A stretch of 64,000 bases of DNA from Amycolatopsis alkalitolerans (GTDB lineage: Bacteria > Actinomycetota > Actinomycetes > Mycobacteriales > Pseudonocardiaceae), in the NCBI RefSeq assembly GCF_006152065.1, contig NZ_VDFW01000018.1, forward strand, positions 62,001-126,000. Direction: 5' to 3'. The notes below the pieces were generated by a model. That model made no database searches, had not been told where the DNA came from, and worked only from the letters and a program-made list of their open reading frames with translations. Below are positions 1 to 64,000 of the stretch, piece after piece. Numbering within the stretch: position 1 is the stretch's first letter; each line of letters starts with the position of its first letter. The position numbers were made by a program, and so were the translations under genes.

Positions 1-2292
1 CGTTCTGGTCTTGTCGCCGGATGCCATGGGGCCGATCCGCCGGTTCGCCTGCAGGAGCTCGACGCGGACCATGTCGGCCACCAGCTCCGAGTCGGCTGCC
101 GCCGGCTCGTCCGCGGTGTGCTCCAGCCACAGCAGGAACGCGTGCACGTTGAGCGCCACCTCCCGCCCGGTCACGGAGCTGGTCAGGCGCGCTCGACCGG
201 TCGTGAGGTCGACGTTTTCCCGCCAGCCCGGGGGCACCCGCACACGCAGATCGGTCCCCGCGGCTAGGGGGACGGCGTGTTTTCGGCGATCGGCGAGGAA
301 ACCGAACGTCCAAAGCGTGCAGAGTACGTCCACAATCGTGTTGTCCGAGTTGTCGAACTGCCATCCCGTGTCCAGTTCGGACACGAGCCGTACCCATCGC
401 CGCGGCAACCGGAGGATGCTGTCGGCTCCAGCGGCGTAGAGCCCCACCCCACCGTCCGCCGACACGCGCCAGGTCACGCCCTCGGCCAGCCGTAGCGAGG
501 TTCCGCGAACAGGGGCGAACGCCGCCGGGTGCGCGGTCGGACGTCCGGGCGGAACCCCGGTGCGGTGGACGCAACGCAGGAACGCGTACTCCTCGGACTC
601 GCCGACGAGACCGCGGTGTTGCAGAGGCGCCGAGCGGCCGGTGTCGGGCAGGGCGTCGGCCGCGGCGGCGAGCCGCGCGGCCTCGGCGCCGGCCAAACCG
701 GCATCTGTGAGGTAGTCCACACTCAGCGCAAGGTCTTCGTGCGGGCCGGGGTGGAGCACGGTCAGCCCGTACTGCTCCGGGTGCAGGCCGACCGGGGAGA
801 GCAAGTCGAGGATGAACGGGCCGTTCACGCTCGTCGAATACGGCAAGGCGAATTCCTCCGTCGAGCGGCGCAGCACCCGTTCCACGAATTCGGGTGTGCG
901 GCGGGCCTCTTCCTCCGTTTCGCCGGGAAAACCGGTGATGCAGAACAGGTGCACGGGAACACCCGCGCCCAGCAACGCCTCGATGTTCGCCTCGACGTGC
1001 TCGACCTTCGTGCCTTTGCGCATCAGGTCGAGCACTCGCTGGTTGTAGGACTCCAGGCCCAGGTCCAGCCGACGGCAACCGGACGCGTGCAGCTGCGCGG
1101 CAAGCTTGTCGTCCAGCCCCGCGGAGAACCGGGTCTCGCCGTACCAGTGCAAGCCGGCGTCCCGGCGCACCAGCTCGGCGCTGACTTCGCGCAGGGTCCG
1201 CTGGGTCATGATCTCGTCGACGAACATGAACGACGTCGTACTGTGCCGCTGCGCCAAGTACAGCATCTCCTCGGCGACGGTGGCGGCGTCCCGATGGCGG
1301 TAGCGATTGCTGGCGAACGGGATGGAGCAGAACGCACAGTCCCAGGCGCAGCTGCGGGAGGCGAGCACGGGCAAGACCGGCCCGGGAGCGAGGTAGGAGC
1401 CGAGATCGTAGTCGTCGAAGTCGGGGGCGGGCAGGGTGGCGAGGGAGACGTCGCGGGCCGGGGCGAAGCTCAGTTGTCCGTCAGGGGCCAGGGTGCTTCG
1501 GCCGGGGACGGGACGGGTACTGCCTTCGAAGAGGTTTTCGCACAGGGCGACGATCGCGTCCTCGCCTTCGTACAGCACGAAGTCGTCGACGAGGTCGAAG
1601 AACGGATGCCGGGTACGCCACCGGCCGGCTACCCGGGTGATGTAGTTGCCACCCATCACGATCCGCAGGTCCGGCCGGTGCTCGCGAACCAAAGCGGCCA
1701 CGGTCATCGCCGGGATCAGCTGGGTGTCGGCGGAAACGGAGATACCGACCAAGCCCAGGCTCGGGTCGGCTAGCCGCGGTGGGAGCAGTTCCTCGAATGC
1801 CCACCGGTAGGGGTTGCGATCGGGGTCTCCGCTTGCGGTCAGCACCGACGCGCTGGATCGCTCACTGTAGTACTGGCGATTGGATCGCAGGTCGCAGTGG
1901 AAGCCCGCGAACGCGGCGGAATGGCACACCAGCGCGTTGCCGATGGTACGGGTCGCGGCTGCGAAAGCGGCGTGATCGTGCAGGCTCGCGGTGTCGTGGA
2001 CGGTGACCCACGCGTCTTCGATCCCGTCGCGCACCGAGGGTAGAAGCAGCCGGGCCTCGTCCACTGCCTCGGGGTCAAGGCCCAGGTCGTCGGCGCGATC
2101 GTAGCGGTCGGCGAGACCGGCCACCGTCTTCGCCGAAAGCATCCATCGCAAGTGGGTGGCGCTCAGGTCGAAGGCGGTGACCGGCCACCCGCGGTCGCGC
2201 AGCACGGTGGTCAACAGCGGCACCGCCAGGTGCGGCGCGTAGACGTTCCACAACGGTGGGTTCACCAGCAGCGTGCGTGGGCGACGTGCCAT
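1..2292 (-). CDS. B12-binding-type radical SAM enzyme, 3' end beyond window
   Basis: The frame is open for 764 codons from ATG at 2292 to the left edge, so the C-terminus is missing. The N-terminus (TLLVNPPLWNVYAPHLAVPLL) has the look of a cobalamin-binding Rossmann domain. A radical-SAM [4Fe-4S] motif, SCAWDCAFCS, gives Cys315, Cys319 and Cys322 in CxxxCxxC spacing and is followed by a typical radical SAM barrel (FMFVDEIMT, GCRRLDLGLES, ITGFPGET). A GCGGAGG ribosome site lies about 6 nt before the ATG. The gene is last of four same-strand genes after a PqqD-like carrier and a small peptide. B12-radical SAM enzymes commonly methylate unactivated carbons or rearrange peptides, so the likely job is modifying the peptide encoded at 2370-2525. 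Family assignment is firm; substrate is inference. Confidence 0.85.
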   Translation of the reverse strand, partial: MARRPRTLLVNPPLWNVYAPHLAVPLLTTVLRDRGWPVTAFDLSATHLRWMLSAKTVAGLADRYDRADDLGLDPEAVDEARLLLPSVRDGIEDAWVTVHDTASLHDHAAFAAATRTIGNALVCHSAAFAGFHCDLRSNRQYYSERSSASVLTASGDPDRNPYRWAFEELLPPRLADPSLGLVGISVSADTQLIPAMTVAALVREHRPDLRIVMGGNYITRVAGRWRTRHPFFDLVDDFVLYEGEDAIVALCENLFEGSTRPVPGRSTLAPDGQLSFAPARDVSLATLPAPDFDDYDLGSYLAPGPVLPVLASRSCAWDCAFCSIPFASNRYRHRDAATVAEEMLYLAQRHSTTSFMFVDEIMTQRTLREVSAELVRRDAGLHWYGETRFSAGLDDKLAAQLHASGCRRLDLGLESYNQRVLDLMRKGTKVEHVEANIEALLGAGVPVHLFCITGFPGETEEEARRTPEFVERVLRRSTEEFALPYSTSVNGPFILDLLSPVGLHPEQYGLTVLHPGPHEDLALSVDYLTDAGLAGAEAARLAAAADALPDTGRSAPLQHRGLVGESEEYAFLRCVHRTGVPPGRPTAHPAAFAPVRGTSLRLAEGVTWRVSADGGVGLYAAGADSILRLPRRWVRLVSELDTGWQFDNSDNTIVDVLCTLWTFGFLADRRKHAVPLAAGTDLRVRVPPGWRENVDLTTGRARLTSSVTGREVALNVHAFLLWLEHTADEPAAADSELVADMVRVELLQANRRIGPMASGDKTRT

Positions 2293-2331
2293 GGAAACCT
2301 CCGCGTGCCTGGAGAAGGAGGGGTCATCGGA

Positions 2332-2358
2332 CCCGGCGGGACGGGCGGCCACGCCGGG
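2332..2358 (-). promoter_or_regulatory. Hairpin between precursor peptide and B12-radical SAM gene
   Basis: Perfect 7-base arms CCCGGCG (2332-2338) and CGCCGGG (2352-2358) flank a 13-nt loop in the 77-nt gap between the peptide stop (2370) and the next start (2292). There is no T-tract, so it is more likely an mRNA-processing, stability or attenuation element that raises peptide message over enzyme message than a strong terminator. GC-rich DNA makes such stems common, hence modest confidence. Confidence 0.35.
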
Positions 2359-2369
2359 CACCTGTCGGC

Positions 2370-2525
2370 TCAGGACTCGTCCTCCAGCGCGGACATGTCC
2401 TTGGGCTCAGGGAACAACGCGTACTTGGAGGTCCGGACCTGGGGGTCCAGGGTGGATACCTCGGGACGCTCGTTGTCCTCGGCTGCGATCGCCTTGAGCT
2501 TTTCGATGTCGATACGGTTGCGCAT
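2370..2525 (-). CDS. Candidate RiPP precursor peptide, 51 aa
   Basis: A 51-residue, strongly charged peptide starting MRNRIDIEKLKAIAAEDNER. Its ATG overlaps the TAA stop of the PqqD-like gene (TAATG), so translation is coupled. The N-terminal half (IDIEKLKAIAAE) can form the amphipathic helix expected of a leader that docks to a PqqD-type recognition domain. The C-terminal half (KYALFPEPKDMSALEDES) is a plausible core with aromatic, Pro, Met and acidic residues and no Cys. It sits between the carrier and the B12-radical SAM gene, the usual place for a precursor. I do not recognise the peptide family, and the leader/core split is inference. It could also be a small structural protein. Confidence 0.7.
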   Translation of the reverse strand: MRNRIDIEKLKAIAAEDNERPEVSTLDPQVRTSKYALFPEPKDMSALEDES

Positions 2526-2857
2526 TAGTTCTTCACCTCCTCCCCGGCCGGAAGCATTCCGGCGGCGTTGCTCGTGTGGACAAGGCCCTTCCGCTCCAGG
2601 TCTTCGAGACAGTCCTTGGTGGAGGTGAGGACGTCGTCGCGATCGGGCATGATCTCGGCGATCGTCGCGGAAATCTCCTCGAGGCTCCGGTCTTCGCAGA
2701 GTTCGAGCACAAGCCATGAGTACGAGTTGAGCCAGTGGAGCGCGGGCTTGTCCGGGGTGTAGGCCATGACCGCATGCCACGGCTCGAACGGACGCAGCCG
2801 CAGTCGCGCGTTCTGCACATACACCGTCCGGTCCAGTGGTTCGACGGGCACGGTCAC
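2525..2857 (-). CDS. PqqD-like peptide carrier (RRE domain protein)
   Basis: A 110-residue protein from GTG at 2857, which overlaps the TGA of the upstream radical SAM gene (GTGA). The C-terminal 70 residues read as a PqqD fold: HWLNSYSWLVLELCEDRSLEEI, then a helix with TIAEIMPDRDDVLT and the closing DLERKGLVHTS. PqqD-type domains bind the leader of a ribosomal peptide and present it to a radical SAM enzyme. The N-terminal 40 residues (VQNARLRLRPFEPWHAV) are an additional beta-rich segment typical of stand-alone actinobacterial PqqD proteins. Tight coupling on both sides puts it in one operon with the SPASM protein and the precursor candidate. Confidence 0.85.
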   Translation of the reverse strand: MTVPVEPLDRTVYVQNARLRLRPFEPWHAVMAYTPDKPALHWLNSYSWLVLELCEDRSLEEISATIAEIMPDRDDVLTSTKDCLEDLERKGLVHTSNAAGMLPAGEEVKN

Positions 2858-3897
2858 ACTCCCGTCATGGTCTGCGGGGCGCCGAACGGGAGGTCGACGA
2901 TCCGGTCCGGCAGCCGGGTCAGGTCGGTGCCGTTGTTCATGTGCGTGCAGTACGGGTCCGGTGCGTCCCAGGCGCCCCCGAAGGCGTAGGAGGTGGATCG
3001 GCAGCCGCCGGAGCGGTTGCGGTCGTTGGCCGCGCATTCCGGGCAGGCGTCGGCTGCGCTGGCAGCGCGGACCTTCTTGTATGCCGGGTTGCGCCAAGTG
3101 TCCATAAAGGACACATCGCGGATGTTGCCGTAGTTGGCGAAGTCGCGCAGGTAGGGGCAACCGATGCTGTTCCCATAGGCGTCGACGGCGGCCATCTGCC
3201 AGCAGCAGTTGGGATCGTTGGGGTGCCAGGACTGCATGAGCTGCACGCCCGCCGGCACGGAGATCGCTTCGAGCGCGGCCATCTGACGGGGCAGCGGCAC
3301 GGATAGCTTCGTCCAGTTCTTGCGCGCCAGTCCGAGCGGGTAGAGGCGCAGCACACCGAGCTTCTCGGCGCCGGTCTCGGCCGTCAGGTCGGCCAGCATC
3401 TGCAGCTGGTCGACGTTGTAGCTGGTCAGGATGGTGGTGATGAACGTCGAGATCCCGGCCTCGACCAGATGCCGGACTCCCGCCACGGCGCGGTCGAAGG
3501 CGCCAGGCAAGCCGACGAGAGCGTCGTGTGTGGCGGCATCGCCGCCCTCGATGTCCACGCACACAACGCCGACGCTGGCCGCCTTGAGCGCGCGAGCCAC
3601 TTCGGCGGTCACCAGCGTGCCGTTGGTGCGGATCATCGTGAAGGCGTTGGGGGTGGCGTACTCGACCATGTCGAGGAAGTCCTCGCGCAGGAAGGGCTCA
3701 CCGCCCTCGAAGAACACGCTGATGACGTTCTGGCCGAACATCTCTTGCATGGAGCGGGTGATCTCGTCGAACGTCAGCTCGACCCCGGTCGGATCGCACA
3801 CGTCGTACGCCATTTCGCTGTCGAGGTTGGTGCGCTTGGTGGGCTGCACCCAGAAGCTAAATGGCGCGGGCATTTGAATTACCACAACAACCCCCAT
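2854..3897 (-). CDS. Radical-SAM/SPASM protein with degenerate cluster motif
   Basis: A 347-residue protein with the architecture of a SPASM-type peptide maturase. At the cluster site it reads KRTNLDSEMAYD, so the three expected cysteines are Thr23, Ser27 and Ala30. The SAM-contacting EGGEP (residues 64-68) is kept, and the C-terminal SPASM region is intact with about ten cysteines (NCCWQMA, GCPYLRDF, CPECAAND, GGCRSTSY, PDPYC). It therefore cannot bind the canonical radical-SAM [4Fe-4S] cluster but may bind auxiliary clusters. It is first in the operon and overlaps the PqqD-like gene by 4 nt. The start could instead be ATG at 3873 (MPAPFSFW); neither has a clear ribosome site. Possible roles are a pseudoenzyme scaffold or a partner of the B12 enzyme. 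Confidence 0.85.
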   Translation of the reverse strand: MGVVVVIQMPAPFSFWVQPTKRTNLDSEMAYDVCDPTGVELTFDEITRSMQEMFGQNVISVFFEGGEPFLREDFLDMVEYATPNAFTMIRTNGTLVTAEVARALKAASVGVVCVDIEGGDAATHDALVGLPGAFDRAVAGVRHLVEAGISTFITTILTSYNVDQLQMLADLTAETGAEKLGVLRLYPLGLARKNWTKLSVPLPRQMAALEAISVPAGVQLMQSWHPNDPNCCWQMAAVDAYGNSIGCPYLRDFANYGNIRDVSFMDTWRNPAYKKVRAASAADACPECAANDRNRSGGCRSTSYAFGGAWDAPDPYCTHMNNGTDLTRLPDRIVDLPFGAPQTMTGV

Positions 3898-3898
3898 T

Positions 3899-3928
3899 TG
3901 TAGATGCCGCGATCTTTCCCCCTGTCAA
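3899..3928 (-). promoter_or_regulatory. Possible promoter of the peptide-modification operon
   Basis: A perfect TTGACA (3928-3923) lies just upstream of the SPASM gene in the divergent 164-nt intergenic region. The matching -10 is weak (ATCTAC or TCTACA at 17-18 nt spacing). If used, it fits translation from ATG 3873 better than from 3897. Confidence 0.3.
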
Positions 3929-4061
3929 GCGAACTCTTCGAGTTCCGCTGAATCCCCCGAACATGCCCCAGTGCGATTGACGCTACCTGATAAGCTGGCC
4001 GCCATCAAGCGTCTTATCGAGGTAGAGAAGAAACGAACTGCGCCCACGGCGCCCAGGGGGA

Positions 4062-4616
4062 ATGGTGTCACTGAACGTGATGTTGTCGGGCAGTCAACAG
4101 GTTCGTCCGCTGGAGTCCGACGACGGGCCCGCGTTGCAGGATCTGCTGGAAAGGTGCGACGACTACTCCCGCTTGAGCTTCGGAATTCCCACGGGTTCGG
4201 CGGATGCGCAGAGTCAATTCCTGGAAGGGCTACAGTACGTTCCTGAGGAGTGCAAGCACCTGTTGGGGTGTTATTCCGGCGATCGAATGGTTGCTGCCGT
4301 GGACCTGCTGGAGCAGTACCCGGAACACGGGACCGCCGTTCTGGGAATGGTGGTCGTGGAACCCGAGTCGCGCGGTCGAGGGCTTGGCACCGGCATTCTG
4401 CTCGGGCTGAGTGCGGAGCTGGCTGGGCGGGGCATCGGGCGGCTGCGGGTCGACTGCCACGTCGCCGAGAACACCGAGGCGGTGAGGTGGCTGGAACGTC
4501 TGGGTTTCGAAGAGTTGTCCCGCGCCGAGATCACCGTCGCCGCGGGGCAGACCCGCACCAGGGTGCTGTGGATGGCCGAACTTCCCTTGCGCATCAAGGA
4601 GGACACGGGCTCGTGA
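4062..4616 (+). CDS. GNAT-family N-acetyltransferase
   Basis: A 184-residue single-domain acetyltransferase. The acetyl-CoA pyrophosphate-binding loop reads PESRGRGLGTGIL, preceded by the core strand TAVLGMVVVE and followed by a motif-B-like NTEAVRWLERLGF. The AGGGGG ribosome site at 4055-4060 is too close to ATG 4062 and better spaced for GTG 4065, which would shorten the protein by one residue. It diverges from the radical SAM operon and overlaps the following methyltransferase, which suggests it tailors the same product or confers self-resistance; that is inference. Confidence 0.85.
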   Translation: MVSLNVMLSGSQQVRPLESDDGPALQDLLERCDDYSRLSFGIPTGSADAQSQFLEGLQYVPEECKHLLGCYSGDRMVAAVDLLEQYPEHGTAVLGMVVVEPESRGRGLGTGILLGLSAELAGRGIGRLRVDCHVAENTEAVRWLERLGFEELSRAEITVAAGQTRTRVLWMAELPLRIKEDTGS

Positions 4617-5497
4617 CCGTCAGATCCGACTACAACCGTGCCGGGGCACCGGCGGCAGCCCCCGTCCCGCCGCTGGACCGTCTGCTCCGCTTGCCCGGTG
4701 TCGCCGCCACGGTCGAGCCGTACTACTTCGACTCACCGCTGTTCGACGACTACGAACGCGACGTCGAGCGCCGGACTGGCGAGACCGAGTGGGACCTCGC
4801 CGGCCTCGCCCTGGCGATCGGCGACGGCGCTCGGGTACTTGAGGTTGGCTGCGGGATGGGGCGTGCATTGGTCCACTTGGCGACCAACACTAAAGCCGCC
4901 AGCCTGGTCGGGATCGACACCTCCGAACCCGCGTTGCAACGCGCCCGTGCCCGGGCCGACGCGGCCGGGGTTGATCGAGTGGAATTCGTGGCGGGTGACT
5001 TCCTCGCCTACGATCCGGGTGTCACGTTCGACGCGGTGCTCCTCGCCGACTGCACTCTGAATGGCTTCACCGACGAAGACGTCGTGGTAACCCTGCTCGC
5101 GCACGTCCGGTCCCTTCTCTCCCTGGGAGGCCGCGTCGCGGTGAGCATCTTCGACGACGGCGCACCGTCGGCGATGACCCACCTCGATGGTCGCGTGGTC
5201 GTGGACTCCTTCACCGATCGCGACGACGTCAACCACCTCATCATCTGGTCGATGCGTTTCGACTCCACCACCGCGCTCCTGCACCGCACGGCAGCAGTGC
5301 CGAAAGCAGTGTCGACACCAGGCGATCCGGTCCCTTGCGTCGTGTCGGACATGAACGACCGCGTCTGGACACCGTCGGCCCTTTCCCCGCTGTTCGCGGC
5401 GGCAGGGCTATCAGTCGTCGGCAAAGAGCCAGCCGCGCTCGACTCTGGCGCGGCCAGCGGTGCCCCCATGACAACCCTCCTCCTCAGCGTGGCATAG
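4613..5497 (+). CDS. SAM-dependent class I methyltransferase
   Basis: A 294-residue protein starting at GTG 4613 inside the GTGA overlap with the acetyltransferase gene. Motif I is VLEVGCGMGR (residues 75-84), followed by LVGIDTSEPAL (motif post-I, acidic ribose ligand) and VEFVAGDFLAY (motif II region). The N-terminal 60 residues (PYYFDSPLFDDYERDVE) resemble the cap of small-molecule or peptide methyltransferases. Translational coupling with the GNAT gene and divergence from the radical SAM operon suggest a tailoring role on the peptide product or a derivative. Substrate unknown. Confidence 0.85.
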   Translation: MTVRSDYNRAGAPAAAPVPPLDRLLRLPGVAATVEPYYFDSPLFDDYERDVERRTGETEWDLAGLALAIGDGARVLEVGCGMGRALVHLATNTKAASLVGIDTSEPALQRARARADAAGVDRVEFVAGDFLAYDPGVTFDAVLLADCTLNGFTDEDVVVTLLAHVRSLLSLGGRVAVSIFDDGAPSAMTHLDGRVVVDSFTDRDDVNHLIIWSMRFDSTTALLHRTAAVPKAVSTPGDPVPCVVSDMNDRVWTPSALSPLFAAAGLSVVGKEPAALDSGAASGAPMTTLLLSVA

Positions 5498-5561
5498 GCG
5501 CCAGAACCGTCGTGCATCCTGGAAGGGCGCTGGCGCTGGAAGGTCTCCGGGGCTGCTGTGC

Positions 5562-6221
5562 TCAGTCACGCGCTCGACGTGCTCGCTGACGCGCCAATCG
5601 ATCACGCCTGCCGAACCGGCGTGTGGTCGACCGTTCCGGACGCTGCGAGGTCGCTGTACTCGTTTGCCGGCGCGCTGCCGGGCCCGCGTTGTCCCCGGAT
5701 GCTTCCGGTACTGACCCTTCGATACTCGGTCGTTCGTCAGCGAACAGGGCCTGTGCCAGCTTCGTGTCGTCAGGCGTTGCTTCGGTCGGCCGATTGGCAG
5801 TGCGCTGGGCTCGCAGTAGCTCCGGGCCGGCCTCGGCCCAGCCCTTCAGCAGCAGTGGGCTGACGACATCGAACGCAGCTTTGCCGTACTGACCGGCTAT
5901 GAGTGGGTCGGCCACGTCCAATGCGAGGGTCACCGTTCTGCGAAGATCAGCAGTCGTCGGGCTGGCCATAGTTGCACTGGCGTCGCCCACGCGAGGGTCG
6001 AGTGTCGACGGCCGAGGAGGAGCCCGAGGACCGAGAGGTCGACAGCGGGTGCGATGAGTGGAGCGACCCAGGCAGGTATGCCGAGCCGGAGCGCGAGATT
6101 GAGACGTCATTGGGTTTTCGGCGAAGCCGAAGAGGAAAGGTGAGTCCGACCCCCTGATCACGGTGACGGTCTGCACGACAGAGGGCCCCATCCGAACCTG
6201 ATCGAGTCGGCATAGCTGCAC
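5562..6221 (-). pseudogene. Frameshifted DUF2637 (SpdB-like transfer) gene
   Basis: Read across frames, the minus strand encodes a DUF2637-type membrane protein: GLTF then LFGFAENPMTS, then LNLALRLGIPAWVAPLIAPA and VDLSVLGLLLGRRHS, then ARRLLIFA and TVTLALDVADPLIAGQYGKA. The pieces lie in different frames with breaks near 6135, 6100 and 5938. Only the last part, from about 5960 to 5562, is one open frame, and it ends in a basic, low-complexity tail. DUF2637/SpdB proteins belong to conjugative plasmids and integrative elements of actinomycetes. At least three frame changes make genuine decay far more likely than sequence error. Confidence 0.7.
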
Positions 6222-6227
6222 GACGGG

Positions 6228-6872
6228 TCATCGGGCACCACCTGTTTCGGCGCGCGGACGTCCGTGGGTGTCTCGGGTGGGGATGCCGCGTTCGCGCAGC
6301 TTGTTCAGGACGGTGGTGTGGTTGACGCCCAGGTGGTCGCCGACTCGTGCCAGGGACCAGCCGAGGTTGTAGAGGTGGATGGCATCGTCGACCTGGTCCG
6401 GGGAGAGGCCACGGCGGCGCATCGGCACGCCGTGCCGGTGGAGGATGCTGCTGACCGTTCGCCGTTCGATGCCGAACCGGTCACCGAGTTCGTACACCGT
6501 CGCGCCGGACCGGTACTCGGCGATCAGCTGCTCGACTTGATCGGCGCCAAGTTGCCGGGCCCGGTCGGGTCGGTCCCGCTTGATCGACGGCGGCTCGGGT
6601 GCATCGAGGCTGGGAAGCTTCTCACGGAGCTCTTCCAGGGCTTTGACCTGGTCTTTCGGGTTGTAATAAGCTCCCCCAAGGTCCACCAGAAGGGTACACA
6701 GGAAGACCCTAGATGACCTGTGACCTGCGAAGATGAACGGTTTCGGGTCTTCCTGTGAAGACGCTCGAGTTTTGCGCTCATGCGAACACTGTCGTCTCTT
6801 CGCGTCGTCATCGCGGCGGTTTTCCACAGCCGGATTTCGAAGTGCCTCGACACCTGTCGCCCGGGGCTGCAC
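6228..6872 (-). CDS. Resolvase-type helix-turn-helix protein
   Basis: A frame of 214 codons whose C-terminal 120 residues hold two tandem resolvase/Hin-like helix-turn-helix units: [20 protein letters not shown] with [20 protein letters not shown], and [20 protein letters not shown] with [18 protein letters not shown]. The segment [19 protein letters not shown] before them resembles the linker after a serine-recombinase catalytic domain, but no catalytic domain is present. The first 65 residues look non-coding, so the true start may be internal or this may be the stump of a larger recombinase. Neighbouring transfer-gene decay supports a mobile-element origin. Confidence 0.55.
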
Positions 6873-6976
6873 AGGTCATCGGGTAGTGACGGCTGTCGAT
6901 CGCGCCCAGCTGGCTTGGGCGCGGCGGACAGCGCTACGCGAGGGTTGGCTGCGCGAGGAATCTGACGTGGTTGTCG

Positions 6977-7660
6977 CTATCGGGTCGCCCGCATCCATAG
7001 CACCACGTCCAGGCATCGCAGCAGGCTGATGTCCGCGATCCCGCTCACCTCGTCGCGCAGTTCGCTGAGGGCTTTCGGTCGTTTCGGGTTGTCGTGGAGC
7101 CAGGTCCACAGGCAGGCCCAGCTGTCCTTTGGTCGCTGGAGCAACGTGGCGACCTCGTTGTCGTAGACCGGCAGCAGGTGCGGCCGTTTGCGAGCCGATA
7201 GCTTGTGGGCCATTACCCAGCGCTGTTTCCCGCCGCAGCGACAGAGCAGCGTCCAGAGCTCGAATGCCGGTGATCCGGCGGCGTAGTGCTCCCAGGGCGC
7301 CTGGTGCATCGCCAGGTCGGTGGGGAGCTGAGTCAGCAGCTTGGTGATCCGGTCGGCATAGGTCTCGGTGACGTCGATCGTGACTGCGGGCAGCCGGTCG
7401 GTGATGCTCAAGAAGGTCAACGCCAGCACGTCGGCAGGCGTTATCACGTCCCGGACCGCGGCTGTGTCACCGCCGCCGGCCAGTCGCTCGAATCTTCGCC
7501 CGCTGTACAGCGCTTCGGCTGGACCGTCGTCGCGGAAGTATTGCCGCATGTCGGCGAGCGACTGTTCGCGCCAGTCGCCAACGACGCAGCGGTCGAGGAG
7601 CTGGTGCTGCGATACATAGTCGGCGGCGATCGGTGTGCTGGCGGGCGGCGTGATCGACAC
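6977..7660 (-). CDS. DUF6308 family protein
   Basis: A 227-residue protein from GTG 7660, chosen because AAGGAG (7675-7670) lies 9 nt upstream; the longer open frame to 7942 lacks coding character. Recognisable stretches are YSGRRFERLAGGGD, ITPADVLALTFLS, WTLLCRCGGKQRWVMAHKL and KRPHLLPVYDNEV, which match the actinobacterial DUF6308 family as I know it. Function is unknown. It lies within the accessory segment between the HTH protein and the type VII secretion genes. Confidence 0.7.
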   Translation of the reverse strand: MSITPPASTPIAADYVSQHQLLDRCVVGDWREQSLADMRQYFRDDGPAEALYSGRRFERLAGGGDTAAVRDVITPADVLALTFLSITDRLPAVTIDVTETYADRITKLLTQLPTDLAMHQAPWEHYAAGSPAFELWTLLCRCGGKQRWVMAHKLSARKRPHLLPVYDNEVATLLQRPKDSWACLWTWLHDNPKRPKALSELRDEVSGIADISLLRCLDVVLWMRATR

Positions 7661-7959
7661 GGTGGTTGGCTCCTTCGGCGGGTTGATGTTGGCGTCGTGG
7701 CTGGTGCGACGGAACGTATGAGCACGGCGCGACGTCTCTAGGCGCTCGGCTGGCTGCCAGCAACCCCGATGCTCATACTGCTGGTCCATTCGAGTGGTAG
7801 TCGCGGGTCTCGGATCGGCCGGCTCCTCGGTTTCGTACCGTGGTGGTGCCGCTACGCGGAGGGTTGGTATCGGCAGCCAAGGTGGCCTGAAGTTGATCCT
7901 GCAGGGGTGGGCTTCGCGCACTGGTGCGGCTTGCACTGTCACCGAGCGGATGGAGCGTT

Positions 7960-8280
7960 ATGGACGGGCCTGGGTTTCGTGTCGATGTTGACAAGGTCGA
8001 CGAGGCCGCTACTGGTATCCGCCAGAGTGTCGATGACCAGCACAATTTCGAGCTGCGCGGGCTGTGCGGTGACAGCGAGCTGTACGGGCACGCCGGGGTG
8101 CACGACGCCCTGATGAACTGCTGCGTCCGGTGGAGCGACGGCCTCGACACGCTCACCAACGACGCTGGAGCGATCGCGGATGCCCTGGCGCGTGCGATCC
8201 GCGCCTACCGGGCCATCGACGGCGCGACGGCCCGCACCCTGAAGACCGACTCCGGTACGGGAGCGGTCGGCGGTGGCTGA
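7960..8280 (+). CDS. EspC-like type VII secretion-associated protein
   Basis: A small helical protein of 106 residues; ATG 7960 follows GGAG at 7952-7955. It has the two-helix layout of ESX/EspC proteins: a first helix VDKVDEAATGIRQSVDD, a central W-D-G turn (VRWSDGLDTL) and a C-terminal helix ending in ARAIRAYRAIDGATA, where YRAID resembles the YxxxD/E secretion signal. Its stop overlaps the start of the following toxin gene by 8 nt, so the pair is a secretion-partner/toxin operon. Proteins of this type usually dock to the N-terminal domain of the co-encoded toxin. Confidence 0.7.
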   Translation: MDGPGFRVDVDKVDEAATGIRQSVDDQHNFELRGLCGDSELYGHAGVHDALMNCCVRWSDGLDTLTNDAGAIADALARAIRAYRAIDGATARTLKTDSGTGAVGGG

Positions 8281-9429
8281 ACTCGGCCAAACCCAAGATC
8301 CCACCGAGCTGGTGAAGGGCAAGCCGGACGCGATCGAGGAGAACGTGCGGGTGCTGCACGCCCGTGCGGATCGGGCGGGCCGTGCCGCTGAGGGACTCAA
8401 GGCCATCGATACCGGCGCCTGGCAGGGACCGGCGGCTCGGGCGTTCCATGACAAGTTTTCGTATGAGCCGGGCAAATGGTATGACGCAGCGGATTCGCTG
8501 CTGTCGGCCGCCGATGCCTTGGATTACTACGCGAGTACCCTGCGCTGGGCCCAGGCCCAAGCGGTCGAGGCGACCTCGCCCAGTGGAACCAGGGCCAGGC
8601 TGCAACCCAACAAGCCCAAGCCCAGCACGACTAGGCCACGGCGCAGGCGGCGGCCAATAATCAGCCTGCGCCCCGGTTCACCGATCCCGGCACCGCAACC
8701 CGCCAAGCGGCCCAGGACACCCTCAACCGGGCGCGCGGTCAGCTGGCTGAAGTCGGTGACGCCGTTGCTGCGGCGATCCAGGACGCCACCAGTGGGGCGC
8801 CGAAGCAGTCGAGTTGGCTCGATGAGGCGGGCAACTTCCTCGCCGACGCGGGCGCTCACCTGGTGAACGGGTTGGCGTCGTTCGGCAACGCGATGGTCAA
8901 CCACCCTGGGTAGCTGGCGACCACGGCGATGGGGTTTCTCGGCATGGCCGCCGGGGCGGGCGGCGAAGTCGTAGGCACCGTGCTCGACGCCACCGGTGTT
9001 GGTATCGCGCCGGGGGTTGCGCTCCAAGCGGGCTCGGCCACCCTCATCGCCGGTGGCGCCACGGCGGCGGCGGCCGGAGCGACGCAGCTCGCCATGCATG
9101 CCATGGGCGACGATCACGTGTCGCCGATGCAGACCAACAGCACCAGCGGCGGGGGCGGCGAGACCGAACCGCCGTTCCCACCACCCAAAGAAATCACCGG
9201 CCAGACTGAGCATGGGGCGCAGCAAATGGCTGAGCGGGACGGGCACGGGGTCAGCGACGCCGCAGCAAAAGACGCCGTGGACAACCCGGTCAAGCCACCG
9301 AAGTACCGGCCCGACCAGTATGGCGGCGCCTACCGCTTCACGGGAAAGGACGCCGTGGTAAACCTCAACCAAGAAGGAAAAGTCGTCACCGCATGGGCAC
9401 GATCCAAAGCGGGTTGGAGGCAGGAGTGA
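8273..9429 (+). pseudogene. Type VII-secreted polymorphic toxin, disrupted
   Basis: The N-terminal frame (8273 to about 8565) encodes a helical secretion domain with GAWQGPAARAFHDKF and DYYASTLRWAQAQAVEA. The match then moves to the +1 frame (LAQWNQGQAATQQAQAQHD). That frame is interrupted by TAG at 8632-8634 and again by TAG at 8911-8913, and continues to 9429. The C-terminus carries a hydrophobic Gly/Ala linker (FLGMAAGAGGEVVGTV) and a small toxin domain with EHGAQQMAERDGHGVSD and VVNLNQEGKVVTAWAR, resembling BECR/DUF4258-type RNase toxins. One frameshift and two amber stops mean no full-length toxin. Only the toxin tail from ATG 8929 could be made. Confidence 0.75.
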
Positions 9430-9695
9430 GCACCGTGATCGAGAGCCTCCCTGCGGAGTACCGGGACGTGGTCACGGCCCTGCTCGCGGAACGGGACCCT
9501 GAGCTCCTGTCCGCGCTGCAGGTGCAGGAGAGGCCCACCCTGGACCAGCAGGACGAGGTGATTGAGGTCCTCGCCGACGCCTTCACCGAGCACCTCGGGC
9601 CAGGCCAGGAGCCCACAGAACAGGGCGTGCTCATCGACAATGCGCTCGGTGCCTTCCTGACGCGATGGCCAACCGAAGCCCTAAGTGACGATTGA
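9426..9695 (+). CDS. Probable immunity protein for the adjacent toxin
   Basis: An acidic 89-residue protein; GTG 9426 overlaps the toxin stop (GTGA). The sequence (SLPAEYRDVVTALLAERDPE, LDQQDEVIEVLADAFTEHLG) is compact, helical and cysteine-free, as many immunity proteins are. No family recognised; the call rests on position, size and coupling. It stays intact although the toxin is broken, as expected if immunity protects against sibling cells or against the surviving C-terminal toxin fragment. Confidence 0.6.
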   Translation: MSTVIESLPAEYRDVVTALLAERDPELLSALQVQERPTLDQQDEVIEVLADAFTEHLGPGQEPTEQGVLIDNALGAFLTRWPTEALSDD

Positions 9696-10137
9696 CTTAC
9701 TTGGGTTCGCCCGCGACACAGGCAAGTGTGTCCCGGTGCGCTGGTTCATGTTCGTTCATCTCAAGCAAGATCAGCCCGATTGCACCGTCGCTGATCTCGT
9801 TCGCTCGTGGTTGTGATGTCTGAGAGCGCTGCTTGAGCTCGGGAGTGTGTATCAACCAGACGTGTGACTCGACAATGTCGGCCTATGCTGTCGCGGCTGC
9901 TGATGATGGGCACCGTGACTGAAGATTCCTGCGCCAAGCGCCGTCGGCGGGACTGTGTGATCGAACGGATTGAGACGATGCCGATGACCGCCCAGCAGTA
10001 CGAGCAGGCCGTCAACGCGTTGGCCACGTTGATCGTCGAATCGACGATGAGTCGGCAGAAGTCCGACAGCGTGACGTCTGATCATTCCGACGTGGATTGA
10101 CCCGCCGCTGCTACTACGACAGGAGAGCCAAAAATCT
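9696..10137. other. Sparse intergenic stretch with one weak small frame
   Basis: This interval separates the toxin locus from the antiporter operon. The only candidate gene is the short plus-strand frame listed at 9978-10100. I see no RNA gene or clear terminator. Confidence 0.5.
9978..10100 (+). CDS. Small hypothetical protein, weak
   Basis: A 40-residue frame starting MPMTAQQYEQAVNALATLIV, which has the look of a short amphipathic helix found in small actinobacterial accessory proteins. The same frame is open upstream to 9864 without coding character. No ribosome site is obvious. Family and function unknown. Confidence 0.3.
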   Translation: MPMTAQQYEQAVNALATLIVESTMSRQKSDSVTSDHSDVD

Positions 10138-11922
10138 TTAAGTTCCGCTGAGGGCGAGGATTCCGGCGAAGGCCGCGGTTCCGAACGCCAGCCAGGCGGC
10201 GTAGTCGCCGATGTGACCGGAATGCAATCGATGCAGGCCGGCCAGCGTCGTGCGCGACCACCCAGGGACTCGCCGGGTGTGCAGGGCCGCCAACGCGATG
10301 AGCACGGCGAGCGCGGTCGTGAGCAGACCCAGCAAGACACCGGTTCCGGTCCATGTCGTTTCAGGCGCGGCGGGCGCGGGCGGGGTTGGTTGCGCGAGTG
10401 CGTCCGCGGTATAGGCGTGCTGGTTCACGAACGCGGCGGCGGCAGGTCCGATTCCGGGGACGAATCCGATGACCAGCCCGCCTGCGAACAACAATGCGAT
10501 GGCCACGGTCATGGTTGTCGGTGTCGAGGGAGGAGGCTGGGTGTCGGGTTCCTCGTCGCGGCCGGTGGTCAGCTCCGATGCGGGCTCGTCGGAGGGTGGG
10601 GGGCCCACCCCGAAGTAGACCCGCAACGCGACCCGGAACGCCGCGGCGCCGGTCAGTGCGGACACGACGAGCGTCAGCCCGGTGAGTGCGGGCGAATCAC
10701 CGGCCTCGTCCATCAACGCCTTGCCCAGCGCTGTGCCGAAGGGTGGCAGGCCGGCCAGCGCGAGCGCACCGACGGCGAACGCGAACCCGGCCACCTTGTG
10801 GTCGCGGGCTCGTCCGTAGAGTTCGAGTTCATCTACGCTGCGGTAGCGGCTGAGCAAGAGCCCCGTCAGCAGGAACAGCGCACCTTTCACCGCCGCATGG
10901 GCGGCAACGGCGACGCCCACACCCGCGATCCCCAGTGGGCTCAGCGCGGCGATGCCAACCAGGAACAGGCCGATGTGGGCGATCGTCGAATACGCCAGCA
11001 GCCGCTTGATGTGCCGTTGGGTGAAGCACATCAGGCCACCCAACGTGGCGGTGACGATGCCGAATACGAGGAAGGTGCGGTGCACGGCCGTGTCCGGGAG
11101 CACGCCGCGGAAGACCACCCAGTACAGGCGGGCCAGCCCGTAACACCCCAACGGCGCCATGACGCCCGAGAACAGCACGCATACCGGGGCCGGTGCGACC
11201 GCGTGCGCGTCGGCCAGCCAGAAATGGAACGGTACGGCGGCGGCCTTGACCAGCCAGCCAGTGCCGATCAGCACGAACGCCATGAGCACCAGCGGATCGC
11301 TGCCCCGGGCGGACAAGGCGAAGGCCAGCTGTGGCAGACCGAGCTGGCCCGTGCGGGCATACAGCAGGCCGATTCCGGTCAGGCAGAGGTAGGCACCGAG
11401 CGAGTTGACGACGCCGAACGTCAGTCCACCTTGGACAGACTCTGGATCCTCGATCTTGAACCCCGCCAGCGCGTAGGCCGCCGCGCCCATCAGTTCGAAG
11501 AACACGAACATGTCGAACAGGTCGCCGGTCAGCGCGAAGCCGGCCATACCGGCGGCGAACAGCAGCATGAGCGCGTGGTAATGGCCGTGGGCGGTGTCGA
11601 AGTAGCGCCATCCGAACAGCAGCGCGACGGTGGTCAGCGCGAAGATGAGCACGGCGATGCCGCTGCCGCCGCGGTCGGCGACCAGCACGATGCCGACGGT
11701 CAGGTTCGGCCGGGGCTGCCAGCCGCCGGCCCAGGTGACGACCCGGCCGCCCGAGGTGGCGTGCAGCAGCAACGCCGAGACCGCGAGCCCACCGGCGGCC
11801 ACGGCCACGGCGGTGCCGTCGGTGACCCAGCGTGGGCACCTCGCACCCAGTGCGAGCAGCACGCACGCGCCGGCGACCGGCACGACCAGGCATAACGGGA
11901 GCAGCGCGGTGGGATCAGCCAC
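10138..11922 (-). CDS. mnhD: Mrp/Mnh cation antiporter subunit D
   Basis: A 594-residue polytopic protein of the NuoL/M/N antiporter superfamily with about 14 hydrophobic segments. Diagnostic stretches are DLFDMFVFFELMGAAAYALA (conserved Glu in the TM5 region), GTGWLVKAAAVPFHFWLADA with HAVAPAPVCVLFSG (conserved Lys and His), and RHIKRLLAYSTIAHIG. A cytoplasmic Glu/Asp/Thr/Pro-rich insert (PPPSDEPASELTTG to about residue 470) interrupts the C-terminal helices. It is the last gene of the minus-strand operon E-F-G-MbhD-B-C-D and overlaps mnhC by 8 nt. It should translocate H+ in a Na+/H+ or related antiporter in the cytoplasmic membrane. Confidence 0.9.
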   Translation of the reverse strand: MADPTALLPLCLVVPVAGACVLLALGARCPRWVTDGTAVAVAAGGLAVSALLLHATSGGRVVTWAGGWQPRPNLTVGIVLVADRGGSGIAVLIFALTTVALLFGWRYFDTAHGHYHALMLLFAAGMAGFALTGDLFDMFVFFELMGAAAYALAGFKIEDPESVQGGLTFGVVNSLGAYLCLTGIGLLYARTGQLGLPQLAFALSARGSDPLVLMAFVLIGTGWLVKAAAVPFHFWLADAHAVAPAPVCVLFSGVMAPLGCYGLARLYWVVFRGVLPDTAVHRTFLVFGIVTATLGGLMCFTQRHIKRLLAYSTIAHIGLFLVGIAALSPLGIAGVGVAVAAHAAVKGALFLLTGLLLSRYRSVDELELYGRARDHKVAGFAFAVGALALAGLPPFGTALGKALMDEAGDSPALTGLTLVVSALTGAAAFRVALRVYFGVGPPPSDEPASELTTGRDEEPDTQPPPSTPTTMTVAIALLFAGGLVIGFVPGIGPAAAAFVNQHAYTADALAQPTPPAPAAPETTWTGTGVLLGLLTTALAVLIALAALHTRRVPGWSRTTLAGLHRLHSGHIGDYAAWLAFGTAAFAGILALSGT

Positions 11923-12262
11923 GGAGCGCCCGCAGTTCGTCGGGCACGATCGTGCCGTGCCGCTTCGCCACCTGGATCACGAGTGCGAGCAACAACGCGG
12001 TCACCGTCGCGGAGACGACGATGTCGGTCAGCGTCATCGCCTGCACCACGGGGTCGACGACGGGTGTGCCCGCAGCGGTGCTCGGTCCGAAGATCGGCGC
12101 GACCGCGCCACGCTGGTAGCCGACCGTCAGCAACACGACGTAGGTGCCCGACTGCGCGACCGAGACGCAGACGACGGTGTGGATCAGGTTACCGCTGCGG
12201 ACCACGCCGAACACACCGGCCAGCACCAACCAGATTCCGGTCCCGTAGGCGAAGGTGCTCAT
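11915..12262 (-). CDS. mnhC: Mrp/Mnh antiporter subunit C (NuoK-like)
   Basis: A 115-residue, three-helix protein. The signature DPVVQAMTLTDIVVSATVTA is the hallmark of MnhC/MrpC, with NuoK-like helices before it (SGNLIHTVVCVSVAQSGTYV). It overlaps mnhB upstream by 4 nt and mnhD downstream by 8 nt, giving tight translational coupling. It forms part of the membrane arm shared with complex I. Confidence 0.9.
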   Translation of the reverse strand: MSTFAYGTGIWLVLAGVFGVVRSGNLIHTVVCVSVAQSGTYVVLLTVGYQRGAVAPIFGPSTAAGTPVVDPVVQAMTLTDIVVSATVTALLLALVIQVAKRHGTIVPDELRALRG

Positions 12263-13002
12263 CGGCGGCCCCGTCTCGTCGCGATGGCCAGATCCTGTTC
12301 GAGGAAGCCCGCCAGCAGTACGACCACCCCGGATGCCACCTCGATGCCGATCGCGATGCTGAACAGTGGCACGGTGCCGGCCGAGACGAGCTGCCCGAAC
12401 TGTCCCGTCGGCAACACGTTCGCCAGGAAGCCCGCACCGGCGGCCAGGCCGGCCACGCCCAGCGCAACGACGGCACCCATGCCCACGGCCTCGCCATATT
12501 CGTACCAGTGCAACGGGCGCAAGCGGCGCAGCGCGGGATAGCTGCCCGCCAGATACATCAGGTGCAGGCCCGTGCCGAACACGACACCGCCCTGGAAACC
12601 GCCGCCGGGTGTGAGGTGACCATGCACGACGATATCGGCGCCGAGCAGCAGGCTCACCGGAAGGAGCAGGTAACCGGCCAGGCGGGTGCTCTGCAGGACA
12701 TGCCCGGCACCGGGCGGCCGGCGAGCTCGCTCGTCTGCGGCCGGCCGCAACAGGGTGACCGCACCGATCACGGACGCGAGCAGGATCGCCTCTTCAGCGA
12801 ACGTGTCCAGGCCGCGCTGGTCGAAGTTGACGGAGGTGACTACGTTGGGGGCCTGGCGGGACAGCGCCGCGGCCACCGCGCTGTCCCGGTACGGATGCCA
12901 GTCACCGCCGAACGGCGGCACCAGGTGCAACGCGTACCCGAGCATGGTTGCCAGGACGGTCGCGCCGATCCCGAACAGCACGAGCCGCGCCCTTCTGCTC
13001 AC
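12259..13002 (-). CDS. mnhB: Mrp antiporter MbhE-MnhB fusion subunit
   Basis: A 247-residue protein from GTG 13002, which overlaps the upstream TGA (GTGA). The first 85 residues (MLGYALHLVPPFGGDWHPYR, NFDQRGLDTFAEEAILLASV) match the MbhE module found at the C-terminus of MrpA. The rest is a MnhB domain with the conserved LLLGADIVVHGHLTPGGGFQ. So one gene carries MbhE plus MnhB. MrpA itself is absent from the operon. Confidence 0.88.
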   Translation of the reverse strand: MSRRARLVLFGIGATVLATMLGYALHLVPPFGGDWHPYRDSAVAAALSRQAPNVVTSVNFDQRGLDTFAEEAILLASVIGAVTLLRPAADERARRPPGAGHVLQSTRLAGYLLLPVSLLLGADIVVHGHLTPGGGFQGGVVFGTGLHLMYLAGSYPALRRLRPLHWYEYGEAVGMGAVVALGVAGLAAGAGFLANVLPTGQFGQLVSAGTVPLFSIAIGIEVASGVVVLLAGFLEQDLAIATRRGRR

Positions 13003-13247
13003 TGCTTCTTGTCCTTTGTGGACCGAACACTGCGGATGGTGAGCAGGACCATCAGCGGTACCACCGCACTGCCCACCGCAACCTGCGACAGCGCGACGTC
13101 GGGCGCGGCCAGAATGAGGAACAGGACACCGAGCAACACGCCGTACACCGATAGCGTGACGGCCTGCCTCCTCGGATCGGACGTCAGGACGACCACTGTG
13201 CCGCCGAGCGCGACGAGGCCCAGCATGAGAAAGCTCAGGACTGTCAT
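12999..13247 (-). CDS. MbhD-like (DUF4040) antiporter subunit
   Basis: An 82-residue protein with three hydrophobic helices; LFLILAAPDVALSQVAVGSA is the MbhD/DUF4040 signature that in classical systems lies in the C-terminal part of MrpA. Here it is a stand-alone gene ending in a Lys-rich tail (RSVRSTKDKKQ). It overlaps mnhG and the MbhE-MnhB gene by 4 nt each. Confidence 0.87.
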   Translation of the reverse strand: MTVLSFLMLGLVALGGTVVVLTSDPRRQAVTLSVYGVLLGVLFLILAAPDVALSQVAVGSAVVPLMVLLTIRSVRSTKDKKQ

Positions 13248-13546
13248 TCCGGTGTCGCCACCTCGATGACCCCGTCGCGGCGCGCGTTGAGCCTGCCGGT
13301 CGCGGCCCCGAGGATCGGGCCGGTGACGGCGAGAAGAACGACGATCGCGAGCACACTCGCGCCGCTGAGCCCGAAACCGTCGACGACGATCGCGGCGGCC
13401 CCGATCAGGGGGCTGGCGACGGAGGTCAGGACGGTCAGATAGTGCAGGCGGCGAAACGCGGTCCGGGCCCGCACAGCGGCAAGCGAGGCGAGCACCGCCA
13501 CGAGCGTCCCCGTGCCCAGCAGGATGCCCGCGATGACGCTACTCAT
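13244..13546 (-). CDS. mnhG: Mrp/Mnh antiporter subunit G
   Basis: A 100-residue, three-helix protein. FRRLHYLTVLTSVASPLIGA corresponds to the conserved R-hydrophobic-H segment of MnhG/PhaG (commonly DxxxRLHxxT). It overlaps mnhF by 8 nt and the MbhD-like gene by 4 nt in the same operon. Confidence 0.87.
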   Translation of the reverse strand: MSSVIAGILLGTGTLVAVLASLAAVRARTAFRRLHYLTVLTSVASPLIGAAAIVVDGFGLSGASVLAIVVLLAVTGPILGAATGRLNARRDGVIEVATPE

Positions 13547-13796
13547 CGGACGCGCCGAGCAGGCGGGTGAACACCAGTGTGCCCACGAACGACAGCAGTG
13601 CCAGGGTGAGCGGCACGATCAGGTAGCTGCTCTGGCCGAACGCCTGGCAGACCACGAGCATCATCAGGGTGGCTGTGACGGACACCAGGCCCAACCCCAC
13701 CACCCGGCGTTCCGCGGTGTCCCGATAGGACACGACCATCGCGGGCAGCAGGCCGCCCAGCAGTAACGCGCCGGCCGCGATCAGCCAGACCGTCAT
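13539..13796 (-). CDS. mnhF: Mrp/Mnh antiporter subunit F
   Basis: An 85-residue protein with three transmembrane helices. The order helix, R-rich loop (SYRDTAERRVVGLG), two helices (TATLMMLVVCQAF, LIVPLTLALLSFVGTLVFTR) is that of MrpF. It overlaps mnhE by 4 nt and mnhG by 8 nt. Confidence 0.85.
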   Translation of the reverse strand: MTVWLIAAGALLLGGLLPAMVVSYRDTAERRVVGLGLVSVTATLMMLVVCQAFGQSSYLIVPLTLALLSFVGTLVFTRLLGASDE

Positions 13797-14251
13797 GGGC
13801 TCAACTCCCGTTCCAGCCGGGTACGACCGATCGGCATCTTGTGGAAGAGCAGTTCGCCGGAGTCACGGTCGATGTCCACCACCACCGACCCCGGAGTCGC
13901 GGACAGCACCGCCACGGTTGCCGCTTCCTGGCCGGCTCGCGCAACCTCCCCCCGCTCCCGGGGCAGCGTCATGCTGCGGAACTCGTCGTGGCATTCGTGC
14001 GTCCGGCGACGGGCCGCGAGCCCGAGCACGGCCAAGGCGTCATGAATGACCGCACCCGGCAGCATGACCAACCACCGGATCCATGTCAGGCGGATGCTCC
14101 AGCGCAAGCCGGCCGCCCGCCGGGCGGTACGGGCCACCACGGCGCACGGCACGGCAAGTACAGCCGCGGTCACGATCTCCTGTACTGACACGGAGTTCAG
14201 CGTGGCAAGCCACACCACCACGAGGAACGCCCACCATACGCCGACTTCCAC
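13793..14251 (-). CDS. mnhE: Mrp/Mnh antiporter subunit E
   Basis: A 152-residue protein taken from GTG 14251 (VEVGVWWAFLVVVWLATLNS), close to the usual MnhE length of about 160; the longer open frame upstream has no coding character. After two N-terminal helices comes the cytoplasmic domain with TPGSVVVDIDRDSGELLFHK, the typical MnhE TPGT..D motif. TACTAA lies 7 nt before the GTG, compatible with leaderless transcription of the operon. First gene of the antiporter operon. Confidence 0.8.
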   Translation of the reverse strand: MEVGVWWAFLVVVWLATLNSVSVQEIVTAAVLAVPCAVVARTARRAAGLRWSIRLTWIRWLVMLPGAVIHDALAVLGLAARRRTHECHDEFRSMTLPRERGEVARAGQEAATVAVLSATPGSVVVDIDRDSGELLFHKMPIGRTRLERELSP

Positions 14252-14329
14252 GGCAAGGTTAGTACCCGGGACGGGCCGGAACAAAACCCGCACTGTTTGG
14301 AGCCGTGGCGCGGTGGGCAGTCTCTCGCT

Positions 14330-14503
14330 ATGAGTACAGAAGATCCGAACGATCTCGCGAACCCGCACCGGACCACGGTCGACGAGGAGCGGCGTCCACA
14401 CCGTCCCGATGAGGACACGCCTCCGAGGGAGGAGCGGGAATGGCGGGAGGTGGCCGAGGAGGTCAAGCAGGCCGTGGAAGACGCCGACGGCCCGCTCGAA
14501 TGA
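14330..14503 (+). CDS. Small acidic hydrophilic protein
   Basis: A 57-residue protein (from STEDPNDLANPHRTT to EWREVAEEVKQAVEDADGPL) with no hydrophobic segment and high Glu/Asp content. It precedes the CBS gene by 34 nt and diverges from the antiporter operon. Such short, disordered, acidic proteins are frequent beside actinobacterial stress genes. No family recognised. Confidence 0.5.
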   Translation: MSTEDPNDLANPHRTTVDEERRPHRPDEDTPPREEREWREVAEEVKQAVEDADGPLE

Positions 14504-14537
14504 ATCTGGGATCCACATAGGACGCAAAAGGAGAGCG

Positions 14538-14954
14538 ATGACGAAGGCACGTGACTTCATGACCAAGGATCCCCAGTGCGTGCGGTCCAGCGAGGCGGTG
14601 CTCGATGCCGCTCGCCGGATGGCCGACCTCGCGGTCGGGGCGCTGCCGATCTGCGGTGAGGACGACCGTCTCAAAGGGATGATCACCGACCGCGATATCG
14701 TGGTGCAGGTGCTCGCCGCGGGCAAGGACCCGCGCGCGATCCAGGCCGGTGACCTCGCTCAGGGGGAGGCCGTCACCGTCGGCGCGGACGACGACGCCGA
14801 AGAAGTCCTGCGCACCATGGCGCAGCACCAGGTGCGGCGGGTTCCGGTGATCGATGGGCACGATCTCGTCGGGATCATCGCGCAGGCGGACGTGGCCCGG
14901 GCACTCACCGACCCCAAGGTCGGGGACCTGCTGGAAGCGCTCTCGGTCGATTGA
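14538..14954 (+). CDS. Hrp1-like CBS-domain protein
   Basis: A 138-residue protein made only of two CBS motifs: [19 protein letters not shown] with [15 protein letters not shown], then [20 protein letters not shown] with [23 protein letters not shown] 14538 follows AAGGAGAG. Size and layout equal mycobacterial hypoxic response protein 1 (Rv2626c), a dormancy-regulon protein of uncertain ligand. Neighbouring stress genes, including an Rv2629-like gene at 25226, fit that theme. Confidence 0.88.
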
Positions 14955-14968
14955 GCGACCACACGTCG

Positions 14969-16264
14969 ATGAGTCAGGTGGTCGTCGTCACCGGGGCCAG
15001 CGGCGGTATCGGGCGTGCCGCTGCGCGCGCGTTCGCCAGACGTGGCGCGCGGGTCGCGCTCCTGGCCCGCGGTGAACGGGGGCTGCGCGCAGCCGCTAAC
15101 GACGTTCGCGAGGCCGGTGGCGACGCGCTGGCGCTGCCCACCGATATGGCCGACTTCAGCCAGGTCGAGCGGGCCGCGAGCCGGGTCGAGGCGGAGTTCG
15201 GCCCGATTGACGTGTGGGTGAACGACGCGTTCACCTCGGTGTTTGCGCCGTTCGACCAGATCCGGCCGGAAGAGTTCCGGCGGGTTACCGAGGTGACCTA
15301 TCTCGGGTACGTGCACGGCACGCTGGCAGCGCTCGCCCGGATGAAGGCACGCGACGCCGGCACCATCATGCAGGTCGGTTCGGCCTTGTCGTACCGCGGC
15401 ATCCCGTTGCAGTCGGCGTACTGTGCGGCCAAGCACGCGATCCAGGGCATGCACGAGTCGCTGCGGTGCGAACTGCTGCACGAGGACAGTCACGTGCGGG
15501 TGACCATGGTGCAACTCCCGGCGGTGAACACCCCGCAGTTTTCCTGGGTACTGTCGCGGCTGCCCCGGCGCGCGCAACCGGTCCCGCCGATCTACCAGCC
15601 GGAGGTGGCGGCGAGAGCGATCGTGTACGCGGCCGATCATCCTCGCCGTCGGGAGTACTGGGTGGGTGTCAGCACCGCGGGTACGCTGGCGCTCAACGCG
15701 ATCGCACCCGGCCTGCTCGATCGATATCTTGCCAGAACCGGTTTCTCGTCCCAGCAAACCGATCAGCGGCGCAGCCAGGACCAGCCGGCCAACTTGTGGA
15801 AGCCCGCCGACGACGCCCCGCAGGGACACGACTTCGGCGCACACGGCGCGTTCGACCGCCAGGCAAGGGAGCGCAGTGCGCAGCTGTGGGCAAGCAGGCA
15901 TCACGGCGCGCTGGCCGGTGCCGGAATGCTGGCCGGCTCGCTGGCGCTGTGGCGGGGCTGCTCACCGGACGGTCCAGGTGACGGTCGCGCCGCATGTACT
16001 GCGCGAATACGCGCTCATCGCCGACGGGGAACGTGGGGCCCTGTGTGGTCCGCAGGGCGATCTCGCGTGGCTGTGCGCGCCGGGCTGGGACGACGACGCC
16101 GTGTTCGCCGGTCTCGCAAACGGCGATGGCGTCTACGCGATCACGCCGACCGACCGCTTCGCATGGGGCGGCTACTACGAGCCCGGCAGCCTGATCTGGC
16201 GCAATCGCTGGATCACCGACCATACGGCGGTCGAATGCCGAGACGCCCTGGCGTTTCCCGGTGA
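14969..16264 (+). CDS. SDR-family oxidoreductase with run-on C-terminus
   Basis: Classical-type short-chain dehydrogenase. It has the nucleotide motif [12 protein letters not shown], the WVNDAF segment in place of NNAG, catalytic Ser in [12 protein letters not shown] and [12 protein letters not shown] (YxxxK). Residues 1 to about 330 are family-like and end in a hydrophobic helix ([13 protein letters not shown]). The frame then stays open to 16264 through about 285 nt of the GH15 gene with no coding character. A one-base change near 15955 would give the natural-looking end GLLTGRSR and a stop at 15982. The start is ATG 14969 rather than TTG 14951. Confidence 0.75.
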
Positions 16265-17714
16265 CGAGCACCGCACGGTGATCCTCCGCCGTGTGCTGGC
16301 CGTCGAGAAGGATGTCCGGCTCCGGGTCTGCCTGGATGTCCGAGCCGGATACGGCGCCCGGCCCATGCACGACCTCCGCCGCGACCAAAACGGCAGCTGG
16401 CTGGCCCGTACCGGTGATCTCCGGGTGCGGTGGTCCGGCGCCGCGGAGGCGAAGCCGGACGAGAATAGCGCGCTCGGGTGGGAGCTTTTCGTACCCGCCG
16501 GCCGGCACCACGACTTCGTGCTGGAGATCAGTGATCGGCCACTGCCCGATCTCCTCGACGCGGAGCTGGCGTGGACCCGCACCGAACACGCCTGGCCGGA
16601 GGCCGTCCCGGCGTTCGCCGGCAGCGTCGCGCCACGCGATGCGCGGCATGCCTATGCGGTGCTGCGCGGGCTGACCACACGCGGTGGCGGCATGGTCGCG
16701 GCGGCCACCCTCGGCCTGCCCGAGCGGGCCGAGGCCGGACGCAACTACGACTACCGGTATGTGTGGCTGCGCGACCAGTGTTATGCCGCCCAGGCGGTCG
16801 CCGTCGGCGACCCGCATCCGCTGTTCGACGACGCGGTCCGGTTCGTCACGGCACGTGTCCTTGAGCACGGTCCCGACCTCGCGCCCGCATATCGGGCGAC
16901 CGGCGCGGCTGTGCCGGCACCGGAAACGCTGGGCCTACCCGCCTACCCCGGGGGCGCCGCCGTCACCGGGAACCGCGCCACCGCACAGTTCCAGCTCGAC
17001 ACCCCGGGCGAGGCCCTGCAAGTGTTCGCGACGGCCGCCGCCCACGATCACCTGGACGCCGAAGGTCACCGCGCCGCCGAACTGGCCGTGCGGATGATCG
17101 GCGATCGGTGGCACGAGCCGGACTCCGGAATCTGGGAACTGGATGACAAGCGGTGGACGCATTCGCGCCTGGCTTGCGTCGCCGGGCTGCGCGCCTACGC
17201 CGCGCAGCTGCCCGGCCCTCGCGCCGCCGAACTGACCGCCCTCGCCGACGCGATACTTGCCGAGACGGCCCCACGCTGCACTGGTCCGGGCGGCGCCTGG
17301 CGGCGCAGCCCCGGCGACGACCGAGTGGACGCATCGCTGCTACTGCCTCCGGTGCGAGGTGCCGTGGCGGCCACCGATCCGCGCACGCTCACCACCCTCC
17401 AAGCGGTCGAGGACGAGCTCACCGAGGACGGGTATGTGTACCGCTTCGCCCAGGACGGTCGGCCGCTGGGCGAAGCGGAGGGCGCGTTTCTGTTGTGCGG
17501 CTTCACGATGTCGCTCGCGCAGTGGCAGCAAGGCAAGGCGACTGAAGCGTTCCGCTGGTTCGAACGCAACCGTGCCGCGTGCGGCCCGCCGGGGTTGTTC
17601 GCCGAGGAATACGATGTCCTGCAACGGCAGCTGCGCGGGAATCTGCCGCAGGCCTTCGTACACGCGTCGCTGCTGGAGACCGCCCAGCGGCTGGCCACAC
17701 CGTGCCCCCGATAG
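15978..17714 (+). CDS. Glycoside hydrolase family 15 protein
   Basis: A 578-residue protein from GTG 15978 with the GH15 (glucoamylase/trehalase-like) layout: an N-terminal beta-sandwich ([34 protein letters not shown]) and an (alpha/alpha)6 barrel with [36 protein letters not shown] and [20 protein letters not shown]. Conserved carboxylates in the barrel (WLRDQ, EEYD) are present. No signal peptide, so it is cytoplasmic and probably acts on trehalose or oligoglucans. It is convergent with the catalase gene, 3 nt apart. Confidence 0.85.
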
Positions 17715-17717
17715 CGG

Positions 17718-19241
17718 TCAGGCTTTGGCCTGCATGCTGCGGCGGGCCGGGTTACCCTGTTCGGCGGCCTTCGGGTCGAGTTCGCCCTGCTTGGCCCGCA
17801 CTCCTTCCTCGACCTGCCTGCCGAGGTCGGTGTCCACGTTGCGCCAGTAGTGGAAAGCCCGTTGCAGCACGGGTTCGGTGACCTGGTTGAGCAGGTGACC
17901 GACGATGTTGTCGATGAGCCGCTCCCGGGCCGCGTCGTCCAGCACGTCACGAACGAGCGTGCCCGGCTGGCTCCAGTCGTCGTCCGCCTTGTGGGACACG
18001 TACGGTGAACGCACGATCTCGCCTGCGGCCGCCCAGCCGGCCGGTTCGCCGGACCGCTCGGTGTCGGCGCGCGGTCCGGCCTTCGAGTTCGGGGCGTACA
18101 CCGGGTCCGACACCGGCTCGTACCGCATCGCGCCGTCCTTGCTATAGCTGTGCACCGGCACGTGTGGCGCGTTCACCTTCAGTTGCTTGTAGTTCGCGCC
18201 GAGGCGGTGACGGTGCGCGTCGGCATAGGAGAACAGGCGGGCCAGCAGCATCCGGTCCGGGCTCGGCCCGATGCCGGGCACCATGTTGTTCGGTTCGAAT
18301 GCCGCCTGCTCGATTTCCGTGTGGTGGTCGACGGGATTGCGGTCCAGGGTCATCCGGCCGACCTCGACCAGGGGATAGTCGGCGTGCGGCCACACCTTCG
18401 TCAAGTCGAACGGGTTGAATCGGTAGCGCTCTGCGTCGTCGAACGGCATGATCTGCATGGACAGTGTCCAACTGGGATGATCGCCTCGCTCGATCGCCTC
18501 AAACAGGTCCCGTGTGTGGTAGTCGGTGTCCACGGCCGCCATCTGGTCGGCCTCGTGCTGCGTGAAGTACTCCATGCCCTGGTCGGTCTTGAAATGGTAC
18601 TTCACCCAGAACTTCTTGCCTCGCGCGTTGATCCACAGGTAGGTGTGGGAGCTGTAGCCGTTCATGTGCCGCCAGGTGCGGGGGATGCCGCGGTCGCCCA
18701 TCAGCCAGGTCACCTGGTGTGCCGATTCCGGCGACAGGGTCCAGAAATCCCACTGCATGTCGTGGTCGCGCAAGTTGTTGTCGGCGCGGCGTTTCTGCGA
18801 TCGGATGAAGTGCTGGAACTTCAACGGATCCTTGACGAAGAACACCGGCGTGTTGTTGCCGACCATGTCGTAGTTGCCGTCGGTGGTGTAGAATTTCACC
18901 GCGAACCCGCGCGGGTCACGCCAAGTATCCGGGCTGCCGCGTTCACCCGCCACGGTGGAAAACCGCACCAAAACATCGGTCGTCACGCCGGGCTGGAACA
19001 CCGCCGCCTTCGTGTACGCACTGACGTCCTGGGTGACCTCGAAGCGCCCGAACGCGCCGCTGCCCTTGGCATGCGGCTGGCGTTCCGGGATCCGTTCCCG
19101 GTTGAACTGGGCCATTTGCTCGATCAGGTAATGGTCTTGCAACAGGACGGGACCCTCCGGTCCGAGCGTCAACGAGTGTTCGTCGCTTTCGACCGGGATG
19201 CCCGCGTCGTTCGTGGTCGGTGGGTATTCGCCCGAAGGCAT
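17718..19241 (-). CDS. katA: Monofunctional heme catalase
   Basis: A 507-residue small-subunit catalase. Key parts: active-site His in [18 protein letters not shown], active-site Asn region [16 protein letters not shown], proximal heme Tyr in [14 protein letters not shown], and NADPH-type pocket residues. ATG 19241 has AGGAGG 7 nt upstream; longer open frame upstream is not coding. It decomposes H2O2 in the cytoplasm and belongs to the stress-gene island. It diverges from the enolase-superfamily gene. Confidence 0.95.
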
Positions 19242-19348
19242 ACGCCGCCTCCTTTCGTGGTTCCACCGTCGGTTACCCGGCATTGCGCCGGGGCGAAACG
19301 TCCGCGGGCGACATGGTTGACTCGGCACGCAGCGGGTAGTCAGCGGAC

Positions 19349-20448
19349 GTGATCGGGATCGAGTCCGTCGAGGCTGCCGCTTATACGCTGCCCACCGAGA
19401 TCCCGGAGGCCGACGGCACCGCAGCTTGGCAGGAGACCACGATCGTCGTCGTGCACGCGCGTGCGGGTGGGAAGGTGGGCGTCGGATGGACCTACGGTGC
19501 CGCGGCGTGTGCCGCCATCGTGCGCGATCTGCTGGCCGGCGTGGTGGTGGGCCGGGACGCGCTGGCGGTGCCCCGCTGCTGGTCGGCGATGGTCGCCGCG
19601 GTCCGCAATGCGACCAGGGCCGGTGCCATCGGTTATGTGATCTCGGCCGTTGACGTGGCACTGTGGGATCTCAAGGCGAAACTGCTCGATCTGCCACTGG
19701 CCAGCTTGTTCGGCATCGTGCACGATGCCGTGCCGGTGTACGGCAGCGGCGGGTTCACCACCTACGACGCCAATCAGTTCACGAAGCAGCTTGCGGATGG
19801 GCACACGACCAGCGCATCCCCCGGGTGAAGATCAAGATCGGCGAGTCGTGGGGCAGCGAGGAACGCCGCGACCTCGACCGTATCGCGGCGGCCCGCGAGG
19901 CGATCGGCCCGGACGTCGAGCTGTACGTCGACGCGAACGGTGGCTACGAACGAAAACAGGCCGCGCGCGTCGGCCGGGCGATGGCTGAGTGGGACGTGCG
20001 CTGGTTCGAGGAACCGGTCAGCTCCGACGATATCGACGGACTGCGCGAAATCCGGGACTCGGTCACCGCCGAGGTGACGGCGGGCGAGTACGGCACCGAC
20101 ATCTTTTACTTCCGCCGCATGTGCCAAGCCGGTGCCGTGGACTGCCTGCAGATCGACGCCACCCGTTGCGGCGGCTACACGGAGTGGTTCCGCGCCGCGG
20201 CCGTCGCGGCGAGTTTCGGGCTGACCGTGTCCGGCCGCTGCGCCCCACACCTGCACGCCGCTGTCGCGGCCGCAACCCCGAATGTGCGGCATCTGGAATG
20301 GTTCCACGACCACGTTCGCATCGAGAACGCGCTGTTCGACGGATGTCTCGATCCAACCGGCGGCGAGGTCACCCCTGACGCATCGCGTCCCGGCCACGGC
20401 CTGACATTCCGGCACGCCGCCGCCGAGCGCTATGCCGAACCCGTCTGA
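19349..20448 (+). pseudogene. Mandelate racemase/enolase-superfamily enzyme, frameshifted
   Basis: The first frame (GTG 19349 to about 19796) encodes the N-terminal capping domain ([31 protein letters not shown]). The match then moves one frame to VKIKIGESWG, which has the KxK catalytic pair. Metal ligands follow in YVDANGGY, WFEEPV and AGEYGTD, and the His in GRCAPHLHAA. The break falls at CTTGCGGATGGGCAC near 19796, where a single missing base restores a typical QLA-WAHDQRIPRVKIK run. All catalytic residues are kept, so this may be a recent mutation or a base-call error. Confidence 0.75.
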
Positions 20449-20459
20449 GGAGGACAACG

Positions 20460-21800
20460 ATGAGCCCTGTCGACGCCGACGGGCTGGCCCGATCGCTGCG
20501 GGAGCGGGTGGACGGGGACGTCCGCTTCGACGCCGGCAGCCGGGGGGCCTACTCGACCGACGCATCGAACTTCCGCCAGGTGCCCATCGGGGTCGTGCTG
20601 CCGCGCACCCCGGATGCCGCAGCCGACGTGATCGCCGTTGCCCGCGAGTACGACGCGCCCGTGCTCTCTCGCGGTGGCGGTACCAGCCTGGCGGGCCAGT
20701 GCACGAACACAACCGTAGTGATCGACTGGTCGAAATACTGCACCGAACTGGAATCCGTGGACACCGACGCACGCACGTGCGTCGTGCAACCGGGCATCGT
20801 GCTGGACGAGCTGAACGCGCAGCTCGCCGATACCGGCCTGCGCTTCGGGCCGGAACCGGCCACGCACGCCAATTGCACGATCGGCGGCATGATCGGCAAC
20901 AACTCCTGCGGCGCCACCGCCCAGCGCACCGGCAAGGTCGTGGACAACATCGGCCGGCTGGAGGTCCTGCTCTACGACGGCACCCGGTTCTGGTGCGGTG
21001 AGACCAGCGACGAACAGTACGCAGAGATCGAACGTCGCGGTGACCTGCGCGCGGCGCTGTACCGGCAGTTGCGCGGCCTGCGCGACACCTACGCCGACCG
21101 GATCCGGGAACGCTATCCGGATGTCCCGCGCCGGGTGTCTGGCTACAATCTTGACTCGCTGTTGCCTGAGCACGATTTCGACGTCGCCGGACTGCTCGTC
21201 GGCAGCGAGTCCACTTTGGTCACCGTGTTGCGCGCCGAGCTCGAACTCGTTCCGGTACTGGAGAGCCGCAGCTTGGTCGTGCTCGGCTACCCGAGCATCG
21301 ACCGCGCGGCCGACGCCGTGCCCGCGATCCTGCCACACGAACCGATCGCGCTGGAGGGGGTTGACGCGAAGCTGATCCGCGACGAGGAGATCAAGCACCT
21401 CAATCCCGAAGCGCTGGCCGAACTTCCCAGGGGCAACGCGTTCCTCATGGTGCAGTTCGGTGGCGCCGACACCGAAGAAGCCGACGAGCGGGCCAAACGG
21501 ATGCTGGACGCGATGCATGAGAGCGACCACGAACCCACGGTCGCGTTCCTCGACGACCCGGCGGGCGAGGACGAGTTGTGGCAGGTGCGCGAGGCCGGTC
21601 TCGGTGCGACCGCACACGTGCCGAGCCACCGCGACACGTTCGAGGGCTGGGAGGACTCCGCCGTGGCGCCCGATCGGCTGGGTGACTACTTGCGCCGACT
21701 GTCCGCACTGTACGAGGAATTCGGCTACGCCAGCGCCGGTGCATCTGGCGGAGCTGCTGGCCGCCGCGAACGCAGGCACCGGTACAGCTCCTCGCCGTAG
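20460..21800 (+). pseudogene. FAD-binding oxidase (GlcD/LldE-fusion type), 3'-truncated
   Basis: Encodes the FAD-binding half of a long FAD/Fe-S oxidoreductase: VLSRGGGTSLAGQCTNTTVV (PP-loop), ANCTIGGMIGNNSCGATAQR (GG..GNNS FAD motif), RRVSGYNLDSLLPE and the cap start. The match ends at YEEFGYASA near 21738; relatives continue for several hundred residues including a CxxC..Cx3CP Fe-S domain. The last 20 codons are antisense to the neighbouring membrane gene. The product is a stump, probably inactive as an electron carrier. Confidence 0.75.
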
Positions 21801-22345
21801 GGAAGCGCGATGAGCCCGGCGATCGCACCGCCGACGGCGGCCAGATAGCCCGTGGGCAGGCGACGCCGCTTGAACCGGAGTCGCCAGGCATTCCCCTGCG
21901 TGGCACCGCCCGCGAGCGCACGTAACTGCTCCCAGTGCAGGCACGCGAGTGTCCCGGTTGCCATGAACGGCAAGGATTCCAGAAAGCTGTGGACGTGCTG
22001 CTCCCACGGCGTCACGGTGCGGCCGCTGTCCTGCGCGGTCCGCACGTCCCACAACGCCGTGGCCTCGTGCGCCGCAATCGCCGACGCGATGATCACCAGC
22101 GCAAGCGGGTTGATCTCGCACAGTAGGGCGAGCGCTATCGGCCCGCCGACCTCTGCCATCATCAGCGCGTGGATCAGCGATTCCCGGGTACCCGACGTGT
22201 GCTCGATGCGGGTGCGCCGGTGTTGCAGCCAGTCCAGAATCCCCGGTGCGAACCACGCCGGTAGCAGGCCGAACAGCAGGTATCGCAGGGTCGCGCTCTC
22301 GACGTCGGTGGGCCGCCCGGACAGCCGGATCGTCCGCTTTCTCAC
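21725..22345 (-). CDS. Multi-pass membrane protein with conserved His/Glu motifs
   Basis: A 206-residue protein with about four hydrophobic segments (LRYLLFGLLPAWFAP, MAEVGGPIALALLC, LVIIASAIAAH, GYLAAVGGAIAGLIALPYG). Polar motifs recur near membrane borders: HRRTRIEHTSGTRESLIHAL, AAHEATALWDVR, TPWEQHVHSFLESLPF. Spaced His/Glu residues of this sort suggest a di-metal or heme site, but I do not recognise the family. Its 4-nt overlap with the F420 gene puts both in one operon. Its last codons read through the junction with the truncated FAD oxidase, so the C-terminus may be altered. Confidence 0.7.
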   Translation of the reverse strand: MRKRTIRLSGRPTDVESATLRYLLFGLLPAWFAPGILDWLQHRRTRIEHTSGTRESLIHALMMAEVGGPIALALLCEINPLALVIIASAIAAHEATALWDVRTAQDSGRTVTPWEQHVHSFLESLPFMATGTLACLHWEQLRALAGGATQGNAWRLRFKRRRLPTGYLAAVGGAIAGLIALPYGEELYRCLRSRRPAAPPDAPALA

Positions 22346-23313
22346 GACCTGGCTGCCCGAAGCTCGGGGAACAACTCACGCTCCGCGAAGGCGAAGAAGT
22401 CCCGTTGTGCACCGCCCCCGATTTGCGCGAGCGCGACGTCGGTGAATCCTGCCTTCCCGAACTCCGCGACGGCGGACACGATCCCGTCGATATCCGGACC
22501 GCACGGGATGTTCGCCGCGACGTCCGCCGGTGTGACGAACTGGGTGGCGTCCGCGAAAGCCTGCGTGCCGGGCAATTCCGAGTTCACCTTCCAGCCGCCC
22601 GCGAACCAGCGGAACTGCTCGTGAGCCCTGCGCACGGCTGCGTCTCGGTCGGTGTCCCAGCAGATCGGCAGCTGCCCGATCTTCCGTTGGCCGGTCTCGG
22701 TCGAGAGCCTGTCCCAGGCAGTGACAAGATCGTCATCAGGAGCCACCGCGATCATCGCGTCCGAGCGCGGGGCGGCCAGCGCGACCGATTGCGGTCCGGA
22801 CACGGCCGTGGCGATCGGCACCCGGCGCTCGGGAAGGTCCCACAGCTTCGCCGAGTCGACCTGGAAATGCCTGCCCTGGTAGTTCACGTAGTCACCGTCG
22901 AACAGCTGGCCGATGATGGTCAGCGCTTCCGCGAGCATCTCGTGCCGGACGTTCACCGGCGGCCAGCCCGGGCCGATCACGTGCTCGTTCAGGTTCTCAC
23001 CGGCACCGAGCCCGAGGGTAAAGCGCCCGCCGGATAGCAGTTGCACCGTGGCGGCCTTCTGCGCGACCACGGCCGGGTGGTACCGCCTGGTTGGGCAGGT
23101 CACGTAAGTCATCAACTCGACGCGGTCCGTGGCCTGGGTGACCGCGCCGAGCACACTCCACGCGTACGGGGCGTGCCCCTGGCTGGCGAGCCACGGCGAG
23201 TAGTGATCGCTCATCACCTCGAAATCGAATCCCGCGGCCTCGGCCGCGCTCGCGTTGGCCACCAGGTCCCGCGGGCCTGCCTGCTCCGTCATCAACGTGT
23301 ATCCGAAGCCCAT
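22342..23313 (-). CDS. F420-dependent LLM-class oxidoreductase
   Basis: A 323-residue TIM-barrel protein of the FGD-like F420 group. Landmarks are MGFGYTLMTEQAGPRDLVAN, FEVMSDHYSPWLASQGHAPY, GRFTLGLGAGENLNEHVIG and IATAVSGPQSVALAA. It uses the deazaflavin F420 for hydride transfer on an unknown substrate in the cytoplasm. It overlaps the membrane-protein gene by 4 nt. Confidence 0.85.
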   Translation of the reverse strand: MGFGYTLMTEQAGPRDLVANASAAEAAGFDFEVMSDHYSPWLASQGHAPYAWSVLGAVTQATDRVELMTYVTCPTRRYHPAVVAQKAATVQLLSGGRFTLGLGAGENLNEHVIGPGWPPVNVRHEMLAEALTIIGQLFDGDYVNYQGRHFQVDSAKLWDLPERRVPIATAVSGPQSVALAAPRSDAMIAVAPDDDLVTAWDRLSTETGQRKIGQLPICWDTDRDAAVRRAHEQFRWFAGGWKVNSELPGTQAFADATQFVTPADVAANIPCGPDIDGIVSAVAEFGKAGFTDVALAQIGGGAQRDFFAFAERELFPELRAARS

Positions 23314-23424
23314 GGCCCTCGGCTGCCCACGATGTGACCGCGGTAAACCGCCCGACAGCGACTGTCCATTCCGGACGCATCGGCAGCACGTTTAGCCCTT
23401 GCGGTGCGGCGGTAACCGGTAGAC

Positions 23425-25215
23425 ATGACTGAGACGGTTGCCGATCATGTCCTGGCCAGGCTGCGCGAATGGGGTGTCGAGCAGGTGTTCGCCTACCCCG
23501 GTGACGGCATCAATGGGCTGGTCGCCGCGTTCGGCGAAGCGGATGACCGGCCGCGGTTCGTGCAGGCCCGGCACGAGGAGATGGCCGCGTTCGCCGCGGT
23601 GGGATATGCGAAGTTCAGCGGCGAGGTCGGCGTGTGCATGGCCACCTCGGGGCCGGGCGCGATTCACCTGCTCAACGGCCTCTATGACGCCAAACTCGAC
23701 CATGTTCCCGTGGTCGCGATCGTCGGTCAGACGGCGCGCAGCGCGATGGGCGGCAGCTATCAGCAGGAAGTGGACCTGCAAGCGCTGTTCAAAGACGTGG
23801 CGAGCGAATACCTCGTCGAAGTGAACGTGGCGGAGCAACTCCCCAACGCCCTGGACCGCGCAATGCGCACCGCGCTCGCTCAGCGCGCGCCCACCGCCGT
23901 GATCATCCCGGCGGATCTGCAAGAGGATGACTACTCCCCGCCACAGCACGTGTTCAAGCAGGTACCCTCCGGTCCGCCGAGCCGTCCGCGTGCCGTCGTT
24001 CTCCCGCCGACGGATGAGCTCACGCGCGCCGCGGAGGTGCTCAACGCGGGCGAGAAGGTCGCGATCCTGGTCGGCCAGGGAGCGCGCAATGCGGTCACCG
24101 AACTCCGCGAGGTCGCCGAAGTCACCGGCGCCGGGATCGCGAAAGCGCTGCTGGGCAAGGATGTCCTACCGGACGACCTGCCGTACGTCAGCGGGTCGGT
24201 CGGGCTGCTCGGCACCCGGCCGAGCTACGAGCTGATGCGTGACTGCGACACCCTTTTGATGGTCGGATCCAGCTTCCCGTACACCCAGTTCCTTCCGGAT
24301 TTCGATCAGGCGCGCGCCGTCCAGATCGACGTCGACGCCCGCTTCCTTGGCCTCCGCTACCCGGTGGAGGTACCACTGCTGGGCGACGCCAAAGCTACGT
24401 TGCAGCAGCTGATTCCCCTGCTACGGGCCAAAAAGGACCGCTCGTGGCGTGAACGGGTGGAGCACAACGTCGCCGGCTGGCAGGAAACCGTGCGGCGGCA
24501 GGCAATGCTCGATGCAGACCCGATCAACCCGATGCGGATCGTGCACGAACTGTCCGAACGGATCCCCGACGATACCATCGTCACCGCCGATTCCGGGTCA
24601 GCGACCAACTGGTACGCCCGGAATCTGCGGTTCCGCGGCCGGATGCGCGGATCACTGTCGGGCACGCTCGCGACGATGGGCCCGGCCGTGCCGTATGCGA
24701 TCGGGGCGAAGTTCGCCTTCCCGGACCGCCCGGTGGTCGCGCTCACCGGCGACGGCGCCATGCAGATGAACGGCATGGCCGAGCTGCTCACCATCGCCCG
24801 GTACCGCGAGCGGTGGGCTGATCAGCGATGCATCGTCTGCGTGTTCCACAACGGCGACCTCAACCAGGTCACCTGGGAGTTGCGAGCGATGGGCGGGGCG
24901 CCGAAATTCGAGGAATCGCAGACACTGCCCGAAGTGTCCTATGCAGACTTTGCGCGCAATATCGGCCTGGATGGGATCGCCGTGGACGAACCCGGCGAAC
25001 TCGGCGAAGCCTGGGACACCGCATTCTCCGCCCGCCGCCCCACCGTACTGGACATCCGGTGCGATCCTGAGGTGCCGCCGATCCCACCGCACGCCACCCT
25101 GGATCAGGTCACCTCGATGACCGAGGCCGTACTCAAAGGCGACCCGAACGCGTGGCACCTCGTCACACAAGGCGTCATGACGAAACTGCAGGAGCTGTTG
25201 CCCACAAAGCACTAG
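23425..25215 (+). CDS. ThDP-dependent enzyme, pyruvate-oxidase/acetolactate-synthase-like
   Basis: A 596-residue three-domain enzyme. Catalytic Glu lies in QARHEEMAAFAAVGYAKFSG, the central domain has VAILVGQGARNAVTEL, and the ThDP motif runs GDGAMQMNGMAELLTIARYR to the Asn of FHNGDLNQVTWE. Closest in style to PoxB-like proteins that decarboxylate 2-oxo acids such as pyruvate; FAD use is possible. Ten bases separate it from the next gene, so they are probably co-transcribed. Confidence 0.88.
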   Translation: MTETVADHVLARLREWGVEQVFAYPGDGINGLVAAFGEADDRPRFVQARHEEMAAFAAVGYAKFSGEVGVCMATSGPGAIHLLNGLYDAKLDHVPVVAIVGQTARSAMGGSYQQEVDLQALFKDVASEYLVEVNVAEQLPNALDRAMRTALAQRAPTAVIIPADLQEDDYSPPQHVFKQVPSGPPSRPRAVVLPPTDELTRAAEVLNAGEKVAILVGQGARNAVTELREVAEVTGAGIAKALLGKDVLPDDLPYVSGSVGLLGTRPSYELMRDCDTLLMVGSSFPYTQFLPDFDQARAVQIDVDARFLGLRYPVEVPLLGDAKATLQQLIPLLRAKKDRSWRERVEHNVAGWQETVRRQAMLDADPINPMRIVHELSERIPDDTIVTADSGSATNWYARNLRFRGRMRGSLSGTLATMGPAVPYAIGAKFAFPDRPVVALTGDGAMQMNGMAELLTIARYRERWADQRCIVCVFHNGDLNQVTWELRAMGGAPKFEESQTLPEVSYADFARNIGLDGIAVDEPGELGEAWDTAFSARRPTVLDIRCDPEVPPIPPHATLDQVTSMTEAVLKGDPNAWHLVTQGVMTKLQELLPTKH

Positions 25216-25225
25216 GGGGTCCACT

Positions 25226-26272
25226 GTGGACACATCGTGGCTGCGCCCGGTCACCGAAGCCGACGGCCCTTTCGCCTCGGTGCACATGGACGAGTCGCAC
25301 GATACGGAAGACGCCATGAAACAACTCGACCTCCGGCTGAGAGAAGTCGAGACCGAGCTGGCCGCGCAGGGGGCCGATCCGCAGACGGTGGCCGCGGTAG
25401 TAGCCGCCGTGCGGGACAGCCGGCCGCCGGCCGGCAAGGCCGGTCGCGGCGTCATCGCCGCGCGCGGCTCGGTGCTCGTCAACCGGCGGCTGGCGGGGCC
25501 GCCGGCGACACCGGAGGTGCGGTTTTCGCCACTGCCGTATCTGGTGCCATTGGCGGTGCACACCGACGAATGGCCGCCGTATGTTGTCGCGGCCGTCGAT
25601 CGCGTCGGTGCCGAAATCGCCGAGCACGGCCCGGGCAAGCCGCGCACACACGTCGTGCGCGGCGCCGATCATCCGGTGCACAAGGTGCGCGGCGGCGGCA
25701 CTGCCCACCGCGAGATCCAGAAGCACACCGAGGAGACGACCCGGCAGAACCTCGCCGAGACCGCCCGCGAGATCGCGAAGACGGCCGAACGCACAGCCGC
25801 CGCATTCGTGTTCCTGGCCGGGGAAGTTCAGTCCCGTAGCGCCGTGCGGGAGCTGCTGCCGGAGGCCCTCCGGCCGATCACCGTCGAGGTCGGCACCGGC
25901 GACGACCGGCGCATCCAGGAAGCGCTGACCGGGCACCAGCTGGCCGGGCTCGACGAGGTGGCCGCCGAGTTCCGCGCCGAGTCCGGCCGGACGCCCGGGC
26001 GCGCGGTCGCCGGCCTGGACGCCGTGACGACCGCGCTGACCGAGGCGAATGTGGCCACCCTCCTGGTCGCTTCTCCGGGCGACGCGACGGTATTCACCGG
26101 GCGCCGGCCCGCGGACGTCGCGGTCGGGAAGTCGGGGCTCGACGCGCCGGTCGCTCGTCGAGCCGACGAAGCGCTGCCCTTCGCGGCGGTCGCGACCGGA
26201 GCGGACCTGGCCGTGCTGGACGAGCGACTGGACCTCTGGGAAGGTTTCGGTGCGCTACTGCGGCACACGTGA
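25226..26272 (+). CDS. Rv2629-like / Vms1-type release-factor-fold protein
   Basis: A 348-residue protein from GTG 25226. The layout matches the bacterial eRF1-like (baeRF) / Rv2629 group: N-terminal domain with GVIAARGSVLVNRRLAGPP, a middle domain with PPYVVAAVDRVGAEI and GGTAHREIQKHTEETTRQNL, and a C-terminal domain with TALTEANVATLLVASPGDA. Relatives are dormancy-regulon proteins in mycobacteria and are proposed to act on ribosome-associated peptidyl-tRNA. Convergent with ku, 5 nt apart. Confidence 0.8.
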   Translation: MDTSWLRPVTEADGPFASVHMDESHDTEDAMKQLDLRLREVETELAAQGADPQTVAAVVAAVRDSRPPAGKAGRGVIAARGSVLVNRRLAGPPATPEVRFSPLPYLVPLAVHTDEWPPYVVAAVDRVGAEIAEHGPGKPRTHVVRGADHPVHKVRGGGTAHREIQKHTEETTRQNLAETAREIAKTAERTAAAFVFLAGEVQSRSAVRELLPEALRPITVEVGTGDDRRIQEALTGHQLAGLDEVAAEFRAESGRTPGRAVAGLDAVTTALTEANVATLLVASPGDATVFTGRRPADVAVGKSGLDAPVARRADEALPFAAVATGADLAVLDERLDLWEGFGALLRHT

Positions 26273-26277
26273 AGGCG

Positions 26278-27204
26278 TCATGATGCCCGCAGCGCCTCTT
26301 CAAGTTGGGCTTTGGTCATCTTCGACCGGCCTTTGACGCCATGCTCGCGAGCGAGCCGTTCAAGATCCGTTTTAGACATACCCGACAGGTCTTTCGCCGC
26401 GTTCTTCCGGGCGCGCGCCGATGTCCCCCGGCGACGGCGTTCCACGCTGCGCGACAACGCATCCATCAGGTCGACCACCTTGGTCGGCTCGCTCGGCCCG
26501 GTTTCCGCGGCAACCGTGTCGCCGGAGCTCTTGGCCTCGATCAGTTCGTGCACCCGGTCGAGGTAGGTGTCCTGGTAGTCCTCCGGCCGCCACGGCTCGG
26601 TCATCGCGTCGACCACGTCTTCGGCGAGATCGAATTCCTTCGTGCGGGTCTTCACCGCACCGGGCAGCCTCGGCAGGGCTTGCCCCGGCTCCCGCACGTC
26701 CGCCGCGAAATGCAGCGTGTGCAGTGCAAGCACGGAACCGGACGCCCGGATCAACGCGAGGTATTCCTTGCCCCGCATGGCGAACCGGGCGATCGCGACC
26801 TTGCCCAGGTCAGCGAGCGCGTCGCGCAGCAGCACGTACGCGCGGTCGGATTTCTCGTCGTCCGGACCGAGCCAATAGGCCCGGTCGAACAAGACCGGAT
26901 CGATCTCCCCCAACTCCGCGAAGGACTCGACGTCGATCGTCTTCGATCGCCCAGGCGCGATATCGTCGAGTTCCTGCTGCTCCACCGGTACGTACTCACC
27001 ATCTGTCGGATAGCCCTTGACGATGTCGGAATAGGGGACCTCTTCGCCGGTACGCTCGTTGACCCGGCGATTCCGGATGCGGTCACCGGTTCCCTGCTGC
27101 AGCTGGCGAAACCGCACGCTGTGGTCCTCGACCGCGGCGTACAGCCGCACCGGCACGATGACCAGCCCAAAAGACAACGCGCCACGCCAGATCGGTCTCG
27201 CCAT
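26278..27204 (-). CDS. ku: Non-homologous end-joining protein Ku
   Basis: A 308-residue Ku. ATG 27204 is set by AGGAGGTCATC directly upstream. Core features are IWRGALSFGLVIVPVRLYAA, VSFRQLQQ-like VRFRQLQQGTGDRIR and EKSDRAYVLLRDALADLG. The C-terminal 45 residues form a basic SAP/Rho-N-like tail (SKTDLERLAREHGVKGRSKM then TKAQLEEAL), typical of the extended actinobacterial Ku2 class. It binds DNA ends and recruits ligase D. Confidence 0.95.
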   Translation of the reverse strand: MARPIWRGALSFGLVIVPVRLYAAVEDHSVRFRQLQQGTGDRIRNRRVNERTGEEVPYSDIVKGYPTDGEYVPVEQQELDDIAPGRSKTIDVESFAELGEIDPVLFDRAYWLGPDDEKSDRAYVLLRDALADLGKVAIARFAMRGKEYLALIRASGSVLALHTLHFAADVREPGQALPRLPGAVKTRTKEFDLAEDVVDAMTEPWRPEDYQDTYLDRVHELIEAKSSGDTVAAETGPSEPTKVVDLMDALSRSVERRRRGTSARARKNAAKDLSGMSKTDLERLAREHGVKGRSKMTKAQLEEALRAS

Positions 27205-27244
27205 GATGACCTCCTGTTTCGGGATTGCCACGGTGTCAGAGCAC

Positions 27245-27276
27245 CAAACACCGACCCGCGACCGCTCGGGTGTTTG
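27245..27276. promoter_or_regulatory. Inverted repeat upstream of ku
   Basis: Arms CAAACACC (27245-27252) and GGTGTTTG (27269-27276) are perfect complements with a 16-nt spacer, 41 nt upstream of the ku start. This could be an operator for ku; no regulator can be named. Confidence 0.35.
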
Positions 27277-27485
27277 ATCGAGACGTGCCGCGACCGGAGC
27301 GATTCCCTACGGCGGCAAGGCAAGCACAAACGACCCAGGGTGTGCACGCCCGCCCACCATCGGCAATTCGAGCGGGGCGCAGTTCAACGCTCCAGCCCAG
27401 CGGGCTGCGCATCGGTTGGACACAGACGGGGATGGGCACTGCAGACTGGCGAGCGGCTCGATGCCCTCGACGTATCGCCGCGCAG

Positions 27486-27824
27486 CTCACCATCGCCGAC
27501 GACGAAGACACCACCCCGGCACCAGAGCTGCACCTACCTGCCCCGACCGAGCTGGAACTGGAGCAGGCGATGTCCCCTCGCGAGGCCTTCTTCGGCCCCG
27601 CCGAACACGTGCCTACCCAGCAAGCCGCGGGCCGGGTCGCCGCCGAAACACTGAGCCCCTACCCGCCCGGTGTTCCGGTCGTGCTGCCCGGTGAAATCCT
27701 CACCCAGCCCGTGATCGACTACCTGCGCAGCGGTGTGGTCGCCACGATGTTGATCCCCGACGCCACCGATGAGGAGGAAAAATGGCCGCGGCGTCAGGAA
27801 TTGTCCTCTTCGCACGGAAGTTGA
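27486..27824 (+). pseudogene. Remnant of an Orn/Lys/Arg decarboxylase C-terminus
   Basis: The frame encodes the C-terminal domain of a PLP-type Orn/Lys/Arg decarboxylase: EQAMSPREAFFGPAEHVP, AAGRVAAETLSPYPPGVPVV and QPVIDYLRSGVVATMLIPDA. The PLP-binding domain is absent and the upstream frame to 27225 has no coding character. It is therefore a 3' scrap of a deleted gene, about 95 residues long. Confidence 0.7.
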
Positions 27825-28042
27825 CGTGCTGCGGGCCGCGGCCGAGGGGCGCGTCGAAAGCGTGCCGAGCGTGGAACCCGACCTCTTCGTCGACGGGCGA
27901 TCAGGTGAGCGCGCACGAACTCGCGCACGACGGTTTCATCGCGCTTCTGCGGCCGGGACCGACCGGGCGACGGGTACGGGTCGAGATCACGCAGGCGGGC
28001 CGCGTCGCGCTGGCAGGGCGGTTACAGTGCCGCGCGCGGTGA
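27816..28042 (+). pseudogene. Small frameshifted gene of unknown family
   Basis: Two adjacent frames make one plausible protein: VDVLRAAAEGRVESVPSVEP then DLFVDGRS, followed one base later by VSAHELAHDGFIALLRPGPT then GRRVRVEITQAGRVAL. The shift is at TCAGGTGAG near 27903, where removing one G joins them. The end resembles the winged part of a MarR-type helix-turn-helix (RVRVEITQAGR). The start is not clear. It overlaps the 3' end of ppx on the opposite strand. Confidence 0.35.
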
Positions 28043-29039
28043 CTCCGTCATTTTTCTCGCCCTTGCTGGCAAAGGCAGTTCTCGACAGAGCCCGCAACGG
28101 AAGTTCCGGAGTGGCTGAGTGGGCTTCGAGATGGTGCAGCAGAACTCCCTCTCGCAAGGCCCACGGGCAGATCTCGACGGAAATCACGTCCAGCGCCGAC
28201 ATAGTGGCCTCGGCAGTCAGCGCTCCGGCCACTATTTGGCCGGCGCGCGGCCTCGAAATTCCTTTGAGTTCGGCGCGTTTCCTGGTGTTCACGTCGGTGA
28301 GCCGAGGGATCTGGTCGCGCAGGTCGGCGAGTGACAGTTCCCGCTTGACGAACGGGCCCCTTCGCCGCGGTGCGGCGCCGGCAACCCTCGCCAGTTGCTT
28401 GAACGTCTTCGAGGTGCCGACGACACGTCGCGGGTTCCCCTCCCAGCGCAGCCGGTCGAGCACCTCCGACAACGTGTCGCGCACATGCTGTCGGAGCCCC
28501 TTGAGTTCGCTGCGGCCCGGTGGATCGCCGTTGAGATGGCTCCTGGTCAGTCTGCCCGCGCCGAGCGGCAGGGAGACGGCCAGGTCGGGCTCGACGTCAC
28601 GGCCGAGCGCGAGTTCCATGGAGCCGCCACCGATGTCGATGAGCAGCAGGTGACCCGACGACCAGCCGTACCACCGATGCGCGGCGAAGTAGGTCAGGCG
28701 GGCTTCCTCCTCGCCGGACAAATACTGTGGCCGGATTCCGGACTCGACCTCGATCAAGTCGAGGACGTCGCTGCGGTTGGTGGCGTCGCGGATCGCCGCG
28801 GTGATGAAGGGGTAAAGCAGCTCCACCTCCAGCCTGCCGGCTGCCTCGACGGTACGCCGGACCGCGGCTGCGACACGGTGGGCGCCGCGTTCGCTCAGGC
28901 TGCCGTCGGCCTGCAACTCCTCACCGAGCCGCGTCGGCTCCTTGACGGCGTGCACTGGCAGCGGAGGCGCCCCTGAAGCGACATCGACAACCTGTAGCTG
29001 TGCGGAGTTGGAACCGATGTCCAGTACGGCAGAACGCAT
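27987..29039 (-). CDS. ppx: Ppx/GppA family exopolyphosphatase
   Basis: A 350-residue ASKHA-fold phosphatase with both phosphate loops, VLDIGSNSAQLQVVD at the N-terminus and LLIDIGGGSMELALGRD near residue 135, and the catalytic Glu region YLSGEEEARLTYFA. Length and layout match the short actinobacterial Ppx. It hydrolyses polyphosphate or pppGpp and so ties the island to starvation signalling. The last 30 residues are Ala/Arg-rich and probably not conserved. Confidence 0.9.
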   Translation of the reverse strand: MRSAVLDIGSNSAQLQVVDVASGAPPLPVHAVKEPTRLGEELQADGSLSERGAHRVAAAVRRTVEAAGRLEVELLYPFITAAIRDATNRSDVLDLIEVESGIRPQYLSGEEEARLTYFAAHRWYGWSSGHLLLIDIGGGSMELALGRDVEPDLAVSLPLGAGRLTRSHLNGDPPGRSELKGLRQHVRDTLSEVLDRLRWEGNPRRVVGTSKTFKQLARVAGAAPRRRGPFVKRELSLADLRDQIPRLTDVNTRKRAELKGISRPRAGQIVAGALTAEATMSALDVISVEICPWALREGVLLHHLEAHSATPELPLRALSRTAFASKGEKNDGVTARGTVTALPARRGPPA

Positions 29040-29229
29040 GATGATTGGTGTACCCGCTATGAGCTGGTTGACACCTCGGCAGGAGCGCCGCGGCGGACCA
29101 GCAGCGCCCCCGTGTGCTCATCCCACGGACGGCCGTCCCTTCACGACGATGCCGCAGCACCCCTCATTGTGAACAAGTGTGAATACGTACTCGCCGGGTA
29201 GCCAGCTGGACGAGCTGGAAGGAGCCGCG

Positions 29230-30084
29230 ATGTCCGAGCCGATACGCCCGCCGCAGCAACAGTATCCGCCAGGGACTACAGGTCCGATGGACCCGCCACC
29301 GCGGGATACCATGGCTGATTACCTGGGTCGTGATCTCCTGGCCGGCCAGCGGGCGCTCATCACCGGCGGCGATTCCGGTATCGGCCGTGCGGTCGCCATC
29401 GCGTTCGCCAAGGAAGGTGCCGACATCGCGATCGCCTACCTGGAGGAGCACGAGGACGCGGAACGTACCGCGGAACTGGTTCGCGCCGAAGGCCGCACCT
29501 GCGCGCTGCTGCCCGGTGATCTCGCCGAGCCCGCGCAGTGCCGCTTGGTGGTGACCGAGACCGTGCGCCGCCTGGGTGGGCTGAACATACTGGTGAACAA
29601 CGTCGCAACGCAGTGGCCGGTAAACGCGCCGGAGGAGCTGACCGACAAACAGTGGTCGCATACGTTCGACGTCAACATTCACAGCTATTTCCGGGTGACC
29701 TCTGCCGCGCTGGAATACCTCGGCGACGGTGACGTGATCATCAATACCGGTTCGGTGAACGGGCTGCGCGGCAACAAGTCCCTGATTGACTATTCGGCGA
29801 CCAAGGGCGCGGTACACGCGTGGACGTACGCGATGGCACAAGCCCTCGCTGGTCGCCGCATCCGGGTGAACTGCGTGGCGCCGGGTCCAGTGTGGACACC
29901 GCTGATCCCGTCCACCTTCCCGCCCGAGCGGGTCGAGAAGTTCGGACTTCAGGTCCCCTTCCAGGAGGCCGCTCATCCCGACGATCTCGCACCGTCGTAC
30001 GTGTTTCTCGCCTCCAACCGGCTCGCCGGCTACTACAGCGGTGAGGTCATCGCCGCCTTGGGCGGTGAAACCACCCCGGGCTGA
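29230..30084 (+). CDS. SDR-family oxidoreductase (general-stress type)
   Basis: A 284-residue short-chain dehydrogenase. ATG 29230 follows GGAAGGAG; an upstream in-frame start at 29179 is less likely. The Pro/Gln-rich N-terminus (RPPQQQYPPGTTGPMDPPPR) precedes the core: ALITGGDSGIGRAVAIAF, LNILVNNVATQ, NTGSVNGL and the YSATKGAVHAW catalytic YxxxK. This long-N-terminus type matches general-stress SDRs such as YdaD/GsiB-neighbour enzymes of Bacillus. Confidence 0.88.
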   Translation: MSEPIRPPQQQYPPGTTGPMDPPPRDTMADYLGRDLLAGQRALITGGDSGIGRAVAIAFAKEGADIAIAYLEEHEDAERTAELVRAEGRTCALLPGDLAEPAQCRLVVTETVRRLGGLNILVNNVATQWPVNAPEELTDKQWSHTFDVNIHSYFRVTSAALEYLGDGDVIINTGSVNGLRGNKSLIDYSATKGAVHAWTYAMAQALAGRRIRVNCVAPGPVWTPLIPSTFPPERVEKFGLQVPFQEAAHPDDLAPSYVFLASNRLAGYYSGEVIAALGGETTPG

Positions 30085-30161
30085 CGTTACCGCTGCTGTT
30101 TCCCGACGCCACGACTTGCGCTCTCGGCTCGGCGCGACTCCGCCAAGCGTAGAGTCAACCC

Positions 30162-31380
30162 ATGCCGCCATCGTCGGAGTCGCCCAACCTGGCCGTGTTG
30201 GACGAGATCATCGGCACACCCGTGGGTCATCTCGGGCTCGGTGAGCAACTCGACATGGCGCTCAAGAAGGCGTGCGAAGTCCTCGGAGTCGACACGGCCA
30301 TGGTGTTGCGACACGAACCGCGCGGCCGGTACCTCGTTCCGATCGCCGCGGCCGGCCTCGAAGAGGCTCTCTACCAGGGCGTTCGCACACCGCTTGGAGT
30401 CGGCCTCGCCGGCCGAGTGGCCACGCGGCTGGAACCCGTGGTGATCGACCGGGTCGACGAGACCACCGTGTCGAACCCCTCGCTGTGGCATCGCGGTCTG
30501 CACACGATGCTGGGCGTGCCCATGCTCACCGACGCCGAGCTGATCGGGGTGCTCCACGTCGGCTCCCTGCGGCCGCGCACATTCACCAAGGCCGATATCG
30601 CGGTCGTGCGAATGCTCGCCGACCGGCTCGCGGTCACCCTGCAACTGGACGCCCTGCGGGAGAACCAGACCGCGACCCTCGCGCTCCAACGCAGTCTGCT
30701 GCCCGCTGCGCCGCCCGAAGTCCCCCGGCCTCACGTTCGCGACGCGGTACGTGCCCGGCGCCGGTGCCCATCTCGGCGGCGACTGGTACGACCTGTTCCG
30801 GTTGCCGGGCGACCGGTTCGGCGTCGTGAGGGGAGACGTGTCCGGGCATGGGCTCGACCCAGCGGTGATCACGGGCCGGCTCCGCAGCGCGCTGCGCGCC
30901 TACGCACTCGACTCCGAGGATCCCGCCCAGGTCCTGGGCAAGCTGGACCGCAAGGCCAACCATTTCGAACACGGCGCGATGGCGACCGTGGCCTACGGGG
31001 TGTTCGACCCCGGCCGCCGTCATCTGGCGCTCTCGCTCGCCGGTCACCTACCCCCCGTCGTGGCCTCGCCTGGCCAACGCGCAACACTGGCACCCGCACC
31101 GCCCGACCCACCGATCGGCCTGACGATCGCGACGCGACCCCGCCGCACCACCGTGCTGACCCTCGCGCCGGACACCGTGCTCGCCTTCTACACCGACGGA
31201 CTGGTCGAACGCCGCGACCAGCTCATCGATGTCGGCATGCGACGGCTGACCGAGCTGATCGAGACGGACGATCCGGAACACCTGTGCGCACGTGTCATGA
31301 CGTCGCAGGTCGGGTCACGTCCCGCGCAGGACGACGTCGCGCTGCTGATCACCCGATGCGGAGCCGCGTGCCGACCGTGA
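30162..31380 (+). pseudogene. GAF-PP2C (RsbU-like) phosphatase, frameshifted at C5 tract
   Basis: The first frame (30162-30726) encodes a GAF domain (LDMALKKACEVLGVDTAMVL, RTPLGVGLAGRVATRLEPVV) and the linker ALQRSLLPAAPPEV. At CCCCC 30722-30726 the match moves one frame to GLTFATRYVPGAGAHLGGDW, then the SpoIIE/PP2C domain with VVRGDVSGHGLDPAVITGRL and FYTDGLVERRDQ. With four C the frame is continuous. All phosphatase residues are kept. It would dephosphorylate an anti-sigma antagonist; a STAS gene lies directly convergent. Confidence 0.75.
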
Positions 31381-31752
31381 TCACAGCCCGGCCAGGGACG
31401 CCTCGAGCGTCGGGTACAGGGGCAAACTCTGATCAAGTCCGGTGAGATGGATCGGCCTCAGTGTGGCCCGCCCATCCGCGACGATCCGTAGCACGGTCTT
31501 ATCGCCGACATCCCGGTGCATCGTCAGCAACGCCGACAACCCCGCCGAGGCCAGAAACCCCACCGCCGACAGGTCCAGCACCAGCATCCGTGGTTGCTCC
31601 GCGACGACATCCGCGACCGCGTTGGTCAACCTGGGCACCGTGAAGGCGTCGACCTCACCGCCGATACGCAGCACCACGGCCCCGGCCCGATCTTCCCGCA
31701 CGATCCGCAGCTCGCGCTCCAGACCGGAGGTGACATCAGTTGGCTCGCTCAT
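31381..31752 (-). CDS. STAS-domain anti-anti-sigma factor
   Basis: A 123-residue STAS protein; ATG 31752 follows AGGAGG by 5 nt. The phosphorylatable loop reads LVLDLSAVGFLASAGLSALL (DLS..xFxxSxGL), with conserved Ser in LASAGL. The preceding strand is VVLRIGGEVDAFTVPRL. It is tail-to-tail with the GAF-PP2C gene, a natural partner that would remove phosphate from this serine and free a sigma factor. Confidence 0.9.
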   Translation of the reverse strand: MSEPTDVTSGLERELRIVREDRAGAVVLRIGGEVDAFTVPRLTNAVADVVAEQPRMLVLDLSAVGFLASAGLSALLTMHRDVGDKTVLRIVADGRATLRPIHLTGLDQSLPLYPTLEASLAGL

Positions 31753-31958
31753 CACATCCTCCTGTCATGACCGTCCGGGTTCGAAACCATGCACACGAAG
31801 GCTCCATGAGACTACGCCCCGAAAACGCCGGTCGCCCGCTGCCGGCGGCGCGGCGAGCTGCTCGCGACCTGGCAGGCACCCCGTAGCCGGGCCTCAACCC
31901 GGCGTGAGGTTTGCGCGACCTTCGGCACGGGAAACGCTACACGGGAAAGGAGTTTGTC

Positions 31959-32291
31959 ATGCCCCAGCAGGCCTGGAACGAGAAGCGGGAACGGCAGTAC
32001 GAGAGCATCAAGAGCAGCCAAAAGGAGCGTGGCGCGAGCGAACGGCGTGCGGAGGAGATCGCGGCGAGGACCGTGAACAAGAACCGTGCCCGATCGGGGG
32101 AATCGCGGCAGCAGAGCCAGACCTCGCTGCGCGATAAGTCTCCGCAGGAGCGAGGTGGCCACAGGTCCGGCAAGCGCCTCGGGCCGGGCGGGCCCACCAA
32201 GGAACAGCTGTACAACGAAGCCCGCAAGCGCAACATCCGCGGCCGTTCCACCATGACGAAAAAGCAGCTCCAGCAGGCCCTCGGCCGCTGA
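31959..32291 (+). CDS. Small basic Rho-N/SAP-tail protein
   Basis: A 110-residue, highly charged protein (QQAWNEKRERQYESIKSSQ, RTVNKNRARSGES). ATG 31959 follows GGGAAAGGAG. The C-terminus TKEQLYNEARKRNIRGRSTM then TKKQLQQAL is a short Rho-N/SAP-like DNA-binding tail closely like that of Ku at 26278. Homologues are often named plasmid stabilisation protein, without good evidence. Likely a nucleic-acid-binding stress protein. Confidence 0.75.
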   Translation: MPQQAWNEKRERQYESIKSSQKERGASERRAEEIAARTVNKNRARSGESRQQSQTSLRDKSPQERGGHRSGKRLGPGGPTKEQLYNEARKRNIRGRSTMTKKQLQQALGR

Positions 32292-32522
32292 ACCCCGAGT
32301 CTCGCCGGGTAGGCACGGCACCGTCGGGTGACACAGTGTGTGCACGCGATCCCTGATTTGTCAGCCCGCTTGGGCCGGTTCCGGCATCGATCACGGACAT
32401 CGCACGAGTCGCAAGCCCGGAGGCCTACCCACGATCGCCAAAGCGATCACCATACGCCGTTGGCGGGTCCGGGGCGTGCCGAGCTTGCCCCAGCTGCATC
32501 ACTGGCTTCGCCGTTTGTACGG

Positions 32523-33058
32523 TCAGAGCCCATCTCTTGCGCGATCTGCGGTCGATCTCCGACGCCGACCCCGACGGGCAGGTGTGGGCCACCGCGATGG
32601 CCACCACCCTCACCGACGCCAACCGCGCCGCCCACACCGCCCGTGAACGCGACGCCGACCGCCTCGATGAGGCAACGCTCAAGCAGATCCGCAACCACTA
32701 CCTGGGCGCCCGCGCCCGAGGTAGAGACGACAACCAGGACGAAGACACCGCCCTCGCCGATAAGGCACGCACCCTCATCGCCCGGTTCCGGCGCTTCGAG
32801 AACATGATCTTGAGATTCGCCACTGATCTTTCGGTCCCATTTACGAACAATGCCGCGGAAAGAGCCTGCAGGCCCGTCAAAATCCAGCAGCGCACCTCCG
32901 GCGGCTGCTGGCGCACCCTGCAAGGGCTCACCGACTTCGCCATCGTCCAGTCCTACCTGGACACCACCACCAAATAGGCCCACGACAAACTCGACGCCCT
33001 CCACCAACTCTTCACCACCGGCGCCTGGCTACCACCCGCACTCACACCAGGTGAATAG
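32523..33058 (+). mobile_element. IS66-family transposase remnant
   Basis: From AHLLRDLRSISDADPDGQVW the plus strand encodes the C-terminal part of an IS66 TnpC transposase, including LSVPFTNNAAERACRPVKIQ and QRTSGGCWRTLQGLTDFAIV. An in-frame TAG at 32975 interrupts it; the frame continues AHDKLDALHQLFTTGAWLPP to TAG at 33056. The N-terminal two thirds, tnpA, tnpB and the terminal inverted repeats are absent. It is a dead fragment. Confidence 0.8.
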
Positions 33059-33066
33059 CTACCCCA

Positions 33067-33126
33067 CGGCTCTTCGCCTCCGAGTCGGTGACCGAGGGAC
33101 ACCCCGACAAGATCTGTGACGCCGTA
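33067..33126 (+). pseudogene. metK: Scrap of metK N-terminus
   Basis: Twenty codons read RLFASESVTEGHPDKICDAV, the near-invariant N-terminal block of S-adenosylmethionine synthetase that contains the ATP-site His and the GHPDK motif. The match stops abruptly and the rest of the frame (to 33249) is not MetK. It begins 8 nt after the IS66 fragment ends, so a deletion between an IS and a metK copy is the likely origin. Confidence 0.7.
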
Positions 33127-33215
33127 CGCGGATATCCGGCAGCGTGGGTGCCCGCGATGGACATCGTCGCGACGGGCGCGCGCTGTGTTCGGCCCGTGCG
33201 CTACGCCTCGGCGGG

Positions 33216-34019
33216 CTACGGCAGCAAGCCGTGGATACGGGCCTGGTAAACGGCTTCGCCCCGGGTGTGACTGTCCAGTTTGCTCATCGCGCCCTTGAGA
33301 TAGGACTTCACCGTTTGCTCCGTGAGGCCAAGCCGGGACGCCACACGTCCGTTGCTCCAACCCATGGCCACCTCGGCGAGTACGTCCAGCTCCCGCTGCG
33401 TCAGCTTCACCCACGGCTGGTGCGCGCTGCCGCCTTGCAGGCGGACGAGCCGTTCGGTGAGGTCACGCAGTCGCTGGCGAAGTGTCGGGTCGGCGACGTC
33501 CTTGGCAATCGCGACGAGCTCGGCGTAGACGTCGCGGATCGCGAGACCGATGTGATCGGGCTGCGGGCTTCGGCAGGCACGGCTCGCCTTGACCGCGTCG
33601 TCGACAATCGCCAATGCCCGGTCGATCAGCCGTTCACCGAACGACAGCGGTCGCCGTACCGCCCCGTACACGATCTCCCGTACCCCGGTCGGACCGGCGA
33701 CGGGTATGGCGAACATTGCCCGAAGTCCTTCGCCCGCGACTTGACGGTCGAACTCGTGACTGATACCGCGAGCGGCGGCGTAGTCGGCCACCGATACCGG
33801 CCGGCTGAGCGTAATGCACTTGCCGCCCACCCCGTGTTCCGTGGAACAGACGAGATTGCGCAAGTTCGCCGTGCGCGCGCCCTCGAACCGATCCAGGACG
33901 AACGTGTCGCTGTGGTCGTCCACCCGCGCGGCGAAGGCGACATCAACGAGGCACGACGTCCGCAGCGACCTGAGGAGGTCACCAGACGCGACTCGGTCAT
34001 GCTCGGCCGGTACCGGCAT
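33216..34019 (-). CDS. LuxR-family regulator with GAF-like sensor
   Basis: A 267-residue protein. The N-terminal 150 residues look like a GAF sensor (STEHGVGGKCITLSRPVSVA, LRAMFAIPVAGPTGVREIVY). The C-terminus is a LuxR/NarL helix-turn-helix: LTQRELDVLAEVAMGWSNGR with VASRLGLTEQTVKSYLKGAM. ATG 34019 is chosen because GGAGGGAGG precedes it and the alternative GTG 34064 falls inside the promoter -10. Target genes are unknown; the flanking membrane-anchored protein and hydrolase are candidates. Confidence 0.85.
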   Translation of the reverse strand: MPVPAEHDRVASGDLLRSLRTSCLVDVAFAARVDDHSDTFVLDRFEGARTANLRNLVCSTEHGVGGKCITLSRPVSVADYAAARGISHEFDRQVAGEGLRAMFAIPVAGPTGVREIVYGAVRRPLSFGERLIDRALAIVDDAVKASRACRSPQPDHIGLAIRDVYAELVAIAKDVADPTLRQRLRDLTERLVRLQGGSAHQPWVKLTQRELDVLAEVAMGWSNGRVASRLGLTEQTVKSYLKGAMSKLDSHTRGEAVYQARIHGLLP

Positions 34020-34062
34020 CGAAGCCTCCCTCCGCGCCTCTTCGCGCGTTGTGGCGACAGTC

Positions 34063-34091
34063 ACTATATTGGCTGGTCGCTAGATATTCAA
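34063..34091 (-). promoter_or_regulatory. Promoter of the LuxR-family regulator
   Basis: TTGAAT (34091-34086), a 17-nt spacer and TATAGT (34068-34063) form a good vegetative-type promoter. The expected start of transcription near 34056 leaves a 5' leader of about 37 nt to ATG 34019. Confidence 0.65.
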
Positions 34092-34133
34092 CACGTGACT
34101 TGAGTCGGGTCAGCAGGTCGGTTCGGCTCTGGG

Positions 34134-35138
34134 TCAGGCCCTCGCGGCCGCGCGAACCCGGTCGAGAGCGTGGGCGGTGACCGAGTCGACCAGATCTGCC
34201 GGAACGTCGCCCACGCCCGCCAGATAGAGCGTGGTCAATGCCTTGCCGATGCGGACAACCACCACGTCGACGACCACCTGGCCGCGCGAGGTGGGGGTCA
34301 CGAGCTGGACCGCCGCGGACGAGTCGCCTCGAGCCGGCGTGACCAGCGGCCGGACGGTCACACGTTGCGAGCTTCCCCGACCGGGGATGGCAAACTCTGT
34401 GCAGGCCCTGGTCGCGGAGCTGAAGGCGGTCAAGGCGGCGCTCGCTCCGTCTTTCGCGGGTACCGCCACCGCCTGCTGCACCAGCGAGCCTGAATTCCCC
34501 TTGACGAACCGGACACCGGTGCGCACCGGCGCGCGGCTCATGGTTCTGGCCAGATCGTCCAAGGGGCTGTAGCCGCTGGCCGGTGCCGTGCCGGTGGCCG
34601 AGTCGGGGGCCGGCGCAACCTGCCACCCTTCGGGCAGGTCTGACTGAACCAGTGTGGAGTAGGGCACCTGGTCGGCGGTAAGCGTGAGATGCCCGTCCCC
34701 AGCGGTAACGGAACCGGCCATCGGCGCGGTGGGACAGGTGGTAGGCGCGGCGGAAGCGGCGGGAGCGGATGTGCCGGCCGCGGCCGGCGGTTCCACCGTG
34801 GAACGATCGGCTGCCGCGGCGGAGGTTGGCGATGGGGAACGACCGTGCATTGTCAACACCATTGCCGCCACGACGCCGGAGACGATCACGAGCGTTGTCG
34901 TGGCGAGGACGAACGGCCGCCGAAACTTCGACGGCCATCTCCGGCTTGTCGCGGGCAGTTCGGGCTCCGGCTCACCGGTCGCCGCCTGCGCCCGTTCTCG
35001 GTCGGTGTCGTCGGGGTCGTGATTCTGTGCAGGGCTGGTGCTGCGCAATGACTCGTCCTTTTTGGTGGGATCGGCTAGAAGACGCAGGAGTGGCGCAGCC
35101 GACCGGGATCGCCGATACGACCTACCCCGGCCGGCCAC
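34134..35138 (-). CDS. Single-pass membrane protein with extracytoplasmic domain
   Basis: From GTG 35138 this is 334 residues. TTG 35048 with AAGGA upstream would remove 30 doubtful residues. A polar cytoplasmic N-terminus is followed by one transmembrane helix (RRPFVLATTTLVIVSGVVAA), an Ala/Pro/Ser-rich stalk and an outer domain (LTADQVPYSTLVQSDLPEGW, RACTEFAIPGRGSSQRVTVR) resembling PknH-type sensor domains of actinobacteria. It probably sits in the cell envelope; ligand unknown. Confidence 0.7.
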   Translation of the reverse strand: MAGRGRSYRRSRSAAPLLRLLADPTKKDESLRSTSPAQNHDPDDTDRERAQAATGEPEPELPATSRRWPSKFRRPFVLATTTLVIVSGVVAAMVLTMHGRSPSPTSAAAADRSTVEPPAAAGTSAPAASAAPTTCPTAPMAGSVTAGDGHLTLTADQVPYSTLVQSDLPEGWQVAPAPDSATGTAPASGYSPLDDLARTMSRAPVRTGVRFVKGNSGSLVQQAVAVPAKDGASAALTAFSSATRACTEFAIPGRGSSQRVTVRPLVTPARGDSSAAVQLVTPTSRGQVVVDVVVVRIGKALTTLYLAGVGDVPADLVDSVTAHALDRVRAAARA

Positions 35139-35156
35139 GCTCGCATAAGCTCTCTA

Positions 35157-36662
35157 TCAGTTGATCGGCAGGTTCGTGGGCGGAATCAGCCGACCAAGCT
35201 CCGGCAGTAGATCGGTGACGTCGGTTTGCCTGCTCACACAAGACTGTCGATAGTTCGCGTTGTTCTGCCCCTGCGGGCCCATCGACTGATCAGCAAAATA
35301 GGCTATCTGCTCCCACACCTGGTTCGCGTTCAGTTCGAAGTTGATGTCGTGTCCGCCGCCGGGGATGACCGCCGTGCGGAGGCAGGCCTGCGGCGAGAAG
35401 CCCGGGTTCTCGTATTGGGTCATCGCCTTGGCATCCTCTTCGAGGGTGTTCGGACCGTCCGCCGGCGTAGCGGCGGTGGCGCAAGCGATGTTGTTGGGAC
35501 CGCAGAAGAAACTGTCCTGCTCGCCGTCGATCAGGAACGTCGGGGTATGAATGTTCTTATGCGTGCCGTCGTATTCACGCACGAAGAAGGTCGCCAACTC
35601 CTCAGCGGTGACCGGACTCTGCAATTCCTCGTCCATTGTGAAGATCGCGGGATCGGTGTCCGCCTTGTTGAAGAACGGGGAGTTCGCGCGTGCACCTGAC
35701 CGGAAGCTCAGGTAGCCGGGGTCCAGGGCCCAGGGCTGCCCCTTGTACAACGGTTGTGCCGACGCGGGGATCAGACCGGCGAAGAGCATCCCGCCCTGGT
35801 CGAACTTGAACCGGTTACCGTACCCGGTCCCGATCACCACGTCCGCGTCGTTGAACTTGGCCGTTTCGAGGTAACTGGTCACCGTGCCGTAGGAATGTCC
35901 GACCAGCCCGACGTGCCTGAACTTGAATCCCCCGATGTCGCCGCTGTGCAGCTTGTCTATGAGTGCGTGCACCGTGTTGGCGTTGGTGTCGGCCGTGACG
36001 GCGGCACTGATCGGATGGCTGCTCCTACCCTCACCGAGCCGGTCGATGTTCAGCGTGGCGTACCCGTGCTTGATCAAGCCGTTCACAACCGAATACTTGT
36101 CGGGTTGGTACGGCGAGTCCCAGTACCAGGTGCCGTAGGTGATTCCGTGCACCAGCAGCAGCACCGCGACCGGCCTGCCTGCCTTTGCGGCGGCCAGTGT
36201 CTCCCGGCTCATACACAGCTCGCTGTAGATTTGCACCGGGATCGCGGCAGCGTCCAGGGTATAGCCACCGAGTCCGGGCAGGGAGGACCCGACGGGCGAA
36301 TTGACCACCGGAACCGACATCGGCACTTCACCGGTGAACGGGCACACCTTGTCCGGCGCCGGGGTCGGCGTACCGAAATTCCGCGTGTCGGTGCCGGCGC
36401 CGGACCCGGCAAGGTTTTGCAGCGCACCGGCTGGAAGCTGTGGCAGGCCGTTGGGCAACGTCGCCGTATTGGCCAACGCCGGCAGACCCTTGAGCAAGTC
36501 TCCCGTGCTGCTCAGTTGGCCGACACCGTCGAGCGGAGAACCAGAACCGGGACCGGAAATCGGCCCGCTGATGGGGTCCGCGAACGCGGGAGCGCCGAGG
36601 CTCACACCCAGACAGGCGGCTGCCAGTAGGACAGCCCATCGCTTGTGCAGAGCGAATTTCAC
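35157..36662 (-). CDS. Secreted alpha/beta-hydrolase
   Basis: A 501-residue protein with a Sec signal peptide (KRWAVLLAAACLGVSLGAPA, cleavage likely after AFA). GTG 36662 follows GAGAGG. A Gly/Pro/Ser-rich linker of about 80 residues precedes the hydrolase fold: oxyanion LLLVHGITYGTWYWD, nucleophile GLVGHSYGTVTS, acid LIDGEQDSFFCG and His in IPGGGHDINFEL. Substrate unknown; an esterase or lipase acting outside the cell is likely. Confidence 0.85.
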   Translation of the reverse strand: MKFALHKRWAVLLAAACLGVSLGAPAFADPISGPISGPGSGSPLDGVGQLSSTGDLLKGLPALANTATLPNGLPQLPAGALQNLAGSGAGTDTRNFGTPTPAPDKVCPFTGEVPMSVPVVNSPVGSSLPGLGGYTLDAAAIPVQIYSELCMSRETLAAAKAGRPVAVLLLVHGITYGTWYWDSPYQPDKYSVVNGLIKHGYATLNIDRLGEGRSSHPISAAVTADTNANTVHALIDKLHSGDIGGFKFRHVGLVGHSYGTVTSYLETAKFNDADVVIGTGYGNRFKFDQGGMLFAGLIPASAQPLYKGQPWALDPGYLSFRSGARANSPFFNKADTDPAIFTMDEELQSPVTAEELATFFVREYDGTHKNIHTPTFLIDGEQDSFFCGPNNIACATAATPADGPNTLEEDAKAMTQYENPGFSPQACLRTAVIPGGGHDINFELNANQVWEQIAYFADQSMGPQGQNNANYRQSCVSRQTDVTDLLPELGRLIPPTNLPIN

Positions 36663-37370
36663 TAGTCGTACCTCTCACTGTCACTCGGATTCGGCAATGG
36701 CCAAGGCGGATGTGCCCCGGGCCCGCGGGTACCACGAAAGGCATCGGACACCGGGCCATCGACCGTGCGCGACCAGAACGGCATGCGATCTGGCGGTTCA
36801 TACCTTTGACCGCTGAGATTCTGATGTCGCCCGTATGTGCCCACCACCCACCTTTGAGGGTGTGCCGCAGTGCGGGCCGACCTGTCGCGCCGGGCAGCGC
36901 CTCGTAGATTGATCTTGCTGCCGCGCGCCGGCCTGTCCAGAGTGGACTTTGACCAGGTGCTTTCCCTGGAAACGCACGGAAAGTAGCCGCGTTGTCACCG
37001 GTGCGACTAGGCCGGACAGGCGTGCGGTTTCATTCTTTCGGGTGTGTCGGGTACGGCGTTGTTCAACGCGTTCCGTCAGCCTTCGATCTACGGTCCGTAA
37101 CGCTTTCCCGGCCGCGGCCGCGGTCGCTGCCGACGACGGCAGAACGGGGCACGCCACGCAAGAACCGGTCGCGTATCGGTGGCCGCGGCCCAGATCGCCC
37201 GGCGGGTACCTTGCCGCGACCGCCGACGAGCGCGACGCCATCGTGTGGTCGTGCCAACGGCTACAACCAGAACGTCCATTGCGGACGACGTCTACCGGCG
37301 GCCGGACGATATGGCTATTCGTCCCGGCCGAACCGCGCGATCGGGTGGGTCCGAATCGAACCGTCGCGGC
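36663..37370. other. Intergenic region without recognisable gene
   Basis: About 700 bases upstream of the secreted hydrolase and downstream of the acyl-CoA synthetase. Open frames here overlap each other and show no family resemblance. I see no tRNA, repeat array or clear terminator. Confidence 0.5.
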
Positions 37371-39317
37371 TCACCGCGCCGCGGCCGATCCTGCGATCGC
37401 GGTGACCACCGCCGACAAGGCGGCGGGGTCCTCCATGGCGCTCGTGTCGCCCTCGGGCCGGCCGGTCACGAGAACGTCCCGCAACAGCCGGCGCATGATT
37501 TTGCCCGTGCGGGTTTTGGGCAGTGTGGCGGTCGGATACACCCGGGCCAGGCGCGCGTATCCGCCCAGCTCCTCGCCCGTGAGACGGATGAGATCCGCGC
37601 GGACCGCATCGGCGTCGGCGCCTGCCATGAGCGTGACGAAGGCGATGGGGACGGTGCCCTTCGTGTCGTCGGGTACGCCGATGACCGCGGCCTCGGTCAC
37701 CTGGTCGTGGGCGGTGACGACAGCCTCGATCTCCATGGTGGAGATCCGATGTGCGGCCACGTTGATGACGTCGTCGGCGCGACCGAGTACCCACAAGTGG
37801 CCGTCGGAGTCGAACACCGCCTCGTCATTCGTGGCGTAGCGCCCGGGAAAGCGACCGAAGTAAGTGCTCAGGTAACGGTCGTGATTACCCCAAACCGTCC
37901 GGGCCAGCGTTGGAAATGGCCTGGTCAGCAGCAGGTTTCCCTTCGTGCCGGGCGGTACCGGCTCGCCGTTGTCGTCAACGACTACGCATTCGTGCCCAGG
38001 CAGCGGCCTCCCCACCGAACCCGCCTTCAGGTCGTCCACCCCGGCGACGGGATATGTCCAGGTGGACCCGGTTTCCGTCTGCCCGTAGGCGTTGACGATG
38101 GGAACGCCGCCGGCCAGGTGCTCGGACGCCCAGCCGAACGTGTCAGCGTCCAGGGGTTCGCCCTGGACGGTGACCAGTTTCAACTGTGGCAGGGGATGCC
38201 GGGCACACAGCTCGTCGCCGAACTTGCGCAACATGCGCAGCACCGTCGGTGCGGCCAGCACCTTGGTCACCCCATGCCGCTCGACGAACTCGTAGAACCG
38301 TTCGTTGGTCGGCGTGTCCAGAGCACCCTCGTAGCAGGCGATGGTCATCCCGCAGGCGAGGCCGCCGACCACCGCCTGGATCGGGAACGTCAGCCAGCCC
38401 ACGTCGGCGGCGACCCAGTAAACGTCGCCGGGTTCCCGGCCCACCTGCCAGTGCGCGTTCGCCCAGGTGCCGACGAGGAAGCCGCCCACCGAATGCACCA
38501 CTCCCTTCGGGGTGGCTTCGGTGCCGCTCGTGAAGATCAGGAACGCAGCGTCGTTGGGTTCCAGCGGGACCACCGGCGTGCCCCCTGGATGCGCCGAGAC
38601 CAGTTCCGCGTAGGAGACCTCGCCCCGCTGCAGAGGGACTTGCCGGCCCGTGCGGTCCACAACGATGGTATGTGCCACGTGGTCCAGGTTCCGGCGAGCA
38701 GTCCGCAGGTTGTCCAGGAGCGGAACCAGCTTGCCACGCCGGTAACTGGCGTCGGCGACCACGACCGCCTTCGCGGCGGAGGCCCTGAGCCGGGATACGA
38801 CCGCGTCGGCGCCGAAACCCGAGAACAGCACGGTGTAGATGGCGCCGATCCGGTTACAGGCGTGAATCGCGGTGAACGCCTCGACCAAGTTGGGCATGTA
38901 GATCGCGACCACGTCGCCCTTGGTCACTCCGAGGTCGAGCAGCCCGGCGGCGAGGCTGGACACCTCGGCGGCCAGTTCCCGGTAGGTGACGGTGCGGCTG
39001 TCGCCGGGTTCGCCTTCCCAGATTATCGCCGCTGTGTCCGCGGCCGTAGCGTCCTCGGCCCAGCGATCGACGCAGTTGTCGGCGACGTTGATCAACCCGC
39101 CCTCGAAGTACCGGAAATCGGTCAGGCCACCGGACCGTAGCGTGGTCCACGGCCGAATCCACCGCTGCTGTCCGGCCACCCAGGCCCAGTATTTGTCCGG
39201 ATCCTCGTCATGCAGTGCGCGCGCGGCGAGGAGTTCTTCCGCACGCTCCCGCGAATAGCACTGCTTGCGCAGCGGCAGCAGGGAAGCGGAGATGAGCTGA
39301 TTCAGGCTGTCCGTCAT
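37371..39317 (-). CDS. Acetyl-CoA-synthetase-like AMP-forming ligase
   Basis: A 648-residue ANL enzyme, the usual length for Acs/PrpE. ATG 39317 follows GAAGGAG. Motifs: phosphate loop LIFTSGTEATPKGVVHS, WVAADVGWLT, YGQTETGSTWTYPVAG, and the C-terminal Lys motif LPKTRTGKIMRRLLRDVL that is a target of acetylation control. It activates acetate or another short acid to its CoA ester. It diverges from the TetR gene, with one copy of the TetR-type palindrome in between, so shared regulation is possible. Confidence 0.85.
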   Translation of the reverse strand: MTDSLNQLISASLLPLRKQCYSRERAEELLAARALHDEDPDKYWAWVAGQQRWIRPWTTLRSGGLTDFRYFEGGLINVADNCVDRWAEDATAADTAAIIWEGEPGDSRTVTYRELAAEVSSLAAGLLDLGVTKGDVVAIYMPNLVEAFTAIHACNRIGAIYTVLFSGFGADAVVSRLRASAAKAVVVADASYRRGKLVPLLDNLRTARRNLDHVAHTIVVDRTGRQVPLQRGEVSYAELVSAHPGGTPVVPLEPNDAAFLIFTSGTEATPKGVVHSVGGFLVGTWANAHWQVGREPGDVYWVAADVGWLTFPIQAVVGGLACGMTIACYEGALDTPTNERFYEFVERHGVTKVLAAPTVLRMLRKFGDELCARHPLPQLKLVTVQGEPLDADTFGWASEHLAGGVPIVNAYGQTETGSTWTYPVAGVDDLKAGSVGRPLPGHECVVVDDNGEPVPPGTKGNLLLTRPFPTLARTVWGNHDRYLSTYFGRFPGRYATNDEAVFDSDGHLWVLGRADDVINVAAHRISTMEIEAVVTAHDQVTEAAVIGVPDDTKGTVPIAFVTLMAGADADAVRADLIRLTGEELGGYARLARVYPTATLPKTRTGKIMRRLLRDVLVTGRPEGDTSAMEDPAALSAVVTAIAGSAAAR

Positions 39318-40098
39318 GCCACGCTCCTTCGGGTTAGTCATGCGGGATGCCGAGTGGCACACCGCGCCTCTTCCTGGTCTGACCCCGGTTCCGGCGATGC
39401 CGGACGCGAGTCCCGACCGACCCGCGATGCCGAGTAGCCACCGCAGGCACGAACCGCCGTCGTCGGGGACCGTGGCGTTCAGTTGCGGACTCGCCGTGAG
39501 GTACCTCGCAGGCTCCCGCTCTGCCGACTCGGTCTGGCCGGCACCTCGAGTGGCGAGAAACGCCTGCCATTCCGCACACCTGCGGCGGTGCCGGGCTCGA
39601 GGGCGCCGGCTGATCGCTCGCGGAGGGAAGCGCTGCTCGGCGGTCGCCACGGCACGCGATGTGGGCGATCACGGTGCTTCCGTCACACGGCGCCGCTTGG
39701 CCGGCAGCTATCGAAAGGTGAGGGGCGCAAGCCCGGACGATATCGCGGCCCCGGCCCCGGTTCGGTGCCATCGGTCGGCGCATCCGGCGGTGCGGCCATG
39801 GTCCTGGCTCCCAGCTTTGGTGACTCGTCCTCCATCGACGAGAGCGAGCAGGTGTACGACGCAGGTTAAGACTGAGTGGATGTCAAGGACACCCACGATC
39901 GTGGGGGCAACGGGCCTGCTCACCCGCCCTCTCCCGCGGATCGCCCAAGCGGGCAGGGAGGTGGCCGACGTCGGCGAGGATCGGCCGGCGTTCTCGCGAT
40001 CCCGGTCGCCGGCGCGGCGCGGTACGGGCGAGGCGGTGTGCCGGGCGCGCGTTGCGGGCTTGCTACCGTGAGTGCTGACACGGTGTGCGAGGTGGTCG
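39318..40098. other. Long divergent intergenic region
   Basis: About 780 bases between the synthetase and tetR. Its one clear element is the palindrome at 39892-39905. No coding frame in it has family-like sequence. Confidence 0.5.
39892..39905. promoter_or_regulatory. TetR-type operator palindrome, copy 1
   Basis: CCCACGATCGTGGG is a perfect 14-base palindrome, about 194 nt upstream of the tetR start. The inner 12 bases (CCACGATCGTGG) recur at 40769-40780, directly upstream of the catabolic operon. Two identical palindromes flanking a TetR gene are the expected pattern for autoregulation and operon control. Confidence 0.65.
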
Positions 40099-40731
40099 GT
40101 GGCTGGATCCGGGGACAGTGGGCGCGTGCCCTCGTCTCGTGCAGAGCGGAAGCGTGCGCAACGGGTGGAGCGGCTGGAGCGGACCGCGGCGAGGATCTTC
40201 GCCGAGAAGGGTTACGACGGCGCGAACTTCGATCTGATCGCGGCCGAGCTCGACCTGCGTGGGCCCAGCCTGTACCACTACTTCTCCTCGAAGGAGGAGC
40301 TGTTCCTGCGCTGCGTGCAGAAGTCCGGTGACGAGGTCTTCGCCCGGCTGCGTGCGATCGCCACAGCGACCGAGGACCTGGCGGACCGGCTGCGTGCGTT
40401 GTTCCGCGAACAGGTCCTGATCGAGGTGCGCGACTATCCGGAATTCGTGCCGCTGTTCTTCAAGACTTCTGTGCCGATAGCGGAACTGCGCGAGACCGTG
40501 CTCCGCATCCGCCGTGAGCACGCCGCGATCTTCGAAGAGGCGGCGCGACGCGTGGCCGACCGGCACGGGATCGGCGCGGCGGAGCTGCGGCTGCGCCTCG
40601 GCATCGCCTTCGGTGCCCTCGCCTATCTTCCCGAGTGGTACGACCCGCGCGGGGCCCTGGCCCCGGAGGAGCTGGCCGATCAGCTCGCCGATCTGCTGGC
40701 CGCGCCTTTCCTATCGCTTTCCCCGGCTTAG
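40099..40731 (+). CDS. TetR-family regulator of the acyl-CoA operon
   Basis: A 210-residue TetR protein from GTG 40099; GTG 40126 is an alternative. The N-terminal helix-turn-helix is clear: RTAARIFAEKGYDGANFDLI and AAELDLRGPSLYHYFSSKEE. The C-terminal ligand domain is typical of acyl-CoA-responsive repressors. The neighbouring operon matches the mycobacterial locus headed by Rv2506, itself a TetR regulator, so an acyl-CoA intermediate is the likely inducer. Confidence 0.88.
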   Translation: MAGSGDSGRVPSSRAERKRAQRVERLERTAARIFAEKGYDGANFDLIAAELDLRGPSLYHYFSSKEELFLRCVQKSGDEVFARLRAIATATEDLADRLRALFREQVLIEVRDYPEFVPLFFKTSVPIAELRETVLRIRREHAAIFEEAARRVADRHGIGAAELRLRLGIAFGALAYLPEWYDPRGALAPEELADQLADLLAAPFLSLSPA

Positions 40732-40768
40732 CCTGCTTGTCCCCGGCGCATTCCGGTCGGCGGAGCCC

Positions 40769-40780
40769 CCACGATCGTGG
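40769..40780. promoter_or_regulatory. TetR-type operator palindrome, copy 2
   Basis: CCACGATCGTGG, a perfect 12-base palindrome identical to the core of copy 1, lies between tetR and the acyl-CoA ligase, 92 nt upstream of its ATG. Its position suits repression of the operon promoter. Confidence 0.65.
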
Positions 40781-40871
40781 CTACTCGGCGCCGCGGATCG
40801 GTCCTACTTTCCCTCATGGCCTGTCCGATCGCCGACGAGGCGACGGGTCGCGGTGTGAGGAGCCGAGGACC

Positions 40872-42410
40872 ATGGATGTACCGAGCTTGATGCGCCAGGC
40901 GGTGGCGTTCAACCGAGACCGCGTCGCGGTCATCACCGAGCACGAGACCTTCACCTTCGAGCAGATGTGGGCCAGGGGGGTGCGGCTCGCCAACGCCCTG
41001 CGTGATCTCGGCGTACGGCCGGGTGACCGTGTCGCCGGGCTGGAGGACAACAACCTCGGCGCGGCCGACCTGTTCCTGGGCGCGGCGATCGCCGGCGCGG
41101 TCCGGGTCCCCCTCTATGCCCGCAACTCGGCGGAGTCACACGGCCACATGATCGAACAGACCGGCACCAGCGTCGTCCTGACCGATCAGGCCTACGCGGA
41201 CTCGGTGGCCGAACTTCCCTCCACATCGGACTGCCTGCGGCACGTGGTCGTCCGGGACGACGACTACGAGAAATGGCTCGCCGGCCGGTCCGACACGGAC
41301 CCGATGGTGGACGTGGACTCGGATGCCTGGTACATCATCCGCCATTCGGCCGGCACCACCGGACGCCCGAAGGGGGTCGGCTACACCCAGCACGACTGGC
41401 TGGTGAACTGCCGGAACTGGTTCTACCGCCTGCCCAACCTCGACTGGGAGAGCGTGGTCGGCCACGCCGGGCCGATCTCACACGCTTCCGGCTACCTGTT
41501 CCTGCCCGCCTGGCTGCATGGCAGTACCAACCTGCTGTTCGGCTCCTTCGATCCCGTGAAGGTCCTGGGGATGCTGGAGCGGCACAGGGTGACCCACATG
41601 TTCGCGCCGCCGTCGATGGTGCAGATGCTGGCCGCCGAGCCGTCGGCGGCCCAGCGCGATCTGGCGGCCCTGCAGTGCATCCTGGTCGGCGGCGCACCGA
41701 TCACCGACTCCACCGCGAACGCCGGGCGCCGGGTGTTCGGAGACGTGCTATATCAGGTCTTCGGGCAGACCGAGGCGGTCCCGCTGACCGTCATGACCCC
41801 GCAGGAGTGGTTCGGCGAGTTCCCGGGCTCGACGCCGATGCGGGCGGCTGGCCGAGTGCTGCCGTTCGCCCGGATCGAGGCGCGCGACGTGGACGGGACC
41901 GTGTTGCCGATCGGCGAGGAGGGCGAGCTCTACGCCAAGGTCGAGTCACAGATGCGCGGGTTCTGGGGTGACGACGAGTTGACCGCCACCCGGCTTGTCG
42001 ACGGATGGGTGCGCACCCGCGACATCGGCCGGATCGACGAGAACGGTTTCGTCTACATCCTCGACCGGGCCGACGACATGATCGTGTCCGGTGGCTTCAA
42101 CATCTGGCCGGCCGAGCTGGAGACCGTGATCAATGACCACCCCGAGGTGATCGAGGTCGCGGTGTTCGCCATTCCGCACGAGAAGTGGGGGGAGACCCCG
42201 ATGGCGGTGTGCCGGGTGGAGGAGGGGGCCACGGTCACCGAAGAGGGCGTGATCGATCTGGTGCGGACAAGGCTCGGCTCGTACAAGAAACCGTCCAAAG
42301 TGGAGCTGACCACCGAGCCGCTGCCGAAGAACGTGGTCGGCAAGCTGCTGCGCAAGGCGCTGCGGGAGCCGCATTGGCAGGCACACGGCAAGCGGGTCAG
42401 CGGTGCCTGA
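40872..42410 (+). CDS. AMP-forming acyl-CoA ligase (FadD35-like)
   Basis: A 512-residue ANL ligase starting at ATG 40872. The adenylate loop reads IIRHSAGTTGRPKGVGYT, with HSAGTTG instead of the usual YTSGTTG. Further motifs are YQVFGQTEAVPLTVM, GWVRTRDIGRIDENGFVYIL, GGFNIWPAELE and LPKNVVGKLLRKAL with the catalytic Lys. It activates a carboxylic acid for the downstream pathway; by analogy with FadD35 (Rv2505c) a short branched acid. First gene of the operon. Confidence 0.87.
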   Translation: MDVPSLMRQAVAFNRDRVAVITEHETFTFEQMWARGVRLANALRDLGVRPGDRVAGLEDNNLGAADLFLGAAIAGAVRVPLYARNSAESHGHMIEQTGTSVVLTDQAYADSVAELPSTSDCLRHVVVRDDDYEKWLAGRSDTDPMVDVDSDAWYIIRHSAGTTGRPKGVGYTQHDWLVNCRNWFYRLPNLDWESVVGHAGPISHASGYLFLPAWLHGSTNLLFGSFDPVKVLGMLERHRVTHMFAPPSMVQMLAAEPSAAQRDLAALQCILVGGAPITDSTANAGRRVFGDVLYQVFGQTEAVPLTVMTPQEWFGEFPGSTPMRAAGRVLPFARIEARDVDGTVLPIGEEGELYAKVESQMRGFWGDDELTATRLVDGWVRTRDIGRIDENGFVYILDRADDMIVSGGFNIWPAELETVINDHPEVIEVAVFAIPHEKWGETPMAVCRVEEGATVTEEGVIDLVRTRLGSYKKPSKVELTTEPLPKNVVGKLLRKALREPHWQAHGKRVSGA

Positions 42411-42450
42411 CCGTCAAAATCTACACATCAGAAGATTATCTAGTAGAGAC

Positions 42451-42479
42451 TTGAATTTGATCGCTCGGATTGACAGTAT
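42451..42479 (+). promoter_or_regulatory. Possible internal promoter before acyl-CoA dehydrogenase
   Basis: The 99-nt gap after the ligase gene is clearly AT-richer than its surroundings. TTGAAT (42451-42456), 17 nt, then CAGTAT (42474-42479) is a plausible vegetative promoter 31 nt before ATG 42510. Confidence 0.4.
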
Positions 42480-42509
42480 GGGAACCGAGAGAGAGGCAGG
42501 TGGTGTCGG

Positions 42510-43724
42510 ATGACCGCGACCATCGCGTCCAGGCAGGGCAAGGGACTTGCCACCGACGGCTATGACCTTCCCTGGGCGTTCGAGCCCGAACATCTGGACT
42601 GGCGGGACACGGTGCGCCGGTTCGTCACCGAGGAGGTCGCACCCGGGGCCGCCCGGCGCAGCATCGAGTCGTTCTTCGATCCAGCGCTGGTGCGCAAGGC
42701 GGGCGAGCTTGGCATGTTCGGCCTGCTGGTCGGCACGGAGTACGGCGGTGCGGGCGCGGACCTGCGATCGCTCTGCCTCACCGTCGAGGAACTGGCCACT
42801 GTGGACTCATCGCTCGCGGTCACCGTGCACGTGCAGTCCATCTGTGTCGCGCTCCTGCAGCATCTGGCGAAGGACCGGCCGGAGTTGTGCCGGGAGGTCC
42901 TGCCGTCGGCGGCCGCCGGCGACACCTTCATCTCCATCGGGCTCACCGAACCGTCCGGCGGTTCGGACGCGGGCAACATCGCCACCACGGCCCGCCGGGA
43001 CGGCTCCGACTGGATCATCAACGGGTCGAAGCAGTTCATCACCAATTCCGGTACGCCGTTCTCCAGGTACGTGATCCTGATGGCCGCGGTGGGCGAGAAC
43101 GTCAGCGGCAGGCCGCCGGTGTCGGCGTTCCTGGTCCCGCTGGACGCGCCCGGCGTGACAGTCGGGGACAAGTACCCGAAGCTGGGCTGGCGCTCCTCGG
43201 ACACCCACCCGTTGTTCTTCGACGACGTGCGGGTACCCGCCGAGGCGCTGATATCGGAGCACGGTCGCGGCTACCGTGACGTGCTCGAGTTCCTCACCTG
43301 GGCCCGGCTGCCGATCGCCGCGATGAGCGCGGGGCTGGCCACCGGTTGCCTGGCCGACACGATGCGGTTCGTCGAACAACGGACCTCGTTCGGCAAGCAG
43401 TTGGGCCGGCATCAGGCCGTCGCGTTCCAGACCGCCGAGATCGCCGCGCTGGCCGCGACCGCGCGCACCCTCACCTACGACGGGGCCTGGAAGTACGACA
43501 AGGGGCTGCCGATCCGGGAGGCGGCCGCGACCGCCAAGCTGGTCGCTTCGGAGGCCGCGAACAAAGCGGCGTATCTGGCCACCCAGCTGCAGGGCGGGTA
43601 CGGGTTCATCGAGGAGACCGCGGCCACCCGGCACTATCAGGACGCCCGGATCCTGACCGTCGGCGAAGGCACTTCCGAGGTGCAGAAGATGCTGATCGCG
43701 CGGGCGCTCGGCCTGGCGGTCTGA
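42510..43724 (+). CDS. Acyl-CoA dehydrogenase (FadE19/isovaleryl-type)
   Basis: A 404-residue flavoenzyme with the full fold: FISIGLTEPSGGSDAGNIAT (signature 1), QRTSFGKQLGRHQAVAFQTA (FAD contacts), QLQGGYGFIEETAATRHYQD (signature 2) and ILTVGEGTSEVQKMLIARAL with the C-terminal Glu. It introduces a 2,3-double bond into the acyl-CoA made by the ligase. The match in gene order to Rv2500c (FadE19) suggests a branched short-chain substrate such as isovaleryl-CoA. Confidence 0.9.
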   Translation: MTATIASRQGKGLATDGYDLPWAFEPEHLDWRDTVRRFVTEEVAPGAARRSIESFFDPALVRKAGELGMFGLLVGTEYGGAGADLRSLCLTVEELATVDSSLAVTVHVQSICVALLQHLAKDRPELCREVLPSAAAGDTFISIGLTEPSGGSDAGNIATTARRDGSDWIINGSKQFITNSGTPFSRYVILMAAVGENVSGRPPVSAFLVPLDAPGVTVGDKYPKLGWRSSDTHPLFFDDVRVPAEALISEHGRGYRDVLEFLTWARLPIAAMSAGLATGCLADTMRFVEQRTSFGKQLGRHQAVAFQTAEIAALAATARTLTYDGAWKYDKGLPIREAAATAKLVASEAANKAAYLATQLQGGYGFIEETAATRHYQDARILTVGEGTSEVQKMLIARALGLAV

Positions 43725-43728
43725 CCGG

Positions 43729-44883
43729 ATGTCTCTTCCGCTGGACGGGCTCCGGGTGCTGAGCCTGGCGCACCAGTACCCGGGGCCGTACGCGACGTTG
43801 ATCCTCGCGGACCTCGGCGCCGACGTGGTGCTGGTCGAACGTCCGGGCGCCGGTGACCCGGCCCGCGCGTTCCCCGGCTTCCACGGGGCGCTGGCACGCG
43901 GCAAACGGTCGGTGGCGCTGGACCTCAAGACCGACCAGGGCCGGGACCTGCTGCGCGCGCTGGCGCGGCGCAGCGATGTCGTGCTCGACGGGTTCCGCCC
44001 TGGAATCCTGGACCGGCTCGGGGTCGGCGCCCGCGAACTCACCGAGGTCCGGCCCGACCTGGTCTACGTCTCGGTGACCGGCTACGGCCAGGGCGGTCCG
44101 AACGAGACCCGGCCCGGCCACGATCTGACCTACCAGGCCGAGGCGGGCATGCTCTACGAGCACCTGCCGCCCGCCTCGCCTCCGGCACCGCCGTCGCTGG
44201 CACTCGGCGATCTGGCCTCCGGCCTGCTCACGGTGCAGGCCGTGTTGCTGGGGCTGCTGCGCCGGGAGCGGCAGGGGTGCGGCGGGTGGCTGGACGTATC
44301 GATGTTCGACGCCCTGGTGTCCCTGCTGACCGCGCACATCGGCCCCGTACTCAACAAGGACGGCCCGCCGGGGTTCCCCTACGAGCCGGGGTACGGCGTT
44401 TTCGCGACCCGGGACGGCCGGTATCTGGCGCTCGGGGTGGCCCACGAGGATCACTTCTGGCGCGCGCTCTGCGCGGCCACCGGGTTGACCGGTGAGCTGA
44501 ATCTGAACGCGCGGCAGCGGTTCGACCGGCACGAGCGGCTCTCCGCCGCGCTGGCCGACCGGATCGCCACCAGGACGTGCGCGGAATGGGAAGAGATCTT
44601 CACCGCCGCGGATGTGCCGTTCGGCCGGGTTCGTGGCCTGGGTGAGCTGCCCGACGTGCCGCATGTGCGGGCCAGGAAGCTGATCAGCAGGCTGCCCGGA
44701 GACGGCCGCTGGTACGTGCGGCAGCCGCTCGGCGTGGACGGTCGGTGGCCAGGGCCCCGGTCCGGGGTGCCGGGCCTGGGTGCGCACACCGTGGAGGTGC
44801 TCGCCGAGACCGGCGTGCCGCAGGAGGACATCGACAGCGCGATCGCGAGCGCCGCGGCCATTCAGCATCCGGGGCCGGGGTGA
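43729..44883 (+). CDS. Family III (CaiB/BaiF) CoA-transferase
   Basis: A 384-residue protein 4 nt after the dehydrogenase gene. Typical features: LDGLRVLSLAHQYPGPYATL, DLGADVVLVERPGAGDPARA, KRSVALDLKTDQGRDLLRAL and RPGHDLTYQAEAGML, with the catalytic Asp expected in GHDLTYQ. In the mycobacterial locus this place is held by the two-subunit ScoA/ScoB transferase, so a different enzyme family appears to do the CoA-recycling step here. Confidence 0.88.
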   Translation: MSLPLDGLRVLSLAHQYPGPYATLILADLGADVVLVERPGAGDPARAFPGFHGALARGKRSVALDLKTDQGRDLLRALARRSDVVLDGFRPGILDRLGVGARELTEVRPDLVYVSVTGYGQGGPNETRPGHDLTYQAEAGMLYEHLPPASPPAPPSLALGDLASGLLTVQAVLLGLLRRERQGCGGWLDVSMFDALVSLLTAHIGPVLNKDGPPGFPYEPGYGVFATRDGRYLALGVAHEDHFWRALCAATGLTGELNLNARQRFDRHERLSAALADRIATRTCAEWEEIFTAADVPFGRVRGLGELPDVPHVRARKLISRLPGDGRWYVRQPLGVDGRWPGPRSGVPGLGAHTVEVLAETGVPQEDIDSAIASAAAIQHPGPG

Positions 44884-44925
44884 CCGCGGTGTGGCGTGAC
44901 AGGCAGGACAGGGGATGAGCACAGC

Positions 44926-45435
44926 ATGAGCATCGACCCGAACCGTCCGGTATCGGGCAAGTGGTTCGAAGAATTGACCGCCGGTACCGTCGTGCGGCAC
45001 GCGACCCGGCGCACGGTCACCGAGACCGACAACGTCCTGTTCACGACGATGACCATGAACCCGGCCCCGATGCACCTCGACGCCGACTACGCGTCGCGTA
45101 CCGAGTTCGGCAAGCCGCTGATGAACAGCATGTTCACGCTCGCGCTGGTGGTCGGGCTGTCGGTGCCGGAACTGACGCTGGGCACGATCGTGGCCCAGCT
45201 CGGGATGAGCGACGTGCGGTTCCCGGCCCCGGTGTTCGCCGGGGACACGGTGCGGGTGGACAGCGAGGTCGTCGAGGCACGGGCATCGAAGTCGCGCCCG
45301 GAGGCCGGGATCGTGGTCTTCGAACACCGCGCGCACAACCAGCGCGACGAGCTGATCTGTCAGTGCCGCCGGGCCGGTCTGATGTACCGCAGGCCCGGTG
45401 GCACCACACCGTCGGCGGCGGGAGGGCAGTCGTGA
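44926..45435 (+). CDS. MaoC-like (R)-specific enoyl-CoA hydratase
   Basis: A 169-residue hot-dog-fold protein from ATG 44926. Hydratase-2 type elements are [20 protein letters not shown] (catalytic Asp/His replaced by Asn-Pro..His) and [20 protein letters not shown]. Equivalent to Rv2499c, it would hydrate the enoyl-CoA product before the lyase step. Overlaps the carboxylase beta-subunit gene (GTGA). Confidence 0.87.
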
Positions 45436-46976
45436 CCGACGCCGCCACGGACATGATGAGGCAGGAGGCGGAAAAGCAGATCGCCGAAACCGAGGCCGCC
45501 GCGCGCGCGGCGCTGGCCGGTGGCGACGCCAGCCGATGGCCGGACAAACTGCCGGTACGGCAGCGGATCGCGCTGCTGCTGGATCCCGGCAGCTGGGTGG
45601 AGGACGGACTGCTTGCCGGCGACGGGCTCCCGGCCGACGGGGTACTCACCGGCGTGGGCACGATCCAGGGCCGGCCGGTCGCGGTGATCGCACACGATTT
45701 CGCCGTCAAGGCCGGCTCGTGGGGACAGCTGACGTGCGAGAAGCAGATCCGCATTCTCGAGCGCGCCGACCGTGACCTGATGCCGGTGGTCTACCTGGTC
45801 GACTCGGCAGGGGGGCGGTTGACCGACCAGCTGGGGTTCTTCCCCGGACGCCGCGGCGCGGCCGCCATCTTCAACCTCCAGGTCCGGCTTTCCGGGCGGG
45901 TGCCGCAGATCTGCTGCCTGCACGGACCGTCGGCCGCCGGTGGCGCCTACATGCCCGCGTTCACCGACTGGGTCGGCATGGTGGCCGGCAACGCCTCGAT
46001 GTACCTGGCCTCGCCGCGGGTCGCCGAAAAGGTGACGGGCGAGAGCACGACGCTGGAGGAGATGGGCGGCGCGCTCATGCACGCGACCGTATCGGGCTGC
46101 GGCGACGAGGTGTTCGACGCCGACTGGCAGGTGATCGCCGCCGCCCGGTTGCTGCTGTCCTACCTGCCCGACAGCTGGCAGTCGGCGCCGGCGAGCACAT
46201 CCGGCACGGAGCCCGAGCTCCCGGACTGGCCGGAGGGGCTGATCCCGCTCGACCCGAACACCGCCTACGACGTGCGCGAGGTGATCCTGCGCCTTGCCGA
46301 CGCCGGCAGCTTCTTCGAGATCAAGGCCGGCTGGGCCACCGAGCTGGTCACCGGTCTCGCTCGCCTGGACGGGCGCGTCGTCGGGCTGGTCGCCAACCAG
46401 CCCTCGGTGCGCAGCGGGGCGATCTTCGTCGACTCGGCGGACAAGGCGGCCCGGTTCATCTCGCTCTGCGACGCCTTCAACATCCCTCTGGTGTTCCTCC
46501 AGGACGTGCCCGGCTTCATGGTCGGTGTCGCGGTGGAGCGGCAGGGCATCATCCGGCACGGCGCCAAGATGATCACCGCGATGGCCTGCGCCGAGGTGCC
46601 CAAGTTCACCGTGGTCCTGCGCAAGGCGTACGCGGCCGGGTTCTACGCCATGTGCGCTCCCGGGTTCGAGCCCCGCGCGACCATCGCGCTGCCCACCGCC
46701 ACCATCGGCACGATGTCGCCGGAGGCGTCGACCAACGCCGTCTACGCCAACAAGATCGCGGCGATCGCGGACCCGGTCGAGCGGCGGGAGTTCGTCGAGG
46801 CCCGGGTCGCCGAGCAGGCCGCCGACTTCTCGCTCGCGCGGATGGGCGGCGAACTGGTCGTGGACGCCGTGGTGCCGCCGGAACGTCTGCGCGCCGAACT
46901 GCTCGGCCGGTTGCGGGCGGCGGACGGGTGGCAACGCTCCGGCCATCGCCGCCACCACGTGGTGAGTCCGGTATGA
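45432..46976 (+). CDS. accD1: Acyl-CoA carboxylase beta subunit (AccD1-like)
   Basis: A 514-residue carboxyltransferase from GTG 45432. Two crotonase folds are evident: [20 protein letters not shown] and [20 protein letters not shown] (acyl-CoA oxyanion hole), then [20 protein letters not shown] and [20 protein letters not shown] (biotin side). It pairs with the biotin-carrying subunit at 48755. By gene order it equals AccD1 (Rv2502c), a 3-methylcrotonyl-CoA carboxylase subunit. Confidence 0.9.
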
Positions 46977-47809
46977 CCGGCGGCGAACGCCCATTGAGTC
47001 CGCGCAGCCTGCTGTTCCTGCCCGGAACCCGGCCCGAGCTGGTGGACAAGATCACCCGGTTCGCCCCGGACGCCGCCGTAGTCGATCTGGAGGACGCGGT
47101 GCCCGCGGCGGACAAGATCGCGGCTCGGGAGGCGGCGCTGACCGCCCTGCGGGGCAAGGACTTCGGCCGGACTATGATGCTGGTGCGGGTCAACCCGGCG
47201 GGGTCTGCCTGGTTCGCGGACGACCTCACCTCCGTGGCTCGGCTGCCGGGAATCGGCGTGGTGCTGCCGAAGTACGAGGACCGCGGCGACCTCGACCGCG
47301 TGCGCGAGCTTGTTGGCGCGCGGGTGCCGGTGATCGTCGGCCTGGAGACCGCGCGCGGCGTCGCCGACAGCCGGCAACTGCTGGCGGGGAGGCTCGACGC
47401 GGCCTACTTCGGCGCTGAGGACTACATCGCCGATGTCGGGGGACGCCGCACCGCCGAGGGCCTCGAGGTGCTCTATGCCCGCAGCCAGGTGCTCGTGGCG
47501 GCGTTCCTCAACCACGTGTCGCCGATCGACCAGGCCGTGGTCGCGGTCCGCGACGGCGAGCGGTTTCGCGTCGACGCCGCCCGCGGGCGCGAGCTCGGCT
47601 ACACCGGCAAGATCTGCGTGCACCCCCGTCAGGTCGAGCTGGCGCACGAGGCGTTCACTCCCGGCGAGGACGAGGTGCGGCACGCGCGCGACGTCCTGCG
47701 GGCCGCCGGTGCCGGGGTCGCCGTGCTGGACGGGCAGATGGTCGACGACGTGCACATCCGGATGGCGGCCGCGGTGCTGGCCCGGGTCCCCGGAACGGAG
47801 GGCTCCTGA
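46973..47809 (+). CDS. CitE-like beta-hydroxyacyl-CoA lyase
   Basis: A 278-residue HpcH/HpaI-CitE TIM-barrel protein with SLLFLPGTRPELVDKITRFA, VVDLEDAVPAADKIAAREAA, RVNPAG, GLETARGVADS and YFGAEDYIADVGG (Mg2+ ligands Glu/Asp). Overlaps accD1 by 4 nt. Its mycobacterial counterpart Rv2498c is a stereospecific beta-hydroxyacyl-CoA lyase; here it should cleave the hydrated product, giving acetyl-CoA plus a keto acid or aldehyde. Confidence 0.87.
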   Translation: MTGGERPLSPRSLLFLPGTRPELVDKITRFAPDAAVVDLEDAVPAADKIAAREAALTALRGKDFGRTMMLVRVNPAGSAWFADDLTSVARLPGIGVVLPKYEDRGDLDRVRELVGARVPVIVGLETARGVADSRQLLAGRLDAAYFGAEDYIADVGGRRTAEGLEVLYARSQVLVAAFLNHVSPIDQAVVAVRDGERFRVDAARGRELGYTGKICVHPRQVELAHEAFTPGEDEVRHARDVLRAAGAGVAVLDGQMVDDVHIRMAAAVLARVPGTEGS

Positions 47810-48765
47810 TGCGTGTCGGCCTCATGTTCCCGCCCGGCCGCGACCAGACCGACCTGGTGCGGGTGGCCCGGTGGGCCGAGGAACTCGGTTTCGACTACTT
47901 CTGCTGCGGCGAACACGTGTTCTTCCACGGGCCGATCACGAACTCGTTCGTCGGCCTCGCCGCGGCCGCGGGGGCCACCGAGCGCATCCGGTTGCTCAGC
48001 GCGCTGACCGTGCTGCCGGCATACCCGGCCGCGCTCGCGGCGAAGCTGATCGCGTCGCTCGATCAGGTCGCTCGTGGCCGGTTCGACCTGGGGGTCGGTG
48101 TCGGCGGCGAGCATCCGCCCGAGTTCGAGGCGCTCGGGGTCGCGCTCGCCGAACGCGGCAGGCGCACCGACGAGGCACTGGAGCTCCTCGCTGAGCTGTT
48201 CTCGGGCGGGCGGACGACGTTCCACGGCGGCTTCACGACGATCCGGGACCAGGCGCTGGAACCGGTTCCGGTGCAACGGCCCGGTCCTCCGGTGTGGGTC
48301 GGCGGACGGCGCCCGGCGGCGCTGCGGCGGGCCGCGCGGTACGGCGATGTCTGGCTGCCCTACCTGGTCGATCCCGGAAGACTGGCCATGAGCTTGTCCG
48401 AGGTGCGGACGCGTGCCGCGGAGTACGGGCGGCCCCCGGAGTCCGTGCGCGGCGCGGTCTTCTGCTGGGCCGCGGTGGACAGCGATCCCGCACGGGCCAG
48501 GCGCAACGTGCTCGCCGAGGTCGGTCGCACCTACCGGCAGGACCTGAGTGGGCGAGCCGAGCGCTACCTGCTGTACGGAACGCCCGAGCAGGTGCGACGG
48601 CGGATCGGCGAGTACGCCGGGGCGGGCGCGGAAGAAATGGTGTTCGCACCCGCGTGTCCGGCAGGCGAGTTCGACCAGATGGTGGACCTGTTCGCCGGTG
48701 AGGTGTTGCCGAGCATCCGGGCAGCACAGCCGGCCACGACCCCGGGAGGGCTCGTTGACGCGTGA
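47809..48765 (+). CDS. LLM-class flavin/F420-dependent oxidoreductase
   Basis: A 318-residue bacterial-luciferase-fold protein with [80 protein letters not shown] and [23 protein letters not shown] 47809 overlaps the lyase stop. It is an addition compared with the mycobacterial leucine locus. It may open the pathway by oxidising a terpenoid, ketone or other precursor; substrate unknown. Confidence 0.85.
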
Positions 48766-50527
48766 ATTCGGCAAGGTCCTGGTGGCCAATCGCGGGGAGA
48801 TCGCGGTGCGGGTGATCCGGGCCTGCCGGGACGCCGGCCTGGTCGGCGTGGCCGTGTACGCCGACCAGGACACCTCGGCTCCGCATGTCCGGCTCGCCGA
48901 CGAGGCGTACGCCCTGCACGGCGCCACCGCGGCGGAGACCTATCTCGACATCGACAAGCTGCTGGACGTGGCCAAGGCGACCGGGTCGGACGCGGTACAT
49001 CCGGGATACGGGTTCCTGTCGGAGAACGCGGGCTTCGCCGAGGCGGTCATCGGAGCCGGGCTGACCTGGGTCGGCCCGCCCCCCGAGGCGATCCGCGCCC
49101 TCGGCGACAAGGTCACCGCCCGCCGGATCGCCGCACGGGTCGGCGCGCCGCTGGTGGCCGGGACGGCAGACCCGGTGTCGGGCGCCGACGAGGTGGTGGC
49201 CTTCGCGCGGCGCCATGGGCTGCCGGTGGCGATCAAGGCCTCGTTCGGCGGTGGCGGCCGAGGGCTGCGGGTCGCGTACTCGATCGAGGAAATCCCCGAA
49301 CTGTTCGAGTCCACGGTCCGGGAGGCCGCCGCGGCGTTCGGGCGCGGCGAGTGCTTCGTCGAGCGCTACCTCGAGCGGCCACGGCACGTCGAGGCACAGG
49401 TACTCGCCGACGAACACGGCACGGTGGTGGTCGTCGGCACCCGCGACTGCAGCCTGCAGCGCCGTCACCAGAAGCTGGTCGAGGAGGCGCCGGCGCCGTT
49501 CCTGACCGACGAGCAGCGGGCGACGATCCATTCCTCGGCCCAGGCGATCTGCCGCGAGGCGGGCTACCGGGGCGCCGGCACCGTCGAGTACCTGCTCGCC
49601 GCCGACGGCACGATCTCGTTCCTGGAGGTCAACACGCGGCTACAGGTCGAGCATCCGGTCACCGAGGAGACCACCGGAGTCGACCTGGTGCGCGAGCAGT
49701 TCCGGATCGCCGCGGGAATGCCGCTGTCGCTGACCGCCGACCCGCGGCCGTCCGGGCATGCCTTCGAGTTCCGCATCAACGGTGAGGATCCCGGTAGCGG
49801 CTTCCTGCCGACCCCGGGCCGGATCACCCGGCTCCGGCTGCCGGAAGGCCCGGGTATCCGCCTCGACTCCGGAGTCGAAGAGGGCAGCGTCGTCGGCGGC
49901 GCGTTCGACTCGCTGCTGGCCAAGCTGATCGTGTCCGGTCCCGACCGGGACACGGCGCTGGCGCGCAGCCGACGCGCCCTGGCGGAACTGGACGTCGCGG
50001 GCGTGGCCACGGTGCTGCCGTTCCACCGGGCCGTCGTGCGCGACCCGGCGTTCACGGGCCGGGACACCTTCGCCGTGCACACCCGGTGGGTCGAGACGGA
50101 GTTCGACAACCGGATCGAGCCGTACCGTCCGGAGGCCGAGCAGGACGGTGCCACGGTCACGGTGCTCATCGGCGGCCGGCCCATGCGGGTGCCGCTCCCG
50201 GGCCTGCGCACCCTCGGCTCCGTGGGTGAGCGCATCCTGGCGCAGGCGGAGGAACAGGCACTCGGCGGTCATGCGGCGGCCGTGGCCGGCGACCTGGTCA
50301 CCACGCCGATGCAGGGCACCGTGGTCAAGGTGGCGGTGACCGAGGGCCAGCACGTCACCGAGGGGGAGCTCGTTGCCGTGGTGGAGGCGATGAAGATGGA
50401 GAACCCGGTGAGCGCACACCGCTGCGGGGTGGTCCATGACCTGGCGGTCCAGATCGGCGACACCCCGGCCCAGGGCGCCGTGCTCTGCCGGATCGACGAC
50501 GAGGAAGGTGCGCCCGATGCAGGCTGA
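48755..50527 (+). CDS. accA1: Acyl-CoA carboxylase alpha subunit (biotin carboxylase-BCCP)
   Basis: A 590-residue protein beginning TTG 48755 with GGGAGGG 4 nt upstream, 11 nt inside the previous gene. The biotin carboxylase part shows [35 protein letters not shown] loop [10 protein letters not shown], and [20 protein letters not shown]. The C-terminal carrier domain has the biotinylation site [11 protein letters not shown] near residue 550. Pairs with the beta subunit at 45432; equals AccA1 (Rv2501c) by gene order. Confidence 0.92.
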
Positions 50528-51551
50528 GACCAAGCGGTGGCACGAGCCCGGGCCACACCCGGTCGCCGAGGGCGTGTACCGGGTGCCGTTGTCGTTGCCC
50601 GACGACGGCTTGCGCGCCGTGAACACCTACGTCCTCGAGGACGGCGCCGGGATCACACTGATCGACCCCGGGCAGTACGGCCCGCTCGCCCGGAAGGAAC
50701 TCGGCGACGCGCTGGCCGGTCTCGGATACGGCTTCGCGGACGTGCGCCGCTGCCTGGTCACCCACATTCATCGCGACCATTACTCACAGGCCGTGGCGTT
50801 GCGCCGGGAGTTCGGCTGCCGGGTGAGTCTCGGCGAGCACGAACGCGACTCGCTCGCCGCGGCGCGGGTTTCGCCCAACTACGGCATCGACCCGCAACTG
50901 CGGACGCTCCCGCTGTGCGGGGCCGCGGAGCTCGTGGACCTGCTGGATGTGGAGCACGCCGGGCACGGGCTGCCCAACCACATCTGGGAGGATCCCGACG
51001 AGTGGCTTGCCGATGGCGACACGGTCGGGCTGACCTCCCGTACGCTGCGCGTCGCGCACACCCCTGGGCACACGCGCGGGCATGTGACGCTGCACGACCG
51101 CGACGCCGGGTTGGTGTTCAGCGGGGACCACATACTGCCGCAGATCACCCCGAGCATCGGGTTCGAGCCGGTGAGCGGTCCGTTGCCGCTGGCCGACTTC
51201 CAGGCCTCGCTGCGCAAGACCCGTGGGGCGCCGGAGGGGAGGCTGGCCCCCGCGCACGGGCCGGTGACCGGCAGCGTCCATGAGCGGGTGGGTGAGTTGC
51301 TGGCGCACCACGAGAACCGGCTGCGGCTGACGCTGGAGTCGCTGCGGGCCGGGTCGGAGTTGGTGTACGAGGTCGCCCTGGGACTGCGCTGGACTCGCCG
51401 GGAGCGCAAGCTGGATGATCTCGACCCGTTGAACCGCATGCTGGCGGTACTGGAGACCAAGGCCCATCTCGATGTCCTGGTGCGGCACCGCGAGGCCCAT
51501 TGCGAGACACGTCGCGGGCTGCTTCGCTACGTCCCGGTCACCGGACCGTGA
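50517..51551 (+). CDS. Metallo-beta-lactamase-fold hydrolase
   Basis: A 344-residue protein. Metal ligands are seen in [15 protein letters not shown] (HxHxDH variant), HTPGHTRGH and [11 protein letters not shown]. The extra C-terminal helical region with [16 protein letters not shown] fits the LACTB2-like group that hydrolyses CoA or glutathione thioesters or nucleic acids. ATG 50517 follows GAGGAAGG and overlaps accA1 by 11 nt. Last gene of the operon; thioesterase-type release is an inference from context. Confidence 0.85.
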
Positions 51552-51789
51552 CTACACCTCGGCCGCGGAATATCGACGAGGCGTCTGCCTTGGATCTCGG
51601 TGATCACATCGGTCCACCAGACGTGCCGGATCGAGCGGGCTGACGGCGACCGGGATCGCCAGGCGTAGAACCCCGACCCCCCAACACCCGGTTCCTCGCG
51701 CGGCGGGCAACCCGCCGTTCGGATGACGTCAGGTCATCGATCCCTGGTTCGCTCTCCAGCGGTTTCTCGGCACCCGCGAGCTGGATGCG

Positions 51790-52845
51790 GTGGTGCTCAA
51801 CTCCTACCAGGCGGTGACGCATTTCGCGGGCACGAACCTGCTCTCACAGCTGCTGCTTCCCGATCGCCTGACCTACCTGCTCGTCACCAGGACCGGGGTC
51901 TCCCTGGTGACTTGCAACCTCGAGGCGTCGCAAGCTCGCGCGCAATCGGGAATCCAGCGGGTCGCCGAGTACGTCGAGTTCGAAGAGCCACCCGAATCGT
52001 GCTTGGCCCGCGAACTCGTTCGTCACTCGCTGGCACCGGCGAAGATCGGCGTAAAAGCACGTCGTCTGCCGGGTCACTCGCGTGATGAGATCGTCGCGCT
52101 CCTGCCCGGTCTGGAACTGGTGCCGATCGATGACGACATCCAGCTGCTGCAGACGTTCAAGTACGACAAGATCCGTGACCGTCTGGCCGGGGCCACGTGC
52201 GCCACACAGAAGGCCATTGACGAAGCTGTGGCCGCGGCCCGGCACACCAGCACCGAACTCGACGTGGTGAGTGCGATCATCTCGGGCATCTCGGGAGACG
52301 GCGGTGTCCCGGTGTTCTGTTTCTTCGGTTCCGGACCCCGCACAGTGCTCGGGCACCCGGAGGGCCGGGACGTTCGGCTCGAACGCGGAACCGTGTGGCG
52401 TACCGACGTCGGCGCTCGCTTCGACGGCGGCGTCATGTCGGACGTCGCCCGATGCGGCGTGGTCGGCGAGCCGAATCCCCGTCAGGAGCGGGCTTTCGCG
52501 ACCATCCAGGCCGCCCAGCGCGCCGGTTTCGAGCCGCTGCGTCCCGGCGCAACCGCCGCAGACGTCTACGCCGCCGTGCGAACGACCATCCGGGAGGCCG
52601 GATACGACTGGGATGTCCCGCATGTGGGACATGGTCTTGGCGTCGGCGTACACGAGGAACCCGTTTTCAGTCCCGGGAATCAGACCGTTCTCTCCCCAGG
52701 AATGGTCGTCAACGTCGAGCCCATGCTCTTTCTGGTCGACAGCGGCGGCGAGGCCTTCCACACTGAGGATCTGGCGGTCGTCACGGAAAGCGGTCACCGT
52801 CTGGTGACGGCGCCGCAGACCGAACTGCTGCGGATCGGGTCATGA
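51790..52845 (+). CDS. M24-family Xaa-Pro peptidase, N-terminus uncertain
   Basis: About 350 residues of a creatinase/prolidase-fold enzyme. Dinuclear metal ligands are in WRTDVGARFDGGVMSDVARC (two Asp), VGHGLGVGVHEEPVF (His), VVNVEPML (Glu) and FHTEDLAVVTE (Glu). Family-like sequence already starts before GTG 51790 (VIDPWFALQRFLGTREL from about 51735) but no start codon exists there after the in-frame stop at 51725. So the gene may have lost its own start or use a non-canonical one. It overlaps the following small gene. Confidence 0.75.
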   Translation: MVLNSYQAVTHFAGTNLLSQLLLPDRLTYLLVTRTGVSLVTCNLEASQARAQSGIQRVAEYVEFEEPPESCLARELVRHSLAPAKIGVKARRLPGHSRDEIVALLPGLELVPIDDDIQLLQTFKYDKIRDRLAGATCATQKAIDEAVAAARHTSTELDVVSAIISGISGDGGVPVFCFFGSGPRTVLGHPEGRDVRLERGTVWRTDVGARFDGGVMSDVARCGVVGEPNPRQERAFATIQAAQRAGFEPLRPGATAADVYAAVRTTIREAGYDWDVPHVGHGLGVGVHEEPVFSPGNQTVLSPGMVVNVEPMLFLVDSGGEAFHTEDLAVVTESGHRLVTAPQTELLRIGS

Positions 52846-53030
52846 GTTCGGACGCGCACAGCCGGCGAATCGATGCCGTCGTAGAGGAATTCGGTATCGA
52901 CGCCGTTGTGCTCGACAGGACCACGACGTTGTCGATCCTGACCGCAACCCTGCGCGACCTGCACGCGTTCGAGCACCTCGACCCGACCGGGATGCCAAGC
53001 CATGAGGCAGAAGGAACGGACCGTGGCTGA
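52842..53030 (+). CDS. Short M24-like N-terminal fragment
   Basis: A 62-residue frame whose ATG overlaps the stop of the peptidase (ATGA). The first 35 residues (RRIDAVVEEFGIDAVVLDRT) look like the N-terminal domain of a second M24 peptidase; the rest runs into the start of the amidase gene. Probably a truncated duplicate, possibly still translated by coupling. Confidence 0.45.
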   Translation: MSSDAHSRRIDAVVEEFGIDAVVLDRTTTLSILTATLRDLHAFEHLDPTGMPSHEAEGTDRG

Positions 53031-53900
53031 AATCTTCGAATGGACTCTGGTGGAAACCGCGTTCGCGCTCCGCCGAGGCCAGGTCAGTGCCCGGGAAGTG
53101 ACCGAAGCCGTCATCGACAGGGCGAACCGGACCGAACCGGTTGTGCACGCGTTTGCCGAACTGCGCGAACAGGACGCCCTCCGCCAAGCGGACCACGCGG
53201 ACCGGCTCCGGTCGAGCGGCCGGCCGCTCGGTCCGCTGCGCGGCGTCCCGATCGCCGTCAAGGACCTGATCGACGTCGAGGGATTCCCCACGCGGGCCGG
53301 TTCGCGAGCGACCGGTGACGCTCCGGCGACCACCGATGCCGCTGCCGTCCGCACCTTGCGCGCTGCCGGTGCCATCGTGATCGGGAAGACGGTCACACAC
53401 GAATTCGGCTGGGGTGCGAACGTCCCGGCGACACGCAATGCGTGGAATCCGCGGCGAGCACCGGGCGGCTCGAGCGCAGGGTCCGCCGTTGCAGTGGCGG
53501 TCGGGGCGGCCTTCGGGGCCCTGGGAACCGATACCGGCGGGTCGATCCGGGTTCCCGCGGCGCTCAACGGTGTGGTCGGGCTGAAGCCGACACTCGGATC
53601 GGTCGATACGACCGGTGTGGTCCCGATGAGCAGGTCACTCGACACGGTCGGGTGCCTGACACGAACCGTCGACGACTGCGCGACCCTGTTCACCGTCCTG
53701 GCCGGGGGCCGGTCGACCACGAACACCGGCGCGGCGTGCCGAGCCGCATCGGCTATATCAAGATCGATGACAGTGCGGGAATCGATGGTGGTGTCGCCGC
53801 CGCGATCGAGTCCGCGCTGCAGGACGCGGACTCGCCGGCCGCACGCGTCGTCGGCGTCGAGCGACCGCTGCCGGGGCTGTTCGCCGCTGTCGGGAACGGC
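53002..53900 (+). pseudogene. Amidase-signature enzyme, frameshifted and truncated
   Basis: The best start is GTG 53023 with GAAGGA upstream. The catalytic triad region is intact: Lys in VPIAVKDLIDVEGFPTRAGS and the two Ser in APGGSSAGSAVAVAVGAAFG to LGTDTGGSIRVPAALNGVVG. Near 53735 the match changes frame (VPSRIGYIKIDDSAGID, AAAIESALQDADSP). At about 53895 it stops at the edge of an IS21 fragment. Roughly half the usual 450 residues are missing, so it is inactive. Confidence 0.75.
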
Positions 53901-54404
53901 CGACCAGTCTGGCCATACCCCAGCGGGATGTCCACCGGCGGGAACCACAGATCGCACTGGGCAAGCTCACCCGGTTGATACAACGTCCGCGACACCGGAT
54001 CCGGCGGCAGGAACAGCGGCCGCAACACGCGAACTCGTTCCTTGAGCACAGTGATCGAACGGTCCCAGCCGATCCGTTCGGCGACCACCGTGGCCGGCAT
54101 CGTGGGCCACTGCTCCAACAACGCGCGGATCTGCGGTTCCACCGCATCCACGATCGACCCCCGACTCGCCCGCTGGTAACGAGGCGGTTCATGCGAGGCC
54201 AGCGCCCTGCGCACGGTGTTCTTCGAGATACCCATCTGACGGGCGATGGCCTTGATCGGCATCCCCTCACCCCGATGCAACCTGCGGATTTCTGCCCAAT
54301 CCTCCACCCTCAGCACACCCTTCCTTCCTGACTCGATCTTGAGTCAGAGTCCCGAAGGGGGTCAGTTTTCGCCCGCCAGAACCAGTTTTCACGCGACGCC
54401 GACA
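53896..54404 (-). mobile_element. istA: IS21-family fragment with istA 5' end
   Basis: The minus strand from 54316 encodes the IstA N-terminus: VEDWAEIRRLHRGEGMPIKA, IARQMGISKNTVRRALAS and GELAQCDLWFPPVDIPLGYG. It ends inside the amidase relic at about 53896, so istB and the catalytic core are gone. Upstream of istA, direct repeats of CAGTTTTC at 54363 and 54383 and a terminus CCGACA at 54404 look like the multiple-repeat end of an IS21 element. Confidence 0.7.
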
Positions 54405-54438
54405 GTAGGTCTGGTCGTGGCGCAACAACGGCCCCAGC

Positions 54439-54786
54439 GTGCGGATCAAGACTGCCAACTCATTCCCCGTGTTCCAAGGCAGCGGCGTTGGGGACCACTA
54501 TGTGGAAGTGATGGCGACCAATCGAGGGCGAGCAGCGACCACTGTCGAGAGTTGGGGCATCGAGCTGCCTGCGACGAACGAGACAGCAATCCCGGCCACC
54601 CAAGCACCGTGGTCAACTTCTCTGCCTCATCGGCTTGAGCCCCACTCCAATGCCACCTTCTATGTGCTTGCCGACGAGGTGCGCAGCATCGTCGCGCAAA
54701 AGCGGACTACTTTCCGTGACTTGCGACCGTTTGTTCGGCTCAGTACCGGCCAGAAGGTCTATGGTCGCGGCGTCCCGTTGTCCTGA
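54439..54786 (+). CDS. Hypothetical protein, possibly N-truncated
   Basis: A 115-residue frame from GTG 54439 (RIKTANSFPVFQGSGVGDHY, VEVMATNRGRAATTVESWGI). The beta-rich pattern is that of a small immunoglobulin-like domain found in actinobacterial hypothetical proteins. It begins 35 nt after the IS21 end, so its original N-terminus may have been lost. No function can be assigned. Confidence 0.5.
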   Translation: MRIKTANSFPVFQGSGVGDHYVEVMATNRGRAATTVESWGIELPATNETAIPATQAPWSTSLPHRLEPHSNATFYVLADEVRSIVAQKRTTFRDLRPFVRLSTGQKVYGRGVPLS

Positions 54787-54907
54787 CCCTGCGTGCCATT
54801 AGAAGGGGTCAACCAAGGTCAACGGCGGTGCTCCCAGACCGGGTCGAGCCGCAGGTCAGGGCCACTTTCCTCCGTGATCCACTTGATTCCCAAGCTGAGA
54901 ATCGCCG

Positions 54908-55330
54908 CTACTCGGGCAGCAGCGTGAACGCCTTCACGTGCCGGGGCCGAACCGCCCGGAAGTGCCGCTGATCCAGCGTTGCGATCTCATCGATGTCCAG
55001 GCGTTCGGCCAGGGCGATCACTGCGGCGTCGCTGGTGCCGAGAGGGAAGTCCGCGTACTGCTCGACAAGGTCGGCCATGCGGTTGTAGTCCGTGTTGGTC
55101 AGGTCGGCCGAGATGAACGCGCCTTCGGCGACGGAGCGGAGGAAACCGGCCTCGATCTTGGCGTTGCCAAGGCGCCCGAGCAGGTAGCCGACTTCGGCGA
55201 CGATGGGGGACGGGACGAGGATCGGGCGGTTCGCCAGGTGGAGACCCGTGAACAGCTCGGTGCAGCGGTGGTAGTCGGTGTCTCGACGGATCGAGGCGGC
55301 GACCAGCGGACCCGTGTCACAGATGATCAC
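54908..55330 (-). CDS. vapC: PIN-domain toxin (VapC-type)
   Basis: A 140-residue PIN protein with the acidic active-site set: ICDTGPLVAA (Asp), SPIVAEVGYLLG (Glu), DFPLGTSDAAVIALAERLD (Asp) and IATLDQRHF (Asp). PIN toxins are endoribonucleases. It lies 3 nt after the antitoxin gene in the same operon. Confidence 0.88.
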   Translation of the reverse strand: MIICDTGPLVAASIRRDTDYHRCTELFTGLHLANRPILVPSPIVAEVGYLLGRLGNAKIEAGFLRSVAEGAFISADLTNTDYNRMADLVEQYADFPLGTSDAAVIALAERLDIDEIATLDQRHFRAVRPRHVKAFTLLPE

Positions 55331-55333
55331 GTG

Positions 55334-55543
55334 CTACTGGCCGAACCCCTCGGCGAGCAGCTCCTTCGCACGAGCACCGATCGCAGTCCCGTCCCCTTCG
55401 ATGCTCCCGAAGAAGACCGGCGGCCACGTCACCTCGTGGACCGGGCGAAGGTGCCTGCGCACGTCGGCGAGCACCTGCGGGACCTCTTCCTCGGGAAGCT
55501 CGTCCACCAGGCGCTTCAGCTCATCACGCTCAGGGCTACTCAT
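55334..55543 (-). CDS. VapB-type antitoxin
   Basis: A 69-residue protein from ATG 55543 (SSPERDELKRLVDELPEEEV). It is short, acidic and helical at the N-terminus with a flexible C-terminal end (GDGTAIGARAKELLAEGFGQ), as antitoxins that neutralise PIN toxins usually are. It precedes the toxin gene and would repress the operon. Confidence 0.75.
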   Translation of the reverse strand: MSSPERDELKRLVDELPEEEVPQVLADVRRHLRPVHEVTWPPVFFGSIEGDGTAIGARAKELLAEGFGQ

Positions 55544-55598
55544 GCGAACCAGTCTACGATGGGGCAGGCGCGGAGCGCCGGAAACCCGCTGATCCGGG

Positions 55599-55629
55599 CG
55601 TTGCTGTACAGCAGCAAAGTACAGCAACG
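55599..55629. promoter_or_regulatory. 11-bp inverted repeat upstream of vapBC
   Basis: CGTTGCTGTAC (55599-55609) and GTACAGCAACG (55619-55629) are perfect complements around a 9-nt spacer, 56 nt upstream of the antitoxin ATG. The size suits an operator for the VapBC complex. Confidence 0.5.
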
Positions 55630-55710
55630 GCACCGACCGACAACGACCGTCACCGGCCATTATTGCCCCAACCATGACCTCGCTGACCTGGGAAAACTCC
55701 GATGCTGACA

Positions 55711-55753
55711 GTTCGCATCGAGAAGGTCAGGGGTTCGATTCCCTTCAGCTCCA
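55711..55753 (+). repeat. 3' part of tRNA-Ala(CGC): integration-site remnant
   Basis: The sequence carries a tRNA 3' half: anticodon loop TTCGCAT (anticodon CGC), stem CGAGA, variable loop AGGTC, T-arm AGGGGTTCGATTCCCTT and acceptor strand CAGCTCC with discriminator A. The 5' stem before it (GACAG) does not pair, so the 5' half is absent. This is the pattern left at one end of an element inserted in a tRNA gene. No second copy or integrase is visible in the window. Confidence 0.7.
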
Positions 55754-56483
55754 CAGACGTATTTTGGACATGCGACGCCGAATTGAGTCGGTTTCGTTAC
55801 ACAGACTGATTCGATCGGTTCCTGATCAGGGACGTTGCCGCATAGACCTGTCAGACCAAACGCTGAGGTGGGCGCACCTTTCGATCCTCGGCAGTGGTCG
55901 GCACCGTGACACAGCTGCTGTGACAGCGGGACTGGGCCGACGCGGAGATCGTCGACATCGTGGACACCACCGGTACCAGCCGATCAGCCTGTACGTCACG
56001 TTCTGCAGCAAGCTGGCCCTTGCGTCTGGGCGGGCTGCGCCGCCTGGCCGAGCACGCCGAACCCGCGTTCACCGCGCTGGAAACCGGCGGGCGTGGTCTG
56101 ACGACGAGCGCGGGCTTCTTCGGCGGGCAGATCACCGCCCGCTGCGCGGGTCCGCTGGTGCCCCTGGGCTCCTGGCCACGAATCTCCGGCAGGCATGCAC
56201 CTTCGGGGATGTACTTGCCGAGCAGCACCAGCGAGCGTGGGACGCGCAACGGGCTGCGCTGGACTCGGCCGGACCTTGGCCAGCTTCGCCCGGAGATCGA
56301 TCTCGACGCCACCGCGGAGCGATCTCGTGCTGGCAGCGCAGGGCGTTAACCTGCGCTCGCGGGCCGACGCCGACGCGTCGCCCCTGAACGCGCTGCGCGG
56401 TCCCGGCGACAAGACCCGACACCTGGCCGCGAGCCCTCCGTCGCGCGGGTCGGTCATCATGCTGGCGGCCTGCGGTGACCCAT
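55754..56483. other. Degenerate region between tRNA scar and ferredoxin gene
   Basis: No intact gene is recognised. Parts look like fragments of coding sequence in shifting frames, for instance RLAEHAEPAFTALETGGRGL near 56045 and LLATNLRQACTFGDVLAEQH near 56170 on the plus strand, but I cannot name a family. Position beside the tRNA-Ala scar fits decayed element DNA. Confidence 0.4.
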
Positions 56484-56487
56484 CCAT

Positions 56488-56513
56488 TTTGACGAGTATC
56501 GTTGTATTAACTA
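56488..56513. promoter_or_regulatory. Operator-like motif, copy A (ferredoxin promoter)
   Basis: On the minus strand this reads TAGTTAATAC then AACGATACTCGTCAAA, the same layout as copies B and C. On the plus strand TTGACG (56489-56494) sits inside it, so a regulator bound here would cover the -35 region of the ferredoxin gene, whose ATG is 48 nt downstream. Confidence 0.55.
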
Positions 56514-56561
56514 GGTACGCTGGTCGGGTTTGCGGCGTGGTACTCCAGAAGGGAGCAAGGG

Positions 56562-56912
56562 ATGGCGTATGTGATCGCGGAGCCCTGCGTGGACGTGATG
56601 GACCGGGCGTGTGTGGAGGAGTGCCCGGTGGACTGTATCTACGTGGGCGAACGTTCGTTGTACATCCATCCGGACGAGTGTGTGGACTGCGGGGCGTGCG
56701 AACCGGTGTGTCCGGTGGAGGCGATCTACTACGAGGACGACCTGCCCGAGCGATGGACCGTGTACGCCGAGGACAACGGTCGGTTCTTCAACGACACGCT
56801 GCCGGATCGTGATGGGCCGCTGGGCAGTCCTGGCGGGGCGGCGAAGGTTGGCGATCTTGGCGTGGACACGCCCATGGTTGCCGGCCTACCCCGCCCGCAG
56901 GGCCGGTCGTGA
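56562..56912 (+). CDS. fdxA: 7Fe ferredoxin
   Basis: A 116-residue FdxA-type ferredoxin with a [3Fe-4S]/[4Fe-4S] pattern: [20 protein letters not shown] (cysteines of the first site) and [20 protein letters not shown] (CxxCxxCxxxCP). The GGGAGCAAGG ribosome site precedes ATG 56562. Soluble electron carrier; its promoter carries the shared operator-like motif, tying it to the redox module that follows. Confidence 0.92.
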
Positions 56913-57223
56913 TGACGGCGACGCTGCGTCGGCCGGACGCCGGCTGGTCGAGCGTCGAGTGGCGTGCGGTGGAGGACGACTATGCAGTGCCAGGCGGCGG
57001 GCGGTCCGGCGCGCCGGATACCGAATGCGGGAAGCGGGAACTGGGAGAGGTGGCCGCGGCCCTGTCCCGTCCGATGGTCCGTGTGGTGCTGCCCGAGGCC
57101 GGTATCGTCACGGTCGGCGTCGGTGCGCCGGCCTGCCTGGCAGGACTACCCGGCCGGGACGAACCCCGCACCGACGGTCCGCATAGTTTCTACAAATACT
57201 CTCGGCTAAAATGGATGGCATGA
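56912..57223 (+). CDS. Hypothetical protein after ferredoxin
   Basis: A 103-codon frame from ATG 56912 (TATLRRPDAGWSSVEWRAVE, VRVVLPEAGIVTVGVGAPAC) overlapping the ferredoxin stop. The overlap suggests coupling, but the last 13 codons lie in the next promoter and operator and no family is recognised. It may be partly or wholly non-functional. Confidence 0.35.
   Translation: MTATLRRPDAGWSSVEWRAVEDDYAVPGGGRSGAPDTECGKRELGEVAAALSRPMVRVVLPEAGIVTVGVGAPACLAGLPGRDEPRTDGPHSFYKYSRLKWMA
57184..57212 (+). promoter_or_regulatory. Operator-like motif, copy B, and leaderless promoter
   Basis: TAGTTTCTAC followed by AAATACTCTCGGCTAAA (57184-57210). The -10-like TAAAAT at 57207-57212 places the transcription start at about 57219-57220, exactly on ATG 57220. 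This suggests leaderless, autoregulated expression of the regulator gene. Confidence 0.55.
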
Positions 57224-57942
57224 GCGAGCAGGTGCTGACCGATCCGGAGTCCCGTCCGGTGCTCGGCGAGAGCCGGGGCCGGGTGCTGGACGTGCTCCGC
57301 GCGACTGGTGAACCGATGGGCGTACAGGACGTCGCGGAGCGGGTCGGCCTGCATTCGAACACGGCTCGGTTCCACTTGGACGGGTTGGTCGACGCGGGTC
57401 TTGCCGAGCGGCGTACCGAGGACCGCACTCAGCCCGGCCGGCCCCGCACGGTCTACGTCGTCACCGCGACCGATGTGCCGGCCGGGCAGCGCAGCTACCG
57501 GTTACTGGCCGAGATGCTCACCAGTCTGGTCGCGGACACGCTGCCCGAGCCGGGGAACGCCGCGGAGACGGCGGGCGAGGCGTGGGGACGCTATCTGGCG
57601 GAGCGGCCGGCCCCGTCGCAGCGAGTCGATGCGGCGGAAGGTGTTCGCCGGCTGTCGACGGTGCTGGCCGATGCCGGTTTCGCCCCGGACACGGTCGACG
57701 ATCCGGAGCGACCGGTGATCCCGCTGCGCCACTGCCCGTTCCGGGAGGTTGCCGAACAGCACCGGGACGTGGTGTGTTCGTTGCACCTGGGCTTGATGCG
57801 TGGCGTGCTGGACGAGGTCCGGGCCCCACTGAAGGCAGATCGGTTGGAGCCGTTCGTCGAGCCGTCGTTGTGCCTGGCCCATCTGGTGCCCATTTCGGGC
57901 CGCTCCGCCGGTGGCGATCGTCGCCGCCGGGGCGGCCGGTGA
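57220..57942 (+). CDS. HTH regulator with putative Fe-S cysteines (SufR-like)
   Basis: A 240-residue protein with an N-terminal winged helix-turn-helix (GRVLDVLRATGEPMGVQDVA, ERVGLHSNTARFHLDGLVDA). The C-terminal half has three cysteines spaced C-x13-C-x31-C in LRHCPFREVAEQHRDVVCSL and VEPSLCLAHL, comparable to the cluster site of SufR-type regulators. ATG 57220 is chosen from the promoter geometry; an upstream ATG at 57211 overlaps the -10. Probably senses NO or redox state through a [4Fe-4S] cluster and controls the surrounding genes. Confidence 0.75.
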   Translation: MSEQVLTDPESRPVLGESRGRVLDVLRATGEPMGVQDVAERVGLHSNTARFHLDGLVDAGLAERRTEDRTQPGRPRTVYVVTATDVPAGQRSYRLLAEMLTSLVADTLPEPGNAAETAGEAWGRYLAERPAPSQRVDAAEGVRRLSTVLADAGFAPDTVDDPERPVIPLRHCPFREVAEQHRDVVCSLHLGLMRGVLDEVRAPLKADRLEPFVEPSLCLAHLVPISGRSAGGDRRRRGGR

Positions 57943-58023
57943 ACCGTTGACGCCGCAGTCAGCGTCCCTGGAAAGGGTGCGCGGGCGGAGGTGCGCCGCA
58001 CCCCCGCCCGGTCCTGCTGTCTG

Positions 58024-58263
58024 TCAGCTCGCGACGCGTCCGATGCGGACCTTCCAGACCTCGGGGCCTTGTTCGAGGTAGTCCCAGGTGAACTGGTCCG
58101 CGTGTTCGGCGGCGAACTGGTAGTACAGCGGCTTGGGGTCGTGGTCGTTGACGAGCACGAAGTTTTCGCCGTCGGCGAGTGCGCCGTAGGTGGCGAAAAT
58201 GAGTTCGTGGCGGCGCGCCGGGATCTCTTGGCGGACATCGAGTTCAGGGGTGGCGGTGGTCAT
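58024..58263 (-). CDS. DUF2249 domain protein
   Basis: A 79-residue protein; ATG 58263 follows AGAGGAGAACACG. It contains the DUF2249 core: RRHELIFATYGALADGENFV and LVNDHDPKPLYYQFAAEHAD. DUF2249 proteins accompany hemerythrins and NO-metabolism genes in many bacteria. The same frame is open upstream through a helical domain (see the next entry), so the two may once have been one protein. Confidence 0.8.
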   Translation of the reverse strand: MTTATPELDVRQEIPARRHELIFATYGALADGENFVLVNDHDPKPLYYQFAAEHADQFTWDYLEQGPEVWKVRIGRVAS

Positions 58264-58526
58264 CGTGTTCTCCTCTGCTGGCGGGTTGTTGATGGACGGG
58301 GTTTCGGTGGGTGGCAGCCGGGCCAGGTAGTGCAGCAGGCTCGTGAGGTGGTCGGCGGCGCGCGGGTGATCGGTGCGCAGCACGGACCAGGCACGGCCGG
58401 CCAACTGGCTGGCCAACTCGACCTGACCGGTGCCACCAAGGGCGCGCAGCCCCCGAATCAGCAGATCGGCCAGGTCGGTGACCTCGGTATCGAGGTCGGC
58501 CGGTGCGTGGGCAGGTCAGTGCTCAT
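58264..58526 (-). pseudogene. Small helical gene, frameshifted near its start
   Basis: ATG 58526 overlaps the hemerythrin stop (ATGAGCACTGA) and starts STDLPTH. One extra base in CACGCACCGGCCGACC near 58500 puts the remainder in another frame: ADLDTEVTDLADLLIRGLRA, GQVELASQLAGRAWSVLRTD and HPRAADHLTSLLHYLARLPP. That frame runs without stop into the DUF2249 start. The helical part is family-like, so a single-base error or recent mutation is likely. Confidence 0.5.
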
Positions 58527-59085
58527 CGCGGTGATCACCTGGGTTGTCGTTGTGTTGGCCTCCGGTGAGCAGGCGGTGCGTGCTGGAGAGCAATGCCGCG
58601 ATGTCGGTGCCGGATCGGTGCAGCGCGGGTAGCAGGTACTCGTTCTCTTTGTGCACGTGGATGGTGAACAGGATGCGGACCGCCGTCGCGGTGGTGGCCA
58701 GCGCGAGCGGGTCGGTGACGTTCTTCAGCTCACCGACCAGCTCGGTGAGCGTGCGGTGTTCGTCGACCATGGCCTGCACCAGCGCTGCGGTGTGCGGGTC
58801 TTCCGCGGCGGCCGGATAGAGGGTGCGTTCCTCGGCCGCGGCGTGCGGCAGGAGCTCGTCGAGCAGAAAGGTCAACAGGGCGCGCCAGGCGGTCAGAGTG
58901 TCGCCGACGATGGCAGGCACCCCCGCAGGGCTGTGTCGTTGACCTACGACCGCCAGCACGTCGGCTACCCGATTGCCGAGGTCATGGTCGAGCGCTGCGT
59001 GGTGCGCGCGAATGGCAAGCAGGGCAGCGTCGGTATCGGCTTCGACGTTCGCGTCACGCCGAGTCGGCACGTTCGTTCCGGTCAC
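58516..59085 (-). CDS. Hemerythrin HHE-domain protein
   Basis: A 189-residue four-helix protein from GTG 59085 with GGAGGA upstream. Iron ligands fit HHAALDHDLGNR, LLPHAAAEERTLYPAA, MVDEHRTL and FTIHVHKENEYLLPALH (HxxxE). Such proteins bind O2 or NO or help repair Fe-S clusters (RIC/YtfE-like). Divergent from the MIP18-like gene, with operator copy C between them. Confidence 0.88.
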   Translation of the reverse strand: MTGTNVPTRRDANVEADTDAALLAIRAHHAALDHDLGNRVADVLAVVGQRHSPAGVPAIVGDTLTAWRALLTFLLDELLPHAAAEERTLYPAAAEDPHTAALVQAMVDEHRTLTELVGELKNVTDPLALATTATAVRILFTIHVHKENEYLLPALHRSGTDIAALLSSTHRLLTGGQHNDNPGDHRDEH

Positions 59086-59121
59086 CGGTGTCTCCTCCCG
59101 CTCATCTCGGATCAGCTAGAC

Positions 59122-59148
59122 TAGTTTTTACTATAGTACTCGTCTAAA
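59122..59148. promoter_or_regulatory. Operator-like motif, copy C (divergent promoter)
   Basis: TAGTTTTTAC, TATAG, then TACTCGTCTAAA between the hemerythrin and MIP18-like genes. The central ACTATAGT is self-complementary and could serve as -10 in both directions, so one bound regulator could control both operons. Confidence 0.55.
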
Positions 59149-59191
59149 CGAGCGCGAGTGCTTATCGGATCACAGGCGGGAGGTGTCGTCG

Positions 59192-59545
59192 ATGACGGAC
59201 CAGGGGCGGTCTCGACTGGATGTGACCGCGATGGTCGCCGGGCCGGTGACCGAAGATGTGGTGCTCGACCTGCTGGGCGACGTGATCGATCCGGAGTTGG
59301 GGGTGGACATCGTCAATCTCGGGCTGGTCTACGGCGTCGACGTCGGCGCGGCCGGGGTCGTGGTGCGGATGACGTTGACGACGCCCGGCTGTCCGCTGGG
59401 GGCGTACCTGGACGACGAGGTCGGCCGGTGTCTGGCGCAACTGCCCGGCGCGCCGAACGTGCTGGTGGATCTGGTGTGGGAACCGCGGTGGAGTCCGGCG
59501 ATGATGACCGGCGAGGCGAAGCGGCTGCTGGGGTGGTCGCGGTGA
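59192..59545 (+). CDS. MIP18/DUF59 Fe-S assembly-type protein
   Basis: A 117-residue protein; ATG 59192 follows GGGAGGTG. The DUF59 signature is IDPELGVDIVNLGLVYGVDV and MTLTTPGCPLGAYLDDEV with the conserved Cys. Related to SufT/PaaD proteins that help mature Fe-S clusters. It overlaps the NnrS-like gene (GTGA) and belongs to the operon under copy C. Confidence 0.87.
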   Translation: MTDQGRSRLDVTAMVAGPVTEDVVLDLLGDVIDPELGVDIVNLGLVYGVDVGAAGVVVRMTLTTPGCPLGAYLDDEVGRCLAQLPGAPNVLVDLVWEPRWSPAMMTGEAKRLLGWSR

Positions 59546-60678
59546 CGCGGGCTGCGTCGGTAACGAGGCCGACGCGGCCGACATGGGCGGCGCCGGTCAT
59601 GGCGCTGGGCGTGGTGGCGTTGCTGACCGGGTTGTGGGCGGGCTTGCTGCGCCTGGGCCTGCCGGTGCCGGCCGGGCACACCGATCTGGCCGAACTGCAC
59701 GGTGTGCTGATGCCGCTGGGATTCCTCGGCACGCTCATCGCCGCCGAGCGGGCCGTCGCGCTCGGGCAGGGGTGGGCGTGGCTGGCTCCGGCGGCGAGTG
59801 GGATCGGCGCGCTGTGGCTCGTCGCCGGGCTGCCGGCGAGTACCGGGCAGGTGCTGATCGGCCTCGCCGGGTTCGGCCTGCTGGCGATGTTCGCCGAACT
59901 GCACCGGATCCAGCCGTCGTGGCACAACGCGACGCAGGCTGCCGGTGCCGCCTGCTGGTGTGTCGCCGGCGTGCTGTGGCCGGCGGGCCGGGACCTGTCC
60001 GCGCTGGTGCCGTGGCTGGCGGGATTCCTGGTGCTCACCATCGCCGGCGAACGCCTGGAGCTGTCCCGGCTGGTCGCGCTCACCGCTCGCGGCCGGGCCT
60101 GGTTCGTCAGTGTGATCGTGGTTCTGCTGGCCGGACTGGGTCTGTCGATCGCCGCGCCCGCGGCCGGGGTCCGAGTGGCCGGTGCCGGCCTGCTGGGGCT
60201 GGCCGGATGGCTGGCCGCCCACGACATCGTGCGCCGGACGATCCGGATGCGCGGGGTCACCCGGTACATGGCCATCGCACTGGCTGCAGGTTACCTGTGG
60301 CTGGCCGTCGCCGGCGGCTTGTGGCTGGCGATCGGGCGGCTGGGCGACGGCCTGGCCTATGACGCCATGCTGCACGCGGTGTTCCTGGGCTTCGTGTTCT
60401 CCATGGTGTTCGCGCACGCCCCGGTCATCGTGCCCGCGGTGCTGCGGGTGCGCCTGCCCTACCACCCGATCGCATACTTGCCACTGGCGCTGCTGCACGC
60501 CTCGCTCGCCCTGCGCCTGGTCGGCGGTGACGCGGCGGGCAACGCTCTGGCGTGGCAAACCGGTGGCGTCGCGGGCGAGGTGGCCATCCTGCTGTTCCTC
60601 GCCCTCATCGCGGGCACGGCGATCCGGGCCCGCCACCGATCGGTGACCAAAGACACCGGTACGACCATGCCACGGTGA
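59542..60678 (+). CDS. NnrS-like polytopic membrane protein
   Basis: A 378-residue protein with about 11-12 hydrophobic helices from GTG 59542. Conserved His positions sit at helix ends: GHTDLAELHGVLMPLGFLGT, HAVFLGFVFSMVFAHAPVIV and YHPIAYLPLALLHASLALRL. These resemble the heme/Cu-binding NnrS family induced by NO. Genes on both sides fit NO or redox defence. Confidence 0.65.
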   Translation: MTRAASVTRPTRPTWAAPVMALGVVALLTGLWAGLLRLGLPVPAGHTDLAELHGVLMPLGFLGTLIAAERAVALGQGWAWLAPAASGIGALWLVAGLPASTGQVLIGLAGFGLLAMFAELHRIQPSWHNATQAAGAACWCVAGVLWPAGRDLSALVPWLAGFLVLTIAGERLELSRLVALTARGRAWFVSVIVVLLAGLGLSIAAPAAGVRVAGAGLLGLAGWLAAHDIVRRTIRMRGVTRYMAIALAAGYLWLAVAGGLWLAIGRLGDGLAYDAMLHAVFLGFVFSMVFAHAPVIVPAVLRVRLPYHPIAYLPLALLHASLALRLVGGDAAGNALAWQTGGVAGEVAILLFLALIAGTAIRARHRSVTKDTGTTMPR

Positions 60679-60712
60679 CCTAGTATTTACCAGAGAGATA
60701 GTAAATACTAGG
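60679..60712. promoter_or_regulatory. Operator-like motif, copy D: perfect 12-bp dyad
   Basis: CCTAGTATTTAC (60679-60690) and GTAAATACTAGG (60701-60712) are perfect inverted repeats with a 10-nt spacer. They start right after the stop of the NnrS-like gene and reach into the ribosome site (AGGAAGGGG) of the NADH dehydrogenase gene. The half-site TAGTATTTAC matches TAGTTTTTAC, TAGTTTCTAC and TAGTTAATAC of copies A-C. Confidence 0.65.
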
Positions 60713-60726
60713 AAGGGGTGGGACGG

Positions 60727-62058
60727 ATGGCGACAACCTCGCACGACACGCCCCGAGTGCTGGTCGTCGGCGCCGGACAGGCCGGAATGCACGTGGCCAG
60801 GCGGCTACGGCGCCGGTTGCGGCCCGGCGAGGCCGCGATCACAGTGGTGGACCCGCACTCGTATTCGACTTATCAGCCGCTGCTGGCCGAGGCGGCCGCC
60901 GGCAACCTCGAACCTCGGCACGTGGTCGTGCCGCTGCGGCAGGTGCTGCCGGGCGTTGAGGTGATCACCCGGGCGGTGATCTCGATCGACCACTCCCGCC
61001 GCACCGCTTATGTGGCATCCGGTTCCGGCGAGCCGGAACCGTTGGGCTACGACGTGCTGGTGCTGGCTCCGGGATCGGTGACGAGGGTGCTCCCGGTACC
61101 AGGGCTGGCCGAGGGCGGGATCGGGTTCAAGACCGTCGGTGAGGCGATTCACCTGCGCAACCACGTGCTCGCCCAACTCGACACGGCGGCTTCAGCCAGG
61201 TCGGATGCCGACCGGGAACGGGCGTTGACGTTCGTGTTCGTCGGGGGCGGCTACGCCGGTGTCGAGGCGCTGGCCGAGTTGCAGGACATGGCTCACGACG
61301 CCTGCCGCCACTATCCCGGGATCGACCCGGCGCGTCTGCGGTGGGTGCTGGTGGAGGCCACCGGGCGGATCCTGCCCGAGGTGGGCGAGCGAATGGGCCG
61401 CTACACCGTAGATCTGTTGCAGCGCCGCGGCATCGACGTCCGGTTGGACACCCGGCTGACCTCCGTCGTGGATGGCCATCTGGTGCTGGACGACGGCTCG
61501 GAGTTCGACGCCGGCACGCTGGTGTGGACCGCCGGCGTAGCGCCGCATCCGCTGCTCAAGCAGACCGACATGCCGCTGGACGAGCGTGGTCGTGTCCTCG
61601 CCACTAAGTATCTGTCCGTTGTGGACACTCCGGATGCCTGGGCGCTCGGTGACTGTGCGGCGGTGCCCGACCTGGCCCGTGGCCCGGGTGCGGTGTGCCC
61701 GCCCAGTGCTCAGCACGCCGTCCGGCAGGCTAGGGTGGCCGCCGGCAATGTGATAGCCACGCTGCGCGGCCGCACGCTGAAGCCGTATCGGCACACTTCG
61801 GCCGGATCGGTTGCCAGTCTCGGTCTGTACCAGGGCGTCGCGCAGGTCTACCGGTTGCGGCTGCGCGGCTTGCCCGCGTGGCTGGCCCACCGCACGTACC
61901 ACTTGCTGGCGCTGCCCACCTGGAACCGGCGGCTGCGGGTAGTGGCCGACTGGACGCTGGCTCTGCTGTTCCCTCGCGAGATCGTGTCCCTGGAGGCGCT
62001 GGAGCACGCGCGCGACGCGTTCACCACCGCTGCCGAGGAAACTGCCGGACGGAGGTGA
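60727..62058 (+). CDS. Type II NADH dehydrogenase
   Basis: A 443-residue flavoprotein from ATG 60727. FAD site RVLVVGAGQAGMHVARRLRR, quinone-oxidoreductase hallmark VVDPHSYSTYQPLLAEAAAG, NADH site TFVFVGGGYAGVEALAELQD, and the FAD-closing VDTPDAWALGDCAAVPD. A C-terminal amphipathic region (YHLLALPTWNRRLRVVADWT) anchors it to the membrane. It passes electrons from NADH to quinone without pumping; regulation by the dyad just upstream is likely. Confidence 0.9.
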   Translation: MATTSHDTPRVLVVGAGQAGMHVARRLRRRLRPGEAAITVVDPHSYSTYQPLLAEAAAGNLEPRHVVVPLRQVLPGVEVITRAVISIDHSRRTAYVASGSGEPEPLGYDVLVLAPGSVTRVLPVPGLAEGGIGFKTVGEAIHLRNHVLAQLDTAASARSDADRERALTFVFVGGGYAGVEALAELQDMAHDACRHYPGIDPARLRWVLVEATGRILPEVGERMGRYTVDLLQRRGIDVRLDTRLTSVVDGHLVLDDGSEFDAGTLVWTAGVAPHPLLKQTDMPLDERGRVLATKYLSVVDTPDAWALGDCAAVPDLARGPGAVCPPSAQHAVRQARVAAGNVIATLRGRTLKPYRHTSAGSVASLGLYQGVAQVYRLRLRGLPAWLAHRTYHLLALPTWNRRLRVVADWTLALLFPREIVSLEALEHARDAFTTAAEETAGRR

Positions 62059-62065
62059 GGACGCC

Positions 62066-62386
62066 GTGCTGTCGATGGACGAACAGCGCATTCTGCGCGA
62101 GATCGAGCACGGCCTGCGCCACGATGATCCTTGGTTCGGCTGGCACCTCACGATGGTGCGGATCCGGGACCTGCGCCACCGGCGCAGTGCCCGTGTGTGC
62201 CTGGTGATGGAACTGGCCTTCGTTGCGCTCACCGTCGCTGGTGCGGTGTGCGGACTGCCCGCCCTGCTCATCCTCGGCGCCGGGTTCGGTGTGCTGGTAC
62301 CGATGGTGGCCTTGGTGTGCTGGTTGCCGCCGCCGGATACACCCGACGGGTCGCCACTCCCGCCACTGACCTTCGGCTGCTGGTGA
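62066..62386 (+). CDS. DUF3040 family membrane protein
   Basis: A 106-residue protein (GTG 62066 with GGAGGTGAGG upstream; ATG 62075 possible). The start MDEQRILREIEHGLRHDDPW is the DUF3040 signature, followed by two transmembrane helices (VCLVMELAFVALTVAGAVCG, LILGAGFGVLVPMVALVCWL). It follows the NADH dehydrogenase by 7 nt. Function unknown. Confidence 0.85.
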   Translation: MLSMDEQRILREIEHGLRHDDPWFGWHLTMVRIRDLRHRRSARVCLVMELAFVALTVAGAVCGLPALLILGAGFGVLVPMVALVCWLPPPDTPDGSPLPPLTFGCW

Positions 62387-62431
62387 GCGTGCCTCGCGGA
62401 GCCAGCACCGCTTGACGTCGCGTTGTCGGGA

Positions 62432-62767
62432 TTACCGTTGCGGCTGGTCGAGGGTGTGCAGCGCCACCGTCGAGTGCGCGAACGCGCCGCCCGCGCGCAT
62501 CTCGGCGGCCACCCAGATCGCTTCCATGATCTCCTGATCGGTCGCGCCTTTGCGGTGCGCGAGCGTGGTGTGTCCGGCGATGCAGTACGGACATTGGGTC
62601 ACGTGCGCCACGGCGACGGCGATGAGTTGCTTGGTCTTCTCCGGCAGCGCTCCTTCGGCGAACACCCGCTTGCTGAACTCGTCGAAGGTGCGGTGGATTT
62701 CGGGTGCCAGCTGACGACGATGGTCGCCGATCTCTCGGGTGGCGCTGGGGTATACCGCGTCCGTCAT
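62432..62767 (-). CDS. AhpD/carboxymuconolactone decarboxylase-family protein
   Basis: A 111-residue protein; ATG 62767 follows GGAAGGA. The redox motif QCPYCIAGHTTLAHRKGAT (CxxC..H) is the AhpD signature, so a peroxide-reducing disulfide enzyme is likely. It lies 32 nt after the cytochrome oxidase gene on the same strand. Confidence 0.88.
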   Translation of the reverse strand: MTDAVYPSATREIGDHRRQLAPEIHRTFDEFSKRVFAEGALPEKTKQLIAVAVAHVTQCPYCIAGHTTLAHRKGATDQEIMEAIWVAAEMRAGGAFAHSTVALHTLDQPQR

Positions 62768-62799
62768 GGCTGGATCCTTCCCGTGTCGGTGGTGTTCGC

Positions 62800-64000
62800 T
62801 CAGGCGTCCGTCTGGGTCTCGCGGCCGCCGGAGCCAGCGGTGGCCGCCCGTCGGTGGCGACGGCCGATGTGGGCTTCGGCCCGGAGCCGTTCGATCATGT
62901 GCGGGTAGTGCAGTTCGAACGCGGGTCGTTCGGAGCGGATGCGGGGCAGTTCGGTGAAATTGTGCCGTGGCGGCGGGCAGGTGGTGGCCCATTCGAGGGA
63001 GTTGCCGAATCCCCAGGGGTCGTCCACTTCGGTGATGTCGCCGTAGCGGTAGGACCGCACGACGTTGTAGATGAACGGCAGCATTGAGGCGCCCAACACG
63101 AAGGAGCCGATGGTGGAGATGGTGTTGAGGGTGGTGAATCCGTCGCTGGACAGGTAGTCGGCGTAACGCCGCGGCATGCCCATGTTGCCGAGCCAGTGCT
63201 GGACCAGGAATGTGGTGTGGAAGCCGATGAAGGTGGTCCAGAAGTGGAACCGGCCGAGGCGTTCGTCGAGCATCCGCCCGGTCATCTTGGGGAACCAGAA
63301 GTAGATTCCGGCGAAGGTGGCGAAGACGATGGTGCCGAACAGGACGTAGTGGAAGTGGGCGACGACGAAATAGGTGTCGGTGACGTGGAAGTCGATCACT
63401 GGTGAGGCCAGCAGCACCCCGGTCAGGCCGCCGAAGAGGAAAGTGACCATGAACCCGAGCGAGAACAGCATCGGGGTTTCGAAGCTCACCTGCCCCTTCC
63501 ACATCGTGCCGATCCAGTTGAAGAACTTGATCCCGGTGGGGACGGCGATCGTGAAGCTCATGAAGGAGAAGAAGGGCAGCAGTACCGCGCCGGTGGCGAA
63601 CATGTGGTGCGCCCACACGGACATGGACAGGCCCGCGATCGACAGGGTGGCGAACACCATTCCTTTGTAGCCGTAGAGCGGTTTGCGGGAGAACACCGGC
63701 ACGATCTCGGTGACGATGCCGAAGAACGGCAGTGCGACGATGTAGACCTCGGGGTGGCCGAAGAACCAGAACAGGTGCTGCCACAGGATCGCGCCGCCGT
63801 TGGCCGGGTCGAAGACGTGTGCGCCGAGCCGGCGGTCGGCCAGCAGCCCGAACAATGCCGCGGTGAGGATCGGGAACACCGCCAGGATCAGGATTGACGT
63901 GATGAAGATGTTCCAGGTGAAGATCGGCATCCGGAACATGGTCATGCCGGGCGCGCGCAGGCACACCACGGTCGTGACCATGTTGACCGCGCCGAGAATC
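62800..64000 (-). CDS. ctaD: Cytochrome c oxidase subunit I, 5' end beyond window
   Basis: The C-terminal 400 residues of an aa3-type heme-copper oxidase. CuB/Tyr site: [20 protein letters not shown] (His-Tyr crosslink pair), CuB histidines in [10 protein letters not shown], heme ligands in [16 protein letters not shown], proton-path residues in [19 protein letters not shown] polar tail ends the protein. The start lies right of the window. As a terminal oxidase it pairs with the type II NADH dehydrogenase at 60727. Confidence 0.95.

Follow-up and report, generated by a model that had tools for sequence, protein, structure and literature searches.

A selected radical SAM/SPASM pseudoenzyme without cluster cysteines in a small actinobacterial clade, possibly a peptide-presenting scaffold

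The stretch of DNA analysed here, 64,000 nucleotides of a contig of Amycolatopsis alkalitolerans (the window), carries close to its start a gene for a radical SAM/SPASM protein in which all three cysteines of the CxxxCxxC motif are replaced. The same loss is found in three other genomes, the four proteins form one branch within a family of active enzymes, and it is well supported that the gene encodes a selected pseudoenzyme and is not decaying. On the basis of sequence and gene context, we suggest that a former SPASM maturase lost its cluster once and may have been kept, together with a PqqD-type chaperone, as a non-catalytic scaffold that presents a peptide; we give this reading roughly even odds (probability about 0.5). 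The features of the window on which the argument is built are:

1..2292, minus strand: B12-type radical SAM enzyme with intact CxxxCxxC (CAWDCAFC), from the sequence
2370..2525, minus strand: putative precursor peptide, 51 aa, motif QVRTSKYALFPEPKD, conserved in L005, L006 and L007
2525..2857, minus strand: PqqD-like peptide chaperone, GTG start, Pfam PqqD 26.3 bits against 23.4
2854..3897, minus strand: pseudo-radical SAM/SPASM protein, 347 aa, open frame with Radical_SAM and SPASM Pfam matches
2947..3207, minus strand: its SPASM region with seven kept cysteines, C231-C317, from the alignment
3694..3705, minus strand: its retained GGEP motif, residues 65-68, invariant in 22/22 rows of alignment A1
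3808..3831, minus strand: its former cluster-binding loop, T23-N-L-D-S27-E-M-A30 in place of CxxxCxxC, from translation and alignment
4062..4616, plus strand: divergent GNAT acetyltransferase, Pfam Acetyltransf_1 44.2 bits
4613..5497, plus strand: divergent methyltransferase-like gene, named by eye, whose GTG start overlaps the GNAT stop

The 24 bases at 3808-3831 on the minus strand are codons 23-30 of the open frame 2854-3897 and read TNLDSEMA. At the former cysteine sites 23, 27 and 30 the codons are ACC, AGC and GCG, which are separated from three cysteine codons by at least six base changes in total; since so many changes would be needed and the same loss occurs in three other genomes, a read error does not account for it. 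The first-pass annotation had described the replacement of the cluster cysteines by Thr23, Ser27 and Ala30, a retained GGEP and an intact frame coupled to its operon. All of this is confirmed: the 347-codon frame is open, and stop and start overlap at both junctions, from pseudoenzyme to PqqD (GTGA) and from PqqD to peptide (TAATG). The protein passes the profiles of the radical SAM barrel (PF04055; 56.5 bits, gathering threshold 29.5) and of the SPASM domain (PF13186; 32.6 bits, threshold 21.5), and CxxxCxxC is absent from it (T23, S27, A30) as from every clade member (0/4). The Radical_SAM match starts at profile position 24, that of the active relative L009 at position 3.

A PqqD-like gene and a conserved small peptide gene lie together in the operon, as in a RiPP cassette with a PqqD-type chaperone; the 51-aa peptide has no match in Pfam or NCBIfam. 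The frame of the B12-type radical SAM enzyme extends about 20 nt past the start of the window, and its B12-binding Pfam match is below gathering (22.1 against 32.1). Just past the window start are a cupin gene (contig about 60745-61925) and an MFS gene (contig about 59580-60750). The assignment of the cupin to Cupin_8 is borderline, with 22.3 bits in the window genome, under Pfam's 27.4, and 28.0, just over it, for the orthologue in L007; H-C-D and the distal His are kept in the cupins of all four pseudoenzyme loci. In the cassette of the metagenome-assembled genome (MAG) described below (L061, G392:C92), pseudoenzyme, PqqD, peptide, cupin, MFS, GNAT and methyltransferase are all on one strand.

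A scan of some 85,000 species genomes for exact matches to 8-residue patterns taken from the window protein gave 23 loci with relatives; since this first search relied on exact patterns, distant family members may be missing. Three of the loci share the loss of the cluster cysteines: Streptomyces NRRL S-31 (L005; 89% identity to the window protein, loop TNLDSIMA), Streptomyces SID486 (L006; 86%, TNLDSIMA) and an Actinomycetes MAG (L007; 64%, SNLPRSLLA, with one extra residue). Thus, homologues do not uniformly keep CxxxCxxC. It is kept in nineteen loci, L009-L027; in the remaining one, L008, the contig starts past the site. A further five active actinobacterial relatives came from genome searches (L046/L059, L047/L060, L053/L056, L054/L057 and L055/L058). 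In these wider searches (E 1e-40, only the top candidates per genome scored) 390 genomes of the family gave the window genome's own gene and two active loci, and 392 Streptomyces genomes gave one pseudoenzyme locus, which is L005 itself, and three active loci; a phylum sample of 396 genomes and 298 genomes of the order of the MAG gave no locus beyond the window genome's own and the MAG's own, respectively. The gene was found in 0/18 other genomes of the genus, whose matches are SPASM/radical SAM proteins less closely related to it (best E 6.3e-29). As a control, CxxxCxxC is kept in 21/21 other SPASM/radical SAM matches examined within the genus, three of them from the window's own genome.

For residue counts 29 rows were aligned, of which 4 pseudoenzymes and 23 active proteins were counted; L008, which begins after the loop, and L027, whose end is unalignable though its loop is intact, were left out. 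The three cluster cysteines are found in 23/23 full-length relatives outside the clade and in 0/4 clade members. A fourth cysteine, the C of YxxC, is present in all 23 active rows and aligned in none of the four pseudoenzyme rows, where the alignment has a gap and the nearest residues are C, H, H and S. C231, C232, C247, C285, C288, C299 and C317 of the SPASM region are kept in 4/4 pseudoenzymes; among active rows C232, C247, C285, C288 and C299 are found in 23/23 each, C231 in 18/23 and C317 in 10/23. The canonical SPASM cysteine pattern includes CX2CX5CX3C, and one cysteine of it is absent from the SPASM region of the whole family, active members included. The earlier statement that all SPASM cysteines are retained is right relative to the family. 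The former cluster loop is constrained as well, S27, A30, Y31, D32 and V33 being identical in 4/4 pseudoenzymes. GGEP, R90-T91, D115, R184 and Y186-P187, which probably line the SAM pocket, are invariant across all 22 rows of A1, in active proteins and pseudoenzymes alike; outside A1, L060 has GGDP and L008 has GGKP.

The four pseudoenzymes form a single branch (support 100/100) nested inside the active family, and do so again (100/100) when the loop columns are removed. The clade nearest to them comprises the active actinobacterial L056-L059, with support of only 86/68 or 94/89; one tree omitted L027 only and came with a long-branch warning (L060 and outgroup), the other omitted L008 and L027. 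By a simple Nei-Gojobori count, dN/dS of the pseudoenzyme is 0.131 and 0.122 between the window and the two Streptomyces and 0.101 between S-31 and SID486, and 0.131 in the active pair L056-L057. In each of the pairs among window, S-31 and SID486, the pseudoenzyme value is below those of PqqD (0.175-0.255) and of the B12 enzyme (0.192-0.285). For the SPASM region the values are 0.073 (window and S-31), 0.044 (S-31 and SID486) and 0.123 (active pair); between window and MAG, with dS >1, they are 0.269 for the gene and 0.267 for the SPASM region. Four open frames on one branch, dN/dS of 0.10-0.13 among the close three and seven SPASM cysteines kept in 4/4 argue for a selected pseudoenzyme, as had been supposed from the window alone, and against decay or read error.

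A plasmid origin was considered and rejected: there is no close copy among plasmids, and the best match is 43% (Microvirga ossetica). This relative of the family lies on a plasmid of M. ossetica, at NZ_CP016618.1:192101-193081. Near the cassette, a helix-turn-helix-like frame, perhaps part of a recombinase, is seen by eye at 6228-6872 (minus strand). It is followed at 7924-9695 by frames that look by eye like WXG100-type proteins and then a polymorphic toxin C-terminus with a small possible immunity gene, and at 10138-12262 (minus strand) by frames that resemble, by eye, the MrpD and MrpC subunits of a multisubunit Na+/H+ antiporter.

Cassette gene content was compared by tblastn (cut-off 1e-4) between the 4 pseudoenzyme loci and 5 active actinobacterial loci. 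PqqD is present in all of them (4/4 and 5/5). The HExxH protein (query from L057) is absent from the pseudoenzyme loci (0/4) and present in the active ones (5/5; 30-100% identity to the query), whereas the cupin and the methyltransferase-like gene are each found in 4/4 pseudoenzyme and 0/5 active loci. The HExxH protein of L057 belongs to TIGR04267, aKG-HExxH peptide beta-hydroxylase (51.7 bits, cut-off 40), and those of the other four active loci are its sequence homologues. GNAT is found in 4/4 and 3/5 loci and the B12-radical SAM gene in 3/4 and 3/5; the contig of L059 ends after PqqD, and L060 has no B12-radical SAM gene at this cut-off. MFS is not a clean marker, since an MFS-like frame is visible in the active L060 despite no match to the query MFS. 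Judged by gene content, an oxygenase swap accompanies the cluster loss: HExxH is absent, and cupin and methyltransferase-like gene are present. The four pseudoenzyme loci are related and may all reflect a single evolutionary swap, so that the gene correlation effectively amounts to n = 1.

The peptide of the pseudoenzyme clade reads QVRT-SK-YAL-x-P in 4/4 loci. Of the 5 active actinobacterial loci, 4 yielded a peptide; in three of them it reads E[VI]R[ST]-x-x-Q-YAL-x-P, and in L060 it is more divergent (SLRTGSQVAFNP). The peptides of the two kinds of cassette are alignable, VRT..YAL.P being kept, with one residue less between VRT and YAL in the pseudoenzyme clade. In L008-L027, 20 loci with flanks of differing length, only the SPASM gene and PqqD (19/20) were found among the query genes. 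In the proteobacterial loci examined, PqqD is accompanied by a longer protein, about 170-240 aa, that bears a comparable [VI]R[ST] motif close to its N-terminus (L009:7293-7826, L012:7242-7970, L017:7270-7839), and there are like places in L008, L010, L015, L020-L023, L025 and L026. Three of these proteins were scanned and gave no Pfam or NCBIfam match; perhaps they are a family of protein-sized substrates.

The AlphaFold2 monomer model of the pseudoenzyme (pLDDT 88.7, pTM 0.90) is closest in fold to two SPASM enzymes that modify peptides, SkfB (Z 28.1) and SuiB with its peptide SuiA (Z 25.8), followed by PqqE (Z 23.6, within 1 of viperins and others); ChlB structures are also among the matches (Z 23.0 and 22.6). 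In the PqqE system, according to PMC10906245, PqqD docks on the SPASM domain and the PQQ peptide PqqA touches both the SPASM domain and the barrel of PqqE. We suggest that a SPASM-type peptide maturase lost its SAM-cleaving [4Fe-4S] site a single time, in the common ancestor of the small actinobacterial clade, and that selection kept the dead maturase as a non-catalytic subunit. Pseudoenzyme and PqqD would still bind the 51-aa peptide and would present it to the cupin oxygenase (4/4 loci) and to the B12-radical SAM enzyme (3/4). If HExxH acts after the radical SAM step, loss of the cluster would leave its gene useless, which fits its absence, and a cupin with the kept H-C-D...H set would supply another oxidation. 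The pathway would then have exchanged a radical SAM oxidation for one that depends on oxygen, with the old enzyme as a docking platform.

A peptide-presenting scaffold is favoured because binding of PqqD and peptide presumably needs no RS cluster, because HExxH is absent and because the cupin could oxidise instead. Against it speaks the conservation of residues that probably line the SAM pocket, as a pure scaffold could do without them. Of the roles put forward in the first-pass annotation, presentation of the peptide is our best guess, and the holding of auxiliary clusters is compatible with it. We are more tentative about a fuller version, a catalytic handover in which the cluster was lost as the cupin joined and HExxH left, and in which the protein would have become an obligatory docking subunit that delivers the peptide, with PqqD, to the cupin and, where present, to the B12-radical SAM enzyme.

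The third role put forward, obligate partnership with the B12-radical SAM enzyme, has lost ground. Conserved adjacency holds for PqqD (4/4) but not throughout for the B12-radical SAM gene (3/4): an orthologue was found neither on the contig nor elsewhere in the MAG, which may be incomplete (best 26%, E 1.7e-5). Since the MAG keeps the pseudoenzyme, an obligate partnership is unlikely as a general statement. The same genome bears on a related idea, that auxiliary clusters of the SPASM region pass electrons to the adjoining B12-radical SAM enzyme. Such a relay would fit the seven cysteines kept in 4/4, the intact CxxxCxxC of the B12 enzyme and the report in PMC10470005 that PapB, once prereduced, can turn on a radical SAM enzyme unrelated to it, an activation that persists, though 50-70% weaker, when PapB lacks its RS cluster. 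The MAG, however, keeps pseudoenzyme and cysteines with no B12 orthologue found, and we regard the relay as unlikely. An active SPASM paralogue nearby, as a dimer partner, was considered and rejected: nine loci have one SPASM match each, and among open stretches >150 aa within 18 kb of the window gene only the B12 enzyme has CxxxCxxC.

The invariant pocket residues, GGEP to Y186-P187 in the 22 rows of A1, could also point to a non-radical role in which the pocket would bind or sense SAM and gate the handover of the peptide. Much of this conservation may, however, be a constraint of the fold, L060, outside A1, reads GGDP, and radical SAM enzymes hold SAM largely by the cluster iron; such a role is improbable. 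An enzyme that is still active, with its cluster held by other ligands, would have a candidate in the nearby C34 of the window protein, but both Streptomyces have H at this position and the MAG has S, the MAG loop is one residue longer, and T/S, S and A are poor ligands, which makes it very improbable. A decaying gene or a sequencing artefact, for which no supporting evidence was found, can practically be dismissed in view of intact frames in four genomes, the low dN/dS among the close three and the PqqD, peptide, cupin, GNAT and methyltransferase kept in 4/4.

In other protein families, above all the kinases, pseudoenzymes kept by selection are well known. A pseudo-SAM/SPASM family is already named in NCBIfam, TIGR04347 (pseudo_SAM_Halo), whose cluster loss and haloarchaeal character are known here from the family name alone. 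By profile score the window protein differs from it: it matches with 122.1 bits, far under the cut-off of 525, and is not a member, and the active relative L009 scores nearly as high (114.7 bits). The window's own genome has no match to TIGR04347 at E 1e-30, and the accession of this family was not found in a literature search whose coverage is thin for subscription journals. Among the matches listed there, judged by title and start of abstract, was no paper on a radical SAM pseudoenzyme; with most subscription journals outside the coverage, this is weak evidence for novelty.

The PqqE/PqqD/PqqA system resembles the cassette in its SPASM protein, separate PqqD chaperone and small peptide. PqqE, however, keeps its RS cluster, which the window protein has lost, and the cassette has further tailoring enzymes. 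In the active sister cassettes a SPASM radical SAM enzyme occurs alongside HExxH, a pairing also seen in the fused radical SAM/aKG-HExxH maturases ChlB/ChlH, but here the genes are separate and in 3/5 active actinobacterial loci a B12-radical SAM enzyme is present in addition; the pseudoenzyme clade has neither an HExxH gene nor the RS cluster. Pbs is similar in its B12-radical SAM chemistry and biphenomycin (Bpm) in its JmjC and aKG-HExxH hydroxylase; both use an MNIO, and the accessible part of PMC12257519 describes no pseudo-SPASM protein for them.

Among the active cassettes the pseudoenzyme clade has a living sister whose peptide aligns with its own. The role of the cluster, and the role of the protein without it, can therefore be compared directly between the two.
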